Assembly (NCBI GenBank): GCA_003599885.1
Contig: QZKW01000066.1
Coordinates: 1-64,000 of the forward strand
Direction of reading: 5' to 3'
Origin: Desulfobacteraceae bacterium
GTDB lineage: Bacteria > Desulfobacterota > Desulfobacteria > Desulfobacterales > Desulfosalsimonadaceae
DNA length: 64,000 nt
Position numbers and translations under genes: made by a program. The notes under the pieces are model-generated. The model did no database searches and was not told the DNA's origin. It saw only the letters and a list, made by a program, of their open reading frames with translations. Positions 1 through 64,000 of the stretch are shown here, one piece after another. Every line of letters starts with the position of its first letter. Within the stretch, counting starts at the first letter, position 1.

Positions 1-62
1 TTATTGGTGGATGCAATAGATTTATTTTTCAAAGAACAAAAACCAAATTTAAATTGGCTTGG

Positions 63-1223
63 TTAGGATATAATCGTTATCCTCTGAACCTGTACAATTA
101 AAGAATGCCATGTATCCTGGCGATTCAGTGCATGCAGGATAATGGCCGTCAGCCGCTGCCGCTCTTCAAAACGCTTATTCTCGGTGATATCCCGGACAAT
201 ATGAACGGCCCCGGTGATTTCATTTTTGTCATTTTTTACCGGATCTACAGTGATTTGAAACCACTTATTCATCTTGTCCAATTTCATTTCAATGGTTTCC
301 CGCTTCTCGGTATGAACCATTTTTGTCAATGGGCAATCCGGAGCCGGCGCGTCTAACTCATGAAACAAACGGCAGCAGGTTTGACCGGTAATTTCTTCAC
401 GGGTCAAATTCAGCAGGCCTTCGCCGGCTTGGTTGGACCGCAGGATTTTCCGGGTGACCGGATCAATTACACAAATCCAGTCGGACATCGCATCAAAAGT
501 TGTTTCCCACTGGGTTTCGCTTATCTGGAGGGCTTCCGCCGCCAGCTTGTGCTCATTGATTTTTTGATTGAGCGCTTCGGTTCTTTCTTCAACCTGTTTT
601 TCAAGGGACTCGTTAAGGGTTTTTAATTTTTCCTCGGCGTTGATTAATTCCTTGTTTTTATGAACTGCCGTTTCATATGCTGATAACAGAAAGTCGATGA
701 TCTGGTTACGGCTCGCTTCGATACGATATTTTGCCCCTGCGACCGTGATGTCTACGGTTTCTTTGGGCCGTCCTTCTTCCCCTTTGCGGAATTGCCGGGC
801 ATCAAGAGTTCTTCTGATGTTGGATAAAAGATAGACTTCCTCATAAGGTTTTGTGATGAAATCATCCGCCCCGCAACTCAGCCCTTTGAAGATATCAATC
901 AGACCGGTCAAGGAAGTCAAAAGGACAACCGCCACTTCTTTCAACAGCGGGTCGGCTTTGATCTGTTTGCAGAGGTCGAATCCATCCATCTCCGGCATGA
1001 CGATATCGCTGATGATAAGCGCAGGCAGGGATTCCTTTGCCATGATCAGACCTTCAACGCCGTTTTTGGCAACAGCCACGGCATAGCCAGCCTTTTCCAG
1101 GATCCGTTTCAGCATCTGCGCCTGTATGGCGCTGTCTTCAACAATCAGTAAATGGGGTATGGATTCCGGCACCTGTCGATTCTCTTCTTTCTGATTTTTT
1201 TCATAGAAGCTTACAATCTTCAT
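63..1223 (-). pseudogene. Receiver-PAS signalling protein, probably a truncated hybrid kinase
   Basis: The 386-residue product has a CheY-like receiver domain (about 24-145) with acidic residues Glu29-Asp30, phospho-acceptor Asp73 and Lys125. A coiled coil follows (about 190-230), then a PAS domain (about 235-355) ending in the usual linker leading towards a GAF or kinase module. The linker stops making sense about 10 codons before the stop: after His-Ser-Leu-Ile near base 96 the frame runs through an unrelated tail. No HisKA or ATPase domain follows in the remaining bases. I infer loss of the catalytic half by deletion or rearrangement. It could still act as a stand-alone receiver-PAS protein. 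A second broken signalling gene lies just upstream, which supports decay. Confidence 0.7.
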
Positions 1224-1310
1224 CAGATGTTTCCTTTATTTTTGATAGCGGATATCAGATTCCCTTTGGAAATTGTTTGTATCGAATTACCGGTTACGGG
1301 ATTGTAGGAT

Positions 1311-1581
1311 TCAGGATAAATGAAATTTTAAGAAATAGATATCATTATTAACTCTGATTTCCATGCTCACAAACAATAGTTTTGCAATTTCCCGGTTCTT
1401 AAGTCCTTCCACAACCATTTGTAGAACATACTCTTCATTCTCATAAACTGTCAGAATGATCACCTTTATCCCCGGAAACCGTTTTTTTAGCTGCCGGGCC
1501 GCATCCAGGCCGTTTAAACCCGGCGGCTTTTTTTTTGACCATTGTTTCAGCGTATCTGCGTAGCTCCTCTTTTTTGGTCAT
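1311..1581 (-). pseudogene. Fossil of a NarL/FixJ-type response regulator joined to a kinase N-terminus
   Basis: On the minus strand an ATG at 1581 opens a frame of 46 codons. Its first residues (MTKKEELRRYAETM) resemble the N-terminus of PAS-type histidine kinases. It then shifts into a frame reading LNGLDAARQLKKRFPGIKV and ILTVYENEEYV, which is the middle of a receiver domain. That frame jumps, with the rest of the receiver missing, to LKNREIAKLLFVS, the recognition region of a LuxR-type helix-turn-helix. No intact gene exists here. These are pieces of at least two signalling genes fused by deletion. This fills most of the 450-base gap between the neighbouring genes. Confidence 0.6.
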
Positions 1582-1675
1582 TTTATCCCCCATTCCGCAC
1601 TCATAATTTTCCCCTTATAACGATCTTGTTAACTTTCGGGCCGTGGTATCCCTGATGATCGTCTTATGGGGCTGA

Positions 1676-2971
1676 TTACATAAAACCTTCACGTTCATTG
1701 GTGTCTTTCCAGAACCGCCCATACAGACTCAGGGATGGATAATGGATCACCTCATTTTTATATTTTTCATACCAGCGATCCATCCAACCGCTCACCAGGT
1801 CGTCAGCCGCCTTCAGGTCATCAGGTGAAGGCTGAAAATCATTTTTCCCCACAATAGAAAGCATGTTATTTTCTGTTTGGGAAATTGATTCCTGAAATTC
1901 CTGCCGGTCTTCCTCTTTAAAAATAATGCGCCGATGAATGTGTTCGTTCCGCTGCCATAAAGACCCGTCTACGGTTTCTTGGTCTTTGTTCAGGACACTA
2001 AAAGGGATGTCAGAGTCAAACGCGGCAGGCTTGAAAAGAGAGAGGCACGGCGCGGATGTGCCGGTAAAAAAATGACAACTTCCAAGTCCTGACAGGCGGG
2101 ATACCATGGAACCGCAGGTCTGGCTTCGCCGGATGAAACCACCGGCATGCATGCAGATATCCCGATTGGAACCGTTTGCCGGCGTGGATTCCGGATCATC
2201 ATGGGTTCTCAGATTATGCATCATCTGCTGCACCTGGACTTCCGGCTCCAGAAGGGTTCGCCGGAGGCAGGTGCGACTGGATTTCAGTCTTCGGCGGGAT
2301 GCGGCAAAAAAGGGAATGAACCGGGTATCAAAAGCTTTCTTAAAACTGAAATCACCCCGCCCGGAGAAAAAACCGTTTTTGCGGGCCTTGTCTTCAAGCC
2401 CTTGTGATTTCAAATCATAATTTTTACCAATGGTCAGGCAATTGGAAATGGCGCCAAAAGTAATCACCTGCTTTGCCGCCCAGAAATGGCCGGCGGTTTC
2501 CAGAACCCATGCCTCAGAAGGGTCCGCGATGATAAAGCTGTTATCATAGCGCATCTGTCTATCCCGGAATCCGCACACCCCGCCCTGTCCGTATTTTTCA
2601 ATGAATTCTGTAATGATGTGCATGGCATGCCTGGCAGTGTCACCGCGCTCCAGTCCCAGCCGAAGCAGGTCCATGCCGATGAGGCCCGGTGTTTTTTCGA
2701 TGAGGCGGGTATATACCGCCTCATTGCCGATGACAACCCCCTGGTCATTGGCCCCCATCTCAGCACCCCACATCCAGAATGGTTTGCTGAGCAGCACCCC
2801 GTGACGGCTGGGAGTCTGATCAATGGTAATATAGGTGGTTTTCAGTTTTTCCGGTTTTTGGCTCTTCGCCGCCGGTATCCGGACCACGAGCTGAGTTTCT
2901 CCGGGTTCACGGTCGCTGTTTTTGGCAAAATAGACCACATCGTTTTTTATGAGCACATGGGTATCGCACAT
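1676..2971 (-). CDS. Secernin / peptidase C69-type N-terminal-nucleophile hydrolase
   Basis: The 431-residue product begins Met-Cys-Asp-Thr, so Met removal would expose Cys2 as the N-terminal nucleophile typical of the C69/secernin group (dipeptidases and amide hydrolases). It has the family signature AKNSDREPGE near residue 16 and, mid-protein, the conserved run around DICMHAGG, SQTCGSMVS and GTSAPC. No signal peptide is seen, so it should be cytoplasmic. The ATG at 2971 has AGGAG eight bases upstream. It is the last gene of a three-gene operon with a class III aminotransferase and a protein of unknown function, about 31 bases after the latter. The substrate is unknown; the context suggests hydrolysis or transfer of an amide made or used by the partner enzymes. 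Confidence 0.8.
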   Translation of the reverse strand: MCDTHVLIKNDVVYFAKNSDREPGETQLVVRIPAAKSQKPEKLKTTYITIDQTPSRHGVLLSKPFWMWGAEMGANDQGVVIGNEAVYTRLIEKTPGLIGMDLLRLGLERGDTARHAMHIITEFIEKYGQGGVCGFRDRQMRYDNSFIIADPSEAWVLETAGHFWAAKQVITFGAISNCLTIGKNYDLKSQGLEDKARKNGFFSGRGDFSFKKAFDTRFIPFFAASRRRLKSSRTCLRRTLLEPEVQVQQMMHNLRTHDDPESTPANGSNRDICMHAGGFIRRSQTCGSMVSRLSGLGSCHFFTGTSAPCLSLFKPAAFDSDIPFSVLNKDQETVDGSLWQRNEHIHRRIIFKEEDRQEFQESISQTENNMLSIVGKNDFQPSPDDLKAADDLVSGWMDRWYEKYKNEVIHYPSLSLYGRFWKDTNEREGFM

Positions 2972-3002
2972 GGGTATTGCTCCTGTCGTCCCGATTTAGA
3001 TA

Positions 3003-3947
3003 CTATCGCTGGATTTTGCCGGGCAGCATAAAATTATAGCGCTGCCGGAGGATTCTTGTTTTCAAAAATCTGTCAAACCGCCGAAGCGATAAGAAAACCG
3101 TCCAGATAAACGCATCGTTTTTATAATAGGCGTCTATTTCTGAGCGGTTCAAGGGATTCATCTCTGAAGCCAGTTTTTCGCTTTCAAGCCGGTCATTGAT
3201 TATATGCAGTGCGTGTTCGATCAAATCGTCACGCCCTTCCTTTAAAAAATTTCCAACCAGATCCACCAGGATCATCCGCACATCATGGTACCGGTCCAGC
3301 ACTTCGGTAAGAAATTGCCAGCGCACCAGCCAGACGAGAAATGACGGGCAACTTTTAAGAAAAATTTCCGTATCCAGCAGGTCCCGGCCATCCATTCGGA
3401 ACATCGGTGTCGTAATGTCAAAATAGATAAGAGTGGTGCGGTTTTCCCCTGAGCATTGAAAACTCCAGTTGGACAACTGTCCGTCCAGGCCGATGGAAAT
3501 CTTTTTGGTGTTTTCACGGTTAAATTTATAAAGCCGCATCAGAGGCTCAAGGGTGGCGTTCATTAACTGTTCCAGTTCAGAACGGCTTCCGGATTTCAGA
3601 ATTCTGTGTCCAATGGAGGCTTCAGGCAGACGGGCCTGAGCGACATAAAGGATATGTTCCCCATACCGGTTTTTCATGTGATAAAAATCATAATCGGCTA
3701 CCTGAATACCGAATTCTTCCGTCAACAGACCGCAATACCGGTTGACGGCCGCTTTATAATCCGTTATCTGGTCGAGGCTCTCAAACGGCGGCATGCGTTT
3801 GAACGCCAGATCCGGCATGGCGGGAATGGAAAAAGTCGTTGAAATTTCGCCATACCCGAGAATGGCCGGCCGAATGCCGCTTTGTTCCGGATAGGCAGGG
3901 TTTAAGCCGTTTTCAAACGTTTGCAGTAATTCCTCGTCAACATACAT
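3003..3947 (-). CDS. Conserved protein of unknown function (possibly DUF6206-like)
   Basis: This 314-residue soluble protein lies between the aminotransferase (14 bases upstream) and the C69 hydrolase. I do not recognise a characterised family. From memory it resembles DUF6206, but this is uncertain. The middle shows a stretch with GLDGQLSNW and then YFDITTPMFRMDG, reminiscent of the catalytic and metal-binding loops of aminoglycoside-kinase-like folds. It is followed by a helical C-terminal half containing FLKSCPSFLVWLVRW. There is no signal peptide or membrane segment. The ATG at 3947 has AGGAG nine bases upstream. The tight operon implies a shared pathway with its two neighbours. A small-molecule kinase is a hypothesis only. 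Confidence 0.65.
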   Translation of the reverse strand: MYVDEELLQTFENGLNPAYPEQSGIRPAILGYGEISTTFSIPAMPDLAFKRMPPFESLDQITDYKAAVNRYCGLLTEEFGIQVADYDFYHMKNRYGEHILYVAQARLPEASIGHRILKSGSRSELEQLMNATLEPLMRLYKFNRENTKKISIGLDGQLSNWSFQCSGENRTTLIYFDITTPMFRMDGRDLLDTEIFLKSCPSFLVWLVRWQFLTEVLDRYHDVRMILVDLVGNFLKEGRDDLIEHALHIINDRLESEKLASEMNPLNRSEIDAYYKNDAFIWTVFLSLRRFDRFLKTRILRQRYNFMLPGKIQR

Positions 3948-3961
3948 GACCCGGACTCCTC

Positions 3962-5227
3962 TTATTTCCCGTCACTCATATAGGCATCCACAAAAGTCTT
4001 TGCCTGTTGAAACGCCATCTCCATCCGTTCCAAAATTTCAAGCGCAAGGTCATTCGTAATAATCAGCGGCGGCAGAAACTGAAGCACGGACGTATCGTTA
4101 CCCGCATAAATGCTTAAGAGCCCGGCGTCATAGCAGGTTTTTGTAAGCAGTGGGCCCAGGTCCGGATGCGGGGTTTTTAGACCGCTCATAAGTCCCAGTT
4201 GCCGGAATTCTTTCAGGAGTTCGGGATATTTTTCCTGAATATCCGCCATGCCCTGACTAAAAATGACGGACAATTCGGCAACATGATCCAGGAAAGCCTT
4301 TGTGGAAGAAATTTCCAGAACTTTACCAGCCACAACGCATCCAATGTCCGCCCCGCCAGAAGTGGAAATGTGGATAAAGGGGTCTTCATGAAACACGGAT
4401 TCCAGATCCTTGCGGATAATGGTGGCGGTAACCGGATATATCCCGCCGCCCAGGCCCTTGGCGCTGACCAGGATGTCCGGAACCGTTTCAAAATGTTCAA
4501 TCCCCCAGAACCGGCCGGTTCTGCCAAGCCCGGTCTGGACCTCATCGATAATAAGAAGTGAACCGTTTTCCTCGCATAATTTTCTGACTTCTTTAAAATA
4601 GGAAAAATCGGGAATCGGCATGCCCAGGGTCGCGGGGACGGTTTCCAGAATGACCGCCGCCACCTTGGGATGCAAAGCGTTTTTAAGCGCGGCCGCATCA
4701 TTAAAGGGAATTTGAGTAAACTCAGGAGAGCTGGATAAAAACGGATCCCGGTATTTGGCGTCCCCGGCGGCAAGGGCCAGTCCCGTATGTCCGTGATAGC
4801 CGCCGGATGCCGAAATCACCCCGTTGCGCCGGGTGGCTTTCCGGGCAATCTTAATTGCGGTGTCAATGGCTTCACCGCCGCTGACGCCGAAAATAACGTA
4901 TTCCAGATCACCGGGGGACAAACAGGCCAGTTTTTCGGCCAATTGGGCTTTTTCCCGGCTGACAAAATGATGATTGCCGATATCCAGGGTTTTAAGCGCA
5001 CCTTCAAGCGCCTCCACAATCCGGGGATGACGGTGCCCCAGGTTATAGAGACCGCCGTTTACATGACAGTTGATCAGCCGCTTGTCCCCATCCATATCCC
5101 ATACATAGGGGCCTTCACGCCGTCCGAACACATAATCAAGGTGATATTCCTGAAAAAATCTGGCTTTCCCGGAATTCACGTGATCGGAAAATTTTTTAAA
5201 AACCACTTGTTTGGAATCATTGCCCAT
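3962..5227 (-). CDS. Class III (acetylornithine/omega type) PLP-dependent aminotransferase
   Basis: This is a class III aminotransferase. The aspartate motif IIDEVQTGLGRTGRFWG holds the pyridine nitrogen, and the PLP lysine lies in SAKGLGGG about 29 residues later. Residues near the N-terminus (GHRHPRIVEAL) and GGYHGHTG also fit the family. The frame opens at 5278, but that ATG has no Shine-Dalgarno. The ATG at 5227 has GGAG six bases upstream and gives 421 residues, a usual length, so I chose it. It is the first gene of the operon with the unknown protein and the C69 hydrolase. The amino acceptor and donor cannot be read from sequence. Candidates include omega-amino acids, diamines or glutamate-1-semialdehyde-like substrates. 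Confidence 0.85.
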   Translation of the reverse strand: MGNDSKQVVFKKFSDHVNSGKARFFQEYHLDYVFGRREGPYVWDMDGDKRLINCHVNGGLYNLGHRHPRIVEALEGALKTLDIGNHHFVSREKAQLAEKLACLSPGDLEYVIFGVSGGEAIDTAIKIARKATRRNGVISASGGYHGHTGLALAAGDAKYRDPFLSSSPEFTQIPFNDAAALKNALHPKVAAVILETVPATLGMPIPDFSYFKEVRKLCEENGSLLIIDEVQTGLGRTGRFWGIEHFETVPDILVSAKGLGGGIYPVTATIIRKDLESVFHEDPFIHISTSGGADIGCVVAGKVLEISSTKAFLDHVAELSVIFSQGMADIQEKYPELLKEFRQLGLMSGLKTPHPDLGPLLTKTCYDAGLLSIYAGNDTSVLQFLPPLIITNDLALEILERMEMAFQQAKTFVDAYMSDGK

Positions 5228-5605
5228 TTTCATCTCCATATCCTGGGTTAGGGCTGTAGCGTAAAGATGTTTTGCCATGACGGTGACGGTGCGAAGTTTT
5301 TCGGAAAAAGTATCATACGAGCCTTAAAAAAAGGCGATGACCGCATGATATGAATATTTTTATAGCTGAAACCAGGGGGATAATCAAAATAATTTATCCC
5401 TGACCAAAGGCCAGTTTTCTGTTGCGCATAACCATCCATTCAGGTTAAATAAGGCGGTTTTAAGCAGACAAACCCGACGTTTGACAATCTCCGGAACACT
5501 GTTCGGCCTGAAACAACCGGTACGTGTTGTCTGATCTAGCGCGTTTCATAAAAATCACCCCCGGGACTTTAACCCGGACAATAAAAACAAATATGTAAGT
5601 AGTAT
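5228..5605. other. Divergent intergenic region between the aminotransferase operon and smc
   Basis: These 378 bases separate two divergent transcription units and should hold both promoters. The first 51 are the upstream in-frame extension of the aminotransferase. I see one clear inverted repeat (5373-5402, listed separately). A TTGACA at 5481 has no plausible -10 at 16-18 bases. No coding potential is evident. Confidence 0.5.
5373..5402. promoter_or_regulatory. Inverted repeat, possible operator
   Basis: The arms CAGGG(G)GATAA and TTATCCCTG are separated by 10 A/T-rich bases. They lie about 145 bases upstream of the chosen aminotransferase start and 200 bases upstream of smc. There is no T-tract typical of a terminator, so a regulator-binding site is the better guess. 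Confidence 0.3.
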
Positions 5606-8600
5606 ATGCGTCTCAAACGACTTGAAATCAGCGGATTCAAATCTTTTCCGGACAAGAGCGTCATTGACTTTCCTCCCGGCATTTCGGCTGTTGTCGGACC
5701 CAACGGGTGCGGAAAAAGCAACATCATTGACGCGATCAAATGGGTCATGGGCGAGCAAAGCATCAAACAGCTCCGCGGGAAATCCATGGGAGACGTTATT
5801 TTTTCAGGCACAGACAAGCGCCCGCAGTTGAACATGGCGGAGGTTTCTCTTACTCTTGCCAATGACACACCCGACACGGTGGATGAAACCGTGAGCCAGC
5901 TATCTGAAATCATGATCACCCGCCGCCTTTTCCGTTCAGGAGAAAGCGCTTATTTCATTAATAAACAACCCTGCCGCCTCAAGGACATTCTCAATGTGTT
6001 TCTTGGCAGCGGCATGGGCGCAAGGTCCTGCGCCATCGTTCAGCAGGGAAACATCGGCGCCATCACCGACGCGGCCCCCGAGGACAGAAGAACATTTATT
6101 GAAGAAGCCGCCGGGGTCACCCGTTATAAAAGCCGCAGGATTGAAGCCATCAGCAAGGTCAACGCCACCAACCAGAATTTGCAGCGACTGGAAGACATTG
6201 TTGAAGAAATCAAAAAGCAGATGAACACTCTGCGCCGTCAGGCCCGAAAGGCCCAGACATACAAGGATTTCCGGGAAGGTGTGAAACAGTCCGATTTGCT
6301 GGTTTCCGCATATTACTATGAGCGTTATTCAAAGCAGATCTTTGATGCCCAGGAACTGCTGGGAGAATTCAAACAAAAAGATTCATCGCATCTGCTGGAA
6401 CTCCAGGAATTGAATGCTGCGCTGGACCAGATTAAGTCCGACCGCTCCACCAAGGATCAGATCATCGCGCAAAAAAAATCAGAAAAAACCGATGCCGAAA
6501 AAGCCATCGATCAGCTAAAAAACGATCTCAAACATTTGCACAATGAAGAACAACGCCTTGTATCCGAAATTACCGGGCTGGATGCCGCGATTGTTAATCT
6601 GGAGGCGAAAAACAACCAGTTAAACGATGAGATTACCGAAGAAACTGAAAAACGCACCGGGTTGAGCGCTGATATCGAAGCCACAAAAATAATCCTTAGG
6701 GAAAATACGGCTGCATCCGCAGATATTCGCAGCCAGTTGGCCGAGTTTCAAGCCCGGCAGGAAAACTTAAAAAAACAACTCATGCAGTTTATGGCCCAGA
6801 AGGCCAAATACCAGAACATTTTTAAGACCGCGCAATCCAACAAGGAAAATCTCCGTCAGAGACTCCAGAGCATCCAAAAAGACGCGGATGACCTTTCTCT
6901 CAAAATCTCAGCCCTCCAAAAAACCGAAACCGCTGCCGAAGATACGGTCGCATCCCTTAATGAAAATCTGGAAAGCGTCCGCCGGCGTATCTCTGAAAAC
7001 AAGGAACATCTTGAAGAGCAAACCGCCCTCCTCGGCCAGCAGGTTAAAACCGTGCAAGTGCTGACCAATGACCGCAACCGGATCAAATCGGAATTTGCGG
7101 CGTTAAAAAAAATGGACGATAATTTTGAGTGGTATAAAGAAGGCGTCAAAGCGATTATGACCCGCCCTGCCGCCGGCCCGGATACAAGTCCAAAGGATGG
7201 CACTCTAAAGGACCGGCCGGAAAATGATGCGTGCGGTATCGCCGGGATTACCGCAGACATGATTGAACCCAGGCCCGGATTTGAACTGGCCCTTGAAGCG
7301 GCCCTGGGGGAATCCCTCCAATACATCATGATCCATAATCAGGCGACCGGCATCTCTTCCATCAATTATCTGCGGGACACCAACAGCGGGCGGGGCGGGT
7401 TCATCCCGGTATCAATGAGTGGTGAAGCCGGAGGACCACCGGAGCCCCGGTCCGGAGACACCAATCTGCTGATCCATTATGTGTCGGCCAAGCCTGGTTT
7501 TGAACTCACCTGCTCCGATCTGTTACAGGATATAGCCGTGGCGGTGGATTTCGATGCTGCCCTCAAGATGTCCGCTGCTCCCCACCCATACCGGAAAATA
7601 GTGACCCAAGATGGCGACATCATCTCCGCAAACGGAACAATGGTCGGCGGCAGCGCGGACAAATTGTCCGGCATTTTTGAAAAAAAACGCGTCTTGAGGC
7701 AGTTGGAGAGCGACCTCTGTCAGCTCGACCAAGCCCTGGACGAGGGCCGGAAAAAACAATCCACCCTGGAATCAGCGGTAAAGGGCCTTGAAACTGACCT
7801 CCAGAGGCTGACGGTCAGGAAGATTTCGGTTGAAAAGGATATCCAGGAAGCTGAAAAAACGCTTTACCAGGTAAGTGAAACCCTGAAGCACACCCGGCAT
7901 CACCATGAAATCATTCGTCTGGACCGTGAAAAACTCCAGGGTGAAAAATCCGATATTGATAATGAAATCAAAGCCCACGATCGGGTGCTGGCCGAAATTA
8001 CACAAAATGAGGCGGCAACGGAAGAACAAATCAACTCGATTTCCGACCAGATGTCATCATTGTCAGACCAGATGAACAATTTTAACCAGAGAGAAATGGA
8101 TATCAAACTATCTCTGACCAAACTTCAGTCGGAATTTGACAACGCCCATAAGACGTTGAACCGGCTCCGGCAGTTCCAGACAGACGGCGTCCGGCAGGTT
8201 GAAGAGATTAAGAATGATATTGCGCTGAAAACACAAAGGCGCCAGAAGACGGGTGAAGAAATCCTAACCATGGAAACGCGCCTGAATACCAGCATCGAGG
8301 ATCTGAATCGTCTCAAGCTGGAATTACAGGACGTAGATGCGGATTATCGGCAGATTGTGGATGAAATCACCAAAACCGACAGTTTCATCAGCGAAGCGAA
8401 AACGGCCATTGAAAGCATCAGACAAAAAAGCCATGAGTTGGAGCTGGAACTTTCCGGTTTGAATATCAAACGTGAAAATGTGGTCAGCCGTTTTATCGAC
8501 CGCTATTCCCAATCCTTTCCCGAAGCGCTCGCAGCCGTCAGGGACAAGGTGCTCGCCCCGGATTTTTCCATCGAAAAAGCGGAAACTGCCTTAGCTGCTT

Positions 8601-9244
8601 ACCGAAAAAAAATGGAGCGGATCGGCGAAGTCAATTTAGGCGCCATCGAGTCCTATGAAACAGAAAAAACCCGATATGAATTTCTGGTGAAACAGCGGGA
8701 CGATTTAGTCACAGCCATCGAAGACCTTCAAAACGTGATTAAAAAGATCAACCGGATCACCCAGAAACTGTTTCTGGAAATGTTTAATCAAGTCAACGAA
8801 CAGTTCAAAACCATGTTTCCGCGACTGTTTGCCGGCGGGTCGGCCTGGCTGGAGCTGACCCAGCCCAATAATCCTCTGGAAACCGGGGTGGAGCTGATGA
8901 TTCATCCGCCCGGCAAAAAAGTCACCCGCTTGAGCCTTCTTTCCGGCGGTGAAAAGGCCTTGTCGGCCATCGCCTTTATTTTCTCGATCTTTCTGATCAA
9001 TCCATCGTCCTATTGTCTTCTGGACGAAATCGACGCGCCACTGGATGAAGCCAATACTTACCGGTTTAACGAATTACTCAAAATTATCGGCGAGAAATCG
9101 CAAATCATCATGATTTCCCACAATAAAAAAAGCATGGAATTTTCAGACATGCTGTTTGGGGTCACGATGGGAGAAAGCGGTGTATCCAAGCTGGTTTCCG
9201 TTGACATTGAAAGACTGGTCAAAAAAGACGATTTTCAGAAGTAG
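5606..9244 (+). CDS. smc: Chromosome segregation ATPase SMC
   Basis: This full-length SMC has 1212 residues. The N-terminal ABC half-domain carries Walker A GPNGCGKSN at 31-39. Long coiled coils run from about 170-500 and 690-1040, flanking a hinge at about 540-680. The C-terminal half has the signature LLSGGEKAL near 1112 and Walker B YCLLDEIDAPLDEAN near 1138. With ScpA and ScpB (not in this window) it forms the condensin that organises and separates chromosomes. The ATG at 5606 begins the family-typical MRLKRLEISGFKSF. ftsY follows after 40 bases on the same strand, so the two are probably co-transcribed. Confidence 0.97.
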   Translation: MRLKRLEISGFKSFPDKSVIDFPPGISAVVGPNGCGKSNIIDAIKWVMGEQSIKQLRGKSMGDVIFSGTDKRPQLNMAEVSLTLANDTPDTVDETVSQLSEIMITRRLFRSGESAYFINKQPCRLKDILNVFLGSGMGARSCAIVQQGNIGAITDAAPEDRRTFIEEAAGVTRYKSRRIEAISKVNATNQNLQRLEDIVEEIKKQMNTLRRQARKAQTYKDFREGVKQSDLLVSAYYYERYSKQIFDAQELLGEFKQKDSSHLLELQELNAALDQIKSDRSTKDQIIAQKKSEKTDAEKAIDQLKNDLKHLHNEEQRLVSEITGLDAAIVNLEAKNNQLNDEITEETEKRTGLSADIEATKIILRENTAASADIRSQLAEFQARQENLKKQLMQFMAQKAKYQNIFKTAQSNKENLRQRLQSIQKDADDLSLKISALQKTETAAEDTVASLNENLESVRRRISENKEHLEEQTALLGQQVKTVQVLTNDRNRIKSEFAALKKMDDNFEWYKEGVKAIMTRPAAGPDTSPKDGTLKDRPENDACGIAGITADMIEPRPGFELALEAALGESLQYIMIHNQATGISSINYLRDTNSGRGGFIPVSMSGEAGGPPEPRSGDTNLLIHYVSAKPGFELTCSDLLQDIAVAVDFDAALKMSAAPHPYRKIVTQDGDIISANGTMVGGSADKLSGIFEKKRVLRQLESDLCQLDQALDEGRKKQSTLESAVKGLETDLQRLTVRKISVEKDIQEAEKTLYQVSETLKHTRHHHEIIRLDREKLQGEKSDIDNEIKAHDRVLAEITQNEAATEEQINSISDQMSSLSDQMNNFNQREMDIKLSLTKLQSEFDNAHKTLNRLRQFQTDGVRQVEEIKNDIALKTQRRQKTGEEILTMETRLNTSIEDLNRLKLELQDVDADYRQIVDEITKTDSFISEAKTAIESIRQKSHELELELSGLNIKRENVVSRFIDRYSQSFPEALAAVRDKVLAPDFSIEKAETALAAYRKKMERIGEVNLGAIESYETEKTRYEFLVKQRDDLVTAIEDLQNVIKKINRITQKLFLEMFNQVNEQFKTMFPRLFAGGSAWLELTQPNNPLETGVELMIHPPGKKVTRLSLLSGGEKALSAIAFIFSIFLINPSSYCLLDEIDAPLDEANTYRFNELLKIIGEKSQIIMISHNKKSMEFSDMLFGVTMGESGVSKLVSVDIERLVKKDDFQK

Positions 9245-9284
9245 TTAAAATACTTAAAACCCAAAACAAATGAGGTAAGCACAA

Positions 9285-10589
9285 ATGATGGAACCGATCA
9301 TCGCTTTTTACGGCAAGATGATGGAATATATATATGAAATCAAATTGGATGCCTCCATTGATGAGCTTCTCCTGTGTTTAACCATTCTTTTGCTGCTGCT
9401 TCTTTTCCGGTTGGGCAGAAAGCGCAGGAAAATGAAACACGCCAAAGCTGCCCGTCCCTATCCTATGCCTGAAGGTGTAACAGAGTCCGGGGGGGCAATA
9501 TCAATAGATGAGGGGGATGTAGAAATAGAAGAAGGGTGGTCTGAGCCATCGGATGAAGATTGGGAAGATGCTGAAATTCTACCGCCAGAACCCGTCAGAT
9601 CCAGAAAACCACCCGTCCCGGTCATGGAACCGGTTGTGGAGATGGGAAAACCGGAGCGCCTGCCCACTGCCCCTGGACCGCCGGGGGACGCATCAGGGAT
9701 ATTTCAGCGCCTCAAATCGGGCCTTTCCAAAACGCGCGACTCCCTTTCCAAACGGTTTGACGCCATTCTCGCCGGCAACCGCAAAATTGACGCCGAAGTT
9801 CTTGAAGAAATCGAAGAAGCGCTCATCACTTCCGATATCGGCGTACCAACGACCATGACACTGATTGAGCGGATATCCCAAAAAGCCGACAAAATAACGT
9901 CGGCAGATGAATTCAAACGCCAGTTAAAACTGGAAATGCTTTCTCTGGTGGATGTGAAGAAAGATGAACAAATATCTGCAAAACCCCATGTTATCATGGT
10001 CATCGGCGTCAACGGAGTCGGAAAAACCACCACCATTGGAAAACTGGCGGCAAGGTTCTCCGCTCAGGGGAAAAAAGTGCTGTTGTCTGCGGCAGACACC
10101 TTCAGGGCCGCTGCGGCCGACCAGCTCGACATCTGGGCCAAACGCGCACAGGCTGATATTGTGAGGCATAAAGACAAATCAGATCCGGCAGCGGTTGCCT
10201 ATGACAGCGTTGAAGCAGCCATCGCAAGAGGCATGGATGTCGTGATCATCGACACTGCCGGGCGGCTGCATACCAAAGTCAATTTAATGGAAGAACTAAA
10301 AAAAATCAAACGCAGCATCGGAAAAAAAATTCCCCACGCACCCCACGAAACCTTGTTGATTGTGGACGCAACCACGGGTCAAAACGCGGTGTCCCAGGCA
10401 AAACTTTTTAACGCCGACATACCGATTACCGGTATTATACTGACGAAGCTCGACGGCACCGCAAAAGGCGGCATTGTCTTAAGCATTTGCGATTTATTAA
10501 AGGTTCCCATCCGTTATATAGGGGTGGGTGAAGGCATTGACGACTTGCAGGAATTTGATCCTAAATTATTCGTGGAGGCGTTGTTATAA
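9285..10589 (+). CDS. ftsY: Signal recognition particle receptor FtsY
   Basis: This GTPase docks ribosome-SRP complexes at the inner membrane. The 434-residue product has an unusual N-terminus with one hydrophobic segment (about 28-45) followed by basic residues (RLGRKRRKMK), so it may be membrane-anchored rather than peripheral. A long acidic, proline-rich linker follows (to about 140), then the N domain and the G domain. G-domain motifs are GVNGVGKTTT near 240, DTAGR near 322, TKLDG near 385, and the C-terminal GVGEGIDDL. GAGGTAAG stands a few bases before the double ATG at 9285/9288; either could be used. Anchored FtsY variants are known in several phyla. Confidence 0.96.
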   Translation: MMEPIIAFYGKMMEYIYEIKLDASIDELLLCLTILLLLLLFRLGRKRRKMKHAKAARPYPMPEGVTESGGAISIDEGDVEIEEGWSEPSDEDWEDAEILPPEPVRSRKPPVPVMEPVVEMGKPERLPTAPGPPGDASGIFQRLKSGLSKTRDSLSKRFDAILAGNRKIDAEVLEEIEEALITSDIGVPTTMTLIERISQKADKITSADEFKRQLKLEMLSLVDVKKDEQISAKPHVIMVIGVNGVGKTTTIGKLAARFSAQGKKVLLSAADTFRAAAADQLDIWAKRAQADIVRHKDKSDPAAVAYDSVEAAIARGMDVVIIDTAGRLHTKVNLMEELKKIKRSIGKKIPHAPHETLLIVDATTGQNAVSQAKLFNADIPITGIILTKLDGTAKGGIVLSICDLLKVPIRYIGVGEGIDDLQEFDPKLFVEALL

Positions 10590-10985
10590 AAGATAGAATA
10601 CCTAAGTGAAAACGGTTGCGAATGACACGTCTGCAACTGCCTGACACATAAGGAAAAGGTTTAAAAATATAATATAAATATCTGTTTTTTATGCATAGAA
10701 TTACTTTATCGATTTTATTTACGAATTATTATTCTCTTCGCTCCCGAGAAAAACTTATGAATAGGCATCCCCTGATTCAAACCTTTTTTGAGCGTAAGGA
10801 AACCGGTAATCTTCACTCATCTGTATTTTGAAACGCAATTATAAAGCAGTATAAGATCACTTTTTTTTATTAATAATTCGTAAAAACCCATTTTATATAT
10901 TGACAAGCGCGTTAACCTCCTTTAACTTGTCAGATATTCAGGGGTTTTCATACCCACTAACTTTAATTTCAGATGGGAGGGAACA
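10590..10985. other. A/T-rich intergenic region between ftsY and the HU gene
   Basis: These 396 bases hold no convincing gene or RNA. A 46-codon open frame at 10691-10831 has no ribosome-binding site and an unconvincing composition. The 3' end contains the probable HU promoter. No clear ftsY terminator is visible. Confidence 0.4.
10900..10928 (+). promoter_or_regulatory. Probable sigma-70 promoter of the HU gene
   Basis: TTGACA at 10900-10905 is a perfect -35 box. TAACTT at 10923-10928 is 17 bases further and a fair -10. Transcription would start near 10935, about 50 bases before the HU start codon. Confidence 0.5.
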
Positions 10986-11258
10986 ATGACAAAGGCAGAA
11001 TTGGTAGACAAAATGGCCAAAGAAGCAGGGATTTCCAAAATTGCCGCCTCAGCCGCTTTAAATTCTTTCATGGACGGCGTTATTAAAGCGTTAAAGAAAA
11101 AAGAAGGCAAAGTTACCCTCGTCGGATTCGGTACGTTCGCTAAAGTTCGTCGTAAAGCCCGCACTGGCCGTAATCCTCAAACTGGCGACCCGATCAAAAT
11201 TAAAGCCCGTAATGTGGTAAAATTCAAACCCGGCAAATCTCTCAAAGATTCAGTGTAA
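10986..11258 (+). CDS. hup: HU-family nucleoid DNA-binding protein
   Basis: This 90-residue HU protein bends DNA non-specifically as a homodimer. The sequence shows the N-terminal helices (TKAELVDKMAKEAGISK), the signature VTLVGFGTF and the basic arm GRNPQTGDPIKIKARNV with the intercalating proline. GGGAGG lies five bases before ATG 10986. The gene is monocistronic, with its own promoter upstream and a strong hairpin terminator downstream. An IHF-alpha-type paralogue is at 27369-27653, so the two differ in role. Confidence 0.95.
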   Translation: MTKAELVDKMAKEAGISKIAASAALNSFMDGVIKALKKKEGKVTLVGFGTFAKVRRKARTGRNPQTGDPIKIKARNVVKFKPGKSLKDSV

Positions 11259-11280
11259 TACAAGCTTCCTTTGAAGTTAA

Positions 11281-11331
11281 ACAAACGGGGCTGGCATGGA
11301 GTTTTTAATTCCATGCCAGCCCCGTGTTTGT
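11281..11331. terminator. Strong hairpin terminator after the HU gene, probably bidirectional
   Basis: The arm ACAAACGGGGCTGGCATGGA pairs with the downstream TCCATGCCAGCCCC and GTTTGT through a two-base bulge, with a loop near 11301-11309. It lies between the plus-strand HU gene and the convergent acylphosphatase gene, so it can serve both. Confidence 0.8.
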
Positions 11332-11344
11332 TTACGACGTTTTA

Positions 11345-11629
11345 CTACTCATATCGGATGGAAAAATCCTCATATTCTCCGGTATAATCCAGATCACGGA
11401 CCACTACATCCGACACTGACGCCATCCGCGGCCCTCGCCTGCACCAGTTGATCAGCGCTTCCACATTTTCCGGAGTTCCTTCAAAAACACCTTCCACAGC
11501 CCCGTCAGGGCGGTTTTTCACCCACCCCCTGACATTTACCTGAATGGCGGCTTTCCTCGTCTCCATTCGAAAACAAACGCCCTGAACCCGGCCCCTGATC
11601 ATTACATGAACCGCTTTTTTTTCTGACAT
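11345..11629 (-). CDS. acyP: Acylphosphatase
   Basis: This 94-residue enzyme hydrolyses acyl phosphates such as 1,3-bisphosphoglycerate or carbamoyl phosphate. The phosphate-binding loop GRVQGVCFR with the catalytic Arg and the catalytic Asn in GWVKNRPDG are both present. The commonly seen Gly before Phe is Cys here. AGAGGG sits five bases before ATG 11629; a GTG one codon earlier is too close to it. It is the last gene of the long minus-strand run, 49 bases after ligA. Confidence 0.92.
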   Translation of the reverse strand: MSEKKAVHVMIRGRVQGVCFRMETRKAAIQVNVRGWVKNRPDGAVEGVFEGTPENVEALINWCRRGPRMASVSDVVVRDLDYTGEYEDFSIRYE

Positions 11630-11678
11630 CACGACCCTCTTTTCAAACGGGAATACGGCATTCAGCCGAATACGGCGA

Positions 11679-14479
<2,801 letters not shown>

Positions 14480-14491
14480 GAGGATAAAAAT

Positions 14492-14752
14492 TTATTTTAA
14501 AGGATCAGACAACCCTTCCAACTCTCCCTTGATTTCATCAAAGGAATCATACAGCCACTGGACATCCTCGATGGTCAGACGCCCGGCCTTGGCCGGCCGG
14601 CCTTCGGTGCCGTCTTTTTTTTGTAAAATCCGGGGACCGATCTGGAGTTTGGGCTCCCCGTCTCCATATTGGTTGATGGAAACCATAAGGCCGGTTTCCT
14701 TGCAACGCCATTCTTTAAGTGTTTTATCTTTTTCAGGATCATAACCTGCCAT
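14492..14752 (-). CDS. Small conserved-looking protein of unknown function
   Basis: This 86-residue charged protein starts MAGYDPEKDKTLKEW. ATG 14752 has a strong GGAGGT eight bases upstream, so the longer open frame (which overlaps glyS) is not used. The pattern is short strands (LMVSINQYGDGEPKLQIGPR), a basic linker, then a C-terminal helix beginning TIEDVQWLYDSFDEI. This arrangement recalls the single-strand-binding PC4/YdbC fold, but the resemblance is weak and by eye only. It sits tightly between glyS and the phosphorylase, so it is probably co-transcribed with them. Confidence 0.75.
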   Translation of the reverse strand: MAGYDPEKDKTLKEWRCKETGLMVSINQYGDGEPKLQIGPRILQKKDGTEGRPAKAGRLTIEDVQWLYDSFDEIKGELEGLSDPLK

Positions 14753-14768
14753 ATTAAAATACCTCCAT

Positions 14769-16853
14769 TTAAGTTGAAATTTTTGAAAAATCCGCCAGCA
14801 GATCAAACAGCCCGGCAATTTGACCCAGCAGGGCCAGCCGGTTTTTCCGAATACCGGCATCTTCGGCCATGACCATCACATCATCAAAAAACCTGTCCAC
14901 AGGTTCACGCATGAGCGCGATATCTCCAAATGCCTGATCAATCTGGCCGCTATGAATATGCCCCAGAACATTTTGTTGTGCTGTCCGGAACTGTTCAAGC
15001 AGCGCCCTTTCTGATTCATGCTCAAAAAGAGCGGGCTCCACTGTTTGAGCCGCTGTTTCCGAAGTATCCGCCTTTCGAATAATATTAACCACCCGCTTAA
15101 ACGCTGTGGCCAGAATTTCAAAATCCGGGGCTGATTTTAATTTCTGCAAAGAACGGGCCTTTTCCCAAACGCCACCAATCGTATCTGTTGAGACCGCCAG
15201 CACGGCCGCCACGGCATCTTTTGAAATGTTTTCTTCTTCGAGCAGGTGCGCCATGCGCCCTTTGAAAAACTCAACGATCTTTTCCGAGAGCGCCTCTATG
15301 TCATCGGCCTTTTTATGTTCAAACATGGTAAGGCTTTCACGGATCACAGCCTTTAACGAAAATCCAAACCGGTTTTTAAGCGCAATCAAAATAATCCCGT
15401 TGGCCTGGCGACGGAGCGCATACGGGTCAGCCGCGCCGGTAGGGATCAGCCCGGCGCTGAAACACCCGCAAATGGAATCCATTTTATCACTAATACTCAG
15501 CACTGACCCTTCAAGGGTCTCCGGCAACGCCCCACCGGAATATGTGGGCCGGTAGTGCTCCTCGATGGCTGTGGCAGTTTGAATTTCCTCATTTTGCTTC
15601 AGGGCATATACCCGTCCCATGACTCCCTGAAGTTTCGGAAATTCAATCACGGCATGGCTCACCAGGTCCGCTTTACATAAATGGGCAGCCCTTGCAATTG
15701 ACCGGAGCTGCGCCTGCTTAAGCTTCTCGGCTGTCGCCAGCCAATCCGCGAGCTTTATCACACGATTGGTTTTATCAAGCATGGAACCTAAATTGGCTTG
15801 AAACAACACGGATTTTAATTTTTCGACCTTATCATCAAGGGATGTTTTTAAATCCGTGGCAACAAAGAACTGGGCATCGGACAGACGGGCTCTTAACACC
15901 CGTTCGTGTCCCTTTGTCACCAGATCCATATCTTTCGCCTGGGTATTGTTGATCGCCACAAAATATGGCATTAACTGATCTTTGGCATCGACCACTGCAA
16001 AATATTTCTGGTGCTCACGCATGGCAGTGATGAGTATTTCATTGGGCAGTTCAAGAAATGCCTCGTCGAATCTGCCGACAATAGCTGCCGGATATTCAAT
16101 TAAATGGGCGACTGTTTCCAGCAGTTCATCATCGGGGATCACCTGCCCGCTGATTCGGGTCACGGCTTCGGTCATTTGCATTTCAAGGGTTTCTTTTCGC
16201 TTACAGGTGTCAGCCAGCACCCACGCGTCAGACAGAGCGTTTAAATAATTATCCGGTGAGGATAATCTGATTTTTCCGGGTTTCATAAACCGATGGCCGA
16301 ATGTATTCCGGCCGCTGCTGATATTCCCCACACGAAAAGGGATCACGTCAGTGCCCAGAAGCGCCGCGATCGTATGGATCGGCCGGGCAAAGGAAATGGT
16401 AAGGTCGGCCCATCGCATGGATTTGGGAAACGGCAGGGAAAGAATGACATCCGGCAGCATTTCTTTAAAGACGTTTTTGGATGCCGCACCGCGTTCTGTT
16501 TTCACAGCATAAAAATAACGGCCTTTTTCGGTTTCTTTAACCTTCAACTGAGCCGCCGGAACCCCTGTTTTTTCGGCGAATTTTTGAGCTGCCACGGTTA
16601 ATTTGCCGCTTGCATCCAGACCGATGCGTTCCGGCGGCCCCATCATTTCAGTGGATAACGACAATTGCTTGGGCGCGACATCCGTCACAATGACTGCCAG
16701 GCGGCGCGGCGTTCCATACGTTTTTATATCGCCATGCTGTATACGCGCATCATCCATTTTTTTAAGTAAAATCGAAGCAAATGATTTTAATGCCGGTTGA
16801 ATATATCCGGCCGGTATTTCTTCGGTTCCGATTTCCACCAATAACCGGTTCAT
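14769..16853 (-). CDS. glyS: Glycyl-tRNA synthetase beta subunit
   Basis: The 694-residue product matches the tRNA-binding beta chain of bacterial alpha2-beta2 glycyl-tRNA synthetase. It starts MNRLLVEIGTEEIPAGYI and contains FARPIHTIAALL, EHQKYFAVVD and the HD-like and C-terminal anticodon-binding regions (DPYALRRQANGI, DRFFDDVMVMAED). AGGAG lies five bases before ATG 16853, and glyQ ends two bases upstream, which indicates translational coupling and balanced subunit synthesis. Confidence 0.97.
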   Translation of the reverse strand: MNRLLVEIGTEEIPAGYIQPALKSFASILLKKMDDARIQHGDIKTYGTPRRLAVIVTDVAPKQLSLSTEMMGPPERIGLDASGKLTVAAQKFAEKTGVPAAQLKVKETEKGRYFYAVKTERGAASKNVFKEMLPDVILSLPFPKSMRWADLTISFARPIHTIAALLGTDVIPFRVGNISSGRNTFGHRFMKPGKIRLSSPDNYLNALSDAWVLADTCKRKETLEMQMTEAVTRISGQVIPDDELLETVAHLIEYPAAIVGRFDEAFLELPNEILITAMREHQKYFAVVDAKDQLMPYFVAINNTQAKDMDLVTKGHERVLRARLSDAQFFVATDLKTSLDDKVEKLKSVLFQANLGSMLDKTNRVIKLADWLATAEKLKQAQLRSIARAAHLCKADLVSHAVIEFPKLQGVMGRVYALKQNEEIQTATAIEEHYRPTYSGGALPETLEGSVLSISDKMDSICGCFSAGLIPTGAADPYALRRQANGIILIALKNRFGFSLKAVIRESLTMFEHKKADDIEALSEKIVEFFKGRMAHLLEEENISKDAVAAVLAVSTDTIGGVWEKARSLQKLKSAPDFEILATAFKRVVNIIRKADTSETAAQTVEPALFEHESERALLEQFRTAQQNVLGHIHSGQIDQAFGDIALMREPVDRFFDDVMVMAEDAGIRKNRLALLGQIAGLFDLLADFSKIST

Positions 16854-16855
16854 AA

Positions 16856-17734
16856 TTACTCCTGTGAATTTTTTAAAAGCGGAAAACCCAAAGCTTCCCG
16901 CTGTTGAATATAGCCTTCGGCGCAGCCCCGGGCAAGATTCCGGATTCGGGCGATATATCCGGTTCGCTGGGTAACACTGATAGCGCCCCGGGCGTCAAGC
17001 AGATTAAAGGCATGGGAGCATTTCAGACAATACTCATAACCGGGAAGCACCAGTCCGGCTTTAATACACCGTTGGGATTCACCCTCATACATATTAAAAA
17101 ACTGAAAGAGCATGTCCACATCCGCCACTTCAAAATTATACGTGGATTGTTCCACTTCCTGCTGATGATGCACATCCCTGTATTTGATATGCTTGTTCCA
17201 TTTGATATCAAATACATTGTCCACTCCCTGAAGATACATGCAGATGCGCTCCAGCCCATAGGTGACTTCAACGGAAACCGGATGCACATTAATGCTTCCG
17301 GCCATTTGAAAATAGGTGAATTGGGTGATCTCCATGCCGTCGAGCCAGACTTCCCAGCCAAGACCCGCAGCGCCTAATGTCGGGGACTCCCAGTCATCTT
17401 CGACAAACCGGATGTCATGGTCCAGAGGGTCGATACCCAAAACCTTCAAACTTTTCAGGTACAATCGCTGAATGTCGGGAGGAGACGGTTTAAGAATCAC
17501 CTGAAACTGGTAATAATGCTGGAGCCGATTGGGATTTTCACCATATCTCCCGTCAGTGGGCCGCCTTGAAGGCTGCACATACGCCACCTGCCAGGGTTCC
17601 GGTCCCAGCGCCTTTAACAACGTGGTTGGATGAAACGTGCCGGCGCCGACCTCCATATCATAGGGCTGGACCAGAATGCAGCCGTTTTGGGCCCAGAATT
17701 TTTGCAGTCCAAGAATCGCGTCCTGAAAGTACAT
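16856..17734 (-). CDS. glyQ: Glycyl-tRNA synthetase alpha subunit
   Basis: This catalytic class II subunit forms glycyl-adenylate. Motifs include [27 protein letters not shown] in the N-terminus, [35 protein letters not shown] and [16 protein letters not shown]. The open frame extends 12 codons upstream. ATG 17734 has AAGGAT six bases before it and gives the usual length of 292 residues starting [11 protein letters not shown], so I chose it. It is followed directly by glyS. Confidence 0.97.
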
Positions 17735-17790
17735 GAATTTATCCTTGTTGAAAATTTTTCTAAAGTTCAAATGTTTTCTTAAAATTTATT

Positions 17791-18855
17791 TTAAACCGTA
17801 TCTATTTGTAATCCTTTTAAATCAACTGACATATCCAGAAGACCGGCAGAAGGTGTATCCGCCAGAATTCTCTCCCATGCAGGCTTCAATATTGAAATTT
17901 TATCCATGTCGCCAAGGGCCCAGACGCACCCGCCCCCCCCGGCTCCGGTAAACCGTGCGCCGCAATGATGATCACGGGCCGAACCGATCAGTTGATGGCC
18001 GGTTGCATCCAGCACATCAGGGGTCATCTCCACCCGGATATCGGTTTCACGATTTAATTGGGCAACGGCAGCGGCAATATCGGAAGCAGCAAAGGCTTCA
18101 ACAAAGGCACTTGTGCAGCGGGCAATATCAACCCAATGCTCCCGGGATTGACCCGCTATGAACCGTTTTACCCATATGCCGTTGATGTTTTTGGATTCAT
18201 GAGGCATGCCGCAGTAGGCAACAAGTAAATGTTCTGAAAGATTTGCGCTTATTCGGGCACCGGCAAGAGAATGACGAAGGTAAGGCTGTGTCGATCCGGC
18301 CCCTTTCCAGAACCAGGCGTTCACACCGCCGTATACTGCCGCAAGCTGGTCCTGAAACCCGCAGGGAACGCCCGCCACACTCTCTTCAATGCCGTGAGCC
18401 AGGTGGGCGATGCGGTCATCCGGGATGATGGGAGCGCCGAGTTTTTTCAGCAGATGATTAAAGGCGGCGGTAAGGGCGACAGCCGCTACCGAAGACCCGC
18501 CCAAAGCGCTTCGCGGCGGAGAAGCAGATTCAATCTGAATGTGAATGCCGCCAAGCCGGAAAAAAGCGGCGATGGCGAACATGAGCCCCATGGGGTGATG
18601 AAACGGCACCTGGTCCAGAGGATACGCAGCACTTTCAAAACCCTTCGAGGATATCTTGACCCACCCTTTCTGAAAAGGGGAAATCGTCACCCGCGTCCTC
18701 ATGGACATGGCGATATTAAACGTACAAGGGTTGACATATGCCAGCGGATAATGAAAACTGCTGATATCCAGGGTTCCGCCCATATCAATGCGACAGGGCG
18801 CAGACGCCGAGATCGATTCCGTCTCTAAAATTTTCCTTAACTGCAGATCCATCAT
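17791..18855 (-). CDS. GHMP-family sugar or small-molecule kinase
   Basis: This 354-residue GHMP kinase shows the three family motifs: APCRIDMGGTLDIS at about 19-32, the ATP-binding loop PPRSALGGSSVAAVAL near 112, and FTGAGGGGCVWAL near 310. It resembles galactokinase-, fucokinase- or heptose-kinase-type enzymes acting on sugars rather than homoserine or mevalonate kinases, but the substrate is not clear. The double ATG at 18855/18852 has no good Shine-Dalgarno. It lies between recO and glyQ with no nearby sugar-nucleotide genes. Confidence 0.8.
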   Translation of the reverse strand: MMDLQLRKILETESISASAPCRIDMGGTLDISSFHYPLAYVNPCTFNIAMSMRTRVTISPFQKGWVKISSKGFESAAYPLDQVPFHHPMGLMFAIAAFFRLGGIHIQIESASPPRSALGGSSVAAVALTAAFNHLLKKLGAPIIPDDRIAHLAHGIEESVAGVPCGFQDQLAAVYGGVNAWFWKGAGSTQPYLRHSLAGARISANLSEHLLVAYCGMPHESKNINGIWVKRFIAGQSREHWVDIARCTSAFVEAFAASDIAAAVAQLNRETDIRVEMTPDVLDATGHQLIGSARDHHCGARFTGAGGGGCVWALGDMDKISILKPAWERILADTPSAGLLDMSVDLKGLQIDTV

Positions 18856-18890
18856 TTTGATTTGATTTTTTATGCGTTGTCGTTGTTTTT

Positions 18891-19664
18891 TTACTGGGCC
18901 GCCAACCGCAAATCCTGTAAAAATATCAAACTTTTCGGTTCTTTTCCCAAATGAAATACCACGAATTTTTCAAGAAACCGTAAGCCTTCATTTAAAGCGG
19001 CCGGATTAAATTTCAACCTCCCGGCAGTCTGCCAGTCATTGCTCTGGATCCACAGAAGCTGCTTGACAGTCCCTTTGGCCAGACTCACCCGTGTTGGACT
19101 TTTTGCCGAACATCCTTCGCACAGTATCCCGCCCTTTGCAAGTTCAAAAAAGAACCTGGGAGCGGTGATATGGTCCGTTTCCATCTGGCATTCGCTGCAC
19201 CGTGAAAGATTGGGCGACAGGCCGGAAAAGCTTAAAAAGCGGAGGTGAAAAATAATACTGAGCGCTTCATTGCCAATGGCTCCGGATTCCAGGAGTTGGA
19301 GGCAGTCCCGAAGCAAATAATAAATCCGGGGTTGCTCCCTGCCCTCTTCCAGCCAGATATTGACCATTTCCGCCCAATAACTGGCATAAGAGGTTTTCAT
19401 AACATCACCCCGGATGCCGGCACAGGGGTTTTCCAGACATGCTTCCTGAAGAACCATCATGCCGCGGCTGCGGGTGTCGCTGCATGAAACATTCAATAAT
19501 GAAAAAGGTTCCAGCACACCGGCAAACCGTTTTCGACTTTTTTTGGCGTTTTTGGCAATGGCGGTCAGCTTGCCGTTGCAGAGTGTCAGCAAGGTCACAA
19601 TCAGATCATAATCGCCATAGGCGGATCGGCGCAGAAGAATGGCCGGGGTGGCAAAAGTGCACAT
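18891..19664 (-). CDS. recO: DNA repair protein RecO
   Basis: RecO loads RecA on SSB-coated single strands together with RecR and RecF. The 257-residue product has the N-terminal OB fold (ATPAILLRRSAYGDYDLIVTLLT), a helical middle, and a zinc knuckle with Cys pairs near 153 (CSEC) and 181 (CEGC). I chose ATG 19664. An in-frame TTG at 19682 would overlap the end of mgtE; neither has a strong ribosome-binding site. Family length fits. Confidence 0.93.
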   Translation of the reverse strand: MCTFATPAILLRRSAYGDYDLIVTLLTLCNGKLTAIAKNAKKSRKRFAGVLEPFSLLNVSCSDTRSRGMMVLQEACLENPCAGIRGDVMKTSYASYWAEMVNIWLEEGREQPRIYYLLRDCLQLLESGAIGNEALSIIFHLRFLSFSGLSPNLSRCSECQMETDHITAPRFFFELAKGGILCEGCSAKSPTRVSLAKGTVKQLLWIQSNDWQTAGRLKFNPAALNEGLRFLEKFVVFHLGKEPKSLIFLQDLRLAAQ

Positions 19665-19671
19665 GATACGT

Positions 19672-21027
19672 TCAAATGCCAAGCAGAATTGTGGCCACCT
19701 GAAAATAGATTAAAACACTCAATATATCGACAAAAGACGTAATAAACGGCCCGGTCGCCACAGCAGGATCAATATTCATCCGAGCGAACATCATGGGCAT
19801 AAAGGCACCCATCAGCGCGGCCATCGACATGGAAGACAGCACACCAATAGCCACTGACAGGGCAAGGGCTTCTCTGCCGAATTGGAACTGAACAAGAGTT
19901 CCCAGAATAAGTGCGTAAAACAGGCCCAGAATCATCCCGATAGCCATTTCCTTGGAAACCACCGCCCACAAATGCCGGACATTGACGCGACCGGTGGCGA
20001 TTCCCCGCACCACGATGGTGGATGACTGGATGCCGATATTGCCGCCCATGCCCATGATAATGGGAATAAAAAAGGCCAGGGGAGCCACCTTTTGCAGGCT
20101 GTTCTGAAAAACACCAAGGATAAATACGGCGCCAATACCGCCAATAAAACTGGCAAACAGCCAGGGGAGACGGATACGAATGCTTCGGACAACGGACTTG
20201 GTTTCAACCAGTTCCTCCCCGACCCCCGCCATTTTCAAAATGTCTTCCGTGGCTTCTTCCCTTAAGACGTCAATGATATCATCAACCGTGACAATACCCA
20301 CCATTTTATAATTTTCATCAACCACCGGAACCGCTAAAATGTTGTAACGGGCGACAATGCGCGCGACTTCCTCCTGATCCATGCCCGTGGTCACGGAAAT
20401 GACATCTTTGGCCATAAAGTCCCGAAGCGGCGTTCCTGGCGGAACAACCACCAGCTGACGCAGAGAACTGACGCCGACCAGGCGGTCATTGTCGTCCACC
20501 ACGTAAATATAAAACGGCATTTCCACATCAAGATTTTCTTCGGATTGAAGTGACTCAATCACGTGTTTGGCCGTCATGTTCTCTTTTAATGCAATAAAAT
20601 CGGGGATCATGATGGCGCCGGCGGTATCATCTGCGTACCTGAGCAGCCCTTCCACCTCTTCCGATTCTTCCTGCTCCATCATTCCTAAGACTGCGTCGGC
20701 CTTGTCATCCGGCAGCATTTTGAGGAAGGCGACACTGTCATCGGAAGGCATGTTGTCGACAATCTCGGCCAGATCATCAATATTCAGGGAATCGATAATA
20801 TTGAGGCTGATGTCCTCATCCAGTTCGCTGATGACATAAGCTTTTTTTTCAGGATCATCGATCATATGAAACAGTTTGCGCTGATTGACAACAGACAGAG
20901 AGGAGAAAACAGACGGCAGATCAGCTTCATGCACCTTGCTGACAATTTTTGCAAGACGGGCCGTAGCCCCTCTTCGCAAAAGGCGCTGTATCGTTTCCGT
21001 TAAAATTCTGTTCCGTTCAACCAGCAT
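19672..21027 (-). CDS. mgtE: MgtE-type magnesium channel/transporter
   Basis: This 451-residue inner-membrane Mg2+ channel has the cytoplasmic superhelical N domain (about 1-130; LNIDDLAEIVDNMPSDD), two CBS domains (about 135-260; FMAKDVISVTTG, ILAVPVVDENYKMVGIVTVDDI), a connecting helix, and five membrane helices from about 285. The family segments FIPIIMGMGGNIGIQ and the pore-side conserved residues are present. Mg2+ binding between the N and CBS domains gates these channels. It lies downstream of the rodZ-like gene, and its stop nearly touches recO. Confidence 0.95.
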   Translation of the reverse strand: MLVERNRILTETIQRLLRRGATARLAKIVSKVHEADLPSVFSSLSVVNQRKLFHMIDDPEKKAYVISELDEDISLNIIDSLNIDDLAEIVDNMPSDDSVAFLKMLPDDKADAVLGMMEQEESEEVEGLLRYADDTAGAIMIPDFIALKENMTAKHVIESLQSEENLDVEMPFYIYVVDDNDRLVGVSSLRQLVVVPPGTPLRDFMAKDVISVTTGMDQEEVARIVARYNILAVPVVDENYKMVGIVTVDDIIDVLREEATEDILKMAGVGEELVETKSVVRSIRIRLPWLFASFIGGIGAVFILGVFQNSLQKVAPLAFFIPIIMGMGGNIGIQSSTIVVRGIATGRVNVRHLWAVVSKEMAIGMILGLFYALILGTLVQFQFGREALALSVAIGVLSSMSMAALMGAFMPMMFARMNIDPAVATGPFITSFVDILSVLIYFQVATILLGI

Positions 21028-21041
21028 GGATAATCGATTCC

Positions 21042-21845
21042 CTATTTGGGATGCGTCAACTCAAGTGTTACAATTTCACCATTTTGACCGGTGATAGCCA
21101 CCGGCTCATTATTTAACAGCACGTTCACACCATCTGGATTTCCCACTTCCATGCAAATCCGGTTCAGTGCTTCCAGTTCAATATGGTCCTTCGGATTCAG
21201 CAGATACGCTACAAGCTCCGCATCATCTACCCCTATCTTGATCATTGTTTCTTCAACAGCGTCTATTTTAAGGAATAGTTTGGCAGTTTGTGCCGGCGGT
21301 ACCACATCAACAGAAGGAGAGGCCGCCTCTTCAATTGCCACCGGTTCAACTTCTTCCGGATGCGCGTCATCTGCGGATTCGGCATTCACGTCGCTGATTG
21401 CTTCAGATAGAACATTATCGGCGGATTTCGCAAAATTGGGCTGATAATAAAAATATGCATAAGCGGATAAACCGGCAACGGCGATGATAACCACCAGGGT
21501 CAGGAAAAAGCGAAGGAAAAACCGTTTATTGTGTTTTAACGGCGCCTCTGAATCAGAATTCTCTGTTTGATAAAAAAAAGAACGGTTAATCTCATACCTA
21601 TCGACGATGTCATCCTCATCAACACCGAGCCACCGGGCGTAGTCACGGAGAAGGGCTTGCACCTGATCTGTTTCCGGCAGTTGTTCATGGTCTTCATCCT
21701 CGATAAGCATCAGTTTCCGTATACTGATTTGGGTCTCATAGGCGACTTCTTCTATCGATATCCCCTGTTGCACACGGATGGCTTTCAGATAACGGCCGAA
21801 CGGCATGGCTCGCGGATCCGGATTCAAGATAATATGGTCATTCAC
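21042..21845 (-). CDS. RodZ-like protein: HTH domain, one membrane helix, DUF4115
   Basis: The 267-residue product has an Xre-type helix-turn-helix (about 14-80; GRYLKAIRVQQGISIEEVAYETQ), one membrane segment (about 108-130, RFFLTLVVIIAVAGLSAYAYF), an acidic periplasmic linker and a C-terminal beta domain like DUF4115. This is the layout of RodZ, which links the MreB cytoskeleton to the cell-wall machinery in rods. The start is GTG 21845 with AGGAAG six bases upstream. The neighbours are not shape genes, so a purely regulatory role is possible. Confidence 0.85.
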   Translation of the reverse strand: MNDHIILNPDPRAMPFGRYLKAIRVQQGISIEEVAYETQISIRKLMLIEDEDHEQLPETDQVQALLRDYARWLGVDEDDIVDRYEINRSFFYQTENSDSEAPLKHNKRFFLRFFLTLVVIIAVAGLSAYAYFYYQPNFAKSADNVLSEAISDVNAESADDAHPEEVEPVAIEEAASPSVDVVPPAQTAKLFLKIDAVEETMIKIGVDDAELVAYLLNPKDHIELEALNRICMEVGNPDGVNVLLNNEPVAITGQNGEIVTLELTHPK

Positions 21846-21911
21846 TGTTCACTTCCTGACCCTGAGAATAATCCAGAAGGTTATCCCGGGTAAATGAAAA
21901 ACGGTTTAAAT

Positions 21912-22925
21912 TTATTGTATAATTTTAATATCTGCGTCTTTCCGGAGCGTTTCTATCCATGACTGAAACTTTTTATTGACTGCGTCTTCATAAAGCTTTT
22001 GTCTGATTTCATCAGCCACCTCGCTCAATTCCTTTCCCCCGGATTCCTGAATATCTTCAACAAAAAAAATCTGGAATCCCTGATCGGTTTCAATAATCGA
22101 TGAAAACGATCCGGGCTCAAGGGGTGACACTGCCGATTTGATATTTTCAGCAAGCTCATCCAGTGCGAAAAACCCGAGCTTCCCGCCGTCGCTGGCATTC
22201 ACTGCTTCAGAGTATTCCATGGCCATTTTTTCAAATGACGCGCCATCTGACAATTGTTGATGGATGCTTTCCATTTTGCCGAAATTGCTCTGTGTTGACG
22301 GCGCTTCAATATCAAACCCCAGTGGCATCACAATATTTCGAATCATATATTTTTTTTGAGGCGCATAGCTTTCCGGATGATCGTTATAATATTTCAGCAC
22401 ATCAGAGTCTGTGATGATAATTTTCGACTTGATTTTAAGATTCACCAGTTGATTCCGCTGCATCTGTTTTTTGATCTCCTTGCGGTAATCACTCATGCTG
22501 ATGCCACTGGCGGTTAACGCGCTCCGGAGATCTTCATCAGAATAATAATTTGCCGATTTCACCTGCTCAATGGCTTTGTCAATTTCCTGTTCATCGACAA
22601 AAATTCCGGCGGTTTTAATTTCCTGGTCCGCCAGCTTGTCGTCAATCAGAGAGTTCAACATTTCCTGCCGAAGGCGATAAATCTCTGCCTGCTGCATATC
22701 AGCCGAAAACCCTTTTTTCCGGATCTGATCCTCAACGGGCGCCAATGCGTTATTGAGATCCGTCAGCCGGATAATATCATCGTTGACGATTGCGACGATG
22801 CGGTCTACCACTTCAGCGGAAAAACACGGATGAACAAAACCCGCACACAGGATCAGCGTAATGCCTGACAGCCCGCAAACACACAGTTTTTTCATAAAAA
22901 CACAACGGAAAATCTTAATTTTCAT
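21912..22925 (-). CDS. Periplasmic SurA-like chaperone with parvulin domain
   Basis: This 337-residue exported foldase has an N-terminal signal peptide (hydrophobic core KKLCVCGLSGITLILCAGF). The SurA N-terminal chaperone domain (about 38-165; VDRIVAIVNDDIIRLTDLNNAL) is followed by one parvulin-type prolyl isomerase domain (about 185-290; YMIRNIVMP, DGGKLGFFALDEL, GFQIFFVED) and a C-terminal helix. It probably assists outer-membrane protein folding. ATG 22925 opens the frame. ATG 22895 (MKKLCV) would give a more typical signal peptide but lacks a ribosome-binding site. It lies 72 bases downstream of mfd. Confidence 0.9.
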   Translation of the reverse strand: MKIKIFRCVFMKKLCVCGLSGITLILCAGFVHPCFSAEVVDRIVAIVNDDIIRLTDLNNALAPVEDQIRKKGFSADMQQAEIYRLRQEMLNSLIDDKLADQEIKTAGIFVDEQEIDKAIEQVKSANYYSDEDLRSALTASGISMSDYRKEIKKQMQRNQLVNLKIKSKIIITDSDVLKYYNDHPESYAPQKKYMIRNIVMPLGFDIEAPSTQSNFGKMESIHQQLSDGASFEKMAMEYSEAVNASDGGKLGFFALDELAENIKSAVSPLEPGSFSSIIETDQGFQIFFVEDIQESGGKELSEVADEIRQKLYEDAVNKKFQSWIETLRKDADIKIIQ

Positions 22926-22997
22926 ACTCAGGCAATCTCGTATTCCGATTTTAAGTAACTTATTATTTTAATTAATATTTTATATATTTTAAAAGAC

Positions 22998-25900
22998 TTA
23001 ACCATTAACATATCCATAAATTTCCATCAAGATATTTTTGGTATTTCCTATAATACTTCCAAGTCCGTTTGCATTAAGAATCACCTTCAACCCGTTATCC
23101 GGCAGAAAAACATAGCGTTCCGGATTTTTATCGACCAGCTCCAACAAACCAAATGGCCGTTTTTGATGCAATTCGGAAAACCAAAGAAACAAAAACCGTT
23201 CATTTACATCCAGGCGCTTAACACCGGCCTTGACGGACAAAATCTTCAGCATGATTTTTAAGAGCAGATTGCCCGCCTCCTGAGGCAGGCGTCCGTACCG
23301 GTCAATCAGCTCCTCTTTAAAGTCTGACACATCACCCAATTCCATCATTTTAGCCAGGCGCCGGTAAGCCATCAGCCGCTGGTCAATATCGGCGATATAG
23401 TCTTCCGGGATAAAAACCGACATGGGCACATTGATTTCCGGCTCCAGTTTTTCGACCACCGATTCGCCCTTTATGCGGGCGATGGCGTCCTCCATGAGTT
23501 GTAAAAACATGTCATATCCCACAGCAGCGATATGACCGGATTGGGAAACGCCCAGAGCTGCGCCGCCGCCCCTGATCTTTAAGTCATTCATGGCGATTTG
23601 AAAACCCGCGCCCAACCCTGTGTGTTCCATCAACACCCTCAGCCGCTTTTCCGCATCACGGGTCAAGGCGGCTTCCCTTGATATCAGAAGATAGGCGTAA
23701 GCCTGTTCATTAGAACGACCCACCCGTCCCCGCAACTGGTAAATCTGGGCCAGGCCGTAGCGTTCCGCCCGGTTGAGGATGATTGTATTGGCGTTGGGTA
23801 TGTCCAGGCCGGATTCCACGATTGTGGTGCTGACCAGCATGTCGATTTCCCGGTTAAGAAACTGGAACATGGCGTTTTCCAGTTCTTCTTCACTGAGGCG
23901 TCCGTGGGCCACGGCCAGGCGAACTTCCGGAACAAGTTCCTTAAGATATTTGGCGATATTCCATATCGTATTAATATTGTTATGAACAAAAAATATCTGT
24001 CCCTTGCGCTCCATTTCTTTACGGATGGCTTCAATGATGATCGCCGGATCAAATTCGGATATATAAGAAATGATGGCCTGACGCTGTTCCGGAGGGGTCT
24101 GAATCACACTGATATCCCGGACGCCCATCATGGACATGTGAAGGGTCCGGGGAATAGGTGTTGCGGTCATGGACAGCAAATCCACGTCCTGGCGCATTTT
24201 TTTCAATTTCTCTTTATGCTTGACCCCAAATCGCTGCTCCTCATCAATGACCGCCAGTCCGAGATCCTTGAATTTTATATCTTTCTGGACCAGCCGATGG
24301 GTGCCGATGACAATGTCGATCTTGCCTTCCTGTAAACCGGTGATGATCTTTTTTTGTTCCGTATTCGAGCGGAACCGGCTCAGGCAGGCGATATGGATCG
24401 GATACCGTTCAAAGCGTTCTGAAAACGTTTTATAATGCTGCTCCGCAAGCAGTGTAGTGGGCACTAAAATGGCCGCCTGCTTCCCGTCATTCACAGCTTT
24501 AAAAGCCGCGCGCAAAGCAATTTCAGTTTTTCCATATCCGACATCTCCGCAAATCAGGCGATCCATAGGAGAAGTCGCTTCCATATCACACAAGACATCA
24601 TCAATGGCTTTGAGTTGATCCGACGTTTCTTCATAGGGAAAAGAAGCTTCGAAATCCTGATAATAATTATCCGGCGGACTGAAAGCGTGTCCCTGAATAA
24701 CCTTACGGGCCGCATACATTTCAAGCAGCTCACCGGCAATTTTTTCAACGGATTTTTTGGCTTTTTCCCGAATTCGCAGCCAGGATTTACCGCCCATTTT
24801 ATCGATCACCGGCTGGGCGCCGTCAACGCCCATATATTTCTGCACCATATCCAGGCGGTCGACCGGTATGTACAACCGGTCCCCGTCTTTATATACAAGC
24901 AGCAGAAAATCATTGGTAATGCCTTCAATCGTCAACTTTTCAAGCCCCTTGTACATGCCGATGCCATGTTCCACATGCACCACCAAATCATCAATGGCCA
25001 TATCTCCAAAAACAAGGAGTTCTGTTTTTACGGACCCCTTTGTTTTCATAACCCGGCGGCGTTTTTGCCGGGAACCGAAAATTTCACGGTCCGTAATGAT
25101 TGCCAGCGACTGTTCCGGCCATACGAAACCGGCGGAAAGCGATCCCTGACAAATACAGATCCCGGGCCTGGCGTTCTGTATTTTCTGTAAAGGGGTTTGA
25201 GTCAAACGAGGGGAAATGCCGTATGGGGCAATCAGCGCTTGCAATCTTTGAATCTGAGAATCGGAACTGCACACCATCAGGACTAAATATCCGGCAGTCT
25301 GTTTTTCATTAATCCATTGGGCCAAAGGCATCAGGATATGGTCGTCTTTTTTCTCGGTCAATAAATCGGCTGAAATTTCATTGTTGTCCTGGGATGACAA
25401 TATCATTCCAACAGGCTTTTTTTCGCTTTCTATGTCTCTTGCCACCGATGGCAGTAACCGGAATGTCAATCGGAGTTCCTGTGCGAGGTTCGTTTTTGCT
25501 GATGCCCATTTCAGATAAATCGTTTCAGGATCAACACACAGCCGATCATCTTGTGATGCAGTTACGAAATTTTTGACGGCCTGATCTTCCGCAAACAGGG
25601 CGGCTTTTTCTATTTCTCCGGGGTCAGACTGAATCCAGAAAGCGCCCTGGGGCGCGTAATCGAAAATTGAATCCAGGGAAGGATAAATAAGCGGCAACAG
25701 ACTTTCGATGCCGGGAAAAACCCCTTCCCTGCGGATGCGATCGATAAATTCTTCGGCATGTTTCTGTAACAGTCCTTTTTCACCGACCATCTTCCGGATG
25801 TGAAGAATGGTTTCGCTTAGCCGGCATTTTTCCAGAACCGCTTCCCTTGCCGGAAGGATGACCGCTTCGGCAAGACTTCCGGTGGTGCGTTGGGTAGCAG

Positions 25901-26522
25901 GGGAAAAAAACCGAATGGAATCCACTGTATCTCCAGACAATTCAATACGAAGAGGCTCCGGGTACATGGGAGAAAAAATATCAATAATCCCTCCTCTGAC
26001 GGAATATTCACCGTAATCTTCCACAAGGGTCACATGGGTATAGCCGCCTGCGTGCAGTTTTGCGACGAGATCATCCCGGTCGGTTTCTTCGCCGCACATC
26101 ACCAATTCTGCGTAATCCCATAACGTCTTTCTGGGGATCAATCGCTGAAGAAGCGTTTCCACAGGCATCACAACGATTTTTGGCGCCCCCCCGTCTCCCA
26201 GCCGGTACAGGGTTTGAATTCTTTGCGCGGCAGTTGCGTTGTTATAAGCAATCCGTTTAAAAGGTAAAATATTGTACGCAGGGAAAAGTATGATTTCAGG
26301 AGTACGCTCATCCGCAAAAAATCTCAGATTGTCACAAAACTCTTCACACATCTTCAGTGAAGGCAGCACCACCATAATGGGCTTTTTCACCTCACTGCCC
26401 AAACGCGCAGTCAGAAATGCCCGTTCTGACTGACCGATGCCGCTGCAATGGACCGGTTCGTGATGATGATGAACCCATTCAATCAGCGACTGAATGGATG
26501 ATATATTATTCAACTGCTCCAT
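22998..26522 (-). CDS. mfd: Transcription-repair coupling factor Mfd
   Basis: Mfd removes RNA polymerase stalled at lesions and recruits UvrA. The 1174-residue product has the UvrB-homology N-terminus, the RNA-polymerase interaction domain (LVVHVEHGIGMYKGLEKL), a RecG-like translocase with Walker A LICGDVGYGKTEIA and Walker B box VIDEEQRFGVKHKE, motif VI region QLRGRVGRS, and the TRCF C-terminal domain. An upstream TTG at 26540 is open, but ATG 26522 has GGAAAGA upstream and starts MEQLNNISS, so I use it. It is the first gene of the long minus-strand run. Confidence 0.97.
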   Translation of the reverse strand: MEQLNNISSIQSLIEWVHHHHEPVHCSGIGQSERAFLTARLGSEVKKPIMVVLPSLKMCEEFCDNLRFFADERTPEIILFPAYNILPFKRIAYNNATAAQRIQTLYRLGDGGAPKIVVMPVETLLQRLIPRKTLWDYAELVMCGEETDRDDLVAKLHAGGYTHVTLVEDYGEYSVRGGIIDIFSPMYPEPLRIELSGDTVDSIRFFSPATQRTTGSLAEAVILPAREAVLEKCRLSETILHIRKMVGEKGLLQKHAEEFIDRIRREGVFPGIESLLPLIYPSLDSIFDYAPQGAFWIQSDPGEIEKAALFAEDQAVKNFVTASQDDRLCVDPETIYLKWASAKTNLAQELRLTFRLLPSVARDIESEKKPVGMILSSQDNNEISADLLTEKKDDHILMPLAQWINEKQTAGYLVLMVCSSDSQIQRLQALIAPYGISPRLTQTPLQKIQNARPGICICQGSLSAGFVWPEQSLAIITDREIFGSRQKRRRVMKTKGSVKTELLVFGDMAIDDLVVHVEHGIGMYKGLEKLTIEGITNDFLLLVYKDGDRLYIPVDRLDMVQKYMGVDGAQPVIDKMGGKSWLRIREKAKKSVEKIAGELLEMYAARKVIQGHAFSPPDNYYQDFEASFPYEETSDQLKAIDDVLCDMEATSPMDRLICGDVGYGKTEIALRAAFKAVNDGKQAAILVPTTLLAEQHYKTFSERFERYPIHIACLSRFRSNTEQKKIITGLQEGKIDIVIGTHRLVQKDIKFKDLGLAVIDEEQRFGVKHKEKLKKMRQDVDLLSMTATPIPRTLHMSMMGVRDISVIQTPPEQRQAIISYISEFDPAIIIEAIRKEMERKGQIFFVHNNINTIWNIAKYLKELVPEVRLAVAHGRLSEEELENAMFQFLNREIDMLVSTTIVESGLDIPNANTIILNRAERYGLAQIYQLRGRVGRSNEQAYAYLLISREAALTRDAEKRLRVLMEHTGLGAGFQIAMNDLKIRGGGAALGVSQSGHIAAVGYDMFLQLMEDAIARIKGESVVEKLEPEINVPMSVFIPEDYIADIDQRLMAYRRLAKMMELGDVSDFKEELIDRYGRLPQEAGNLLLKIMLKILSVKAGVKRLDVNERFLFLWFSELHQKRPFGLLELVDKNPERYVFLPDNGLKVILNANGLGSIIGNTKNILMEIYGYVNG

Positions 26523-26627
26523 AGTGGATAATCTTTCCAATAATCATTATGAAAACATATGGCAGACATCCTCTGAAGCCTGCATTTTTAGACTTGCAAG
26601 TCGGCTGATACACCAGACAAAAACAGC

Positions 26628-26656
26628 TTGACGCTAAGTATCCGGCGTGTTAAAAG
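26628..26656 (+). promoter_or_regulatory. Probable promoter of the tRNA-Thr gene
   Basis: TTGACG at 26628-26633 and TAAAAG at 26651-26656 are 17 bases apart. Transcription would begin about 25 bases before the mature tRNA. Confidence 0.4.
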
Positions 26657-26686
26657 CCATGATGTTTTTTGAGGGGCTCGTTGCGG

Positions 26687-26762
26687 GCCGACGTAGCTCA
26701 GTTGGTAGAGCAGCTGATTCGTAATCAGCAGGTCAGCGGTTCAATTCCGCTCGTCGGCTCCA
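26687..26762 (+). tRNA. tRNA-Thr(CGU)
   Basis: A complete cloverleaf can be folded by eye. The acceptor stem is GCCGACG / CGTCGGC. The D arm is GCTC-AGTTGGTA-GAGC. The anticodon stem GCTGA/TCAGC has loop TTCGTAA, giving anticodon CGT, which reads ACG. The T arm contains GGTTCAATTCC. Discriminator T is followed by encoded CCA. It stands alone, with no adjacent tRNA, integrase or attachment-site duplicate visible in the window. Confidence 0.96.
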
Positions 26763-27073
26763 GTTTCTTCATTAATAATAAAACGATCTCTTAACAAAAC
26801 ATTCACAGAAAATACAATCCGCATTTTGATTATTTATTATTTTGTGACGTCTTGAATCCTGTAATTACCCAAACCAGGCGGATTCAGATCATCCCGCTAT
26901 AGGAAAAATCTTTGTGTTGTTACCGCTGAAACGATCAACAAAAACATCCACGCTGGCATCCGGGTTTTTTAAGGCTTTATCAGTAAAAAAATCAAGGTTA
27001 TATATTTTTAAAAAAAATAAATCTTCTTGACATACGGTTCATATCTATTTATTTTGAATGATATTAACTATAT
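26763..27073. other. Intergenic region downstream of tRNA-Thr
   Basis: This is 311 A/T-rich bases. I see no gene and no integrase remnant. The only recognisable element is the promoter near its 3' end. No obvious terminator for the tRNA is visible. Confidence 0.4.
27027..27055 (+). promoter_or_regulatory. Probable sigma-70 promoter upstream of the small ORF and ihfA
   Basis: TTGACA at 27027-27032 and TATTTT at 27050-27055 are separated by 17 bases in A/T-rich DNA. It is oriented towards ihfA. Confidence 0.5.
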
Positions 27074-27298
27074 TTGAGTGATGCGTCAGCAATAGTCAAT
27101 AATAAGAAACAGATACAAACATCACGGCTTTTTAGGTATAACTATTTAAAATCAATGAATTTACCCGATGAAATAGCTCTAAAGGACGAGATTCAGGAAA
27201 TCGCAGACAGAATTGATCATATCATCGAAACGGTCAACCAGTATCATCATCCCTCTTTACAGGATGCGGATTCAACCGAAATCCATGAAACTGATTAA
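27074..27298 (+). CDS. Possible small protein of unknown function upstream of ihfA
   Basis: The open frame of 74 codons begins with TTG at 27074. An internal ATG at 27155 would give 47 residues, acidic and helical (PDEIALKDEIQEIADRIDHI). Neither start has a good Shine-Dalgarno. The C-terminal part looks more protein-like than the N-terminal part, which is basic. It lies between a promoter and ihfA on the same strand, so it could be a short leader gene or just untranslated leader. No family is recognised. Confidence 0.3.
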   Translation: MSDASAIVNNKKQIQTSRLFRYNYLKSMNLPDEIALKDEIQEIADRIDHIIETVNQYHHPSLQDADSTEIHETD

Positions 27299-27368
27299 CG
27301 GGGACGATGGCGATCATTTTTCAGACACACAAAAAATACTCTATTAACCAGCCTAAGCAGGAGGCGTA

Positions 27369-27653
27369 ATGGCATTAACAAAAAATAAAATCGTTGAACA
27401 CGTTAATGAACTCGGATTTACCAAGAAAAAATCTGTTGAAATCGTCGAATCCCTTCTTGAAATTATCAAAGACAGCCTTGAAAAGGGAGATGATGTTCTT
27501 GTTTCAGGTTTTGGCAAATTCTGCGTCAAGGAGAAGTCCACACGACGGGGAAGAAACCCGGCGACTGGAGACGACTTGCTCCTAGATGAGAGAAACGTTG
27601 TTACATTCAAGTGTTCTGGAAAATTACGGGAAAGTATCAATAACGGCAAATAA
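27369..27653 (+). CDS. ihfA: Integration host factor alpha-type subunit
   Basis: The 94-residue product belongs to the HU/IHF family and is closer to IHF-alpha: TKKKSVEIVESLLEIIKDSLEKGDDVLVSGFGKF, then the arm RRGRNPATGDDLLLDERNVVTF. IHF bends DNA at specific sites and commonly assists sigma-54 promoters, which suits the NtrC-type activator encoded next door. AGGAGG lies six bases before ATG 27369. The fused hairpin downstream can end the transcript. Confidence 0.92.
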   Translation: MALTKNKIVEHVNELGFTKKKSVEIVESLLEIIKDSLEKGDDVLVSGFGKFCVKEKSTRRGRNPATGDDLLLDERNVVTFKCSGKLRESINNGK

Positions 27654-27825
27654 TGAAAGCGGTCCTGTTTTTATTTGAACGTGTTGATGATGCGTTTCGG
27701 GACAGATTCTTCTTCGCAGCATAATCAGGGCATCACGAAAAGAGCGTTTGCAACCGCCCAATCTTTCTTATTTTGCGGTTGAACCCGCAACAGAAGCATG
27801 ACATTTGCATTCCCAATCATAAAAC

Positions 27826-27877
27826 AATACGTCTGGAAATCTTCGATTCAATCGGAGGTTTCCAGACGTATTTTTTT
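27826..27877. terminator. Hairpin terminator between ihfA and the sigma-54 activator gene
   Basis: AATACGTCTGGAAA at 27826-27839 pairs perfectly with TTTCCAGACGTATT at 27859-27872. An inner partial stem lies between them and a T-run reaches 27877. It separates convergent genes and may work in both directions. Confidence 0.8.
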
Positions 27878-27882
27878 GGAGG

Positions 27883-29259
27883 TCAATCAATATTATAAGC
27901 TTTAAGCTTGCTTAAAAGGGACGGGTGACTGATCTCAAGAAGTTGAGAGGCTCGGGTGCGATTACCCCCGGTTTCTGCCAGAGCGCGGCGGATCAGGTGG
28001 TTCTCCAGTATTTCCTTTCCTGTTTTTAACGAAAAATCATTAAACAGTTCTTCCATCTTCGGTGCCGCATTATTTTCTTCGCATGCCATTTTCAACGGAA
28101 AATTTTCAGGAATCAGCACATCTTCTTCGGCCATCACCATCGCCCGCTCGATCATGTTTTCCAACTCCCGAACATTGCCTGGCCAGCGGTGTTTAAGCAA
28201 CAGGGACATAGCCGCCGGACTGACGCCGGTGACCGTCTTTCCAAGCTTCACGTTGAATTGAGCGATAAAATGATCGCACAATAAAGGGATGTCTTCCGCA
28301 TGCTCAACCAATGACGGCAACCGGATGGGCAGTACATTTAAACGATAAAATAAATCTTCTCGAAAATGACCGTCTGCCACCTCATTTTCCAGGTTTTTGG
28401 ACGTTGCCGTGATCACCCGCACATCAATCATCCGACTCTGAGTACCGCCCACCGGCCGGACTTCATTGTCCTGAAGCACCCGCAAAAGTTTCACCTGAAG
28501 CGTAAACGGCAAATCCCCCACTTCATCCAGAAAAATAGTTCCGCCGCTCGCCGCTTCAAAAAGCCCCATGTGATTCTTCGTCGCGCCGGTAAACGCTCCC
28601 TTCATATACCCGAACAATTCGCTCTCAAGCAGAGCTTCAGGTATCCCACCACAATTAACAGGAATAAAAGGTTTTTTTGATCTATTACCTCCGAAATGAA
28701 GGCCGCGTGCAACCAGTTCTTTGCCTGTGCCGCTGTCGCCGGTAATCAACACCGTGGTATCATACTGGGCGACTTTTTCCGCCAGCTTGAAAACCGCTTT
28801 CATTTCCTTGCTTTTAGCAATCATATTTCCGAAACCGGACCGTTCAGCCATCTCCCGGATCTGTTCTTTTAAAACCGTGTTTTCACTTTTCAACCGCTCG
28901 CGTTCATCAGCCTTTCGTAAGGTAAGCAAAATTTCATCGGTTTTAAAAGGTTTTGAAATATAATCATAGGCCCCCAGCTTCATGGCTTCCACGGCGGTGT
29001 CAATGCTGCCGTAGGCCGACATCATGATCACATTCATGTTTTCCAGTTTGTCGGCCGCTGCCTTTAAGAAAGCCATACCGTCCATATTCGGCATTCGGAT
29101 ATCACAAAAAACAAAATTATAAGAAGCTTCTTCAATTTTCTGCAATGCTTCTTCACCGTCAGCCGCAGCATCGACTGAAAACCCGGATTCAGTGAGCAAG
29201 GCTGTCAACATATGACGCATATTCTTTTCATCATCAATAACAAGAATACGTTTTCCCAT
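27883..29259 (-). CDS. NtrC-family sigma-54-dependent response regulator
   Basis: The 458-residue product has a receiver domain (phospho-acceptor Asp53 in FCDIRMP), an AAA+ domain with Walker A TGDSGTGKE near 172 and the sigma-54 contact loop GAFTGA, and a C-terminal Fis-type helix-turn-helix (GGNRTRASQLLEISHPSLL). Phosphorylated hexamers open sigma-54 promoters. Start ATG 29259 has GGAGG seven bases upstream, inside the end of the kinase gene whose stop lies just ahead, so the pair is translationally coupled. Targets are unknown; the pilus promoter near 44.1 kb is a candidate. Confidence 0.95.
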   Translation of the reverse strand: MGKRILVIDDEKNMRHMLTALLTESGFSVDAAADGEEALQKIEEASYNFVFCDIRMPNMDGMAFLKAAADKLENMNVIMMSAYGSIDTAVEAMKLGAYDYISKPFKTDEILLTLRKADERERLKSENTVLKEQIREMAERSGFGNMIAKSKEMKAVFKLAEKVAQYDTTVLITGDSGTGKELVARGLHFGGNRSKKPFIPVNCGGIPEALLESELFGYMKGAFTGATKNHMGLFEAASGGTIFLDEVGDLPFTLQVKLLRVLQDNEVRPVGGTQSRMIDVRVITATSKNLENEVADGHFREDLFYRLNVLPIRLPSLVEHAEDIPLLCDHFIAQFNVKLGKTVTGVSPAAMSLLLKHRWPGNVRELENMIERAMVMAEEDVLIPENFPLKMACEENNAAPKMEELFNDFSLKTGKEILENHLIRRALAETGGNRTRASQLLEISHPSLLSKLKAYNID

Positions 29260-29261
29260 AT

Positions 29262-30848
29262 TCAAACCTCCGGTATTTCAGTAGATAGCGGGAACGAAAT
29301 TATAATCGTGGTTCCTTGACCGGTGCCGCTCTCCGCAGTGATGGTTCCACCGGCCTGTTCAATAATCATATAACTGACTGACAGCCCGAGACCGGTGCCC
29401 TTCCCCGGTTCTTTGGTTGTAAAAAACGGATCAAAAATATTTTCAATGTCCTGTTTTGAAATACCCGTGCCGTTGTCCGCCACCCGCAAGATTAAGGTCG
29501 GATGGCCAGCCAACGCCTCCTTGTCAGCAGCGGTTACGGATTGGGTCTCAAGAATAATCTTCCCTTTGGATGCGTTCGTTGACCCGGAAATAGCGTCTGC
29601 CGCATTAATCATCAGATTCACGAGAACCTGCCGTATCTGGTCATAATCGGCAAATATCCTGTCGCCTGTTGCGGTCAAACGGCATTCGATATCGATATCC
29701 CCCATCAGTGGCTGATGAGACATGACGGCCGCCACTTCCTTAACAAGGTCGTGTATCTCAATATATTGCAAATTCAGCGGAGCGGCCCTGGAAAAATCCA
29801 GAAGCTGCCGTATAATACCATGAACCCGCTGGATTTCATCTGCTGCCCGCAACAGATAATCCTGGGCGGTGTCGTCGGCTTTCAACATCGGGCGCGCCTT
29901 CAAGAGATCAATATACCCCAGGACAATTCCAATGGGATTGCCGATCTCATGGGCGATGCCTGCTGACAGACGGCCGATGGACGCCAGTTTTTCCGCCTTG
30001 ACGATATCCTCCTGGGCATTTTTCAATTCCTTGTTTGCCTGCTCCAATTGATTAAAGGCATCCTGAAGATTTTCTTTGTTTTTTTCGATTTTTTCAATCA
30101 TCTGGTTCAAGGCTTTGGACAGTTGATTGAACTCCTGGTATTTCCTGCCGGGCGAAAAGTATAATCGGTCTTTGTCTCTGTAATCATCGGTCATTTTGAT
30201 AAATTTATGAATTGGCCGGATCAGCAGCCGGGACAATCGGTAGGTGCCCAAAAACAGCAATATGAAAAAATTGGCCGTCATGTACCAGATGATGATTTTT
30301 TGTGACTGGCGTAATGCCAGGTAAATTCCGTCAAGTTCTATAATGATGGTTTTCGCGCCAGAAAGCTGCCCGCCAGGGCCTTTGATGAGATCAGATATCA
30401 GGACATACCGGCTCTGGTGCCAGAAAAGACTCCAGATGTCTCCGTAAAATTGAATATGGGGCTGACCAGTCTGCAACACCTGAGAGGTTTGCTGGCGTAG
30501 CGCGTGTTTCAAATCATCAGGAACCAACCCGTAATGATATTCTTCACCCGTAATTGAGTGGAAATCAGCGGATATGAATGGCGTGTTCTTCAGCAGAATA
30601 TCCAGGGCCCCGGTCCATCTCCCGATGTTCGTGCCGTCAGGTTCCGGCAACCCGGTCAAAAGGCGCTTCCCCTGCTCCACTCCGGTGTGAATCAAATTTT
30701 TTTGAACAATATGGATAATTACAAGATATGATAACAGCGTCGTTATCATGATGATTATCGCGAGATTGGCGGCGATCTTGAATTTTAAACTCTGAAAAGG
30801 CACAATCAATATAACCCAAAATCTTTTAAAGTTGATGACATCATTCAA
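29262..30848 (-). CDS. Membrane sensor histidine kinase, partner of the NtrC-type regulator
   Basis: The 528-residue inner-membrane kinase has an N-terminal membrane helix (about 26-48), a periplasmic sensor region of roughly 140 residues, and a second helix (about 188-207). A HAMP-like linker and a coiled coil follow. The HisKA box [20 protein letters not shown] has its phosphorylated His near 300, and the ATPase domain has boxes [17 protein letters not shown] and [12 protein letters not shown]. The frame begins with TTG 30848 and no in-frame ATG precedes the membrane helix, so the exact start is uncertain. The signal sensed is unknown. Confidence 0.92.
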
Positions 30849-30883
30849 AATATAAAAGAATAATCAGTTATGATCAATCTCTT

Positions 30884-32125
30884 TTACCGGAGACTTGCGC
30901 CTGAGATCGCTTCTATTCGTTCCAGCACCGGCGGATGGGAATAATTTAAAAAAACATACAGGGGATGAGGCGTCAGATTGGACAGATTGTGGACCGCCAG
31001 TTTTTTTAAAGCAAGAGCAAAGGATGCGGGATCGGAGGTGGTCTCAGTCGCAAACCGGTCAGCCGCGAATTCATTTCTTCGGGAAAAAAACTGCATCATA
31101 ATACCCATAAAAAAATCAACAGGCGCATACAACAATCCAAAAAATACAAGGCCCGCATAAACGGATGGGGTTTCCATATAAAAGGTTTCAAACAGCATCG
31201 GCGAAGAGATAAAAAAGGATAACAGGTACAGCATAATGCCGGTTTGCACAATCCCCGCGGCCAGCATCCAGAAGACATGTTTTTTTATATAATGTCCCAT
31301 CTCATGGGCAAGGACCGTCACCAGTTCATTGATGGAATGGTTATTAATTAATGTGTCATAAAGAACGATTCGTTTGTATCGCCCAAACCCGGTAAAAAAC
31401 GCATTGGATTTACGGGAGCGTTTGGACCCGTCCATGACAAAAATATTCTGGAGTGAAAAATGAATGGATTCAGCATACGCTACAATCGCATCTTTCAATT
31501 TGCCGGGCGCCAAGGGCTTGAACTTGTTAAACAACGGCATAACCCATGTGGGGACCACGAGTTGCATGATCAACATGAACACGGCAATTCCAACCCAGCA
31601 AATCCACCACGCGTCAGGGCCGGCATATTCAAAAAACGAAAGAACAAGGCCGATCAGCACGCCCCCCATCGCAATGCCAAGCAGGGCCTTTTTGACCATG
31701 TCGGATACAAATATCTTCCAGGTGGTCTGATTGAATCCGAAGCGTTCTTCGATGACAAATGTCGAATATATGTCAAATGGAAGAGATACGATCCATTTCA
31801 AGAGAAACAATATGCCAATGTACAATAAACCGATGACCACCGGCTGACTGCTGACGGATCGCACCCAGACATCGATGAGCGGGAACCCCTTACCAAACCA
31901 GACACCAAGGAATAAAAGGATATCCACAACAGAAACCGCCCATTTGAAACGGGTATTGATGCGAAGATACTCCTGGGAAGCCGCATAGCGCCTGGCATCA
32001 TACAAGTCCTGAAACTGTTCGGGCAAATACCGGCTCAGCCGCTTAAGGTTCAATAAATCGGCGGTCATATGGAGCAAAAAGTCCCCAAGAACTGCAAATA
32101 AAATAATGGCGCCAATCATATTCAT
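30884..32125 (-). CDS. M48-family membrane metalloprotease (Ste24/CAAX-protease type)
   Basis: This 413-residue multi-pass protease has the zinc motif HEMGH near 274-278 (VTVLAHEMGHYIKKH) and the downstream third-ligand region RRNEFAADRFA. The conserved GFGRYKRIVLYDTLI precedes the catalytic helix. About six membrane helices are seen. The Ste24 type cleaves membrane-bound substrates. Bacterial members mostly act in envelope quality control because prenylated CAAX proteins are absent. I moved the start from GTG 32134 to ATG 32125, which has AAGGTG six bases upstream. Confidence 0.92.
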   Translation of the reverse strand: MNMIGAIILFAVLGDFLLHMTADLLNLKRLSRYLPEQFQDLYDARRYAASQEYLRINTRFKWAVSVVDILLFLGVWFGKGFPLIDVWVRSVSSQPVVIGLLYIGILFLLKWIVSLPFDIYSTFVIEERFGFNQTTWKIFVSDMVKKALLGIAMGGVLIGLVLSFFEYAGPDAWWICWVGIAVFMLIMQLVVPTWVMPLFNKFKPLAPGKLKDAIVAYAESIHFSLQNIFVMDGSKRSRKSNAFFTGFGRYKRIVLYDTLINNHSINELVTVLAHEMGHYIKKHVFWMLAAGIVQTGIMLYLLSFFISSPMLFETFYMETPSVYAGLVFFGLLYAPVDFFMGIMMQFFSRRNEFAADRFATETTSDPASFALALKKLAVHNLSNLTPHPLYVFLNYSHPPVLERIEAISGASLR

Positions 32126-32421
32126 AAAATTCACCTTGCCGCCTAAACCCTTTTCGGATGTTGCGGCGTATTTTTTAATTTTTACACTTTGCCGACGCGT
32201 TGCGACTTATTACAAGAAAGTCAACATGGCCCCTTCTACCCCTGTCCTTTAAAAAAATCAACCCTTCAAATATCCTGAAAACAATGAAAAACTTGACAAC
32301 AGCGATAAAAATCGATAAGGAATATCACTATATAACAGGACTGGTATGGTGTCTGTCGGTGAATCGCCATCGACGAGCCGGTTCATTTTGACTAATCCAC
32401 AATCAACTACAGGGGCATGGA

Positions 32422-33489
32422 ATGATAGTCAAAAAATTCCCAATCCGAAATACGTTTTTTTTCCACGCATTTATTTGTTGCCTGTTGCTTGCGCCCTCTA
32501 TCGCAGGCGCCGCCATCGAAGATCATATCACCCGCACGGAATCCGGATTCTATTACACGGTTCAAAAAGGCGACACATTATGGGATCTTTCCCGGCATTT
32601 CTCCAATTCCCCCTGGGTGTGGCCTGAATTGTGGAGCCACAATAACCCGAAAATTTTAAATCCCAACCTGATCTATCCCGGCCAGAAAATCCTGATCTAC
32701 AAAAAAGACTGGGAAGGCACTGAAAAAATGGCTCAGCCCTCTGCACCAGCACCAACGCCAGCACCCGCGCCCTCACCGATTGAAGAAACGGAAAACTTTC
32801 AAGGCGATATCAATTTAGACAGGGTGGGCTATATCCGCAAAACAGCGACACCCCATCATGGGACCATTTTCAAAAGTCAACATGATCTCGCGCTGATCGA
32901 CGCAGGGAGGACAGTTTATATACACCCCGCACCCGGAGCGCCGGCCTTTAATGTTGGCGAAAAATATACCGTCTTCCGAACGTTTGACCACATCAAACAC
33001 CCGGAGACAAAAAAAGATATCGGCGTACAGCACCTGCTGACCGGGGTCGTTGAAATCACGTCTGTGGAACCGGACTTTGCAACAGGCAATATCATCGCTT
33101 CCTTTCGGAGCATCGAGATCAATGATCTTCTCATGCCATACACGAAAAGAGATGATCTCAACATATCTTTACGGAAAGGTATCGAGGGGTTGTCCAGCCG
33201 GATTATCAAACCCGAAGATGATGATATTCTAATCGGCGAGAGAAAGATTCTTTTTATTGATAAAGGTAAAAATGACGGCGTTGAACCCGGTCAGGTATAT
33301 TCCATTTTCCTTGAAGAATCCGTCAGACCCAATCCTGAAAAATTCAAAGAGGTCGACCTATTCATAGAAATAGGCAGCCTGATTGTTCTTCATACGGAAC
33401 CGACAACATCCACCGTGTGGGTGATCAATTCCAAAGAACAGATCACGGCGGGAAACCTTGTCAAAACCTTGGCGGCCAAAACCCCCTGA
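32422..33489 (+). CDS. Exported LysM-domain protein
   Basis: The 355-residue product has a signal peptide (core FFFHAFICCLLLAPSIAGA) and one LysM domain (about 44-94; YTVQKGDTLWDLSRHFSNSP to NLIYPGQKILIY), expected to bind peptidoglycan in the periplasm. A proline-alanine spacer follows (about 112-125), then a C-terminal region of about 220 residues (ILFIDKGKNDGVEPGQVYSIF) that recurs in LysM proteins of this group but has no known function. GGGG lies eight bases before ATG 32422. The gene is monocistronic with a strong terminator. Confidence 0.85.
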   Translation: MIVKKFPIRNTFFFHAFICCLLLAPSIAGAAIEDHITRTESGFYYTVQKGDTLWDLSRHFSNSPWVWPELWSHNNPKILNPNLIYPGQKILIYKKDWEGTEKMAQPSAPAPTPAPAPSPIEETENFQGDINLDRVGYIRKTATPHHGTIFKSQHDLALIDAGRTVYIHPAPGAPAFNVGEKYTVFRTFDHIKHPETKKDIGVQHLLTGVVEITSVEPDFATGNIIASFRSIEINDLLMPYTKRDDLNISLRKGIEGLSSRIIKPEDDDILIGERKILFIDKGKNDGVEPGQVYSIFLEESVRPNPEKFKEVDLFIEIGSLIVLHTEPTTSTVWVINSKEQITAGNLVKTLAAKTP

Positions 33490-33513
33490 TCCCCGGGCAC
33501 TCCAGTCTTATCA

Positions 33514-33565
33514 AAAACACAAAAAGGGCTTCCACCATTTTCGGCTGAAGCCCTTTTTGTGTTTT
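33514..33565. terminator. Perfect 19-bp hairpin terminator between convergent genes
   Basis: AAAACACAAAAAGGGCTTC at 33514-33532 pairs exactly with GAAGCCCTTTTTGTGTTTT at 33547-33565. A/T-rich outer arms give U-tracts on both strands, so it can end the LysM gene and, from the other side, the pilB-like gene. Confidence 0.88.
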
Positions 33566-33663
33566 GGGACCCAAAGGCTGATGAAATCACCCTCCGTCAT
33601 AAAGGCGCGGCCCTGAACTGGAAAACCGAGCAACGAGTGCATTTTTTCGCAAGCATCTGCAAC

Positions 33664-35487
33664 TCATTCATTTTCCCATGTCACCCGCACCACTTCTTCC
33701 CGGGTAGTGACGCCATCGACTAGTTTTTGAATGGCATTTTCCCTCAAGGACACCAGGTTTTCCTTAAACGCAACTTCCCTCAGCATCGCCAAGTCCGTAT
33801 CCCGGGTGGTTATTTTTTTCAGCGCTTTCGTATAGGGCAAAGCTTCAAAAATCGCAATCCGCCCGAAATATCCGGTTCCTCTGCATTGGGCGCAGCCGGT
33901 GCCATGATATAATGTGACCGGTCCCTGTTTTTTGACATCAATACCCATCCTGACCAGCTCGGATGCGTCAATTTCATAGGGTTCGATGCACTTGGGGCAA
34001 ATTTTCCGGACCAGGCGCTGGGAAATCACCCCGGTCAGCGTCGCTTGGACCAGAAAATGGGGCACACCAATATCTAATAATCGGATGATTGAGGATGGCG
34101 CATCGTTAGTGTGCAAAGTGGATAAGACCAGATGGCCGGTCAGGGCTGCCTGAACAGCGTTTTGGGCGGTTTCCAGGTCCCTGAGTTCCCCGACCATGAT
34201 AATATCCGGATCCTGGCGCAAAATGTTTCGGATGATGGTCGCAAACGTGATATTCACGGCAGGTTGAACAGCGATCTGGTTGAACTCTTCATGCACCATC
34301 TCAATGGGATCTTCAATAGTGGTGGTATTGATCTCAGGAGTGGACAGCCGCCGCAGGGTGGAATACAGAGTAGTGGATTTACCACTGCCCGTGGGCCCGC
34401 ATACCAGGACCAGGCCGTTTGGACGATTCACCATATAATTGTATCGCTCCAGATCATGGGGCGTAAACCCCAGATGATCCAGGTCTTGAAACAAAATATC
34501 CGGGTCCATGACCCGCATGACCACTTTTTCGCCAAACGCTACCGGCACAGTGGAAATACGGATTTCCACCTCAACATCCCCCTTGGCTGTTTTGATGCGG
34601 CCATCCTGGGGCCGCCGTTTTTCAGCCATATCGAGCCGGGACATGTTTTTAATCCGGCTGACCACGGGAGAATGCACTTTTTTTGGCAACCGATATACCG
34701 TATGCAGCACCCCGTCAATGCGCATTCGGATCAGCGACGCATCACGTTTGGGCTCAATGTGGATATCACTCGCCCGCTGATCAAAGGCGTAGCTGAACAG
34801 GTGATTGACGGCATTGATCACATGGTGGTCATTGACCGGCAGTTCATCCACGGATTTCAGGCGCACATACTGTTCGAGGTTGCCCAGATCATAGGAGGGG
34901 CTCGCAAACTGAGTTTCCGCTGCGGCAATGGATCGTTTAAAACCGAAAAATTCATCGATCAGACGGATAATATCAGTTTTGGAGGTCACCACGGCGTTAA
35001 CAGCCATCATGCTGACCCGGGCGATATCTTCAAACACCTCTGGATTAAAGGGGTTGGAGGTCGCCACGACCAGCTTGCCATTGTCAACCTCAACGGGCAG
35101 CACCAGGTGTTTCATGGCAAAACTGCGGGGGATGGTGGTTGTGACCAGATTCAAATCCAGTTTCAGCGGATCAAGCTTCCGGTAGGGTTTCCCCCAGGTC
35201 TTGGCCAGAGCCTTAAAAATGATATCTTCATCCAGTTCCAGATCCGGCCGGTCCGCCCGGTTGAATTTAAAGGAAACAATGATATCTACGATGGTGGTGG
35301 GATTGATGATCCTCCCCCCCATGGGAATGGACTGGCTGCGCCGGGCCTTTTGTTTTTCCATGCTTTCCCGGGCTTTATCTTTTTTTTCAAAAATCTCAAG
35401 CGCATGGGCCTTGGTGATCAGCCCATGCTGCACCAGGGCCACACAAACCGCTTTATCGGAAAACGGATGATCAGCGTCATTGGCCAT
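33664..35487 (-). CDS. Type IV pilus / type II secretion assembly ATPase (PilB/GspE type)
   Basis: The 607-residue cytoplasmic hexameric ATPase drives pilin polymerisation. It has an N-terminal MshEN-like domain (about 60-190), the N2 domain (ASDIHIEPKRDASLIRMRIDG), Walker A GPTGSGKSTTLY, Asp box TTTIEDPIE, Walker B region DPDIIMVGELRD, His box LVLSTLHTND, and a Cys4 zinc site (CPKC and CAQC). The Walker B glutamate is followed by Leu where Ile is more common. It lies downstream of the minor-pilin/PilY1 genes, which suggests a PilB role, but no PilC, PilT or secretin is present in the window, so GspE remains possible. Confidence 0.92.
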   Translation of the reverse strand: MANDADHPFSDKAVCVALVQHGLITKAHALEIFEKKDKARESMEKQKARRSQSIPMGGRIINPTTIVDIIVSFKFNRADRPDLELDEDIIFKALAKTWGKPYRKLDPLKLDLNLVTTTIPRSFAMKHLVLPVEVDNGKLVVATSNPFNPEVFEDIARVSMMAVNAVVTSKTDIIRLIDEFFGFKRSIAAAETQFASPSYDLGNLEQYVRLKSVDELPVNDHHVINAVNHLFSYAFDQRASDIHIEPKRDASLIRMRIDGVLHTVYRLPKKVHSPVVSRIKNMSRLDMAEKRRPQDGRIKTAKGDVEVEIRISTVPVAFGEKVVMRVMDPDILFQDLDHLGFTPHDLERYNYMVNRPNGLVLVCGPTGSGKSTTLYSTLRRLSTPEINTTTIEDPIEMVHEEFNQIAVQPAVNITFATIIRNILRQDPDIIMVGELRDLETAQNAVQAALTGHLVLSTLHTNDAPSSIIRLLDIGVPHFLVQATLTGVISQRLVRKICPKCIEPYEIDASELVRMGIDVKKQGPVTLYHGTGCAQCRGTGYFGRIAIFEALPYTKALKKITTRDTDLAMLREVAFKENLVSLRENAIQKLVDGVTTREEVVRVTWENE

Positions 35488-35734
35488 GTCAGGTTTTCTC
35501 GCTCCACAGTTGAAAGATATATGATCGATAAAATTACTTAACTATAAAATATGACGAGATTTTTATCAATAGGGATTTAAAACTCCTGCTGGCATCATCT
35601 GAAGCATGATGAATCGTTGGATTGAAAATAAAACTGCAGAATGGCAACAGCGGACACCTGAATCTTCGTGAGTATTCATATGCCCGCTGTTGATAACTGG
35701 GATAGGTCTGGTTTTGAACCCCTAAGCGCCTTAC

Positions 35735-36307
35735 TTATTCCTGTTTTACTTTTTTCCTGTTGTTAAATTCCGCCACTTTTGCCTCAAACGCCTTCAGGTC
35801 TTTGTCATATTGCACAATCTTTGCGTTTAATGCATCCACCTTGACCGAATACGCGATCCGTTCAGATGTCTTAACCCTTCTTCCCTTCGGAGCCTGGGCC
35901 TCAAGTTCCATTCTTTCCTTTTCAAGAGCCGTCCGGGTATTATTTAATTCCAACTGCATCTTATTTAGTTCAACAGCTCTTACTTGAAAGGTTTCTTCCC
36001 TAGAATTACCAGAACTTGTTGCGCTATCATCAGTTTGCTCCCCTTCACCGGTTTTATCGATTTCATTCGTCCCTGAGGGATCAGCAGCATCCATTTCTTC
36101 ACTATTGGAAGACTCTTCGGTAACTGAATACGGAAGGCTTTTCTCTGATTCAAAAGTTTTCAATGAAGACCGCTGTGCTTCCGGAACCTGGTAAAGATCA
36201 TCTGTAAACCGCACACTCCCATTCTCGTCGGTATATTGATAATATTCACCAAATGCGGATGTCGCGAGCAGCACAAAAACACCTGTCAGCAGAATTTTTT
36301 TGATCAT
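35735..36307 (-). CDS. Exported DUF4124-domain protein with C-terminal coiled coil
   Basis: The 190-residue product has a signal peptide (MIKKILLTGVFVLLATSAFG), an N-terminal DUF4124 motif (YYQYTDENGSVRFTDDLYQVP), an acidic low-complexity middle (about 60-105) and a charged coiled coil (about 110-190). I set the start at ATG 36307, which has GGAGG nine bases upstream. The longer frame through ATG 36331 would overlap the preceding stop by ATGA and gives a poorer signal peptide. It is probably periplasmic and linked to the pilus operon by position only. Confidence 0.75.
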   Translation of the reverse strand: MIKKILLTGVFVLLATSAFGEYYQYTDENGSVRFTDDLYQVPEAQRSSLKTFESEKSLPYSVTEESSNSEEMDAADPSGTNEIDKTGEGEQTDDSATSSGNSREETFQVRAVELNKMQLELNNTRTALEKERMELEAQAPKGRRVKTSERIAYSVKVDALNAKIVQYDKDLKAFEAKVAEFNNRKKVKQE

Positions 36308-36330
36308 ACCCAACATCCTCCCCGTCCGCA

Positions 36331-36711
36331 TCACCGGCGAACTTTTTTTACGGATTCACATAGCACAACTTCCCCGTCGCTGTTCAAAACAAGACCGACA
36401 CGGGCGCCTTCACTGGCCCCGGATATACTTGCGCCGGGGGCTTTTTTAAAAAATGAATCATCAATAACAAGCCCTTCATTTTGAACACTGTCCACTGTCC
36501 CGATAAAATCGTATTGTTTCTCGACCTCCTTCACAAAATCCCTCGTCCCTTCCGTCTCAATGCCGGGGATTTCCTTTATCCGAGGCGTTGTATCATTCAG
36601 CGAAGTATCTCCATTTTCAACGGCTAAACAGACAGAGGCCGCACAAAAACCCATCAAAATCAGCAAAATCAGGGAAAAGATACTTTTTCGATTTTTACAT
36701 TGGCGCATCAT
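36331..36711 (-). CDS. Small exported protein of unknown function in the pilus operon
   Basis: This 126-residue protein has a signal peptide (core SIFSLILLILMGFCAASVCLA). The mature part is acidic at first, then forms a compact beta-rich C-terminus around DFIGTVDSVQNEGLVIDD and GLVLNSDGEVVLCESV. I recognise no family. AAGGAGAG precedes the double ATG at 36711/36708. It lies 80 bases downstream of pilY1 and immediately before the DUF4124 gene, so a periplasmic accessory role for the pilus or PilY1 is a guess. Confidence 0.7.
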   Translation of the reverse strand: MMRQCKNRKSIFSLILLILMGFCAASVCLAVENGDTSLNDTTPRIKEIPGIETEGTRDFVKEVEKQYDFIGTVDSVQNEGLVIDDSFFKKAPGASISGASEGARVGLVLNSDGEVVLCESVKKVRR

Positions 36712-36791
36712 CAGCGTCTCTCCTTTTATTGATAATATATTGAATTCCGGGAGGACGTCAAGCCCTCCCGGAGTTAGTCCGAATCCGCCGG

Positions 36792-39700
36792 TTACTGAAT
36801 GATCCGCCAGTATTGCATCCCGACAAGATTGTCCGGCACCACCAGTTCTTCTTCACCTCCCTGGGAATCCGGCATATACAGCATATTGCCGATTTCAATG
36901 GGCTCAAACACGATTGTTTCGTATTCCAGGCCGCCGGGCGGCAAGTCCTCAATCAGATCTTTGTTCACATCATTCTTGTCAATTTTACCATCGCCATTGG
37001 CATCAAATTTATCATTGGCATCAAATTTACCGTCACCATTCACATCAACCAGGAGCGTGTCATCAATTTCACCATCCCCGTCCACATCAAACTGGGGCGA
37101 GTCCGTTTGGCCGCCGGAGCATGCGCTGATCTGATAGATGACCGAACTGCCGCCCGCCTCGCACGGTGACGACGATGGAATCGTTGAAATCAGGACAGCC
37201 GTTCCCTTGCGCAGCATGGGTTCCCGGATCCCGCGTTCCCCCGCTTGCGGCAGGTCAATATACCATCCCATGTGAGATCCGGTATTTTTTACCGGGTCAT
37301 ACCAGGAAATCTGGTTATTGCTCAAGAACAGCCAGTTGTCGGCGGTTGATCCGGTGCTTATTGTCTGACGGAGCAATGTTTTTCCGCTAACATTCGACAA
37401 AATCCGGGAAGCCTCAAACGTTCCAAGATACCGGGTTTTCGCCACCGAATACCCGGTAGCGCCGCCCCCGTATTTTTCTTCCCATATATTGCCCCAGTCC
37501 CAGATCCCATAGAAAGACTGGGTGGACATATTGCCCAAATCGCTGGCGTTCAGATATCTGCCGGTACCGAAAATCACCATCAACCCCGCTCCGGTATCAG
37601 CAAAATTCGACTTGACGCAATCCAGCATGACTTCCGGGGCCGTGGTAATGGGCTGGACATAACCGGTGCCGGATGAGTTTCTAACAGTAATCAGCGGTTT
37701 GGGCGTCGATCCTGCAGCATAATATACTTTCCAGTCACTGACCAGTTTACCCCGCAAATCGAATTTCCACATATTGCCCAGAAGGTCGCCGGCAAAAGCA
37801 TAATCCGCATACCCGTCCCCATCCACATCAACCACTCGGGGCGTGGAAAGTCCGTTGCATCCGGCGGTGAGGGTGTCCAGTTTTTTCACCAGCGCGCCGC
37901 TCAACGGGTCCACAATATAGAGAATCGCCTTCTGGTTCACGCTGTCGTATCCATTGCCGAAAACTACCACAGGGCCGGCAGCCTCTGTCTTCACCAAAAC
38001 CGCATTACTGAAGGAGTATCCCATGTCGTCATCCGTTGCGGCCGGGAATTCCCACAGCACTTTATTCGCGCTCATGGCATCAGGAGCGGTCACATCCAGA
38101 CCAAAATACCCTTTTCCACCCTTGCCCAGCCCGCATACCAGAATATCCTGAGATCCCACCTTGCCCACTGTCGCTGAACCGTCCACATAATATCTATGAC
38201 TGTAACCGGGAATTGCGAGATCCGACAAATGATCATAAACCAGGCCCGGCACATAGCAGAACCTTTCATTGCCATTGCTCGCATCTATGGCGTGGAGCAT
38301 GCCGTCGTTGGAACCGATATACAACGTTCCCTTGTAATATGTGGGGGCGGAGTGAATAAAATCGCCGAGGATCTTGGTCCGCACCCGGAATTGTCCACCG
38401 CGGGAGAGATTGTTCGAGGTATCGCCCCGGATAAAATCCACCATTTTCGCAGGATCAAACGGATTGGCCGGATCCGCGCTGTTGACTGACAGCAGATCCT
38501 CCTGGTCTGCAGAAATATTGTTAAACGCAAAGACAATCCCGCCGGAACCGTCATAGGAAAAAATCTTCCGGCTGTTCCAGGCAGGCACGTGATTAGAGGC
38601 GGTCCAGACAGGCTCGCCCACCGCCCCTGTCTCAACATTGATGGGCTTGGCGTACACTTCCCCGAACCAGCCGGCCGTATTATAGATACCCTGGTAGATA
38701 TTTGTACCCACCTGCCGCTGAATGGAACTGGTGGCCAGGGAGGCGGCTGATCCCAGACGGCTTTCAATGTCCTGTTTCAAAGCATTCATGGCATCCACCA
38801 TATCCATGGGATTGGATGCATTGATGTATCTTCCTCTGCCGTTCACCGCCGCATGCCACAAATCGTCCACCGTGCTTTTTTTATCTGCAACTGGCTGTGG
38901 CCATGTGGGACAGTTACCTAACGGACAGTCCGCATAATTGCCCTGGTCAACTTCTCCGCTCAACCCGAAAGACAGGGAATACGTCACCAGATGCTGAAAG
39001 CCCGCGGTGTCCTTTGTGTTTATAGGCACATTATCGTTCAGGCTGGAATTCAGGTCGCGTTCGTAATAATACATGGCCACATCCGCCAGGGTATTGCTGT
39101 AAGTATCGCTATACGGTTTGCCGTCAAAAGGAGTGTTATTGTCCCCATCGGCGTTTAGCACACCGGAATAGGAATCGTTCCAGTATCCGTCGGTCATCAC
39201 AATCGTAAATGCCTGCTGACAGCTCCCCCCTTTGTCCGCGATAAAGAACGGATAGCTGGTGTTATTGAAATTGGTGGAAGGCAGGGGAGACGGCTTGCCG
39301 TACAGCCCTTTATAATATTGGCCGATATTGTTTAACCCGGTGCGGAGCGGCGTACCGCCGGAAGCGATCAATGTGTATAATTGAGCAATAAGGGGGGCGG
39401 ACTGATCCTCGGTAACATTATCAATCGTTACCCGGACCGGCAGGGCTTCCTGCTTGATGTCGTTATTAATGGTCAGCATCCCGATATAAACGCCCTGCAT
39501 GGTGTTCATCACATTGCCGACGGCGTTTTTGGCGGTATGCATCCGGCGCCGGTAAAAGGAATACCAGTTGGCGAAATTCTGCCGTTCCTGGGTATAGGTC
39601 CGGCCGGTGACAACACCGGCGGCCGCTGCCTGGGATGCGGTCAGGCGGCTCAGCTCATTGTCCTGAACAATGCCGTCATTATTTTCGTCTGTGAATTTAT

Positions 39701-41327
39701 AATATTGAATACTGCCGTCGATGTTCACCAGATACCTTCCGGATGCAGTTTCCGTATAATAATGGGCCCGGTTAATAACAACATTCAGGGTCCCGTGGGG
39801 CACAAACGCCACGGCGTCCGCACAGGCCCTGCCGGAGGTGGCGCTGGTGGTCGTGCGGCTCAGCACCACCTTGCCGATGCCGCCGGTGAATTTGATTCCG
39901 TTTGTCCCGCCCGCGATTTTCGTCCAGTCGCCCAGGGCCACCTGCTGGTTGATGGTCGTGGTTTCGGTGCCCCCGGAATGATAGGTCACATAAGGGACCG
40001 AAGTGGAACGGTTGCTCCCGCCCTCGGCCCAAATGGCGTACACATCATAGAGCTGGTTGGGATCCAGACAGTTGGCCGTCCAGGTCGCGGTAAACGCGCC
40101 CACGGCATTGGTATAATAATACGAACCGTTGGCCGTCGTGTCTTTGTCTGTTTTATATGCTAGCGCGGTGGTATTACGCTGCCACCCATTATCCCCCGTT
40201 GCCAGCGGACCGGTTTTTTCAAACGTGAGACACTGAAGGGTATTGGAAAATTTCGGCACCAGCTTGATGGCATCCGCGCAGGCCCGGTTGTTGTTATTGT
40301 TGGGATTATCATGGGTCAATGTGACGGTGGGGCTGGCGTTTAAATCCACATCCGTGGCCAGTCTCACCCATTTCCCGCCGTCATTTTCCTGATTCACCGT
40401 CGGCACGTTCGTCCCGTTAATGGCGTACTGGACGGCGGTGGAAAAACTGCTGCCGCCCACCCACCAGGCATACACATCATATTTGCCGGCAACAATGTTG
40501 GTAAACGCCCAGGTGGCGGTGTAGCCATTCAGATTTTTCTTTCGCGTGTAATAATAATTGGACAGATAATCATTGTTGGATGTCGCGTCGTCCCAACCAT
40601 TGCTGTTTAAGCCTGAAGGCGACTGAGAGAACCACCCATAATATTTACCTTGCCACAAATTGTCGTTTTGGTTGTTGTCGTTGTCCATGATGACTTCAAC
40701 CGCCGGCGGCGGACCGGTGAGGACGTCGAGGTTGTCCACAAAAACAGCCCCGGCATTCACCAGCGAGTCAGTGGAAATAAGGGGCGCGCCGAAATCATGC
40801 CAGATCCCGCTCATGTCCAGGGTAGGACTGGTCTTGACCGGATTCGACCGGGGGTTGTCCTTGTTCGCATCAACCTGTGTGGGCCAGGGGGCATACGTGG
40901 CTGTGGGATCATAATACAGATGGTTATAACCGGCCCACTGGGATATCCACCGGTTTCTGTCTGCGCTGCCTTCCAGGACCGTTCCATTGCTGGAGCCTGT
41001 GCTAAAAGTATTGTCACCCGGATTGGCGAAAACATATTCATAATCCGGGTTGGAGGTGGCTCTGAACACCCCTGAATCTTCCGGACACAGAAATTCCCAG
41101 TCCATGGAGCCGGAGTTGTCCAGCAGGAACATGACGATTCCCGGGGCTTGCTGCTGCTGGACGTCCAGCGGTACATCGTCCAGGGCGATACAGCCGGCAT
41201 CCAGGCGGGAAACCCCCACCCCGCAGACACCGAACCACACCACCGCCAGCACAGCGAGCAGTCTCCATGCCTGCCGGATACCGGACAAGCGACCTGATAA
41301 AGAAGAACCTTGATTATTTGCTTTCAT
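36792..41327 (-). CDS. pilY1: PilY1-type pilus tip adhesin with two golvesin-like domains
   Basis: This exported protein of 1511 residues has a long signal peptide (core about 22-40). The von Willebrand A metal site DNSGS is at 70-74, interrupted by two tandem golvesin-C-like domains (about 213-359 and 370-512), each with a TATW motif, YDVYA(W/I)W and a closing ACADA. The rest of the A domain follows (ASGGTPLRTGL, FTIVMTDGYW), with an EF-hand loop DENNDGIVQDNE at about 547. The C-terminal half is a PilC/PilY1 beta-propeller (GTLYIGSNDGMLHAID), and the tail (about 1414-1459) holds several DxDGDG loops. ATG 41327 has AGG upstream; a TTG at 41345 is rejected. PilY1 primes pilus assembly and mediates adhesion. 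Confidence 0.92.
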   Translation of the reverse strand: MKANNQGSSLSGRLSGIRQAWRLLAVLAVVWFGVCGVGVSRLDAGCIALDDVPLDVQQQQAPGIVMFLLDNSGSMDWEFLCPEDSGVFRATSNPDYEYVFANPGDNTFSTGSSNGTVLEGSADRNRWISQWAGYNHLYYDPTATYAPWPTQVDANKDNPRSNPVKTSPTLDMSGIWHDFGAPLISTDSLVNAGAVFVDNLDVLTGPPPAVEVIMDNDNNQNDNLWQGKYYGWFSQSPSGLNSNGWDDATSNNDYLSNYYYTRKKNLNGYTATWAFTNIVAGKYDVYAWWVGGSSFSTAVQYAINGTNVPTVNQENDGGKWVRLATDVDLNASPTVTLTHDNPNNNNNRACADAIKLVPKFSNTLQCLTFEKTGPLATGDNGWQRNTTALAYKTDKDTTANGSYYYTNAVGAFTATWTANCLDPNQLYDVYAIWAEGGSNRSTSVPYVTYHSGGTETTTINQQVALGDWTKIAGGTNGIKFTGGIGKVVLSRTTTSATSGRACADAVAFVPHGTLNVVINRAHYYTETASGRYLVNIDGSIQYYKFTDENNDGIVQDNELSRLTASQAAAAGVVTGRTYTQERQNFANWYSFYRRRMHTAKNAVGNVMNTMQGVYIGMLTINNDIKQEALPVRVTIDNVTEDQSAPLIAQLYTLIASGGTPLRTGLNNIGQYYKGLYGKPSPLPSTNFNNTSYPFFIADKGGSCQQAFTIVMTDGYWNDSYSGVLNADGDNNTPFDGKPYSDTYSNTLADVAMYYYERDLNSSLNDNVPINTKDTAGFQHLVTYSLSFGLSGEVDQGNYADCPLGNCPTWPQPVADKKSTVDDLWHAAVNGRGRYINASNPMDMVDAMNALKQDIESRLGSAASLATSSIQRQVGTNIYQGIYNTAGWFGEVYAKPINVETGAVGEPVWTASNHVPAWNSRKIFSYDGSGGIVFAFNNISADQEDLLSVNSADPANPFDPAKMVDFIRGDTSNNLSRGGQFRVRTKILGDFIHSAPTYYKGTLYIGSNDGMLHAIDASNGNERFCYVPGLVYDHLSDLAIPGYSHRYYVDGSATVGKVGSQDILVCGLGKGGKGYFGLDVTAPDAMSANKVLWEFPAATDDDMGYSFSNAVLVKTEAAGPVVVFGNGYDSVNQKAILYIVDPLSGALVKKLDTLTAGCNGLSTPRVVDVDGDGYADYAFAGDLLGNMWKFDLRGKLVSDWKVYYAAGSTPKPLITVRNSSGTGYVQPITTAPEVMLDCVKSNFADTGAGLMVIFGTGRYLNASDLGNMSTQSFYGIWDWGNIWEEKYGGGATGYSVAKTRYLGTFEASRILSNVSGKTLLRQTISTGSTADNWLFLSNNQISWYDPVKNTGSHMGWYIDLPQAGERGIREPMLRKGTAVLISTIPSSSPCEAGGSSVIYQISACSGGQTDSPQFDVDGDGEIDDTLLVDVNGDGKFDANDKFDANGDGKIDKNDVNKDLIEDLPPGGLEYETIVFEPIEIGNMLYMPDSQGGEEELVVPDNLVGMQYWRIIQ

Positions 41328-41453
41328 AAACGACCTGCCTTTCAACCTGTTGAGGTTAAGCCGGATTTATCTTAAAGTACACTTGTTTGTCTGGTTGCAA
41401 CGATCCAGGTTTTTAAAAACAGCGCAAATGAACCATTGCTGATTCATTGCAGT

Positions 41454-42119
41454 TTAATTGAGCACGATGCGTCTTTTCACCCCGATTTCCATGCGCAACA
41501 TGCCATTCCCGTTATCGATTCCGCCTGCGTCACGGGACACATATTCAGAGATCAGCCGGCCCTGCCGCCAGACAGGCTCACCTGAAGCAGCATCCAGGCT
41601 TTCACTGCCTCCCCCGGGCAACGGAACAATCGCCCATCCGACAAATCCGGTCCGCAGATTACCAGCCCCAGCCTCTCCCCGGTCCGCCAGATTTTGGGGG
41701 GTGGCGATGGCCATTGAATTGGTGCCATCCAGAATCCGAGCGGATGAGTCAATTGCATACCAATCAGTTGCCGCCCATGTATCATTCATATTGTTGACCC
41801 AAGCAAGACCGGATGTGTTCACATCAACAATATTGTTGCTATCAGGAGGCTGTTGCATGAACAACTGCAATCCTTCCATCAGGGCGGCTTCCGCCATATT
41901 AATATTCTGCTTGTAGATCCCCTGGTTGCGGAGAATAAAATTTTCCGTCACGAGCGTGCTCGACGAAATCAGGCTGATCACTGTCATAATGACCAGCACC
42001 ATCAGGGCAAGAATAATGATCGAGCCATCCTGATTGCTGGCCGGATGCTGGATGGACGGCAGTTTAAAAATGATTTTCGTTTCCATCTGCTTTCTCATTT
42101 TTTTAAGCATTTTTTTCAC
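41454..42119 (-). CDS. pilX: PilX-type minor pilin
   Basis: The 221-residue product has a long basic leader, the cleavage site after Gly in QDGSIIILALMVLV, and the single pilin helix (TVISLISSSTLVTENFILR). As usual for PilX it lacks the Glu at mature position 5. The C-terminal part ends with EIGVKRRIVLN. The start is GTG 42119 with GGAGGT six bases upstream. It probably forms the priming complex at the pilus tip with PilV, PilW, FimT and PilY1, which flank it in order. Confidence 0.85.
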   Translation of the reverse strand: MKKMLKKMRKQMETKIIFKLPSIQHPASNQDGSIIILALMVLVIMTVISLISSSTLVTENFILRNQGIYKQNINMAEAALMEGLQLFMQQPPDSNNIVDVNTSGLAWVNNMNDTWAATDWYAIDSSARILDGTNSMAIATPQNLADRGEAGAGNLRTGFVGWAIVPLPGGGSESLDAASGEPVWRQGRLISEYVSRDAGGIDNGNGMLRMEIGVKRRIVLN

Positions 42120-42219
42120 GTTGAGACCTCCGGATTGTATTTTTCCGTCTTTCCGCTCACCCGGCTATCAAAAGGATGAACGTTACCCTGTTTCGTATGT
42201 TGAACCTTCAAGCCCATAC

Positions 42220-42750
42220 TTAAGGAATCCCGTCAGCAGCCCATGTTTTAACAAACTGCACCATGGCCAGGGGGTCGGTCTGGGGATTATCCCCCGGCCG
42301 GGTCACCTGAACGGAAATGGTTTTAGAAACCGTATAATTTCCCACCGGCACTTCAGGAAGAACAGCGGCGGTCTGCTGACCGATGGGAACATCATCCACG
42401 ACCTGCCAGTTGACTATATACCGGCCGTTTATCCGGGGGGCATTGTAGTTACCGGCCACAAGTTCGGGCATTTCCTCGGTAAGCTCATCAACCGTGCCGT
42501 CCCCGTCATCGTCAACCCCATTATCATTGGCATAAAACGGCATGGCTTTAAGGGTTTCCGCCTGATCATCCAGAATCGCCCATGCCTCGGTCCGTCTCTC
42601 CACATTGCCGGTGCCCATGAGGGAGGCGCTCTGGAGCGCGCCCATGGCCATCAGACCAATGGAAAAAATGCCCACAGCGATCATGACTTCAATCAGTGTG
42701 TATCCGGAATTTGATTTACTTGCAAAGGGTGCTGGAAAAACTTGTTTCAT
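42220..42750 (-). CDS. pilV: PilV-type minor pilin
   Basis: The 176-residue product has a prepilin signal with Gly16 before YTLIEVMIAVGIFSIGLMAM and Glu at mature position 5. The globular part contains an aspartate-rich loop (residues 80-88, DDDGDG preceded by Asp) that resembles a calcium site. The C-terminal beta region ends in an IP dipeptide. AGGAG is eight bases before ATG 42750. It lies between pilW and pilX in the minor-pilin operon. Confidence 0.88.
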   Translation of the reverse strand: MKQVFPAPFASKSNSGYTLIEVMIAVGIFSIGLMAMGALQSASLMGTGNVERRTEAWAILDDQAETLKAMPFYANDNGVDDDGDGTVDELTEEMPELVAGNYNAPRINGRYIVNWQVVDDVPIGQQTAAVLPEVPVGNYTVSKTISVQVTRPGDNPQTDPLAMVQFVKTWAADGIP

Positions 42751-42804
42751 ATATTTCTCTCCTTTTGGCGCATCCTGCCCTGAAATTTCTAAGAACGGTT
42801 TTCT

Positions 42805-43581
42805 CTATATGCCAAGATTCCGGCAGAGAATGGTGGTGGCAAGCCGCAGGCGGCGGAACTGGTCCCCTGTGGCAGCTAGAATTCTCACTCCCTGCTGATT
42901 GAAATAATCGGTGTTGTTCGTAAAATCATATCTGAATCCTTCGGATGCCGTGCCGGCCCGCGCCACAATAGTGACTTCGATGGAACGGATCGCATCCCGT
43001 GCAATTTGAGTCGCCACCGGTGTCGCCATAACGTCAGGAGCGCCGTCCCCATTATTGTCGTCCGTCAGATACACAAAATTCAGGGCATCCACATTGCGCG
43101 CCAGGGGCTGCAAACCGTTTCTGCCGCCGCATCCCTGGGCCGGATCAAGCCCCCCGCCGGTTTCCCTGCCCAAATGACATTCCACACCCGTGGCAATATT
43201 ATCATTGACCCCGTCATCGTTCCCGTCGTTGGTCAAATGAAACCGCACCACCTCATTTTCATCGCAACAATCCCCGTCCGGCCTGTTGGAAGCGCCATCG
43301 CTTCTTCTGTCCAGAGAAAAAACCAGCTCTGCAACATTTGCCACAATAATCCGGGCGTTGGCGTCTTCAGTGGGGTCCAGCCCGGCCATACGGATTTCAC
43401 TTTCCATGATCTCAAATGCGGCCCGCGCTGTCTGTGTCATTTCAGTCAATGCTTCCTGAGTATTTTTTCCCCGCACCTGGACCTGGTAGGCGGACACGAT
43501 GACCGCCATGACAACAGTGGTCAGGGCCATGGCGATCAGAAGTTCAACAAGGGTAAATCCATTTATTTGTTTTTGATTCAT
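42805..43581 (-). CDS. pilW: PilW-type minor pilin
   Basis: The 258-residue product has a prepilin signal with cleavage after Gly8 before FTLVELLIAMALTTVVMAVI. The larger C-terminal domain carries aspartate-rich loops (about 119-128 and 174-184, the latter DDNNGDGAPD) and paired cysteines (CCDENE, ECHLGRE, GCGG). AGGAG lies eight bases before ATG 43581. A GTG at 43626 in the same frame would overlap fimT and is not used. It is predicted to join the tip-priming complex with PilV, PilX and PilY1. Confidence 0.88.
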   Translation of the reverse strand: MNQKQINGFTLVELLIAMALTTVVMAVIVSAYQVQVRGKNTQEALTEMTQTARAAFEIMESEIRMAGLDPTEDANARIIVANVAELVFSLDRRSDGASNRPDGDCCDENEVVRFHLTNDGNDDGVNDNIATGVECHLGRETGGGLDPAQGCGGRNGLQPLARNVDALNFVYLTDDNNGDGAPDVMATPVATQIARDAIRSIEVTIVARAGTASEGFRYDFTNNTDYFNQQGVRILAATGDQFRRLRLATTILCRNLGI

Positions 43582-43616
43582 ATAAATACTCCTGACTTTC
43601 TGTGAGGATAGGGATT

Positions 43617-44078
43617 CTATGGACACTCATCAATTCTGGAGCTGCCGACGTTGGCGACCACAACCCGGCGGCATAAACCAGCGTCATTCTCAAGCCGCAG
43701 TGTGCCGCCCAATGCGTTATCCGGCATCCCGCGGCTGTTAAACTGCAATTGATCGCCTGTGAAATTGGTTGTAGCGATAAAAGCCCCGGTAGGCAGTTCA
43801 AAAGTCTCGGCTGCGCCAAAAGCATTTGCAACCGGATCCCATTTTACGATGTCAAACGTATCACCACCGTCGGTAAAATCCAATCTGGCCGGCATGTTGG
43901 ACTTGATCGCGTGCATCCGCACACCCTCAATTGCCGATTTGACCATACGCACCGATGCATTAAACTGCATGTTGTTCCGCCAAACAATCATGTTCGGCAC
44001 CGCAATGGCAGACAGAGTCGCAACAATTGCGATGGAGATCATCAGTTCCATCAAGGTGAATCCGGCATTTTTTTTCAT
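43617..44078 (-). CDS. fimT: FimT/GspH-type minor pseudopilin
   Basis: The 153-residue product has a prepilin signal with cleavage after Gly6 before FTLMELMISIAIVATLSAIAVP, with Glu at mature position 5, and a GspH-like globular domain (ASVRMVKSAIEGVRMHAIKSN to LQFNSRGMPDNALGGTLRL). GGAGGAG precedes ATG 44078 by five bases, so the ten-residue upstream extension is not used. It is the first gene of the minor-pilin/pilY1 operon and lies about 30 bases downstream of a candidate sigma-54 start site. Confidence 0.9.
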   Translation of the reverse strand: MKKNAGFTLMELMISIAIVATLSAIAVPNMIVWRNNMQFNASVRMVKSAIEGVRMHAIKSNMPARLDFTDGGDTFDIVKWDPVANAFGAAETFELPTGAFIATTNFTGDQLQFNSRGMPDNALGGTLRLENDAGLCRRVVVANVGSSRIDECP

Positions 44079-44415
44079 TTTCTCTCCTCCGCAGAAATTA
44101 ATTTCCACTTAAATATAATACAAATAACGTGCCAGATTTCTCAGGATTATCATCCTGAACTGAAAAAGGCGCTGGTTATAAGATAACCCGCTAAGATAGA
44201 AAATAATATGAAAAAATTTATATTTTAAAATTTTAAGATGTTTTTAAAAACGGCGTGACAAGGAACACCTATGGGCATGGATACTATTAAATTTTTTAAT
44301 AGTATATAAAATTAATTTAAGGCCGGTGATTCTGGATATGGAATAATCGATGATGCGGGAATCAAGCCAAATGAAGACATACTGCGCTCAAAAATGATAG
44401 CAAATGATGACGGGG
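44079..44415. other. Intergenic region between fimT and purQ
   Basis: These 337 bases lie between the promoter-proximal end of the pilus operon and the 3' end of purQ. They contain the sigma-54 promoter candidate and a strongly A/T-rich stretch (about 44195-44330) that could hold activator or IHF sites. No gene is evident. Confidence 0.45.
44119..44134 (-). promoter_or_regulatory. Candidate sigma-54 promoter of the pilus operon
   Basis: On the minus strand the 16 bases read TGGCACG-TTAT-TTGTA. The sigma-54 consensus is TGGCAC-N5-TTGC(A/T), so only the C of the -12 element differs. Transcription would start near 44108, 30 bases before fimT. The surrounding DNA is A/T-rich, suiting IHF. An NtrC-type activator is encoded at 27883-29259. 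Confidence 0.65.
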
Positions 44416-45234
44416 TTACAAGAAATACCCCACTGCGTTTTCAAAGATGCGGATGCCGGTCACCGGCAAATCGTCCGGTGCCATTTGTCCGCGCCGGATC
44501 AATTCCTTCCGGTAGCTCCATTGGGGGTGGTTGGCGGGATGGTTGAAGGCTTCCGGGTGGGGCATAAGACCGAACACGCGGCCTGTGGTGTCGCAGATAC
44601 CGGCGATATCCATCATGGCGCCGTTGGGGTTAAAGGGGAATTTATTATCTGCCAGGGTGCCGTCCGGCAGGGCGTATTGGCAGACCACCTGGTGATTTTC
44701 AAGAAGCTGTTTCATCACGGCGTCCTCCGCCACGAACTTGCCTTCACCGTGGCGAACCGGCAGGTCGATAATTGTTATGTTCCGCGTGAACACGCACGGA
44801 GAATCGGAATTGACAGAAAGCGTCACCCAGTCATCCCTGAAATTACCGCAGTCGTTATAGGTCAGGGCCACGGATCGCTGTTTGTAATTGTTGTCAAAAC
44901 CGGGCAGCAGGCCCAGGTTGACAATGGTCTGAAATCCGTTGCAGATGCCGATCACCAGATTGCCGCTCTCGATAAACCGCGTGATCTTTTCGCCGACCGT
45001 GTGCTTCATCCGCACCGCCTGAACCACGCCGGCCCCGTGATCGTCTCCCCAGCTGAATCCACCGCCGAACACCATGATCTGATAATCATCAATTACTGCT
45101 GACCCGTCGATAATGGCATTGATATGCACCCGGTGGGCGCTCGCCCCGGCAAGCTCCAGAGCATAAACGGTTTCATTGTCGCAGTTGAGGCCGTAGCCGG
45201 TCAATACCAGGGCATTAATGGTTGAGATCGTCAT
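44416..45234 (-). CDS. purQ: Phosphoribosylformylglycinamidine synthase, glutaminase subunit
   Basis: PurQ releases ammonia from glutamine for PurL in purine synthesis. The 272-residue product has the class I amidotransferase nucleophile in VIGICNGFQT (Cys about 97) and the His-Glu pair in LMPHPEAFNHP (about 230). It belongs to the longer PurQ form seen with PurS-PurL fusions. ATG 45234 has no clear ribosome-binding site. The bases before it belong to the repeat region of the inserted GxxExxY cassette, which separates it from purL. Confidence 0.95.
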   Translation of the reverse strand: MTISTINALVLTGYGLNCDNETVYALELAGASAHRVHINAIIDGSAVIDDYQIMVFGGGFSWGDDHGAGVVQAVRMKHTVGEKITRFIESGNLVIGICNGFQTIVNLGLLPGFDNNYKQRSVALTYNDCGNFRDDWVTLSVNSDSPCVFTRNITIIDLPVRHGEGKFVAEDAVMKQLLENHQVVCQYALPDGTLADNKFPFNPNGAMMDIAGICDTTGRVFGLMPHPEAFNHPANHPQWSYRKELIRRGQMAPDDLPVTGIRIFENAVGYFL

Positions 45235-45239
45235 TTTAT

Positions 45240-45370
45240 TTTTTCACCACAGAGACAGTATTTATTATTTTTTCCCGCAGAGGCGCTGAGACGCTGAGAA
45301 ATGAATATGGGAGGAGACGACCTGTCCCATATCCAATTTTTTCTCTGCGCCTCCGCGCCTCTGCGGGAAA
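45240..45370. repeat. Large imperfect hairpin made of two inverted copies of a GC-rich repeat
   Basis: Copy A (45271-45301) and copy B (45340-45370) are 31 bases each and reverse complements at 28 positions. Between them an inner perfect 8-base inverted repeat (ATATGGGA 45305-45312, TCCCATAT 45325-45332) extends the fold. Left of copy A, CACCACAGAGACAG (45246-45259) looks like a further end of the same repeat family. The hairpin begins four bases after the stop of the GxxExxY gene and could end its transcript, although purQ lies beyond. Confidence 0.85.
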
Positions 45371-45374
45371 CCAT

Positions 45375-45758
45375 TTATTCTTCAAGTCTGTTGACACATC
45401 GGGTAATACCACATTTCATCAGAACCTCACCAAAGTTCAACAGATATCCAAGTTTGCATCCGGTTAGCCGCAGATAGGTTTGCACTTGCTTTTTGTGTGA
45501 AGCACTCGCCTGTTCAATGGATTTCAGTTCCACAATGACCTTGTCTTCGACAACCATATCCGCCCGAAAAGCGGCATCAAATCGTATGCCTTTGTACTCG
45601 ATTGGCACAGTAACCTGCCGTTTGACCTTCAGTCCCCGGTCTTCCAGTTCTCGGGCAAGAACAATTTCATACACCGTTTCCAAAAGGCCAGGACCCAATT
45701 CCCGGTGTACCTCAATGGCCGCCTCGATCACCATCGTTCCGATTTCATTTTCATTCAC
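45375..45758 (-). CDS. GxxExxY protein, PD-(D/E)XK nuclease-fold family
   Basis: The 127-residue product carries the naming motif GLLETVY (about 24-30) and a nuclease-like core with Asp in FRADMVVED followed by VELK, as in PD-(D/E)XK enzymes (PDDEXK_3 type). Its biochemical function is not established. The start is GTG 45758; GGAGG eight bases upstream lies inside repeat copy C, so the repeat itself supplies the ribosome-binding site. The gene sits between purL and purQ, which are normally adjacent, and is flanked by three repeat copies. I infer a small mobile cassette of unknown transposition mechanism. Confidence 0.85.
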   Translation of the reverse strand: MNENEIGTMVIEAAIEVHRELGPGLLETVYEIVLARELEDRGLKVKRQVTVPIEYKGIRFDAAFRADMVVEDKVIVELKSIEQASASHKKQVQTYLRLTGCKLGYLLNFGEVLMKCGITRCVNRLEE

Positions 45759-45788
45759 TCTCTGCGCCTCCGCGTCTCTGCGCGAGAT
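45757..45788. repeat. Third repeat copy (C) at the 5' end of the GxxExxY gene
   Basis: Bases 45759-45782 match 45342-45365 of copy B at 23 of 24 positions in the same orientation, so copies B and C form direct repeats around the GxxExxY gene. The copy lies just after the purL stop on the minus strand and contains the Shine-Dalgarno and the start codon edge of the cassette gene. Confidence 0.85.
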
Positions 45789-45795
45789 ACATTTT

Positions 45796-48792
45796 TTATA
45801 TCAATTCTCCAAAGGGCTTTTTCCATGCAATTTTTAAATCGGCCAAGGAAAGAGATATCAGCATTCCTCCTTCCCGACACCGGACATTTAAAACCGGGGT
45901 TTCGGTCACCATGCCGATACAGGCACACGGAATTTTTGCACAGACGGATTCAAACGCTGCCCGGTTTTGGGGCGCGATGGTGATAATCAATCTGCCGGCG
46001 GATTCTGAAAACAAAAGCCTGTCCGGACGCAAGGGAGCGCTGGCAGGCACCAGCCCCAGATCAATGTCCAGCCCCAGATTCCCGCCCATAGCCGTCATGG
46101 CCAGATGCACCGCGAGACCGCCGCGATAAACGCCGTGGGCAGAGACCACGAGTTCTTTTTGGATGGCCTGAAAAACCGCAGCATATACGGATTTAAATGT
46201 TTCCGGGTCAACTTCCGGCACGTTTTTACCCAGATACCCGAACAGATCATAATATTCGGATGCGCCGAGCTCATTTCGGGTGTCCCCCAGAACGTATACC
46301 AGATCGCCTGCGCATTTAACGTCCATGGTCACGCATTTTTCAATGTCCGCCACAACGCCGACGGTTGAGAACTGCATGGTTTCAAGGGCGGATATCTTAT
46401 GGGTCTCGCCAAATTTTCCTGGCAAGTGGCCGTCCACATACATGCTGTCCTTACCGGACAGGAGCGGAATACCATAGGCTAGGCACAAGTCCGCCAGAGC
46501 CTTGCAAGACCGGACCAGTTGGGCCGCCTTGAATTTGCCGTCCGGATTGTGGATTGGGTGATACTGAATGTTTGGCCAGCAGAAATTATCCACCCCTCCG
46601 ATATGGTCCGGATCGCCGCCCACAGCCACCATCCGCCGCACCGCTTCATCAATGGTGCAACTGGTCATGTGATAGGCGTCAACAGCTGAATACATGGGCA
46701 ACAGAGCCTGGGTAAATACAATCCCCCGGGTTGATCCAAGCACCGGCCGAATCACCGTCGCATCAGAGTTCACATCCCGGTCCCGGCCAACGAGGGGCTT
46801 GATAACGCTGCCGCCCTGGACTTCATGGTCATACTGTCGGGTAATCCATTCCTTGGAACAGATATTGGGCCGGGCCATCAGTTCCAGCAATACCGCCGCA
46901 TAATCACCGGGTTCGCCGATTACCGGTTCATGGAGCCCCCGAAGTTCAGGCGGCTGCCAGACGGCGTCAAACTCCCACCTGGGAAAACCGGATTTGAGCA
47001 AATCCATGTCCACATAGGCACAGGTTTTGTCATTATAGGTGATGTGGAGTTTGCCGGAATCGGTATACTCGCCGATCACCGTGCTTTCCACTGCGTGCCG
47101 AAGGCTGAGTTCCATAAACCGGTCGATATGTTCGGGTTTGACAGCCACGGTCATGCGTTCCTGGGACTCGGATATCCAGATTTCCCATTGATCCAGACCG
47201 TCGTATTTCAGGGGCACTTTTTCCAGAAACACCCGGCACCCGTCCGACATCATGGCGGTTTCGCCGATGGATGAGGACAGCCCGCCCCCGCCGTTGTCCG
47301 TGATATAGGCGATCAGCCCCTCGTCCCTGGCTTCCAGAAGAAAATCGTGCATTTTTTTCTGGGTGTAGGGATCACCGATCTGAACATGACCAGCCGGTGT
47401 ATTTTCAGAAAATGTTTCCGATGAAGCGGTCACCCCGTGAATGCCGTCTTTTCCCACGCGCCCGCCGCACATGATGATCAGCTCTCCCGGTGCGGTGGTT
47501 TTGGTCTCTGTCGGACGGCCGGCGGCAACTTCGGGCATCAGGCCAATAGCAGTCACAAACACCAGGCACTTGCCCATATATCCCGGATGAAACGTCACCT
47601 GGCCAAAACCTGTGGGGATGCCGCTTTTGTTTCCCCCGTCCCGGACGCCTTCAATGACGCCGTCGAGCAAGCGGCGGGGATGGAGCCTGGGCTTAAGATC
47701 TCCGCTGTAGTCCCTGTGCCCCACACAGAATCCGTAGCTGCCCATGATGAGTTTGGAACCCAGGCCAGTGCCCATGGGATCTCTGTAAACCCCAACAATT
47801 CCGGTGATGGCACCGCCATAGGCTTCCATATTGGACGGGGAATTGTGGGTCTCTCCCGTGATGGTGTAATAATGGTCGGCGTCAAACCGGCCCACCCCTG
47901 CATTGTCCCATAACACGGAGACCACCCATTCTTTTTTGTCTGCAAGGGCCAGGGTGGGCGCCTGAATGCAGGTCTTAAAAAGGCTGTGGATGATTTCGGT
48001 CTCGCCGGTTGCCGCATCCATATAAGTAAAAACGCCTTGAAACGTATTGTGGCTGCAATGATCCGACCGGGCCTGGGAAATATATTCCAGCTCAACATCC
48101 GTGGGCTCGGACAGGCCCACCCGCTTTCTTTGCGCCTGCACCTCCGGGTTTTGAAAATACGACCGGATAACCGGCACATCATTGGGATTTAAGGCAAGAT
48201 TGCGCTCGTTGCTGACCTTTTGAAGCGCGGCATCCGAGTCCATGGGAATGGTCGACACAGTGGGGGTATGGTCCAGACGCACCCTGGGGATAATATAACC
48301 GATGCCTTGCCGGGAATCCCACTGGTCACGGCCAAAAACCATGACCTGCTGGATGATATCATTCGCCAGCAATTCGCCTGCGATAAGATCCACCTGGAGC
48401 CGGGTCAGATGCGGCCCATTAAGGCAATACCTGCGGGATGTGTACACAGCCTCACCGGGTGCGAACTTGCGGCTCAAAACATCTTCAATGGCTTCCGCGG
48501 CCGTACTGCCCGGATTGTCCTTTACCCCTGGCCGGTAGCCGACCCAGATGCACCAGTCAAAATCCAAAGGCAGCGGTTCATAGGAGGACGTCTGAGTCAC
48601 CGGGTTAGTGAAAATTTCGGCCTGGATCGTCTTTAACTGCCCGGGTGACAAATCCGCATCAATGGTCAACACATGGACGGTGCGCACCGCATCCAGCGCG
48701 ATATCAAAATAAGATGCCGCTTTACTGCATATCCCGTGGCCTTCAGCATCAAACAAATCAGATTTTAATGTAATTTCAAGTCGGTATGGCAT
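45796..48792 (-). CDS. purL: PurS-PurL fusion, phosphoribosylformylglycinamidine synthase
   Basis: The 998-residue product converts FGAR to FGAM using ammonia from PurQ. The N-terminal about 165 residues look like two PurS-like units (PYRLEITLKSDLFDAEG and a later RRYCLNGPHLTRLQVDLIAGELL), fused to the FGAM synthase core. Core motifs include SDHCSHNTFQG, GETHNSPSNMEAYGGAITGIVG, TGFGQVTFHPGYMGKCLVFV, GGGGLSSSIGE and YGIPLLSGKDSMYVDG. A separate PurQ follows downstream. ATG 48792 has a weak ribosome-binding site; rseP ends 20 bases upstream. Confidence 0.95.
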   Translation of the reverse strand: MPYRLEITLKSDLFDAEGHGICSKAASYFDIALDAVRTVHVLTIDADLSPGQLKTIQAEIFTNPVTQTSSYEPLPLDFDWCIWVGYRPGVKDNPGSTAAEAIEDVLSRKFAPGEAVYTSRRYCLNGPHLTRLQVDLIAGELLANDIIQQVMVFGRDQWDSRQGIGYIIPRVRLDHTPTVSTIPMDSDAALQKVSNERNLALNPNDVPVIRSYFQNPEVQAQRKRVGLSEPTDVELEYISQARSDHCSHNTFQGVFTYMDAATGETEIIHSLFKTCIQAPTLALADKKEWVVSVLWDNAGVGRFDADHYYTITGETHNSPSNMEAYGGAITGIVGVYRDPMGTGLGSKLIMGSYGFCVGHRDYSGDLKPRLHPRRLLDGVIEGVRDGGNKSGIPTGFGQVTFHPGYMGKCLVFVTAIGLMPEVAAGRPTETKTTAPGELIIMCGGRVGKDGIHGVTASSETFSENTPAGHVQIGDPYTQKKMHDFLLEARDEGLIAYITDNGGGGLSSSIGETAMMSDGCRVFLEKVPLKYDGLDQWEIWISESQERMTVAVKPEHIDRFMELSLRHAVESTVIGEYTDSGKLHITYNDKTCAYVDMDLLKSGFPRWEFDAVWQPPELRGLHEPVIGEPGDYAAVLLELMARPNICSKEWITRQYDHEVQGGSVIKPLVGRDRDVNSDATVIRPVLGSTRGIVFTQALLPMYSAVDAYHMTSCTIDEAVRRMVAVGGDPDHIGGVDNFCWPNIQYHPIHNPDGKFKAAQLVRSCKALADLCLAYGIPLLSGKDSMYVDGHLPGKFGETHKISALETMQFSTVGVVADIEKCVTMDVKCAGDLVYVLGDTRNELGASEYYDLFGYLGKNVPEVDPETFKSVYAAVFQAIQKELVVSAHGVYRGGLAVHLAMTAMGGNLGLDIDLGLVPASAPLRPDRLLFSESAGRLIITIAPQNRAAFESVCAKIPCACIGMVTETPVLNVRCREGGMLISLSLADLKIAWKKPFGELI

Positions 48793-48812
48793 ATTTTCAG
48801 CCTATAGTTTTT

Positions 48813-49874
48813 TTATTCAAAGAATCGCATGATATCATTATAAAATACAAACACCATCAGCATGAGCAACAAAAAAATTCCGGCCTGTTGAGCGATTTCC
48901 CTGGTTTTGATGCTCACCGGCCGACGGATCACAGCCTCGATGCCAAAAAACAGCAGATGCCCGCCGTCTAGAACCGGGACCGGAAGCAAATTAAGAATGG
49001 CAAGATTGACGCTGATCAGGGCGATAAAAGCAAGCAGATTAATGAATCCCTGTTCCACCTGTTCACCGGCCATCTGGGCGATCATAATGGGACCGCCGAT
49101 GGTTTTAGGGGATATCGATCCCTGAAACACTTTGACGACCCCCAGCACTGTGAGTTCAGATATAAGATACGTCCTTAAAAGACTTTCCTTAAACGCATCC
49201 ACCGGTCCCAGTTCACGGGTGACGGTTTCCCCGGTTGATTTGACCCCGATGATATACCGGTGCTGATCTTCGCCGAAAATGTTTTTCAACACGTCATCTG
49301 CCGGCGTAACCGGAACATCAAGGGTTTCTTTTGCTCTCAGCACAGTAAACCTGAGGGTTTTCCCCTCGCTGGTCATGATAGTTTCGGACATATCGGACCA
49401 ACTTTCAACAGGCTTCCCGTCAATGGATGCAACCATATCTCCGGTCAACAGCCCTGCCCTTTCCGCAGGCGATCCGGCAGTCACTTCACCGATAACCGGT
49501 TGAAGCAGCATCAGCCCGGCAGACCAGAAAATGCCGAAAAATATGACAATGGCCAGCAAAAAATTAAACACCGGCCCGGCGGCCACGATAATCATCCGCT
49601 GCCATACCGGCTTATGGGTAAAGGAGAATGGAATGTCGGCCGGCTCAAGGTCTTCGTCCGGCTGTTCCCCGACCATTTTCACATACCCGCCCAGAGGTAT
49701 GGCGGACAAGCGATAGTCGGTCCGGCCAATGATTTTGGATAAAATTTTGGGACCGAATCCAAGAGAAAATTTTTCAACCCCTACACCAAAAGCTTTGGCG
49801 CACAGAAAATGACCCAGCTCATGTACAAAAATAAGTACGCCGAGAACAATGATCAGGCCGATTGCAAAACTCAT
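48813..49874 (-). CDS. rseP: Site-2 intramembrane metalloprotease RseP
   Basis: This 353-residue inner-membrane M50 protease has the zinc motif HELGH at 18-22, four membrane helices, a central PDZ domain (about 115-195; VTAGSPAERAGLLTGDMVASIDG) and the second active-site motif NLLPVPVLDGGHL. RseP-type enzymes cleave anti-sigma factors and leftover signal peptides. The start ATG 49874 overlaps the dxr stop in the arrangement ATGA, showing translational coupling. Gene order cdsA-dxr-rseP is widely conserved. Confidence 0.95.
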   Translation of the reverse strand: MSFAIGLIIVLGVLIFVHELGHFLCAKAFGVGVEKFSLGFGPKILSKIIGRTDYRLSAIPLGGYVKMVGEQPDEDLEPADIPFSFTHKPVWQRMIIVAAGPVFNFLLAIVIFFGIFWSAGLMLLQPVIGEVTAGSPAERAGLLTGDMVASIDGKPVESWSDMSETIMTSEGKTLRFTVLRAKETLDVPVTPADDVLKNIFGEDQHRYIIGVKSTGETVTRELGPVDAFKESLLRTYLISELTVLGVVKVFQGSISPKTIGGPIMIAQMAGEQVEQGFINLLAFIALISVNLAILNLLPVPVLDGGHLLFFGIEAVIRRPVSIKTREIAQQAGIFLLLMLMVFVFYNDIMRFFE

Positions 49875-51061
49875 ATCCCCCCTTTATGTGCTGCTTTCTC
49901 AATCCAGTCTCCGGCTGTCAGCCTGGCCCACTCATCAGCCTTCATAATAGCGGCTATATCCGGATTTTGAACAACATTGTGGGCATTAATTGTATATTCA
50001 ATAGTTTCGGGTATTTGAAGAAAAGAAATCCATTTGTTTAAAAATGCATCCACCGCCACCTCATTGGCGGCATTCAGGACACACGGCAATGTGCCGCCGG
50101 TGTCACAGGCGCGGTAGGCCAGAGCCAGGCAGGGAAATTTTTCCATGTCCGGCTTCTCAAATGTCAGTGATCCGATCTCCGCGAAATCAGGGACTGGCAA
50201 ATCCAGCGGCAGACGTTCAGGCCAGGACAGGGCGCAAGCGATGGCCCCTCTCATATCCGGTGCGCCCAGTTGGGCAATCACGGAACCGTCCCGGTAGGCA
50301 ACCATGGAATGGATAATGCTCTGGGGATGAACCACCACCTCAATCTGATGATGGTCCACAGCAAACAGGTGCTTGGCTTCAATCACCTCAAGCCCCTTGT
50401 TCATAAGCGTCGCGGAATCAATCGTTATTTTTTTTCCCATATCCCAGGTGGGATGGGACAGCGCATCTTCCGGTGTGATGGCTGCAAAATTTTCGTGCAA
50501 TCGGTTCCGGAAAGGCCCACCGGAAGCCGTTAACAATATTTTTTTTAAATCCCTTGCACGGTTTCCGGCCAGACACTGAAAAATAGCGCTGTGCTCGGAA
50601 TCCACCGGAAGAACAGACACTCGGCATTGCTTTGCTTGGGCCATCACGAGGTCGCCGGCCATGACCAGGGTTTCCTTGTTGGCAAGCGCAATGTGCTTTC
50701 CGGCGGCAATGGCGGCCAAAGTGGGCAACAGCCCGGCTGCACCGACCATGGCGGACACCACCGTATCAGCCTCTTCATGGACGGCTGCGGCATGGTAACC
50801 CTCCGGGCCATGAAGTATTTCCGTTTTCAGTCCAACAGGCAGGCGTTTTTTCAAAGCAGCCGCTTCGGTTTTCCCATACACTACTGCCAGATCCGGTTTA
50901 AACCTTACGATCTGTTCAGATAAAAGCGTGATATTGTTTTTTGCCGCCAGGGCTTTGACGGAAAACCGTTCCGGGAACATATCCACCACCCGCAAGGTGT
51001 TTCTGCCGATGGACCCGGTTGATCCCAGAATGGATAAACACCGGATGGATACATTTCCCAT
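49871..51061 (-). CDS. dxr: 1-deoxy-D-xylulose 5-phosphate reductoisomerase
   Basis: Dxr (IspC) makes methylerythritol phosphate, the committed step of the non-mevalonate isoprenoid pathway. The 396-residue product has the NADPH loop GSTGSIG at 13-19, ALANKETLVMAGDLV, the substrate loop LPVDSEHSAIFQCL, and SHPTWDMGKKITIDSATLMNKGLEVIEA. The longest open frame extends upstream through cdsA in another frame. I use ATG 51061, where AGGCGG of the cdsA end serves as ribosome-binding site just after the cdsA TAA. Confidence 0.95.
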   Translation of the reverse strand: MGNVSIRCLSILGSTGSIGRNTLRVVDMFPERFSVKALAAKNNITLLSEQIVRFKPDLAVVYGKTEAAALKKRLPVGLKTEILHGPEGYHAAAVHEEADTVVSAMVGAAGLLPTLAAIAAGKHIALANKETLVMAGDLVMAQAKQCRVSVLPVDSEHSAIFQCLAGNRARDLKKILLTASGGPFRNRLHENFAAITPEDALSHPTWDMGKKITIDSATLMNKGLEVIEAKHLFAVDHHQIEVVVHPQSIIHSMVAYRDGSVIAQLGAPDMRGAIACALSWPERLPLDLPVPDFAEIGSLTFEKPDMEKFPCLALAYRACDTGGTLPCVLNAANEVAVDAFLNKWISFLQIPETIEYTINAHNVVQNPDIAAIMKADEWARLTAGDWIEKAAHKGGI

Positions 51062-51062
51062 A

Positions 51063-51881
51063 TTAGCCGCCTGCCAGCAAAAAGGTTTTAAACATATAGG
51101 CCATTGGCGCGGCAAACAGAAGTGCGTCGATCCGGTCAAGCATTCCGCCGTGGCCGGGAAGAATATTGCCGGAATCTTTTATATTGCCTGCTCTTTTTAA
51201 TTCAGATTCAAAAAGGTCACCTGCTTGCGCCGAAACATTAATGACGACAAAAAATATAAAAATCAAAGGGGAATTGAGATGGGGCAAAAACAGACGCATG
51301 AATATATAGCCGACAATCATGCAAAAAACCATGCCGCCCAACGACCCTTCTATGGTCTTTCCAGGGCTGATGGCAGGGCTCAGTTTGTGACGCCCGAAAA
51401 ATTTGCCGGTATAGAATGCGCCCACATCACCGGCAAACACTGTAAACAATATGAAAAAAATCCAGGCCACCCCGTCCGTCCCGTTCCGGAGCAGCACAAT
51501 CATGGACAGGGCCAGGGGAATATACATGACACCCTGAACTTGTTTCTCCACCACGGACAGCACTCGGGGATACTTTTTATAGGTAGGCATGGACAGCATG
51601 GCAGCCAGAAGAAAGTTAATGATCAGGGCACCCGCGATCCATTGAAAAGAATTGTGAAAAGCAGCGCCGATCATCAGCAGACCGGTCAGTCCGCCCCAGA
51701 GGGGAATGGGAGAAAAAATCATTTTCGGCTGATCATGAAAAACGATGCGAAAATACTCCCACAACGCAATCAGGGAAACCAGCCCAATAAACACTGAAAA
51801 GAGGAAAGGAGAACCTTTGATTATCAGCAGCGCCAGGATGGGAAAAGCGACGATACTGGTTAAGAATCGTTTTAAGTGCAT
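51063..51881 (-). CDS. cdsA: Phosphatidate cytidylyltransferase
   Basis: CdsA makes CDP-diacylglycerol for phospholipid synthesis. The 272-residue integral membrane protein has about seven to eight hydrophobic helices and the C-terminal signature around KLSPAISPGKTIEGSLGG and SELKRAGNIKDSGNILPGHGGMLDRIDALLF, with the catalytic metal-binding aspartates. ATG 51881 has AAAGGTG upstream; a GTG two codons earlier is also possible. Its stop TAA is one base from the dxr start. Confidence 0.94.
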   Translation of the reverse strand: MHLKRFLTSIVAFPILALLIIKGSPFLFSVFIGLVSLIALWEYFRIVFHDQPKMIFSPIPLWGGLTGLLMIGAAFHNSFQWIAGALIINFLLAAMLSMPTYKKYPRVLSVVEKQVQGVMYIPLALSMIVLLRNGTDGVAWIFFILFTVFAGDVGAFYTGKFFGRHKLSPAISPGKTIEGSLGGMVFCMIVGYIFMRLFLPHLNSPLIFIFFVVINVSAQAGDLFESELKRAGNIKDSGNILPGHGGMLDRIDALLFAAPMAYMFKTFLLAGG

Positions 51882-51932
51882 GTTCACCTTTCTGCCGCCC
51901 GTAGTTGATATTGAGGAAAAGAGTTCTGCGGG

Positions 51933-52703
51933 CTAGACACGTCCGAAACGGCGATCCCTGCCCTGATAATCTTTAAGGATCTGAATCAACTCTTCTCTGG
52001 AAAAATCCGGCCAAAGGGTGTTTGTGACATAAATCTCGGCATAGGCGATCTGCCACAACAGAAAATTGCTGATCCGCATTTCCCCGCTGGTCCGGATCAG
52101 CAGTTCAGGGTCCGGCATGTCAGACGTATATAAATGACGGGCGACCGTCTCCGGGGTGATGGCGTCAAGGGATAAACGGCCGTCCCGGACAGACGCGGCG
52201 ACTTCTTTCACTGCTTTAACCAGTTCCGCCCTGCCGCCATAGCTTAAGGCAAGACTGAGGCACATGCCGGTGTTGGTTTTGGTCGCATCTCTGGTTCTTT
52301 GAATTTCATCCTGAACCGCCTGGGGCAGACGTTCTCGTTCCCCGATCACATTGAACCGGATGTTGTTGACCACCATTTCCTGACGTTCAGACACCAGAAA
52401 TTTTTTCAACAGCGACATCAAGGCAGCAACTTCGGTTTTCGGGCGCTGCCAGTTTTCGGTGGAGAACGCATAGAGTGTCAGGAACGAAATGCCGATTTCA
52501 CGACAGGAACGAACCACCATACGGACCGTATCCGCCCCTTTTTCATGGCCCATGACCCGGTTTAACAGCTTTTTCTGCGCCCACCGGCCATTACCGTCCA
52601 TGATTATCGCCACATGTGACGGCAATTTGGCGCGATCCAGGCCGTTTTCCAATGGATTTATTGTATCAGCCAATTTTTTTGTATCGGAAGGATCAGACTT
52701 CAA
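51933..52703 (-). CDS. uppS: Undecaprenyl diphosphate synthase (isoprenyl transferase)
   Basis: This cis-prenyltransferase makes the lipid carrier for cell wall and polysaccharide synthesis. The 256-residue product has IIMDGNGRWAQKK with catalytic Asp36, GHEKGADTVR, LTLYAFSTENWQRP and the C-terminal RTSGEMRISNFLLWQIAYAE. There is no ATG before the active-site methionine, so TTG 52703 is the likely start. It has AAGGAAG a few bases upstream and overlaps the end of frr by 11 bases. Confidence 0.94.
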   Translation of the reverse strand: MKSDPSDTKKLADTINPLENGLDRAKLPSHVAIIMDGNGRWAQKKLLNRVMGHEKGADTVRMVVRSCREIGISFLTLYAFSTENWQRPKTEVAALMSLLKKFLVSERQEMVVNNIRFNVIGERERLPQAVQDEIQRTRDATKTNTGMCLSLALSYGGRAELVKAVKEVAASVRDGRLSLDAITPETVARHLYTSDMPDPELLIRTSGEMRISNFLLWQIAYAEIYVTNTLWPDFSREELIQILKDYQGRDRRFGRV

Positions 52704-53250
52704 GAACTTCCTTCTCTTTATGCTTAAAGATGTCGTCTATTTGTTTTATATGCTCATCGGTGAATTTCTGGATGCTGTCCTGGGCCTTAAATACTTCATC
52801 CTCTGACGCATCGCCTTCTTTTTTCAAATCTTTGAGCATATCGTTTGCGTCCCTGCGGATATTTCGAACCGCCACCCGGTAATCTTCGCATAGCTTGCTG
52901 ACCTGTTTGACGATGTCCCGCCGGCGTTCTTCGGTGAGCGGGGGAATATTGATGCGGATAATTTTGCCGTCATTGGATGGCGTCAGGCCCAGGTTGGATT
53001 TTAATATCGCTTTTTCGATATCCTTAATAACGGACATATCCCATGGCTGGATCGTGATCAGGCGGCTCTCAGGCACAGCCAAAGTGGCCATCTGGCTCAA
53101 GGGGGTCTTTGTACCGTAATAATCCACCCGGATATCGTCAAAAATCGTTAACGAGGCGCGGCCGGTCCGGACTTTTTTCAATTCACCATTCAGCGAACCG
53201 ACACTTTTTCCCATCCTGTCTTTTGCTTCATTAATAATATCTGTAATCAT
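52693..53250 (-). CDS. frr: Ribosome recycling factor
   Basis: With EF-G it splits post-termination ribosomes. The 185-residue product is exactly family length. It has the long helical bundle (INEAKDRMGKSVGSLNGELKKVRTGRAS) and the conserved LPPLTEERR-like stretch (NIPPLTEERRRDIVKQ). ATG 53250 is used; the TTG three codons upstream is less likely. pyrH ends 26 bases upstream. Confidence 0.96.
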   Translation of the reverse strand: MITDIINEAKDRMGKSVGSLNGELKKVRTGRASLTIFDDIRVDYYGTKTPLSQMATLAVPESRLITIQPWDMSVIKDIEKAILKSNLGLTPSNDGKIIRINIPPLTEERRRDIVKQVSKLCEDYRVAVRNIRRDANDMLKDLKKEGDASEDEVFKAQDSIQKFTDEHIKQIDDIFKHKEKEVLEV

Positions 53251-53275
53251 GATTTCCAACCCTGTATCCGTTTAC

Positions 53276-53995
53276 TTATTTTTCATAGATTCTGGTGCCC
53301 ACCGCCTCTCCGCAGACCACCCGCCGGATATTGCCCGCCTCCTTTAAATTAAATACGTACAGGAGCAGACTGTTGTCCATGGCCAGAGAAATAGCGGTTG
53401 AATCCATAACGCTCAACCGGCGTTCCAGAACCTCCATATAACTAATTTCTTTAATAAATTGAGCAGATGGATTATTTACAGGGTCTGAATCATAAACCCC
53501 GTTGACTTTGGTTGCCTTGAGCAGCACATCGGCGTGTATTTCTTCCGCCCGAAGCACAGAGGCAGTGTCCGTGGTAAAATACGGGCTGCCGGTACCGGCG
53601 GCGAAAATAACAATCCGATTTTTTTCAAGATGCCGGACAGCACGCCGCCGGATATAGGGTTCCGCCATCTGATGCATGGAAATGGCGGACAAAACACGGG
53701 TCTGCATACCGGCTCTTTCAAGGGCATCCTGAAGCGCGATGCTGTTCATGACTGTGGCCAGCATGCCCATGTAGTCAGCGGACGCCCGATCCATTCCTTT
53801 GGAAGCGGCGGCCATTCCCCTGAAAATATTGCCGCCGCCCACCACTATCGCAATCTGAACCCCGAGATCATAGACGGACTTTACCTCTTCCGCCATATAC
53901 TTCAGCATGTCCGGACTGATTCCATATGTCTGCTCGCCCATCAGGGCTTCCCCGCTTAACTTCAGGAGGATTCTTTTGTATTTGGGCGTTGTCAC
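53276..53995 (-). CDS. pyrH: UMP kinase
   Basis: This amino-acid-kinase-fold enzyme phosphorylates UMP to UDP as a hexamer. The 239-residue product has [25 protein letters not shown], the uridine loop [11 protein letters not shown], and the ATP region [20 protein letters not shown]. The start is GTG 53995, with AGGT eight bases upstream overlapping the tsf stop. The order rpsB-tsf-pyrH-frr is the common bacterial arrangement. Confidence 0.96.
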
Positions 53996-54001
53996 TGGTG
54001 A

Positions 54002-54598
54002 TTACCTGCCGATCTGGAATCTAGCAAACCGGTTGATGGTAATTTTTTCACCTGTTTTGCCGATCATTTCATTTAACACATCTGTAATCGTCATATTCGG
54101 GTCCCGGACATAAGGCTGGTTCATCAGGCAGCTTTCTTTGAAAAACTTGCTCATTTTGCCTTCAATAATTTTATCCAGCATGTTCTCCGGTTTTCCCATT
54201 TCCAAGGCCTGGGCGCGAAAAATTTCTTTTTCCTTTTCGATCACTTCCTGGGTGATATCTTCTGCGACTACGCCCAAGGGGCTGGCGGCTGCGATATGCA
54301 TGGCGATATTTTTCGCAAATTCTTGAAAACCATCTGTTTTGGCAACAAAATCCGTTTCACAGTTAATCTCGACCAATACGCCGATTTTACCGCCCATATG
54401 AATGTAAGACTGAATAACGCCATCCGAGGCGACACGGCCCGCTCTTTTCTGGGCGGTGGCCAGTCCTTTTTTTCTCAAAAAATCCGACGCTTTTTCCATG
54501 TCTCCGCCGCATTCCACAAGCGCTTCCTTGCAATCCATCATTCCGGCACCGGAGCGTTCCCGCAGTTCTTTAACCATTGCCGCACTAATTGTCGTCAT
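54002..54598 (-). CDS. tsf: Elongation factor Ts
   Basis: It exchanges GDP on EF-Tu. The 198-residue product is a short form with the N-terminal UBA-like domain (ISAAMVKELRERSGAGMMDCKEAL) and the core motif VEINCETDFVAKTDGFQEFA, but only one of the two C-terminal subdomain repeats of the E. coli protein. Such short forms are common outside Gammaproteobacteria. AGGAG lies eight bases before ATG 54598. Confidence 0.96.
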   Translation of the reverse strand: MTTISAAMVKELRERSGAGMMDCKEALVECGGDMEKASDFLRKKGLATAQKRAGRVASDGVIQSYIHMGGKIGVLVEINCETDFVAKTDGFQEFAKNIAMHIAAASPLGVVAEDITQEVIEKEKEIFRAQALEMGKPENMLDKIIEGKMSKFFKESCLMNQPYVRDPNMTITDVLNEMIGKTGEKITINRFARFQIGR

Positions 54599-54646
54599 CT
54601 TTTATTCTCCTGTATTTTTAGCAGGCCGCGCCTGCTTCTGATAAAA

Positions 54647-55513
54647 TTAATCTTCCTGAATTGCTTCTTCTGCAGCCGGTGTGGCTTTGCGAATCACTTC
54701 AACAATCGGCCCTTCGGAACCGTCCGATACCACGCGGCGTTCCACTGGTCCGGACTTCTTTTTGGATGCTGAGTCCGCAACCGCTTCCGCCGGTTCTTCC
54801 TTGTCGGCAGCCGCCTGTTTCTTCTCTGATAAAGCCTTGACGCCTTCAATACAGGCTTCGGCGATTTTGGAGGTTAACAGCTTGACGGACCGAATGGCAT
54901 CATCATTTCCCGGAATCACGTAATCAATCGCATCAGGATCACAATTGGTATCCACAATCGCCACAATGGGAATCCCCAGACGGCGGCCTTCACTGACAGC
55001 AATCGCCTCTTTTTTGGGATCCACGACAAAAATGACACCCGGGAGGGATTTCATATTGCGGATGCCGCCCAGCGTATTGTCCAGCTTGACGCGTTCTTTT
55101 TGCAGTTGAATCCGTTCTTTTTTGGGGTAAAGATTGATGGTGCCGTCGTTCTCGATGGTATTTAAATGATTCAGACGATCAATGCTTTTTTTAATGGTCG
55201 GGAAATTGGTCAGCATCCCGCCCAGCCACCGGTTATGAACGTAAAACATTTCACACCGGTTGGCTTCCTCATAAATGGATTCCCTTGCCTGCTTTTTGGT
55301 GCCCACAAAAAGAACCGACTTGCCCCCGCTCACTGTATCAAGAACAAAATCACATGCGTTTTTGAACATTTTGACCGTCTGCTGAAGATCAATAATGTAA
55401 ATGCCGTTGCGCGCTCCAAAGATATATTTTTTCATCTTCGGGTTCCACCGTCGGGTTTGATGGCCAAAATGCACACCGGACTCAAGAAGCTCTTTCATTT
55501 TTACGTGTTCCAT
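54647..55513 (-). CDS. rpsB: 30S ribosomal protein S2
   Basis: The 288-residue product contains the S2 core ([63 protein letters not shown]). It also has a C-terminal tail of about 50 residues rich in Ala, Glu and Lys, longer than in E. coli S2 and probably disordered. AAGGAA precedes ATG 55513 by seven bases. It heads the operon running through tsf to purQ. Confidence 0.97.
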
Positions 55514-55679
55514 TGATTTTTCCTTTTTTTGGTTTTGGTTTGTCTCCCGCCGCCCGCATCATCCCGGCCACCGACTTTTTTTAAAAAAAGCACCAGGCAA
55601 CCGGTCGCAAGACGTGAGTGATGATAAAAAACAACTAAACAGAATCAGATTAGCTAACAAATTTTTTTAATTGAAGCAA
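55514..55679. other. Leader region of the rpsB operon
   Basis: These 166 bases lie between prmC and rpsB and must include the promoter and 5' leader of the rpsB operon on the minus strand. I cannot pick a convincing -35/-10 pair. A short A/T inverted repeat (TTTTTTTAAAAAAA near 55580) is the only obvious structure. Confidence 0.35.
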
Positions 55680-56576
55680 TCATTTTTTATGCATGACAGC
55701 CACCCGGTGATGCTCAGCGTAATCTTTGATAAATTCCACCGGACGATAACGGCCATCGTCATTGATAATCTGCTCAACACGATCTTTTTGATCAAACCCG
55801 ATTTCAATCATTAATGTGGCGTCATGATTCATGTATTGCGGCGCTGAGGCAATCATTTCACGAATGATACCCATTCCATCCGGGCCGCCGTCAAGCGCCA
55901 GCCCAGGCTCAAAATTCCGGACTTCGGGTTCCAGGGCGCCGAGGTCAGGTGCCGCAATATAAGGGGGATTGGATAAGATTAAATCAAACTTTAAGGCGTT
56001 CTCGCTGAACGGAGAAAACAGCATCCCGGCACAAAAATGAATCGCCCCGCCCACTCCGTTGCTGTGGGCATTTTTGGCCGCCTGATGGATGGCATTGACA
56101 GAGATATCCGATGCGAAATAGCCATGTCCCGGACGATTAACCGCAATGGACACAATGACAGCGCCCGAACCCGTGCCAACATCCAGAACCTGAAAAGGAA
56201 ACGATGATGCGCCTGTTGGAATGCGTTGCAGGGCTGCCTCCACCAGAAACTCGGTTTCCGGCCTGGGAATTAATACGTCCGGCGTTACATTAAATTCAAG
56301 ACCCCAGAACTCCCGGATCCCCGTGATATAGGCAACCGGTTCCCGCTGAATCCGACGCTTGATCAGGGCTTTAAAAATCGCAAGCTCATCTTTTGTCAGG
56401 GGTTGATCGAACCGGGTATATAAATCAATGCGCTCTGCGTTCAAGGTGTGGGCGAGCAGTATTTCGGCGGTTAACCGGGGACTGTCGATATGATGGGTCT
56501 TAAAATAAGCGGTGGTCCATTGAAGAATTTTTAGGATGGTCCAGTGGGGATCAATCGGACTTGACGGAATCTGCAT
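55680..56576 (-). CDS. prmC: Release factor glutamine methyltransferase PrmC
   Basis: It methylates the GGQ glutamine of release factors using S-adenosylmethionine. The 298-residue product has the helical N domain, SAM loop [16 protein letters not shown] and the glutamine-binding NPPYIA near 203. The gene overlaps the 3' end of prfA (its substrate) by 26 bases, the usual prfA-prmC pairing. Confidence 0.95.
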
Positions 56577-57630
56577 TCTTCAGCGCCTGGGCCTGATAGA
56601 ACGTTGACAATCCGTCAACGATTTCTTTAATATCACCCTGCATGATGCTGTCCAGCTTGTACAAGGTCAATCCGATACGATGATCGGTCATTCTTCCCTG
56701 AGGAAAATTGTATGTCCGGATGCGCTCACTGCGGTCCCCGCTGCCCACCTGACTTTTTCTTTTTTCCGATATTTCGTCATGCTGCTGACGCATTTCCATA
56801 TCATAGAGCCGCGCCCTGAGTACCGTCAATGCCTTGGCCTTGTTTTTGTGCTGGGATTTCTGATCCTGGCAGATCACCACCAGACCGGTGGGCAAATGCG
56901 TCACGCGCACCGCAGAGTCCGTGGTATTCACCGACTGCCCGCCGGGACCGGAAGACCGGTACACATCAAACTTCAAATCACCCGGATCGATATGGACTTC
57001 CACATCCTCCACCTCGGGCAGGACAGCGACGGTTACGGCAGAAGTGTGAATCCGGCCCTGGGTTTCCGTGGTCGGTACCCGCTGAACACGATGGGTTCCG
57101 CTTTCGTATTTGAGATGACGGTACGCGCCCTGGCCTCTAACCAGAACAATAACTTCCTTGAATCCCCCGGAATCCGTCAGATTTTCAGACAGAATTTCAA
57201 GCTTCCACCCCACGGATTCCGCATACCGGCTGTACATGCGAAACAAATCACCGGCAAACAGCGCGGCTTCCTCACCGCCGGTTCCCGCCCGGATTTCCAA
57301 AAGCACGTTCCGGTCGTCATTGGGGTCTTTCGGCATCAGAAGCGTGGTCAACTCTTGTTCCAGTTGCTCCATCTCTGAGGAAAGGGCGTCTATCTCATTG
57401 CGGGCCAGCGCTTTCATTTCCGGATCCGCATCAGACAAAAGCGCCCGGCTCTCCGTAAGTCCCTCTTCCACCTGGCGGTACTCCCGGAAAACAGATACGA
57501 TTTTTCCAAGATCGGCATATTCCCGGCCGTATTTTGTATACAAATCACGGTTCCGGACGACAGCCGGATCGCTTAAAAGCTGTTCAAGCTCCAGATATCT
57601 TTCTTCAAGTGCGGGTAATTGGTCAAGCAT
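56551..57630 (-). CDS. prfA: Peptide chain release factor 1
   Basis: RF1 ends translation at UAA and UAG. The 359-residue product has a helical N domain, the anticodon-like tripeptide region ([20 protein letters not shown]), and GGQ near 230 within [17 protein letters not shown], the site methylated by PrmC. The start is ATG 57630. rpmE ends 48 bases upstream. Confidence 0.97.
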
Positions 57631-57678
57631 TTCGGTTAAACGCCGATTCCTTCAGAAAACAATTCACGAAACCAGATA

Positions 57679-57900
57679 CTATTTTGCTTCATCGTTTTTC
57701 TGAAATTTCTCATATTTTCTGCGAAACCGTTCAATCCGTCCGGCTGAGTCCACCAGTTTTTGTTTCCCGGTATAAAATGGATGGCATTGAGAACAAATTT
57801 CAACGGCAACATCAGGCTTTGTGGAACCCACCTTGAGTTCACTACCGCATGCGCACTTAATTATTGTTTCCTTGTAATCCGGATGAATACCTTCTTTCAT
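57679..57900 (-). CDS. rpmE: 50S ribosomal protein L31 (zinc type)
   Basis: This 73-residue protein has the four-cysteine pattern of the zinc-binding L31 form (KCACGSEL and EICSQCHPF), with typical [26 protein letters not shown] precedes ATG 57900. It lies 20 bases downstream of rho and 48 bases upstream of prfA. The rho-rpmE-prfA-prmC order is common. No paralogous cysteine-free L31 is present in the window. Confidence 0.97.
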
Positions 57901-57920
57901 TGGTCTGTTCCTTTTTATGT

Positions 57921-59168
57921 CTATGAATTCATTGCATCGAGAAATTCTTTATTGTTTTTTGTTCCCTGCATCTTATCCAGCAAAAAATCCAGAGTGTCAA
58001 CAGGATTTAATGAAGAAAGCAGTTTTCTTAAAATCCATACCCGGTTCAACGTCTCAGCATCCAGAAGCAGGTCTTCTTTCCGGGTACCGGATTTATTGAT
58101 ATCGATTGCCGGATACATCCGCCGGTCGGCCAGCCGACGGTCGAGCTGCACTTCCATATTGCCGGTACCCTTGAATTCTTCAAAAATGACTTCATCCATC
58201 CGGCTTCCGGTATCCACCAGAGCGGTGGCGATAATCGTCAGACTGCCGCCTTCATCGATATTTCGTGCAGCCCCAAAAAACCGTTTGGGACGATGAAGGG
58301 CATTTGAATCCACACCGCCGGAAAGAATTTTTCCGCTGGGGGGGGAAACGGTATTATAAGCTCTGGCCAGCCGGGTAATACTGTCTAAAAGAATCACCAC
58401 ATGCCGTTTATGCTCCACAAGGCGCTTGGCCTTTTCAATCACCATTTCTGCAACCTGCACATGCCTTTCGGGCGGTTCATCAAATGTGGAGCCGATCACT
58501 TCCGCATTCACCGACCGCTGCATATCGGTCACTTCTTCCGGGCGTTCATCAATTAATAATACAAAGGGAATCACATTCGTATGGTTGGCGATAATGCTGT
58601 TGGCCAGATTTTTAAGAATCATGGTCTTACCTGCACGGGGAGGAGATACGATCAATCCCCGCTGCCCAAACCCAACGGGCGTCATTAAATCCATGATCCG
58701 GGTGGTGTAATTGTCGCTGGTGGTTTCCAGCTTGATTTTCTTTTCCGGGAACAGCGGGGTCAGGTTGTCAAAAAGAATTTTATCTCTGGCGACTTCGGGC
58801 TCTTCATAGTTGATGGCCTCAACCTTCAGCAGCGCGAAGTATCTTTCGGATTCCTTGGGCTGACGGATCTGACCGGAAACCGTATCACCGGTTTTAAGAT
58901 TAAACCGGCGAATCTGTGAAGGCGACACATAAATATCATCCGGACCCGGCAGGTAGTTGCAATCCGGTGACCTCAGAAAACCGAAACCATCCGGCAGAAT
59001 TTCAAGGGTCCCTTCACCATATATCAGACCGTTTTGTTCAATATGAGCCTGGAGCAGGGAAAAAATAAGTTCCTGCTTTTTCATGCCCCCGGCATTGTCG
59101 ATATGAAACTTTTTCGCCATTCGGGTCAGTTCGCTGATTTTTGTGTTTTTTAATTCTAAAATGTTCAT
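57921..59168 (-). CDS. rho: Transcription termination factor Rho
   Basis: This hexameric RNA helicase ends transcription. The 415-residue product has the N-terminal helical and cold-shock RNA-binding domains ([22 protein letters not shown]), the P-loop PPRAGKT near 179, Walker [17 protein letters not shown], and the Q/R loops ([21 protein letters not shown]). No inserted domain is seen. ATG 59168 is used. Upstream lies a gene-poor region of 369 bases. Confidence 0.97.
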
Positions 59169-59537
59169 TCAGATAAAAACCTTTGTTATATTTAAGTTGG
59201 ATTCAAATAAAGACGGTTTCAAATAATGCGTTGCTGAAACAAGTCGGGGTTACTCCCGGCAGCAAACGCCTTTGGATTTTATTGTTTTGTTCGGGTGCCA
59301 ATGTGGAGGATGCTTCTTATTTCAGCTCGGGAATAATCAACATTATACAATAATTACGAAAAAAGGAGGCCTGAATTATATGGAAATTATAAGGATATCC
59401 GGAATTATGATGTCTGAATCAAGGAAGATCAACTTATTAAAAATGGCTGTTAGCACGAAGATTAATTTAGAAACGTACCACGGGAAGGGTCGCTTTTTAG
59501 TTAAAATATTACCTTATTTACAGTATGTCAACCACTT
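59169..59537. other. Gene-poor region between rho and coaE
   Basis: These 369 bases must hold the rho promoter on the minus strand. On the plus strand they contain one candidate short gene with a strong ribosome-binding site (59380-59541, listed separately). No RNA gene is recognised. Confidence 0.4.
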
Positions 59538-59541
59538 TTAA
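59380..59541 (+). CDS. Possible 53-residue small protein
   Basis: ATG 59380 has AAAGGAGG ten bases upstream, an unusually good ribosome-binding site for an intergenic frame. The predicted peptide begins MEIIRISGIMMSESRK and ends QYVNHF; it is basic and mildly hydrophobic with no recognised family. Its last bases overlap the coaE stop region on the other strand. The upstream in-frame TTG at 59272 is not a credible start. It may be a real small gene, a remnant, or chance. Confidence 0.3.
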   Translation: MEIIRISGIMMSESRKINLLKMAVSTKINLETYHGKGRFLVKILPYLQYVNHF

Positions 59542-60200
59542 TCAATTTTATCCGCCTGATTGCGTTTTATAAGGCTGATCAACTGATTGTAAAACGCGTC
59601 CATCCGCAGCCGGGTATCCTCCAGTGATCCATTATTTTCAATGACAAAATCCGATCGAAGGATTTTTTCCTCTTCAGGCATCTGAATTCCCATTAATGCC
59701 AGGGCTTCATCCCGGGTAACATGATCCCGATCCATGAGCCGCTGGACCCTCACATCCGCATCAACCGTCACCGTTAAAATATAATCAAATAGAGATGCCA
59801 TACCCATTTCAAAAAGAAGGGGCACTTCAACAGCAAACAACGGCTCCTGCCTTTTTTGGGCAGCAGCGTAAGCTTCCGCCATCTGGACAAATACTTCCGG
59901 ATGCACAAACTCTTCCAGCATCTTTTTTTTTATATGGTCTTCCGTGATGAGTTTTCTCAGTTTTTTCCGATCCAATGCGCCATCGCCTGATACAATCTTC
60001 GTTCCAAAGTATTTAACGATTTTATCATAAGCCGGCATTCCCGGCTTCACGGCATCCTTGGCCAACTGGTCGGTACTGACAACTGTCACGCCCTTCCGCC
60101 TCAGATAATCACACACGACCGTCTTTCCGGAACTGACCCCGCCGGTGATCCCCAGACGAACTGGGGGATTCCCATGATTATCAGCATCGGATGTTTTCAT
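59538..60200 (-). CDS. coaE: Dephospho-CoA kinase
   Basis: It performs the last step of coenzyme A synthesis. The 220-residue product has P-loop GITGGVSSGKT (17-27), DQLAKDAVKPG, VHPEVF, and FAVEVPLLFEMGM with the Walker B-like Asp replaced in the usual CoaE pattern. The lid follows (RVQRLMDRDHVTRDEA) and then FVIENNGSLEDT. ATG 60200 is used. Its stop lies just inside the candidate small ORF on the other strand. Confidence 0.95.
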   Translation of the reverse strand: MKTSDADNHGNPPVRLGITGGVSSGKTVVCDYLRRKGVTVVSTDQLAKDAVKPGMPAYDKIVKYFGTKIVSGDGALDRKKLRKLITEDHIKKKMLEEFVHPEVFVQMAEAYAAAQKRQEPLFAVEVPLLFEMGMASLFDYILTVTVDADVRVQRLMDRDHVTRDEALALMGIQMPEEEKILRSDFVIENNGSLEDTRLRMDAFYNQLISLIKRNQADKID

Positions 60201-60242
60201 AGGGAGTCAAAACTTTCAGGACGGAATTAAACGGATATTAAA

Positions 60243-60271
60243 TTGATAAAAACCGCTTTTGGTTATATGAA
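60243..60271 (+). promoter_or_regulatory. Probable promoter of the tRNA nucleotidyltransferase gene
   Basis: TTGATA at 60243-60248 and TATGAA at 60266-60271 are 17 bases apart. This places a start site about 100 bases before the gene. Confidence 0.4.
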
Positions 60272-60378
60272 GGTCATTAACGAAAAAAGTTAAATGCATG
60301 AGAAATCTTTTCGTATGAAATTCACGCCATAAGGAACACGAAGAAATATAAAGAAAAATTTTTTTATATTAATAAAAG

Positions 60379-61755
60379 ATGCAAATCAATACAAATTTTA
60401 TCCCCAAAACACCAAAAACCTATCTGGTCGGCGGCACAGTCCGGGACATGATCTTAGGCCTCACCCCAAAAGATTATGATCTGGTGACGCTTGAAGACCC
60501 TCGGCAAACAGCGGCTCGCATCGCTGAAAGCATTAAAGGACGGGTTATTGAGCTCGGCAAACCCGGAAAAAGCGTTTTCCGGATTATTACCCGCGGCTTG
60601 TCTTTGGATATAACTCCTGCCAGCGGCGCTTCCATTGAAGAAGATTTAGGGAAAAGGGATTTCACAGTCAATGGAATGGCTGCCTCGCTTTCCAGCGGTC
60701 GTTTTATTGATCTGTTTGACGGCGTTCGGGACCTGAAAAACAAAACCATTCGCATGATTTCACCGGATAATTTACGCGCAGACCCCATCCGGCTGCTCCG
60801 CGCCTACCGCTTGGCAGCCTGTTTAAATTTTTCCATTGACCGGAAAACATGCCAGTCCATTGCTGCGGAATCATCCCTAATAAGCACCACCGCCGGTGAG
60901 CGGGTTCGGGATGAACTACTGAAGCTGCTCGCCTCATCCGATTCCCACCATTTTGTTTCCATGATGAATAATACAGGGCTTCTGGCTGCCATATTTCCCG
61001 AATTATCAGCATTGAAGGAATGTTCACAAAACACATACCATCAATATAATGCATTTGAACATACCATGCAGGCGGTTTATTATCTTGAAAAACTTCTGCA
61101 TTCCCCTGAAAGCCTGATTTCATCAAATCATTTTTTAAAGGATCTTCAACCAGAGGAAAATTGCTGGCCCTTATTAAAATACAGCGTTCTCCTGCACGAT
61201 ATCGGTAAGCCGCAAAAACGATCGGTTGGCAAAGACGGACGGGCGCATTTTTACAATCACGAATCAGCGGGCGCGGAGATGACGAAAAAAATCAACCGGC
61301 GGCTTCGCCTTTCCAAACGGCAGAATGCCTATGTTGATTTTATCATCCGTCACCATTTGAAACCCCTGGCGTTATTCACCGCTTTTCAGAAAAACAGACT
61401 CTCACAAAAAGCCATCAGCCGTTTTTTTTTAAAATGCAATAATCTGTCTATTGATTTATTCACGCATGCGATCGCAGATATCTGCGGCAAGGGGATTACC
61501 GATAACGCATCCGCATTTATAGAATTCGCCGATCAGATAGGCAAGGCATATACCACCTCATTTTTCCCGCTTACCAATCGTCCGCAACTTTTAAACGGAG
61601 ACGATCTGATCCGGGAGTTCGGACTGTCCCCCTCCCCCCTGTTTTCAAAAATTCTGCGTCATGTGGAGGAAGAGCGCATATCACAAACTATTTCGACCCG
61701 GGACGAAGCCCTTGCGTCGGTGAAAAAATTTATAAATCTGCATAACCCTTCTTGA
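60379..61755 (+). CDS. CCA-adding / poly(A) polymerase-family tRNA nucleotidyltransferase with HD domain
   Basis: The 458-residue product has the nucleotidyltransferase core (YLVGGTVRDMILGLTPKDYDLV, with the two catalytic Asp in DYD), the RRDFTVN-like KRDFTVNGMA, and the RNA-binding helix DPIRLLRAYRLAA. A C-terminal HD phosphohydrolase domain follows (SVLLHDIGKPQK near 272, then HFYNHESAG). This is the class II fused layout of CCA-adding enzymes that mature or repair tRNA 3' ends. The one tRNA in the window already encodes CCA, so repair or an A-adding or C-adding role is possible. ATG 60379 lacks a strong ribosome-binding site. Confidence 0.88.
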   Translation: MQINTNFIPKTPKTYLVGGTVRDMILGLTPKDYDLVTLEDPRQTAARIAESIKGRVIELGKPGKSVFRIITRGLSLDITPASGASIEEDLGKRDFTVNGMAASLSSGRFIDLFDGVRDLKNKTIRMISPDNLRADPIRLLRAYRLAACLNFSIDRKTCQSIAAESSLISTTAGERVRDELLKLLASSDSHHFVSMMNNTGLLAAIFPELSALKECSQNTYHQYNAFEHTMQAVYYLEKLLHSPESLISSNHFLKDLQPEENCWPLLKYSVLLHDIGKPQKRSVGKDGRAHFYNHESAGAEMTKKINRRLRLSKRQNAYVDFIIRHHLKPLALFTAFQKNRLSQKAISRFFLKCNNLSIDLFTHAIADICGKGITDNASAFIEFADQIGKAYTTSFFPLTNRPQLLNGDDLIREFGLSPSPLFSKILRHVEEERISQTISTRDEALASVKKFINLHNPS

Positions 61756-61778
61756 CAACAGGATGTCATTTTTATAAT
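61752..61778 (+). promoter_or_regulatory. Probable adk promoter
   Basis: Perfect TTGACA (61752-61757, overlapping the stop codon of the preceding gene) and perfect TATAAT (61773-61778) are 15 bases apart, which is shorter than ideal. A/T-rich DNA follows. Confidence 0.5.
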
Positions 61779-61897
61779 TGTAAATATTTTATAAAACTGG
61801 GTTTGAGGGGCGTTGTGAAAATCTCCCTTTTTTCAGCTCAAAACTTTAAAACTCCACTTTACACTGGAATTAATTATAAAATAACAAGGAGAGAACG

Positions 61898-62572
61898 ATG
61901 AACGTATTGTTTTTTGGACCCAATGGCAGCGGCAAGGGAACTCAGGGCGCAATTTTAAAAGACAAATACAACCTTCCCCACGTTGAATCCGGCGCAATTT
62001 TCCGGACAAATATCAAAGGCGGAACCGAACTGGGCATGAAAGCCAAGGCATATATCGACAAAGGCGACCTGGTCCCCGATGACATCACCATCCCGATGAT
62101 TCTTTCCCGCCTGCAGGAAGCGGATTGCAAAAACGGGTGGCTGCTGGACGGATTTCCCAGAAATAAAAACCAGGCCGTCATGCTCCATGAAGCGCTTAAA
62201 ACTGCTGGCATGTCTCTGGATATCGTTGTGGAAATTTACCTTGACCGTGAAATCGCCAAAAACAGAATCATGGGCCGCCGCCTTTGCGCGAATGACAACA
62301 ACCACCCCAACAACATTTTTATCGACGCCATCAAACCAAACGGAGACAAATGCCGGGTATGCGGCGGCGAGTTATCTTCCCGTGCGGATGACCAGGACGA
62401 AACGGCCATCGACAAGCGTCATTCCATATATTATGACGACAAAACCGGCACTCTGGCGGCTGCTTATTACTTCAGAGATCTTGCCAAGAATGATGCTTCC
62501 ATGAAATACATTACCCTTGAAGGTTCAGCCCCAATGCCGGAAGTAACAGCGGAACTGATTTCCAAAATCTAA
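61898..62572 (+). CDS. adk: Adenylate kinase, divergent form with variant zinc lid
   Basis: It balances ATP, ADP and AMP. The 224-residue product has P-loop FFGPNGSGKGTQ, an AMP site that reads ESGAIFR where STGDMLR-like is usual, LLDGFPRN, and a long lid (about 126-170). The lid has Cys-X2-Asp (CAND) and Cys-X2-Cys (CRVC), so one position of the usual four-cysteine zinc site is Asp. The lid is followed by ELSSRADDQDETAIDKR. Such divergent kinases occur in this phylum. GGAGAG is a few bases before ATG 61898. A clear terminator follows. Confidence 0.9.
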   Translation: MNVLFFGPNGSGKGTQGAILKDKYNLPHVESGAIFRTNIKGGTELGMKAKAYIDKGDLVPDDITIPMILSRLQEADCKNGWLLDGFPRNKNQAVMLHEALKTAGMSLDIVVEIYLDREIAKNRIMGRRLCANDNNHPNNIFIDAIKPNGDKCRVCGGELSSRADDQDETAIDKRHSIYYDDKTGTLAAAYYFRDLAKNDASMKYITLEGSAPMPEVTAELISKI

Positions 62573-62633
62573 TCTGGTCCGGATGGCTGTGTAAAGAATC
62601 TCCCGTAAATTTTTAAGGGAATAGAACGCCTAT

Positions 62634-62667
62634 CACCGCAGCAGGAATCTGCTGCGGTGTTTTTTTA
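62634..62667 (+). terminator. Rho-independent terminator after adk
   Basis: CACCGCAGCA at 62634-62643 pairs with TGCTGCGGTG at 62650-62659 around a six-base loop, followed by a run of Ts to about 62666. Confidence 0.92.
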
Positions 62668-62816
62668 TCCAATCATTCGCATGCCGCCCATGTCCGTTCA
62701 AACCGGCAACACGCTTTTAGAAAATAAATATTTTTTTCTTGCAAAAAAAATTCTTTATCGTTAAGGCATCCTGAATATATCTAATGAAATAAATTTCTAA
62801 AAAGGTGGTGAAGTTT

Positions 62817-63032
62817 TTGAAGGAGATCACAGTCAGGGTAGATGACAATGATGTTGAACGCGCCATGCGCATTTTGAAGAAAAAAATTCAAAATGATGGA
62901 TTGTTCAAACGCTTGAAATTGAAAAAAAACTATGAAAAACCCAGCGAGTACAGACGACGCAAAAAACGCGAAGCATTACGACGGCAGCGCATAGCCGAAT
63001 CCAAACGCAATTCCCGTTTTCAACGTTATTAA
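62817..63032 (+). CDS. rpsU: 30S ribosomal protein S21
   Basis: This 71-residue basic protein has the S21 pattern KEITVRVDDNDVERAMRILKKK and the arginine/lysine-rich C-terminus (YRRRKKREALRRQRIAESK). I set the start at TTG 62817, eight bases after AAGGTGG. The in-frame GTGs at 62805 and 62808 overlap that Shine-Dalgarno and would add four residues. S21 acts in initiation on the small subunit. Confidence 0.93.
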   Translation: MKEITVRVDDNDVERAMRILKKKIQNDGLFKRLKLKKNYEKPSEYRRRKKREALRRQRIAESKRNSRFQRY

Positions 63033-63056
63033 ACCGACTATAACCCAACGCCATTA

Positions 63057-63095
63057 AACCCGGTAAGAATGTTGTCTTATTCTTCCGGGTTTTTA
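63057..63095 (+). terminator. Hairpin terminator after rpsU
   Basis: AACCCGGTAAGAAT at 63057-63070 pairs with ATTCTTCCGGGTT at 63079-63091 with one bulged base, followed by Ts. folC starts only 20 bases beyond, so some read-through may be needed to express it. Confidence 0.8.
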
Positions 63096-63114
63096 CTATT
63101 TTCTGTAGCCATTC

Positions 63115-64000
63115 ATGACCCAAACAACATACCAGAAATGTCTGGAGGAAATGTACAGCCTCCACCGGTTCGGCATTAAACTCGGCCTGGACGTAATCTC
63201 ACGCATCCTGGAAAACCTGGGGAACCCTCACCGAACCTTTTCCTGTATTCACATTGCCGGGACCAATGGGAAAGGCTCCATTGCATCTGGATTGGCCCAT
63301 ATCCTCCACGCATCCGGAATGTCGGTCGGGCTATACACCTCTCCCCATCTGGTGAAATTCAACGAACGTATCGTGGTCAACCATGTCCAAATTTCAGACA
63401 AAGAAATCGTCGACGCCTATCAGACGGTCAAAGGGGCCTGCGACACGGACCGGGAACCGACTTTTTTTGAATACACCACGGCCATGGCCCTGTATCATTT
63501 CGCCAAAACCCGGGTTGACTGGGCCGTAATCGAAACCGGCATGGGTGGCCGGCTGGATGCCACCAATATCCTCAATCCAACAATATCCGTCATTTCCAAC
63601 ATATCTTTGGAACACCGGTTCTATCTTGGCAACACCATCGCCGACATCACGGATGAAAAAGCGGGCATTATCAAGCCGAACACCCCGGTGGTGGCCGGCG
63701 TGACCCAGAAAAGCGCCATTGCCGTCATCGAGGCCGTTGCCGAAAAAATGTCCGCTCCTCTTTATCGGCTGGGCCGGGATTTCCGGGTGCGCAGAAAGGG
63801 CGACCGATGGTTTTCCTATTTCGGCATGGACCACCAGTGGCAGGACATGCGAACCGGTCTGCGGGGGAACCATCAAATCGATAACGCGGCCCTGGTTCTT
63901 GCTTGCTGCGAGGTTCTCCAGCAAAAAAACGTGCCCATCACTTTACAAACTGTCCGGAACAGCCTCGAAACCTATCAGTGGCCCGGAAGACTTGAAGTTC
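63115..64000 (+). CDS. folC: Folylpolyglutamate / dihydrofolate synthase FolC, cut by the window end
   Basis: ATG 63115 opens a frame that stays open to the last base (about 295 codons visible of some 420-430 expected). It has the P-loop IHIAGTNGKGSIASGLAHIL, then GLYTSPHLVKFNERI, FEYTTAMALYHFA, IETGMGGRLDATNIL, ISNISLEHRFYLGNTI and EKAGIIKPNTPVV, all typical of the Mur-ligase-like FolC family that adds glutamate to folates. The visible part is intact. The start has a weak ribosome-binding site. Confidence 0.95.
   Translation, partial: MTQTTYQKCLEEMYSLHRFGIKLGLDVISRILENLGNPHRTFSCIHIAGTNGKGSIASGLAHILHASGMSVGLYTSPHLVKFNERIVVNHVQISDKEIVDAYQTVKGACDTDREPTFFEYTTAMALYHFAKTRVDWAVIETGMGGRLDATNILNPTISVISNISLEHRFYLGNTIADITDEKAGIIKPNTPVVAGVTQKSAIAVIEAVAEKMSAPLYRLGRDFRVRRKGDRWFSYFGMDHQWQDMRTGLRGNHQIDNAALVLACCEVLQQKNVPITLQTVRNSLETYQWPGRLEV

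Follow-up and report, generated by a model that had tools for sequence, protein, structure and literature searches.

Inverted arms with an ORF in the loop between them are familiar from the intervening sequences of 23S rRNA, which carry an S23/IVP ORF. Inverted terminal arms are likewise typical of MITEs and other internally deleted transposons, from which gene-less derivatives arise by internal deletion and which also occur as solo hairpins. Among nucleases, the QxxxY motif is linked with the Cas4/RecB/lambda-exonuclease group; Cas4 itself has a four-cysteine Fe-S cluster and belongs to CRISPR loci.

In the available text of PMC8266576 and PMC3116915, REPtrons and the REPIN-RAYT system are described as a small enzyme gene edged by palindromic REPs, with dispersed hairpins formed by inverted pairs and with co-evolution of enzyme and repeat, the RAYT phylogeny being given as largely congruent with species (PMC3116915). 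The Rpn/YhgA-like PD-(D/E)XK recombination-promoting nucleases have been proposed to act in gene acquisition, and the available text reports little if any sequence specificity for RpnA (PMC5350276).

We describe here an insert with a gene of the GxxExxY family, found in a window (the whole stretch of DNA analysed, 64,000 nucleotides) from a Desulfobacteraceae bacterium. Cas4, RecB and lambda exonuclease offer the closest solved folds and the same QxxxY motif; unlike Cas4, the window protein is a stand-alone protein of 127 aa with no evident Fe-S cluster, and its neighbours are purL and purQ. With the 23S rRNA intervening sequences and PF05635 genes, GxxExxY loci share the ORF in the loop and the tandem words, but the four-helix-bundle protein is unrelated and the words differ. 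Inverted arms, internally deleted forms and solo hairpins are shared with MITEs, whereas, in contrast to a pair of IS and MITE, no DDE or other transposase lies between the arms; a target duplication was looked for by eye and not seen. As in a REPtron, the gene is bordered by dispersed repeats that co-evolve with the enzyme; measured against the REPtrons described in those texts, however, the enzyme is of the PD-(D/E)XK and not of the HUH/Y1 type, and the arms are tandem 7-nt words and not the REP palindromes described. The insert would thus work like a REPtron but is none, since REPtrons are defined by their HUH enzyme, which the insert lacks. GxxExxY genes are also spread widely across phyla, unlike the largely species-congruent RAYTs (PMC3116915, available text). 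Rpn (PF04754) and GxxExxY proteins are both PD-(D/E)XK but fall into different Pfam families, and the available text of PMC5350276 mentions no cognate flanking repeats for Rpn. In the open PubMed Central literature, to which the search was confined, we found neither an account linking repeats to GxxExxY genes nor biochemical data on GxxExxY proteins; where GxxExxY is named there, the passage does not concern repeats, and PF13366 is merely listed. The pairing of a nuclease gene with word hairpins, which recurs in many bacterial phyla, suggests a type of miniature mobile element not yet described.

The insert between purL and purQ

The two flanking ORFs, taken to be purL and purQ, are separated in the window by about 560 bases, in which the GxxExxY gene lies between arms of about 30 nt, each made of three tandem CGCAGAG-type words. 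The features are given below; throughout, G-numbers denote genomes (G000 is the window's own), L-numbers fetched loci, and C-numbers after a genome its contigs.

44416-45234, minus strand: purQ, downstream neighbour; ORF with homologues in 6 of 11 genomes of the genus, the window's own counted
45243-45258, plus strand: half-arm left over from a second type of hairpin, with a ACCACAGAG word (CACAGAG-type), recognised by eye
45268-45374, minus strand: complete hairpin B-loop-A; DNA folding -41.4 kcal/mol, z -11.9
45271-45301, plus strand: copy A, inverted 3' arm; completes the hairpin B-loop-A and forms with C the outer pair of inverted arms
45340-45370, minus strand: copy B, second 5'-type arm, just past the stop codon, where it makes up the left side of the downstream hairpin
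45375-45758, minus strand: GxxExxY gene, GTG start, 127 aa, QxxxY motif; PD-(D/E)XK nuclease fold by profiles and predicted structure
45759-45787 (about), minus strand: copy C, 5' arm in gene orientation, abutting the start codon; three tandem CGCAGAG-type words
45796-48792, minus strand: purL, upstream neighbour; ORF whose C-terminus is conserved in 6 genomes

Read along the gene, arm C (5') comes first and is followed by the gene, the second 5' arm (B), the loop and the 3' arm A. The first-pass annotation had placed a GxxExxY gene and three repeat copies between purL and purQ, with A inverted and B and C direct around the gene, and both points were confirmed by the ORF, the profile matches and the repeat alignment (B against C, 93% over 27 nt in direct orientation; A against B, 90% over 31 nt inverted); it had also noted that there is no transposase, and the arms indeed enclose the GxxExxY gene only. 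New relative to that annotation are the place of C next to the start codon, the outer inverted pair formed by A and C, and the half-arm at 45243-45258. The 24-nt core pattern has three matches in the 64-kb window at up to three mismatches, against a mean of 0.00 in 100 shuffles. The form B-loop-A is that of solo hairpins elsewhere in G000 (e.g. L012, L014, L018 and L021), and half-arms like the one at 45243-45258 were seen by eye at the purL-purQ junctions of G002, G006 and G010, with the other half in G004. A search of 44300-46200 against Rfam gave five matches to miRNA models, all far under the gathering score.

The GxxExxY protein

The window protein exceeds the curated cut-offs of PF13366 (PDDEXK_3; 3.2e-42, 144 bits against 22), its only Pfam match, and TIGR04256 (GxxExxY; 7.1e-42, 142.4 against 35). 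Across 28 homologues, D67, E77 and K79 never vary and E27, Q91 and Y95 hardly do (full-length numbering). The AlphaFold2 model of the window protein (pLDDT 96.4) has its best PDB match in 4ic1 (SSO0001, a Cas4; Foldseek E 7.2e-4, VIA Z 9.6), and the Foldseek matches that follow include LHK-Exo and lambda exonuclease. The PD-(D/E)XK-like fold noted for the family at first reading was thus borne out by profiles, active-site residues and structure matches, and from the conserved D...ExK and the predicted restriction-endonuclease-like fold we place the window protein in the PD-(D/E)XK superfamily. Nuclease activity is likely, given the fold matches and the invariant D67, E77 and K79. The protein has three cysteines, none of them conserved across the 28 homologues, so that no Fe-S cluster is evident. 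PADLOC returned weak Cas4-like matches for three of four proteins, the window protein among them (E 0.003-0.02), and matches to PHROGs were weak only, the best (6.8e-06) being to a CRISPR-associated family. Values of dN/dS were 0.04-0.26 in 15 of 16 gene pairs, the 16th being saturated, and the protein is therefore under purifying selection. Double GxxExxY domains occur at L108 and L109, together with longer palindromic flanks, and on two contigs (G073:C610 and G057:C82) the domain is found in very long ORFs of 932 and 1035 aa.

Word arms beside other GxxExxY genes

Inspected by eye, the flanks of GxxExxY genes follow a common plan, in which arms of about three 7-nt words are spaced at 8-10 nt and the words are of many kinds (among those seen are CGCAGAG, CACGGAT, CACAGAC, CGCAGAT, CACGAAG, ACAGGAT and TCAGGAT); in the cleanest cases, e.g. 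L036, L041, L164 and L168, the arms enclose the gene directly. The fetched loci of relatives contained 100 genes or fragments, 93 of them with enough flank for a test of repeats shared upstream and downstream, and in 66 of these 93 the repeat common to both flanks lay above the 95th percentile for mismatched pairs of flanks, in 45 above the 99th. A controlled test covered 151 of 158 genes, those flanked by 160 nt or more on both sides, and 1076 other positions in the same loci as controls. Inverted-repeat scores of at least 32 were reached at 74 of the 151 genes versus 2 of the controls; a word score of at least 3 was obtained at 131 genes versus 29 controls and one of at least 5 at 74 versus 2, with a word list that was picked by eye from the flanks, later extended, and applied unchanged to the controls. 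For the 89 genes that score 28 or more for inverted repeats, the arms have a median length of 30 nt, with a median of 31 nt between the 5' arm and the start codon and of 11 nt between the stop codon and the 3' arm. When folded alone, the stretch with the 3' arm of G008 gave a z of only -0.23, a weak fold that is expected because it holds one arm without its partner.

To the question raised by the first-pass annotation, whether repeats flank other GxxExxY genes, the answer is therefore yes for most of those tested, in many phyla and with words differing by lineage. Terminators or chance as the source of the repeats were rejected, since both the words and the arms go with GxxExxY genes and with the lineage of these genes.

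The word follows the protein lineage

Of the 158 genes, 138 were given a word and 20 received none. Protein identity correlated with 6-mer similarity of the flanks (Mantel r 0.279; maximum of 2000 permutations 0.077), also after removal of 46 pairs with homologous flanks (r 0.274; maximum of 2000 permutations 0.071). The nearest protein neighbour with non-homologous flanks carried the same word in 77 of 138 cases (5000 permutations: mean 11.7, maximum 30), and 51 word changes were counted on the protein tree versus at least 94 in 200 shuffles. Where the words were shuffled within genomes only (51 genes, 18 genomes), 24 matches were observed versus a mean of 6.9 and a maximum of 17 in 10,000 shuffles; genome composition is therefore not the cause of the covariation. 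Among the mismatched nearest neighbours, 41 of 61 differ by one letter. Such covariation of protein and word is the pattern that a DNA-binding protein and its site would give, and it strongly implies that the encoded protein recognises its own arms.

Residues 122 and 125 (of 127) associate with CGC versus CAC words (Fisher 1.7e-15 and 8.2e-22), with median p of 0.0625 and 0.125 in an independent-pairs test. A specificity site in these C-terminal residues is thus only a lead, because the association is not significant once relatedness is corrected for. In two Verrucomicrobia loci, L134 and L150, flanks and gene are homologous and the words of the 5' arm change from CGCAGAG to CGCAGGG type, a drift of the word at apparently one site.

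Distribution across genomes and phyla

GxxExxY genes are patchily distributed: a match at E <= 0.001 was found in 57 of 116 genomes, 53 of which pass the curated cut-off, and the number of matches per genome, fragments counted, is 1-10. Homologues of the window protein at 60-81% identity were found in GTDB genomes, and the best 80 of at least 461 confirmed relatives come from Deltaproteobacteria, Verrucomicrobia, Planctomycetes, Lentisphaerae, Chloroflexi, Nitrospirae, Nitrospinota, Gammaproteobacteria, several candidate phyla and, as the one archaeal source among these 80, a Candidatus Altarchaeum bin (L141); one genome occurs in both sets, L128 being a record of G008. Nearly all genomes with homologues are metagenome bins, and single odd placements may for this reason be contamination. 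On a protein tree of 69 tips with an assigned phylum (16 phyla), we counted 31 phylum changes versus a mean of 44.9 and a minimum of 40 in 200 shuffles, from which it follows that phylum structure exists, yet that there has been much transfer. The DNA of the Nitrospinota locus L139 and of the Altarchaeum bin is 79.5% identical over 409 bp.

The viral_contigs set gave 35 pattern matches but no relative, and 50,697 phage records gave no match; on these two sets, phage as the vector was rejected. Of 72,556 plasmid records, 8 match, all at less than 60% identity.

Gene and arms as a unit, and their history at purL-purQ

Between copies at different sites that are 85-95% identical, the alignment runs from about -40 relative to the start codon to at most +122 relative to the stop. 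L070 and L071 agree at 95.1% over 530 bp, which comprise chiefly gene and arms, with another short downstream stretch that looks shared; two genes of L071 agree at 94.8% over 501 bp, and L164 and L168 at 88.8% over 448 bp. Few neighbours are shared among the 158 loci (the 46 homologous-flank pairs), and old copies have been kept at one site in L168/L174/L184 and L134/L150. That arm, gene and arm form a mobile unit is likely. Of the compact element moving with its repeats that had been suggested from the window, the unit of gene plus repeats is strongly supported by flanks, word tracking and alignments; a target-site duplication was not seen by eye at the compared junctions, where the relatives are too diverged for an exact empty site.

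The purL-purQ region was surveyed in 11 genomes of the genus, six of which have a purQ match, and six junctions were readable, that of G010 from the purL side. The gene lies between CGCAGAG arms in G000, G008 and G010; G006 has both arms and only a C-terminal gene remnant between them; G002 and G004 have no gene and a junction of about 70-100 bp with CACAGAG-type half-arms. The earlier statement that purL and purQ normally abut therefore stands for two of the six junctions, whereas three, the window included, hold the gene and one the remnant. Relatives with a gene-less junction do exist, but an exact empty site or a duplication could not be defined from them.

A tree of the six purL genes separates G000 and G008 from the remaining four genomes with a support of 97.6, and the empty genomes are among these four, with weak support. 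Occupied genomes thus flank the one well-supported split, for which reason the gene is probably old at purL-purQ and hence probably not a fresh insertion. Early presence followed by later losses would be the simplest history; one gain with losses and repeated gains both fit the purL tree because its inner nodes are weak. A protein 76% identical to that of the window, with the same word, occurs at another site in another family (L050), downstream of a gene whose end looks like gatB.

A decay series was also found, to which the remnant between the arms of G006 belongs. Three genes in three genomes have internal deletions (L071:2176-2415, L080:1639-1806 and L265:332-679), each starting in the GxxExxY motif or directly behind it and taking out the middle of the protein together with the catalytic D. 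These truncated genes are plausible intermediates on the way to gene-less hairpins.

Dispersed copies

The window's own genome has three GxxExxY genes, all flanked by repeats of differing sequence: CGCAGAG at the window gene, CGCAAAG-like arrays on C8 (L002) and, on C31 (L003), a 54-nt direct repeat (94%) with a 36-nt inverted repeat (78-81%) of CGCGAAAG/CACAAAG type. A further 13 places carry CGCAGAG-type repeats but no GxxExxY gene, the repeats being paired arms wherever the stretch was inspected, and a second CGCAGAG pattern has 28 matches in this genome, three of them within the insert. The reversed-pattern control of the first repeat search (26 hits versus 20) was uninformative because the pattern reads almost identically backwards. 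The whole-genome search that had been recommended thus found the repeat well beyond the window, but at places without the gene, the other two GxxExxY genes carrying other words. Four copies of about 170 bp in this genome (L004, L008, L009 and L010), similar by eye and starting TTTATATGAAAATAT, hold paired CGCAGAG arms tail-to-tail as a larger repeated element.

Among the 116 genomes, arrays of the three words tested concentrate where the matching protein clade occurs. Arrays of CACGGAT (at least 3 hits) were found in 4/4 genomes with its clade versus 6/112 without, of CACAGAC (at least 3) in 6/6 versus 8/110, or 7/10 versus 7/106 when the clade was widened to CGCAGAC-type members, and of CGCAGAG (at least 5) in 4/4 versus 7/112. 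For these counts, clade membership was decided by hand on the basis of protein motifs at a stage when the words were known, the thresholds were set after the counts were seen, and the gene's own flanks were counted. Six non-cognate pairings of word and clade gave no significant association (p 0.07-1). With CACGGAT hits less than 2 kb from the gene removed, by a near/far split counted by hand, at least one hit remained in 4/4 versus 16/112 genomes (p 0.0007) and at least three in 3/4 versus 6/112 (p 0.0013). The reversed control also has matches, e.g. in G049, G105 and G109 for CACGGAT, in G046 and G111 for CACAGAC and in G043 for CGCAGAG.

Several genomes are rich in a word and have no detected matching gene, namely G001, G007, G041, G043 (135 hits), G054, G105 and G108 for CGCAGAG (at least 5 hits), and eight genomes, including G046 (64) and G113 (38), for CACAGAC (at least 3). 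The single GxxExxY match in G043 belongs to a gene with the word CACAGAC. Nested elements were noticed in G043 (L273:1050-1440 and L272:800-1250), the ACAGGAT arms of L273 lying inside the loop of a CACGGAT hairpin.

Help in trans had been considered at first reading. In a search of 40 of the 116 relatives, no Y1_Tnp match was found in the repeat-rich G043 and G046 (the latter 83% complete), which makes help from a Y1/RAYT transposase unlikely; the words score at one of 27 Y1_Tnp loci and are absent at 26, and by arm score alone 3 of 22 such loci reach 32. A Y1/RAYT transposase acting in trans is therefore not supported.

Proposed mechanism and alternatives

The explanation towards which we lean, with modest confidence, is that the insert is a gene-bearing miniature hairpin element whose nuclease recognises its own word and drives the spread, the solo hairpins being non-autonomous derivatives. 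Such an element would consist of two inverted arms, each a tandem triplet of a 7-nt word, with a one-domain GxxExxY nuclease in the loop, and gene-less hairpins with the same arms would derive from it, partly by internal deletion. The arms could fold once single-stranded, at the replication fork, in transcription or by extrusion; the nuclease would then bind the word array and cut at or near the hairpin, and released or copied hairpin DNA would be inserted elsewhere via host replication and repair. Binding, cutting and cutting as the driver of movement we infer from the patterns described above, and it is plausible that the nuclease itself performs the cut. Against this explanation stand the PF05635 genes with their like architecture, the word-rich genomes in which no matching gene was detected, the old copies kept at one site and the 20 genes that received no word.

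Another possible explanation is homing, in which hairpins pre-exist and have spread in some other way, the nuclease cuts an empty cognate loop, the gene is copied in by homologous repair on the arms, and re-cutting is thereby blocked. The position of the gene in the loop, at the short median distances found for 89 genes, the nuclease-like fold with its active-site residues and the cognate solo hairpins in the same genomes would all fit; however, gene and parts of the arms occur together across phyla at about 80% DNA identity, for which pre-existing sites alone give no explanation, and the spread of the hairpins themselves is left unexplained, so we consider homing unlikely. It might also be that the hairpins are moved by something else, be it a Y1/RAYT enzyme, a reverse transcriptase or template switching by the host, and that small genes such as GxxExxY and PF05635 are captured passengers. 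Two unrelated protein families with the same architecture would be expected then, as would the hairpin-rich genomes that lack a matching gene. Passengers should nevertheless be interchangeable, whereas the word tracks the protein lineage even within one genome; the lexicons of the two families differ, only 2 of 28 PF05635 loci scoring in the GxxExxY lexicon (with a crude choice of start codon), and the Y1_Tnp results for G043, G046 and the Y1_Tnp loci also speak against it. We regard the passenger explanation as improbable.

Finally, the arms could be operators or processing sites and the protein a regulator or a defence or stress nuclease of the host, with the repeats spread by recombination only. 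Purifying selection, the long time for which the gene has stayed at purL-purQ and at certain sites in Verrucomicrobia, and the weak Cas4-like PADLOC matches would agree with a host function, but the patchy occurrence in scattered phyla, the internally deleted and dispersed solo copies and the scarcity of shared neighbours argue against it, and we hold it to be very improbable.

If the hairpin element driven by its own nuclease is the right reading, a further enzyme class would join bacterial mobile DNA, a set of dispersed hairpin repeats would be explained, and a natural series of nucleases would be at hand in which DNA specificity has shifted letter by letter. The new part is the pairing of nuclease and word hairpins, and it would be less new if another enzyme drives the movement. 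In any event, a large nuclease family of 'unknown function' gains a testable role, with the likely recognition word adjoining each gene.

A second family within hairpin arms

Genes of PF05635 (23S rRNA IVP, four-helix bundle) are present in 79 of the 116 relatives. From a sample of 30 fetched loci (L306-L335), 28 had enough flank, and 18 of these have inverted arms (score of at least 32) versus 0 of 152 control positions. The words seen by eye (AGAAGTCAG, GGACTGAG, CAGTGGT and AGCTAACAGC) are tandem and unlike those of GxxExxY genes, and protein and word are correlated (r 0.61; maximum of 5000 permutations 0.26, with homologous-flank pairs kept in). PF05635, by annotation not a nuclease, has the same ORF-in-hairpin architecture, for which a nuclease is consequently not needed. 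These data support a general rule by which the encoded protein recognises its arms; they weaken the claim that nuclease activity moves the unit, and other routes may exist. We suggest, tentatively and as a possibility that falls short of a favoured reading, a general and undescribed ORF-in-hairpin class of bacteria and archaea, in which a small protein would recognise the tandem-word arms enclosing it, and co-evolve with them letter by letter; the unit would pass from phylum to phylum with no transposase or recombinase known for it, and GxxExxY and PF05635 would be two independent branches with lexicons of their own.

Genes of the two families were also seen, by eye, at most 5 kb apart in at least 10 places (G060:C71, G115:C94, G115:C95, G063:C13, G038:C73, G051:C65, G051:C121, G084:C1 near 941k, G077:C7 and G058:C32).
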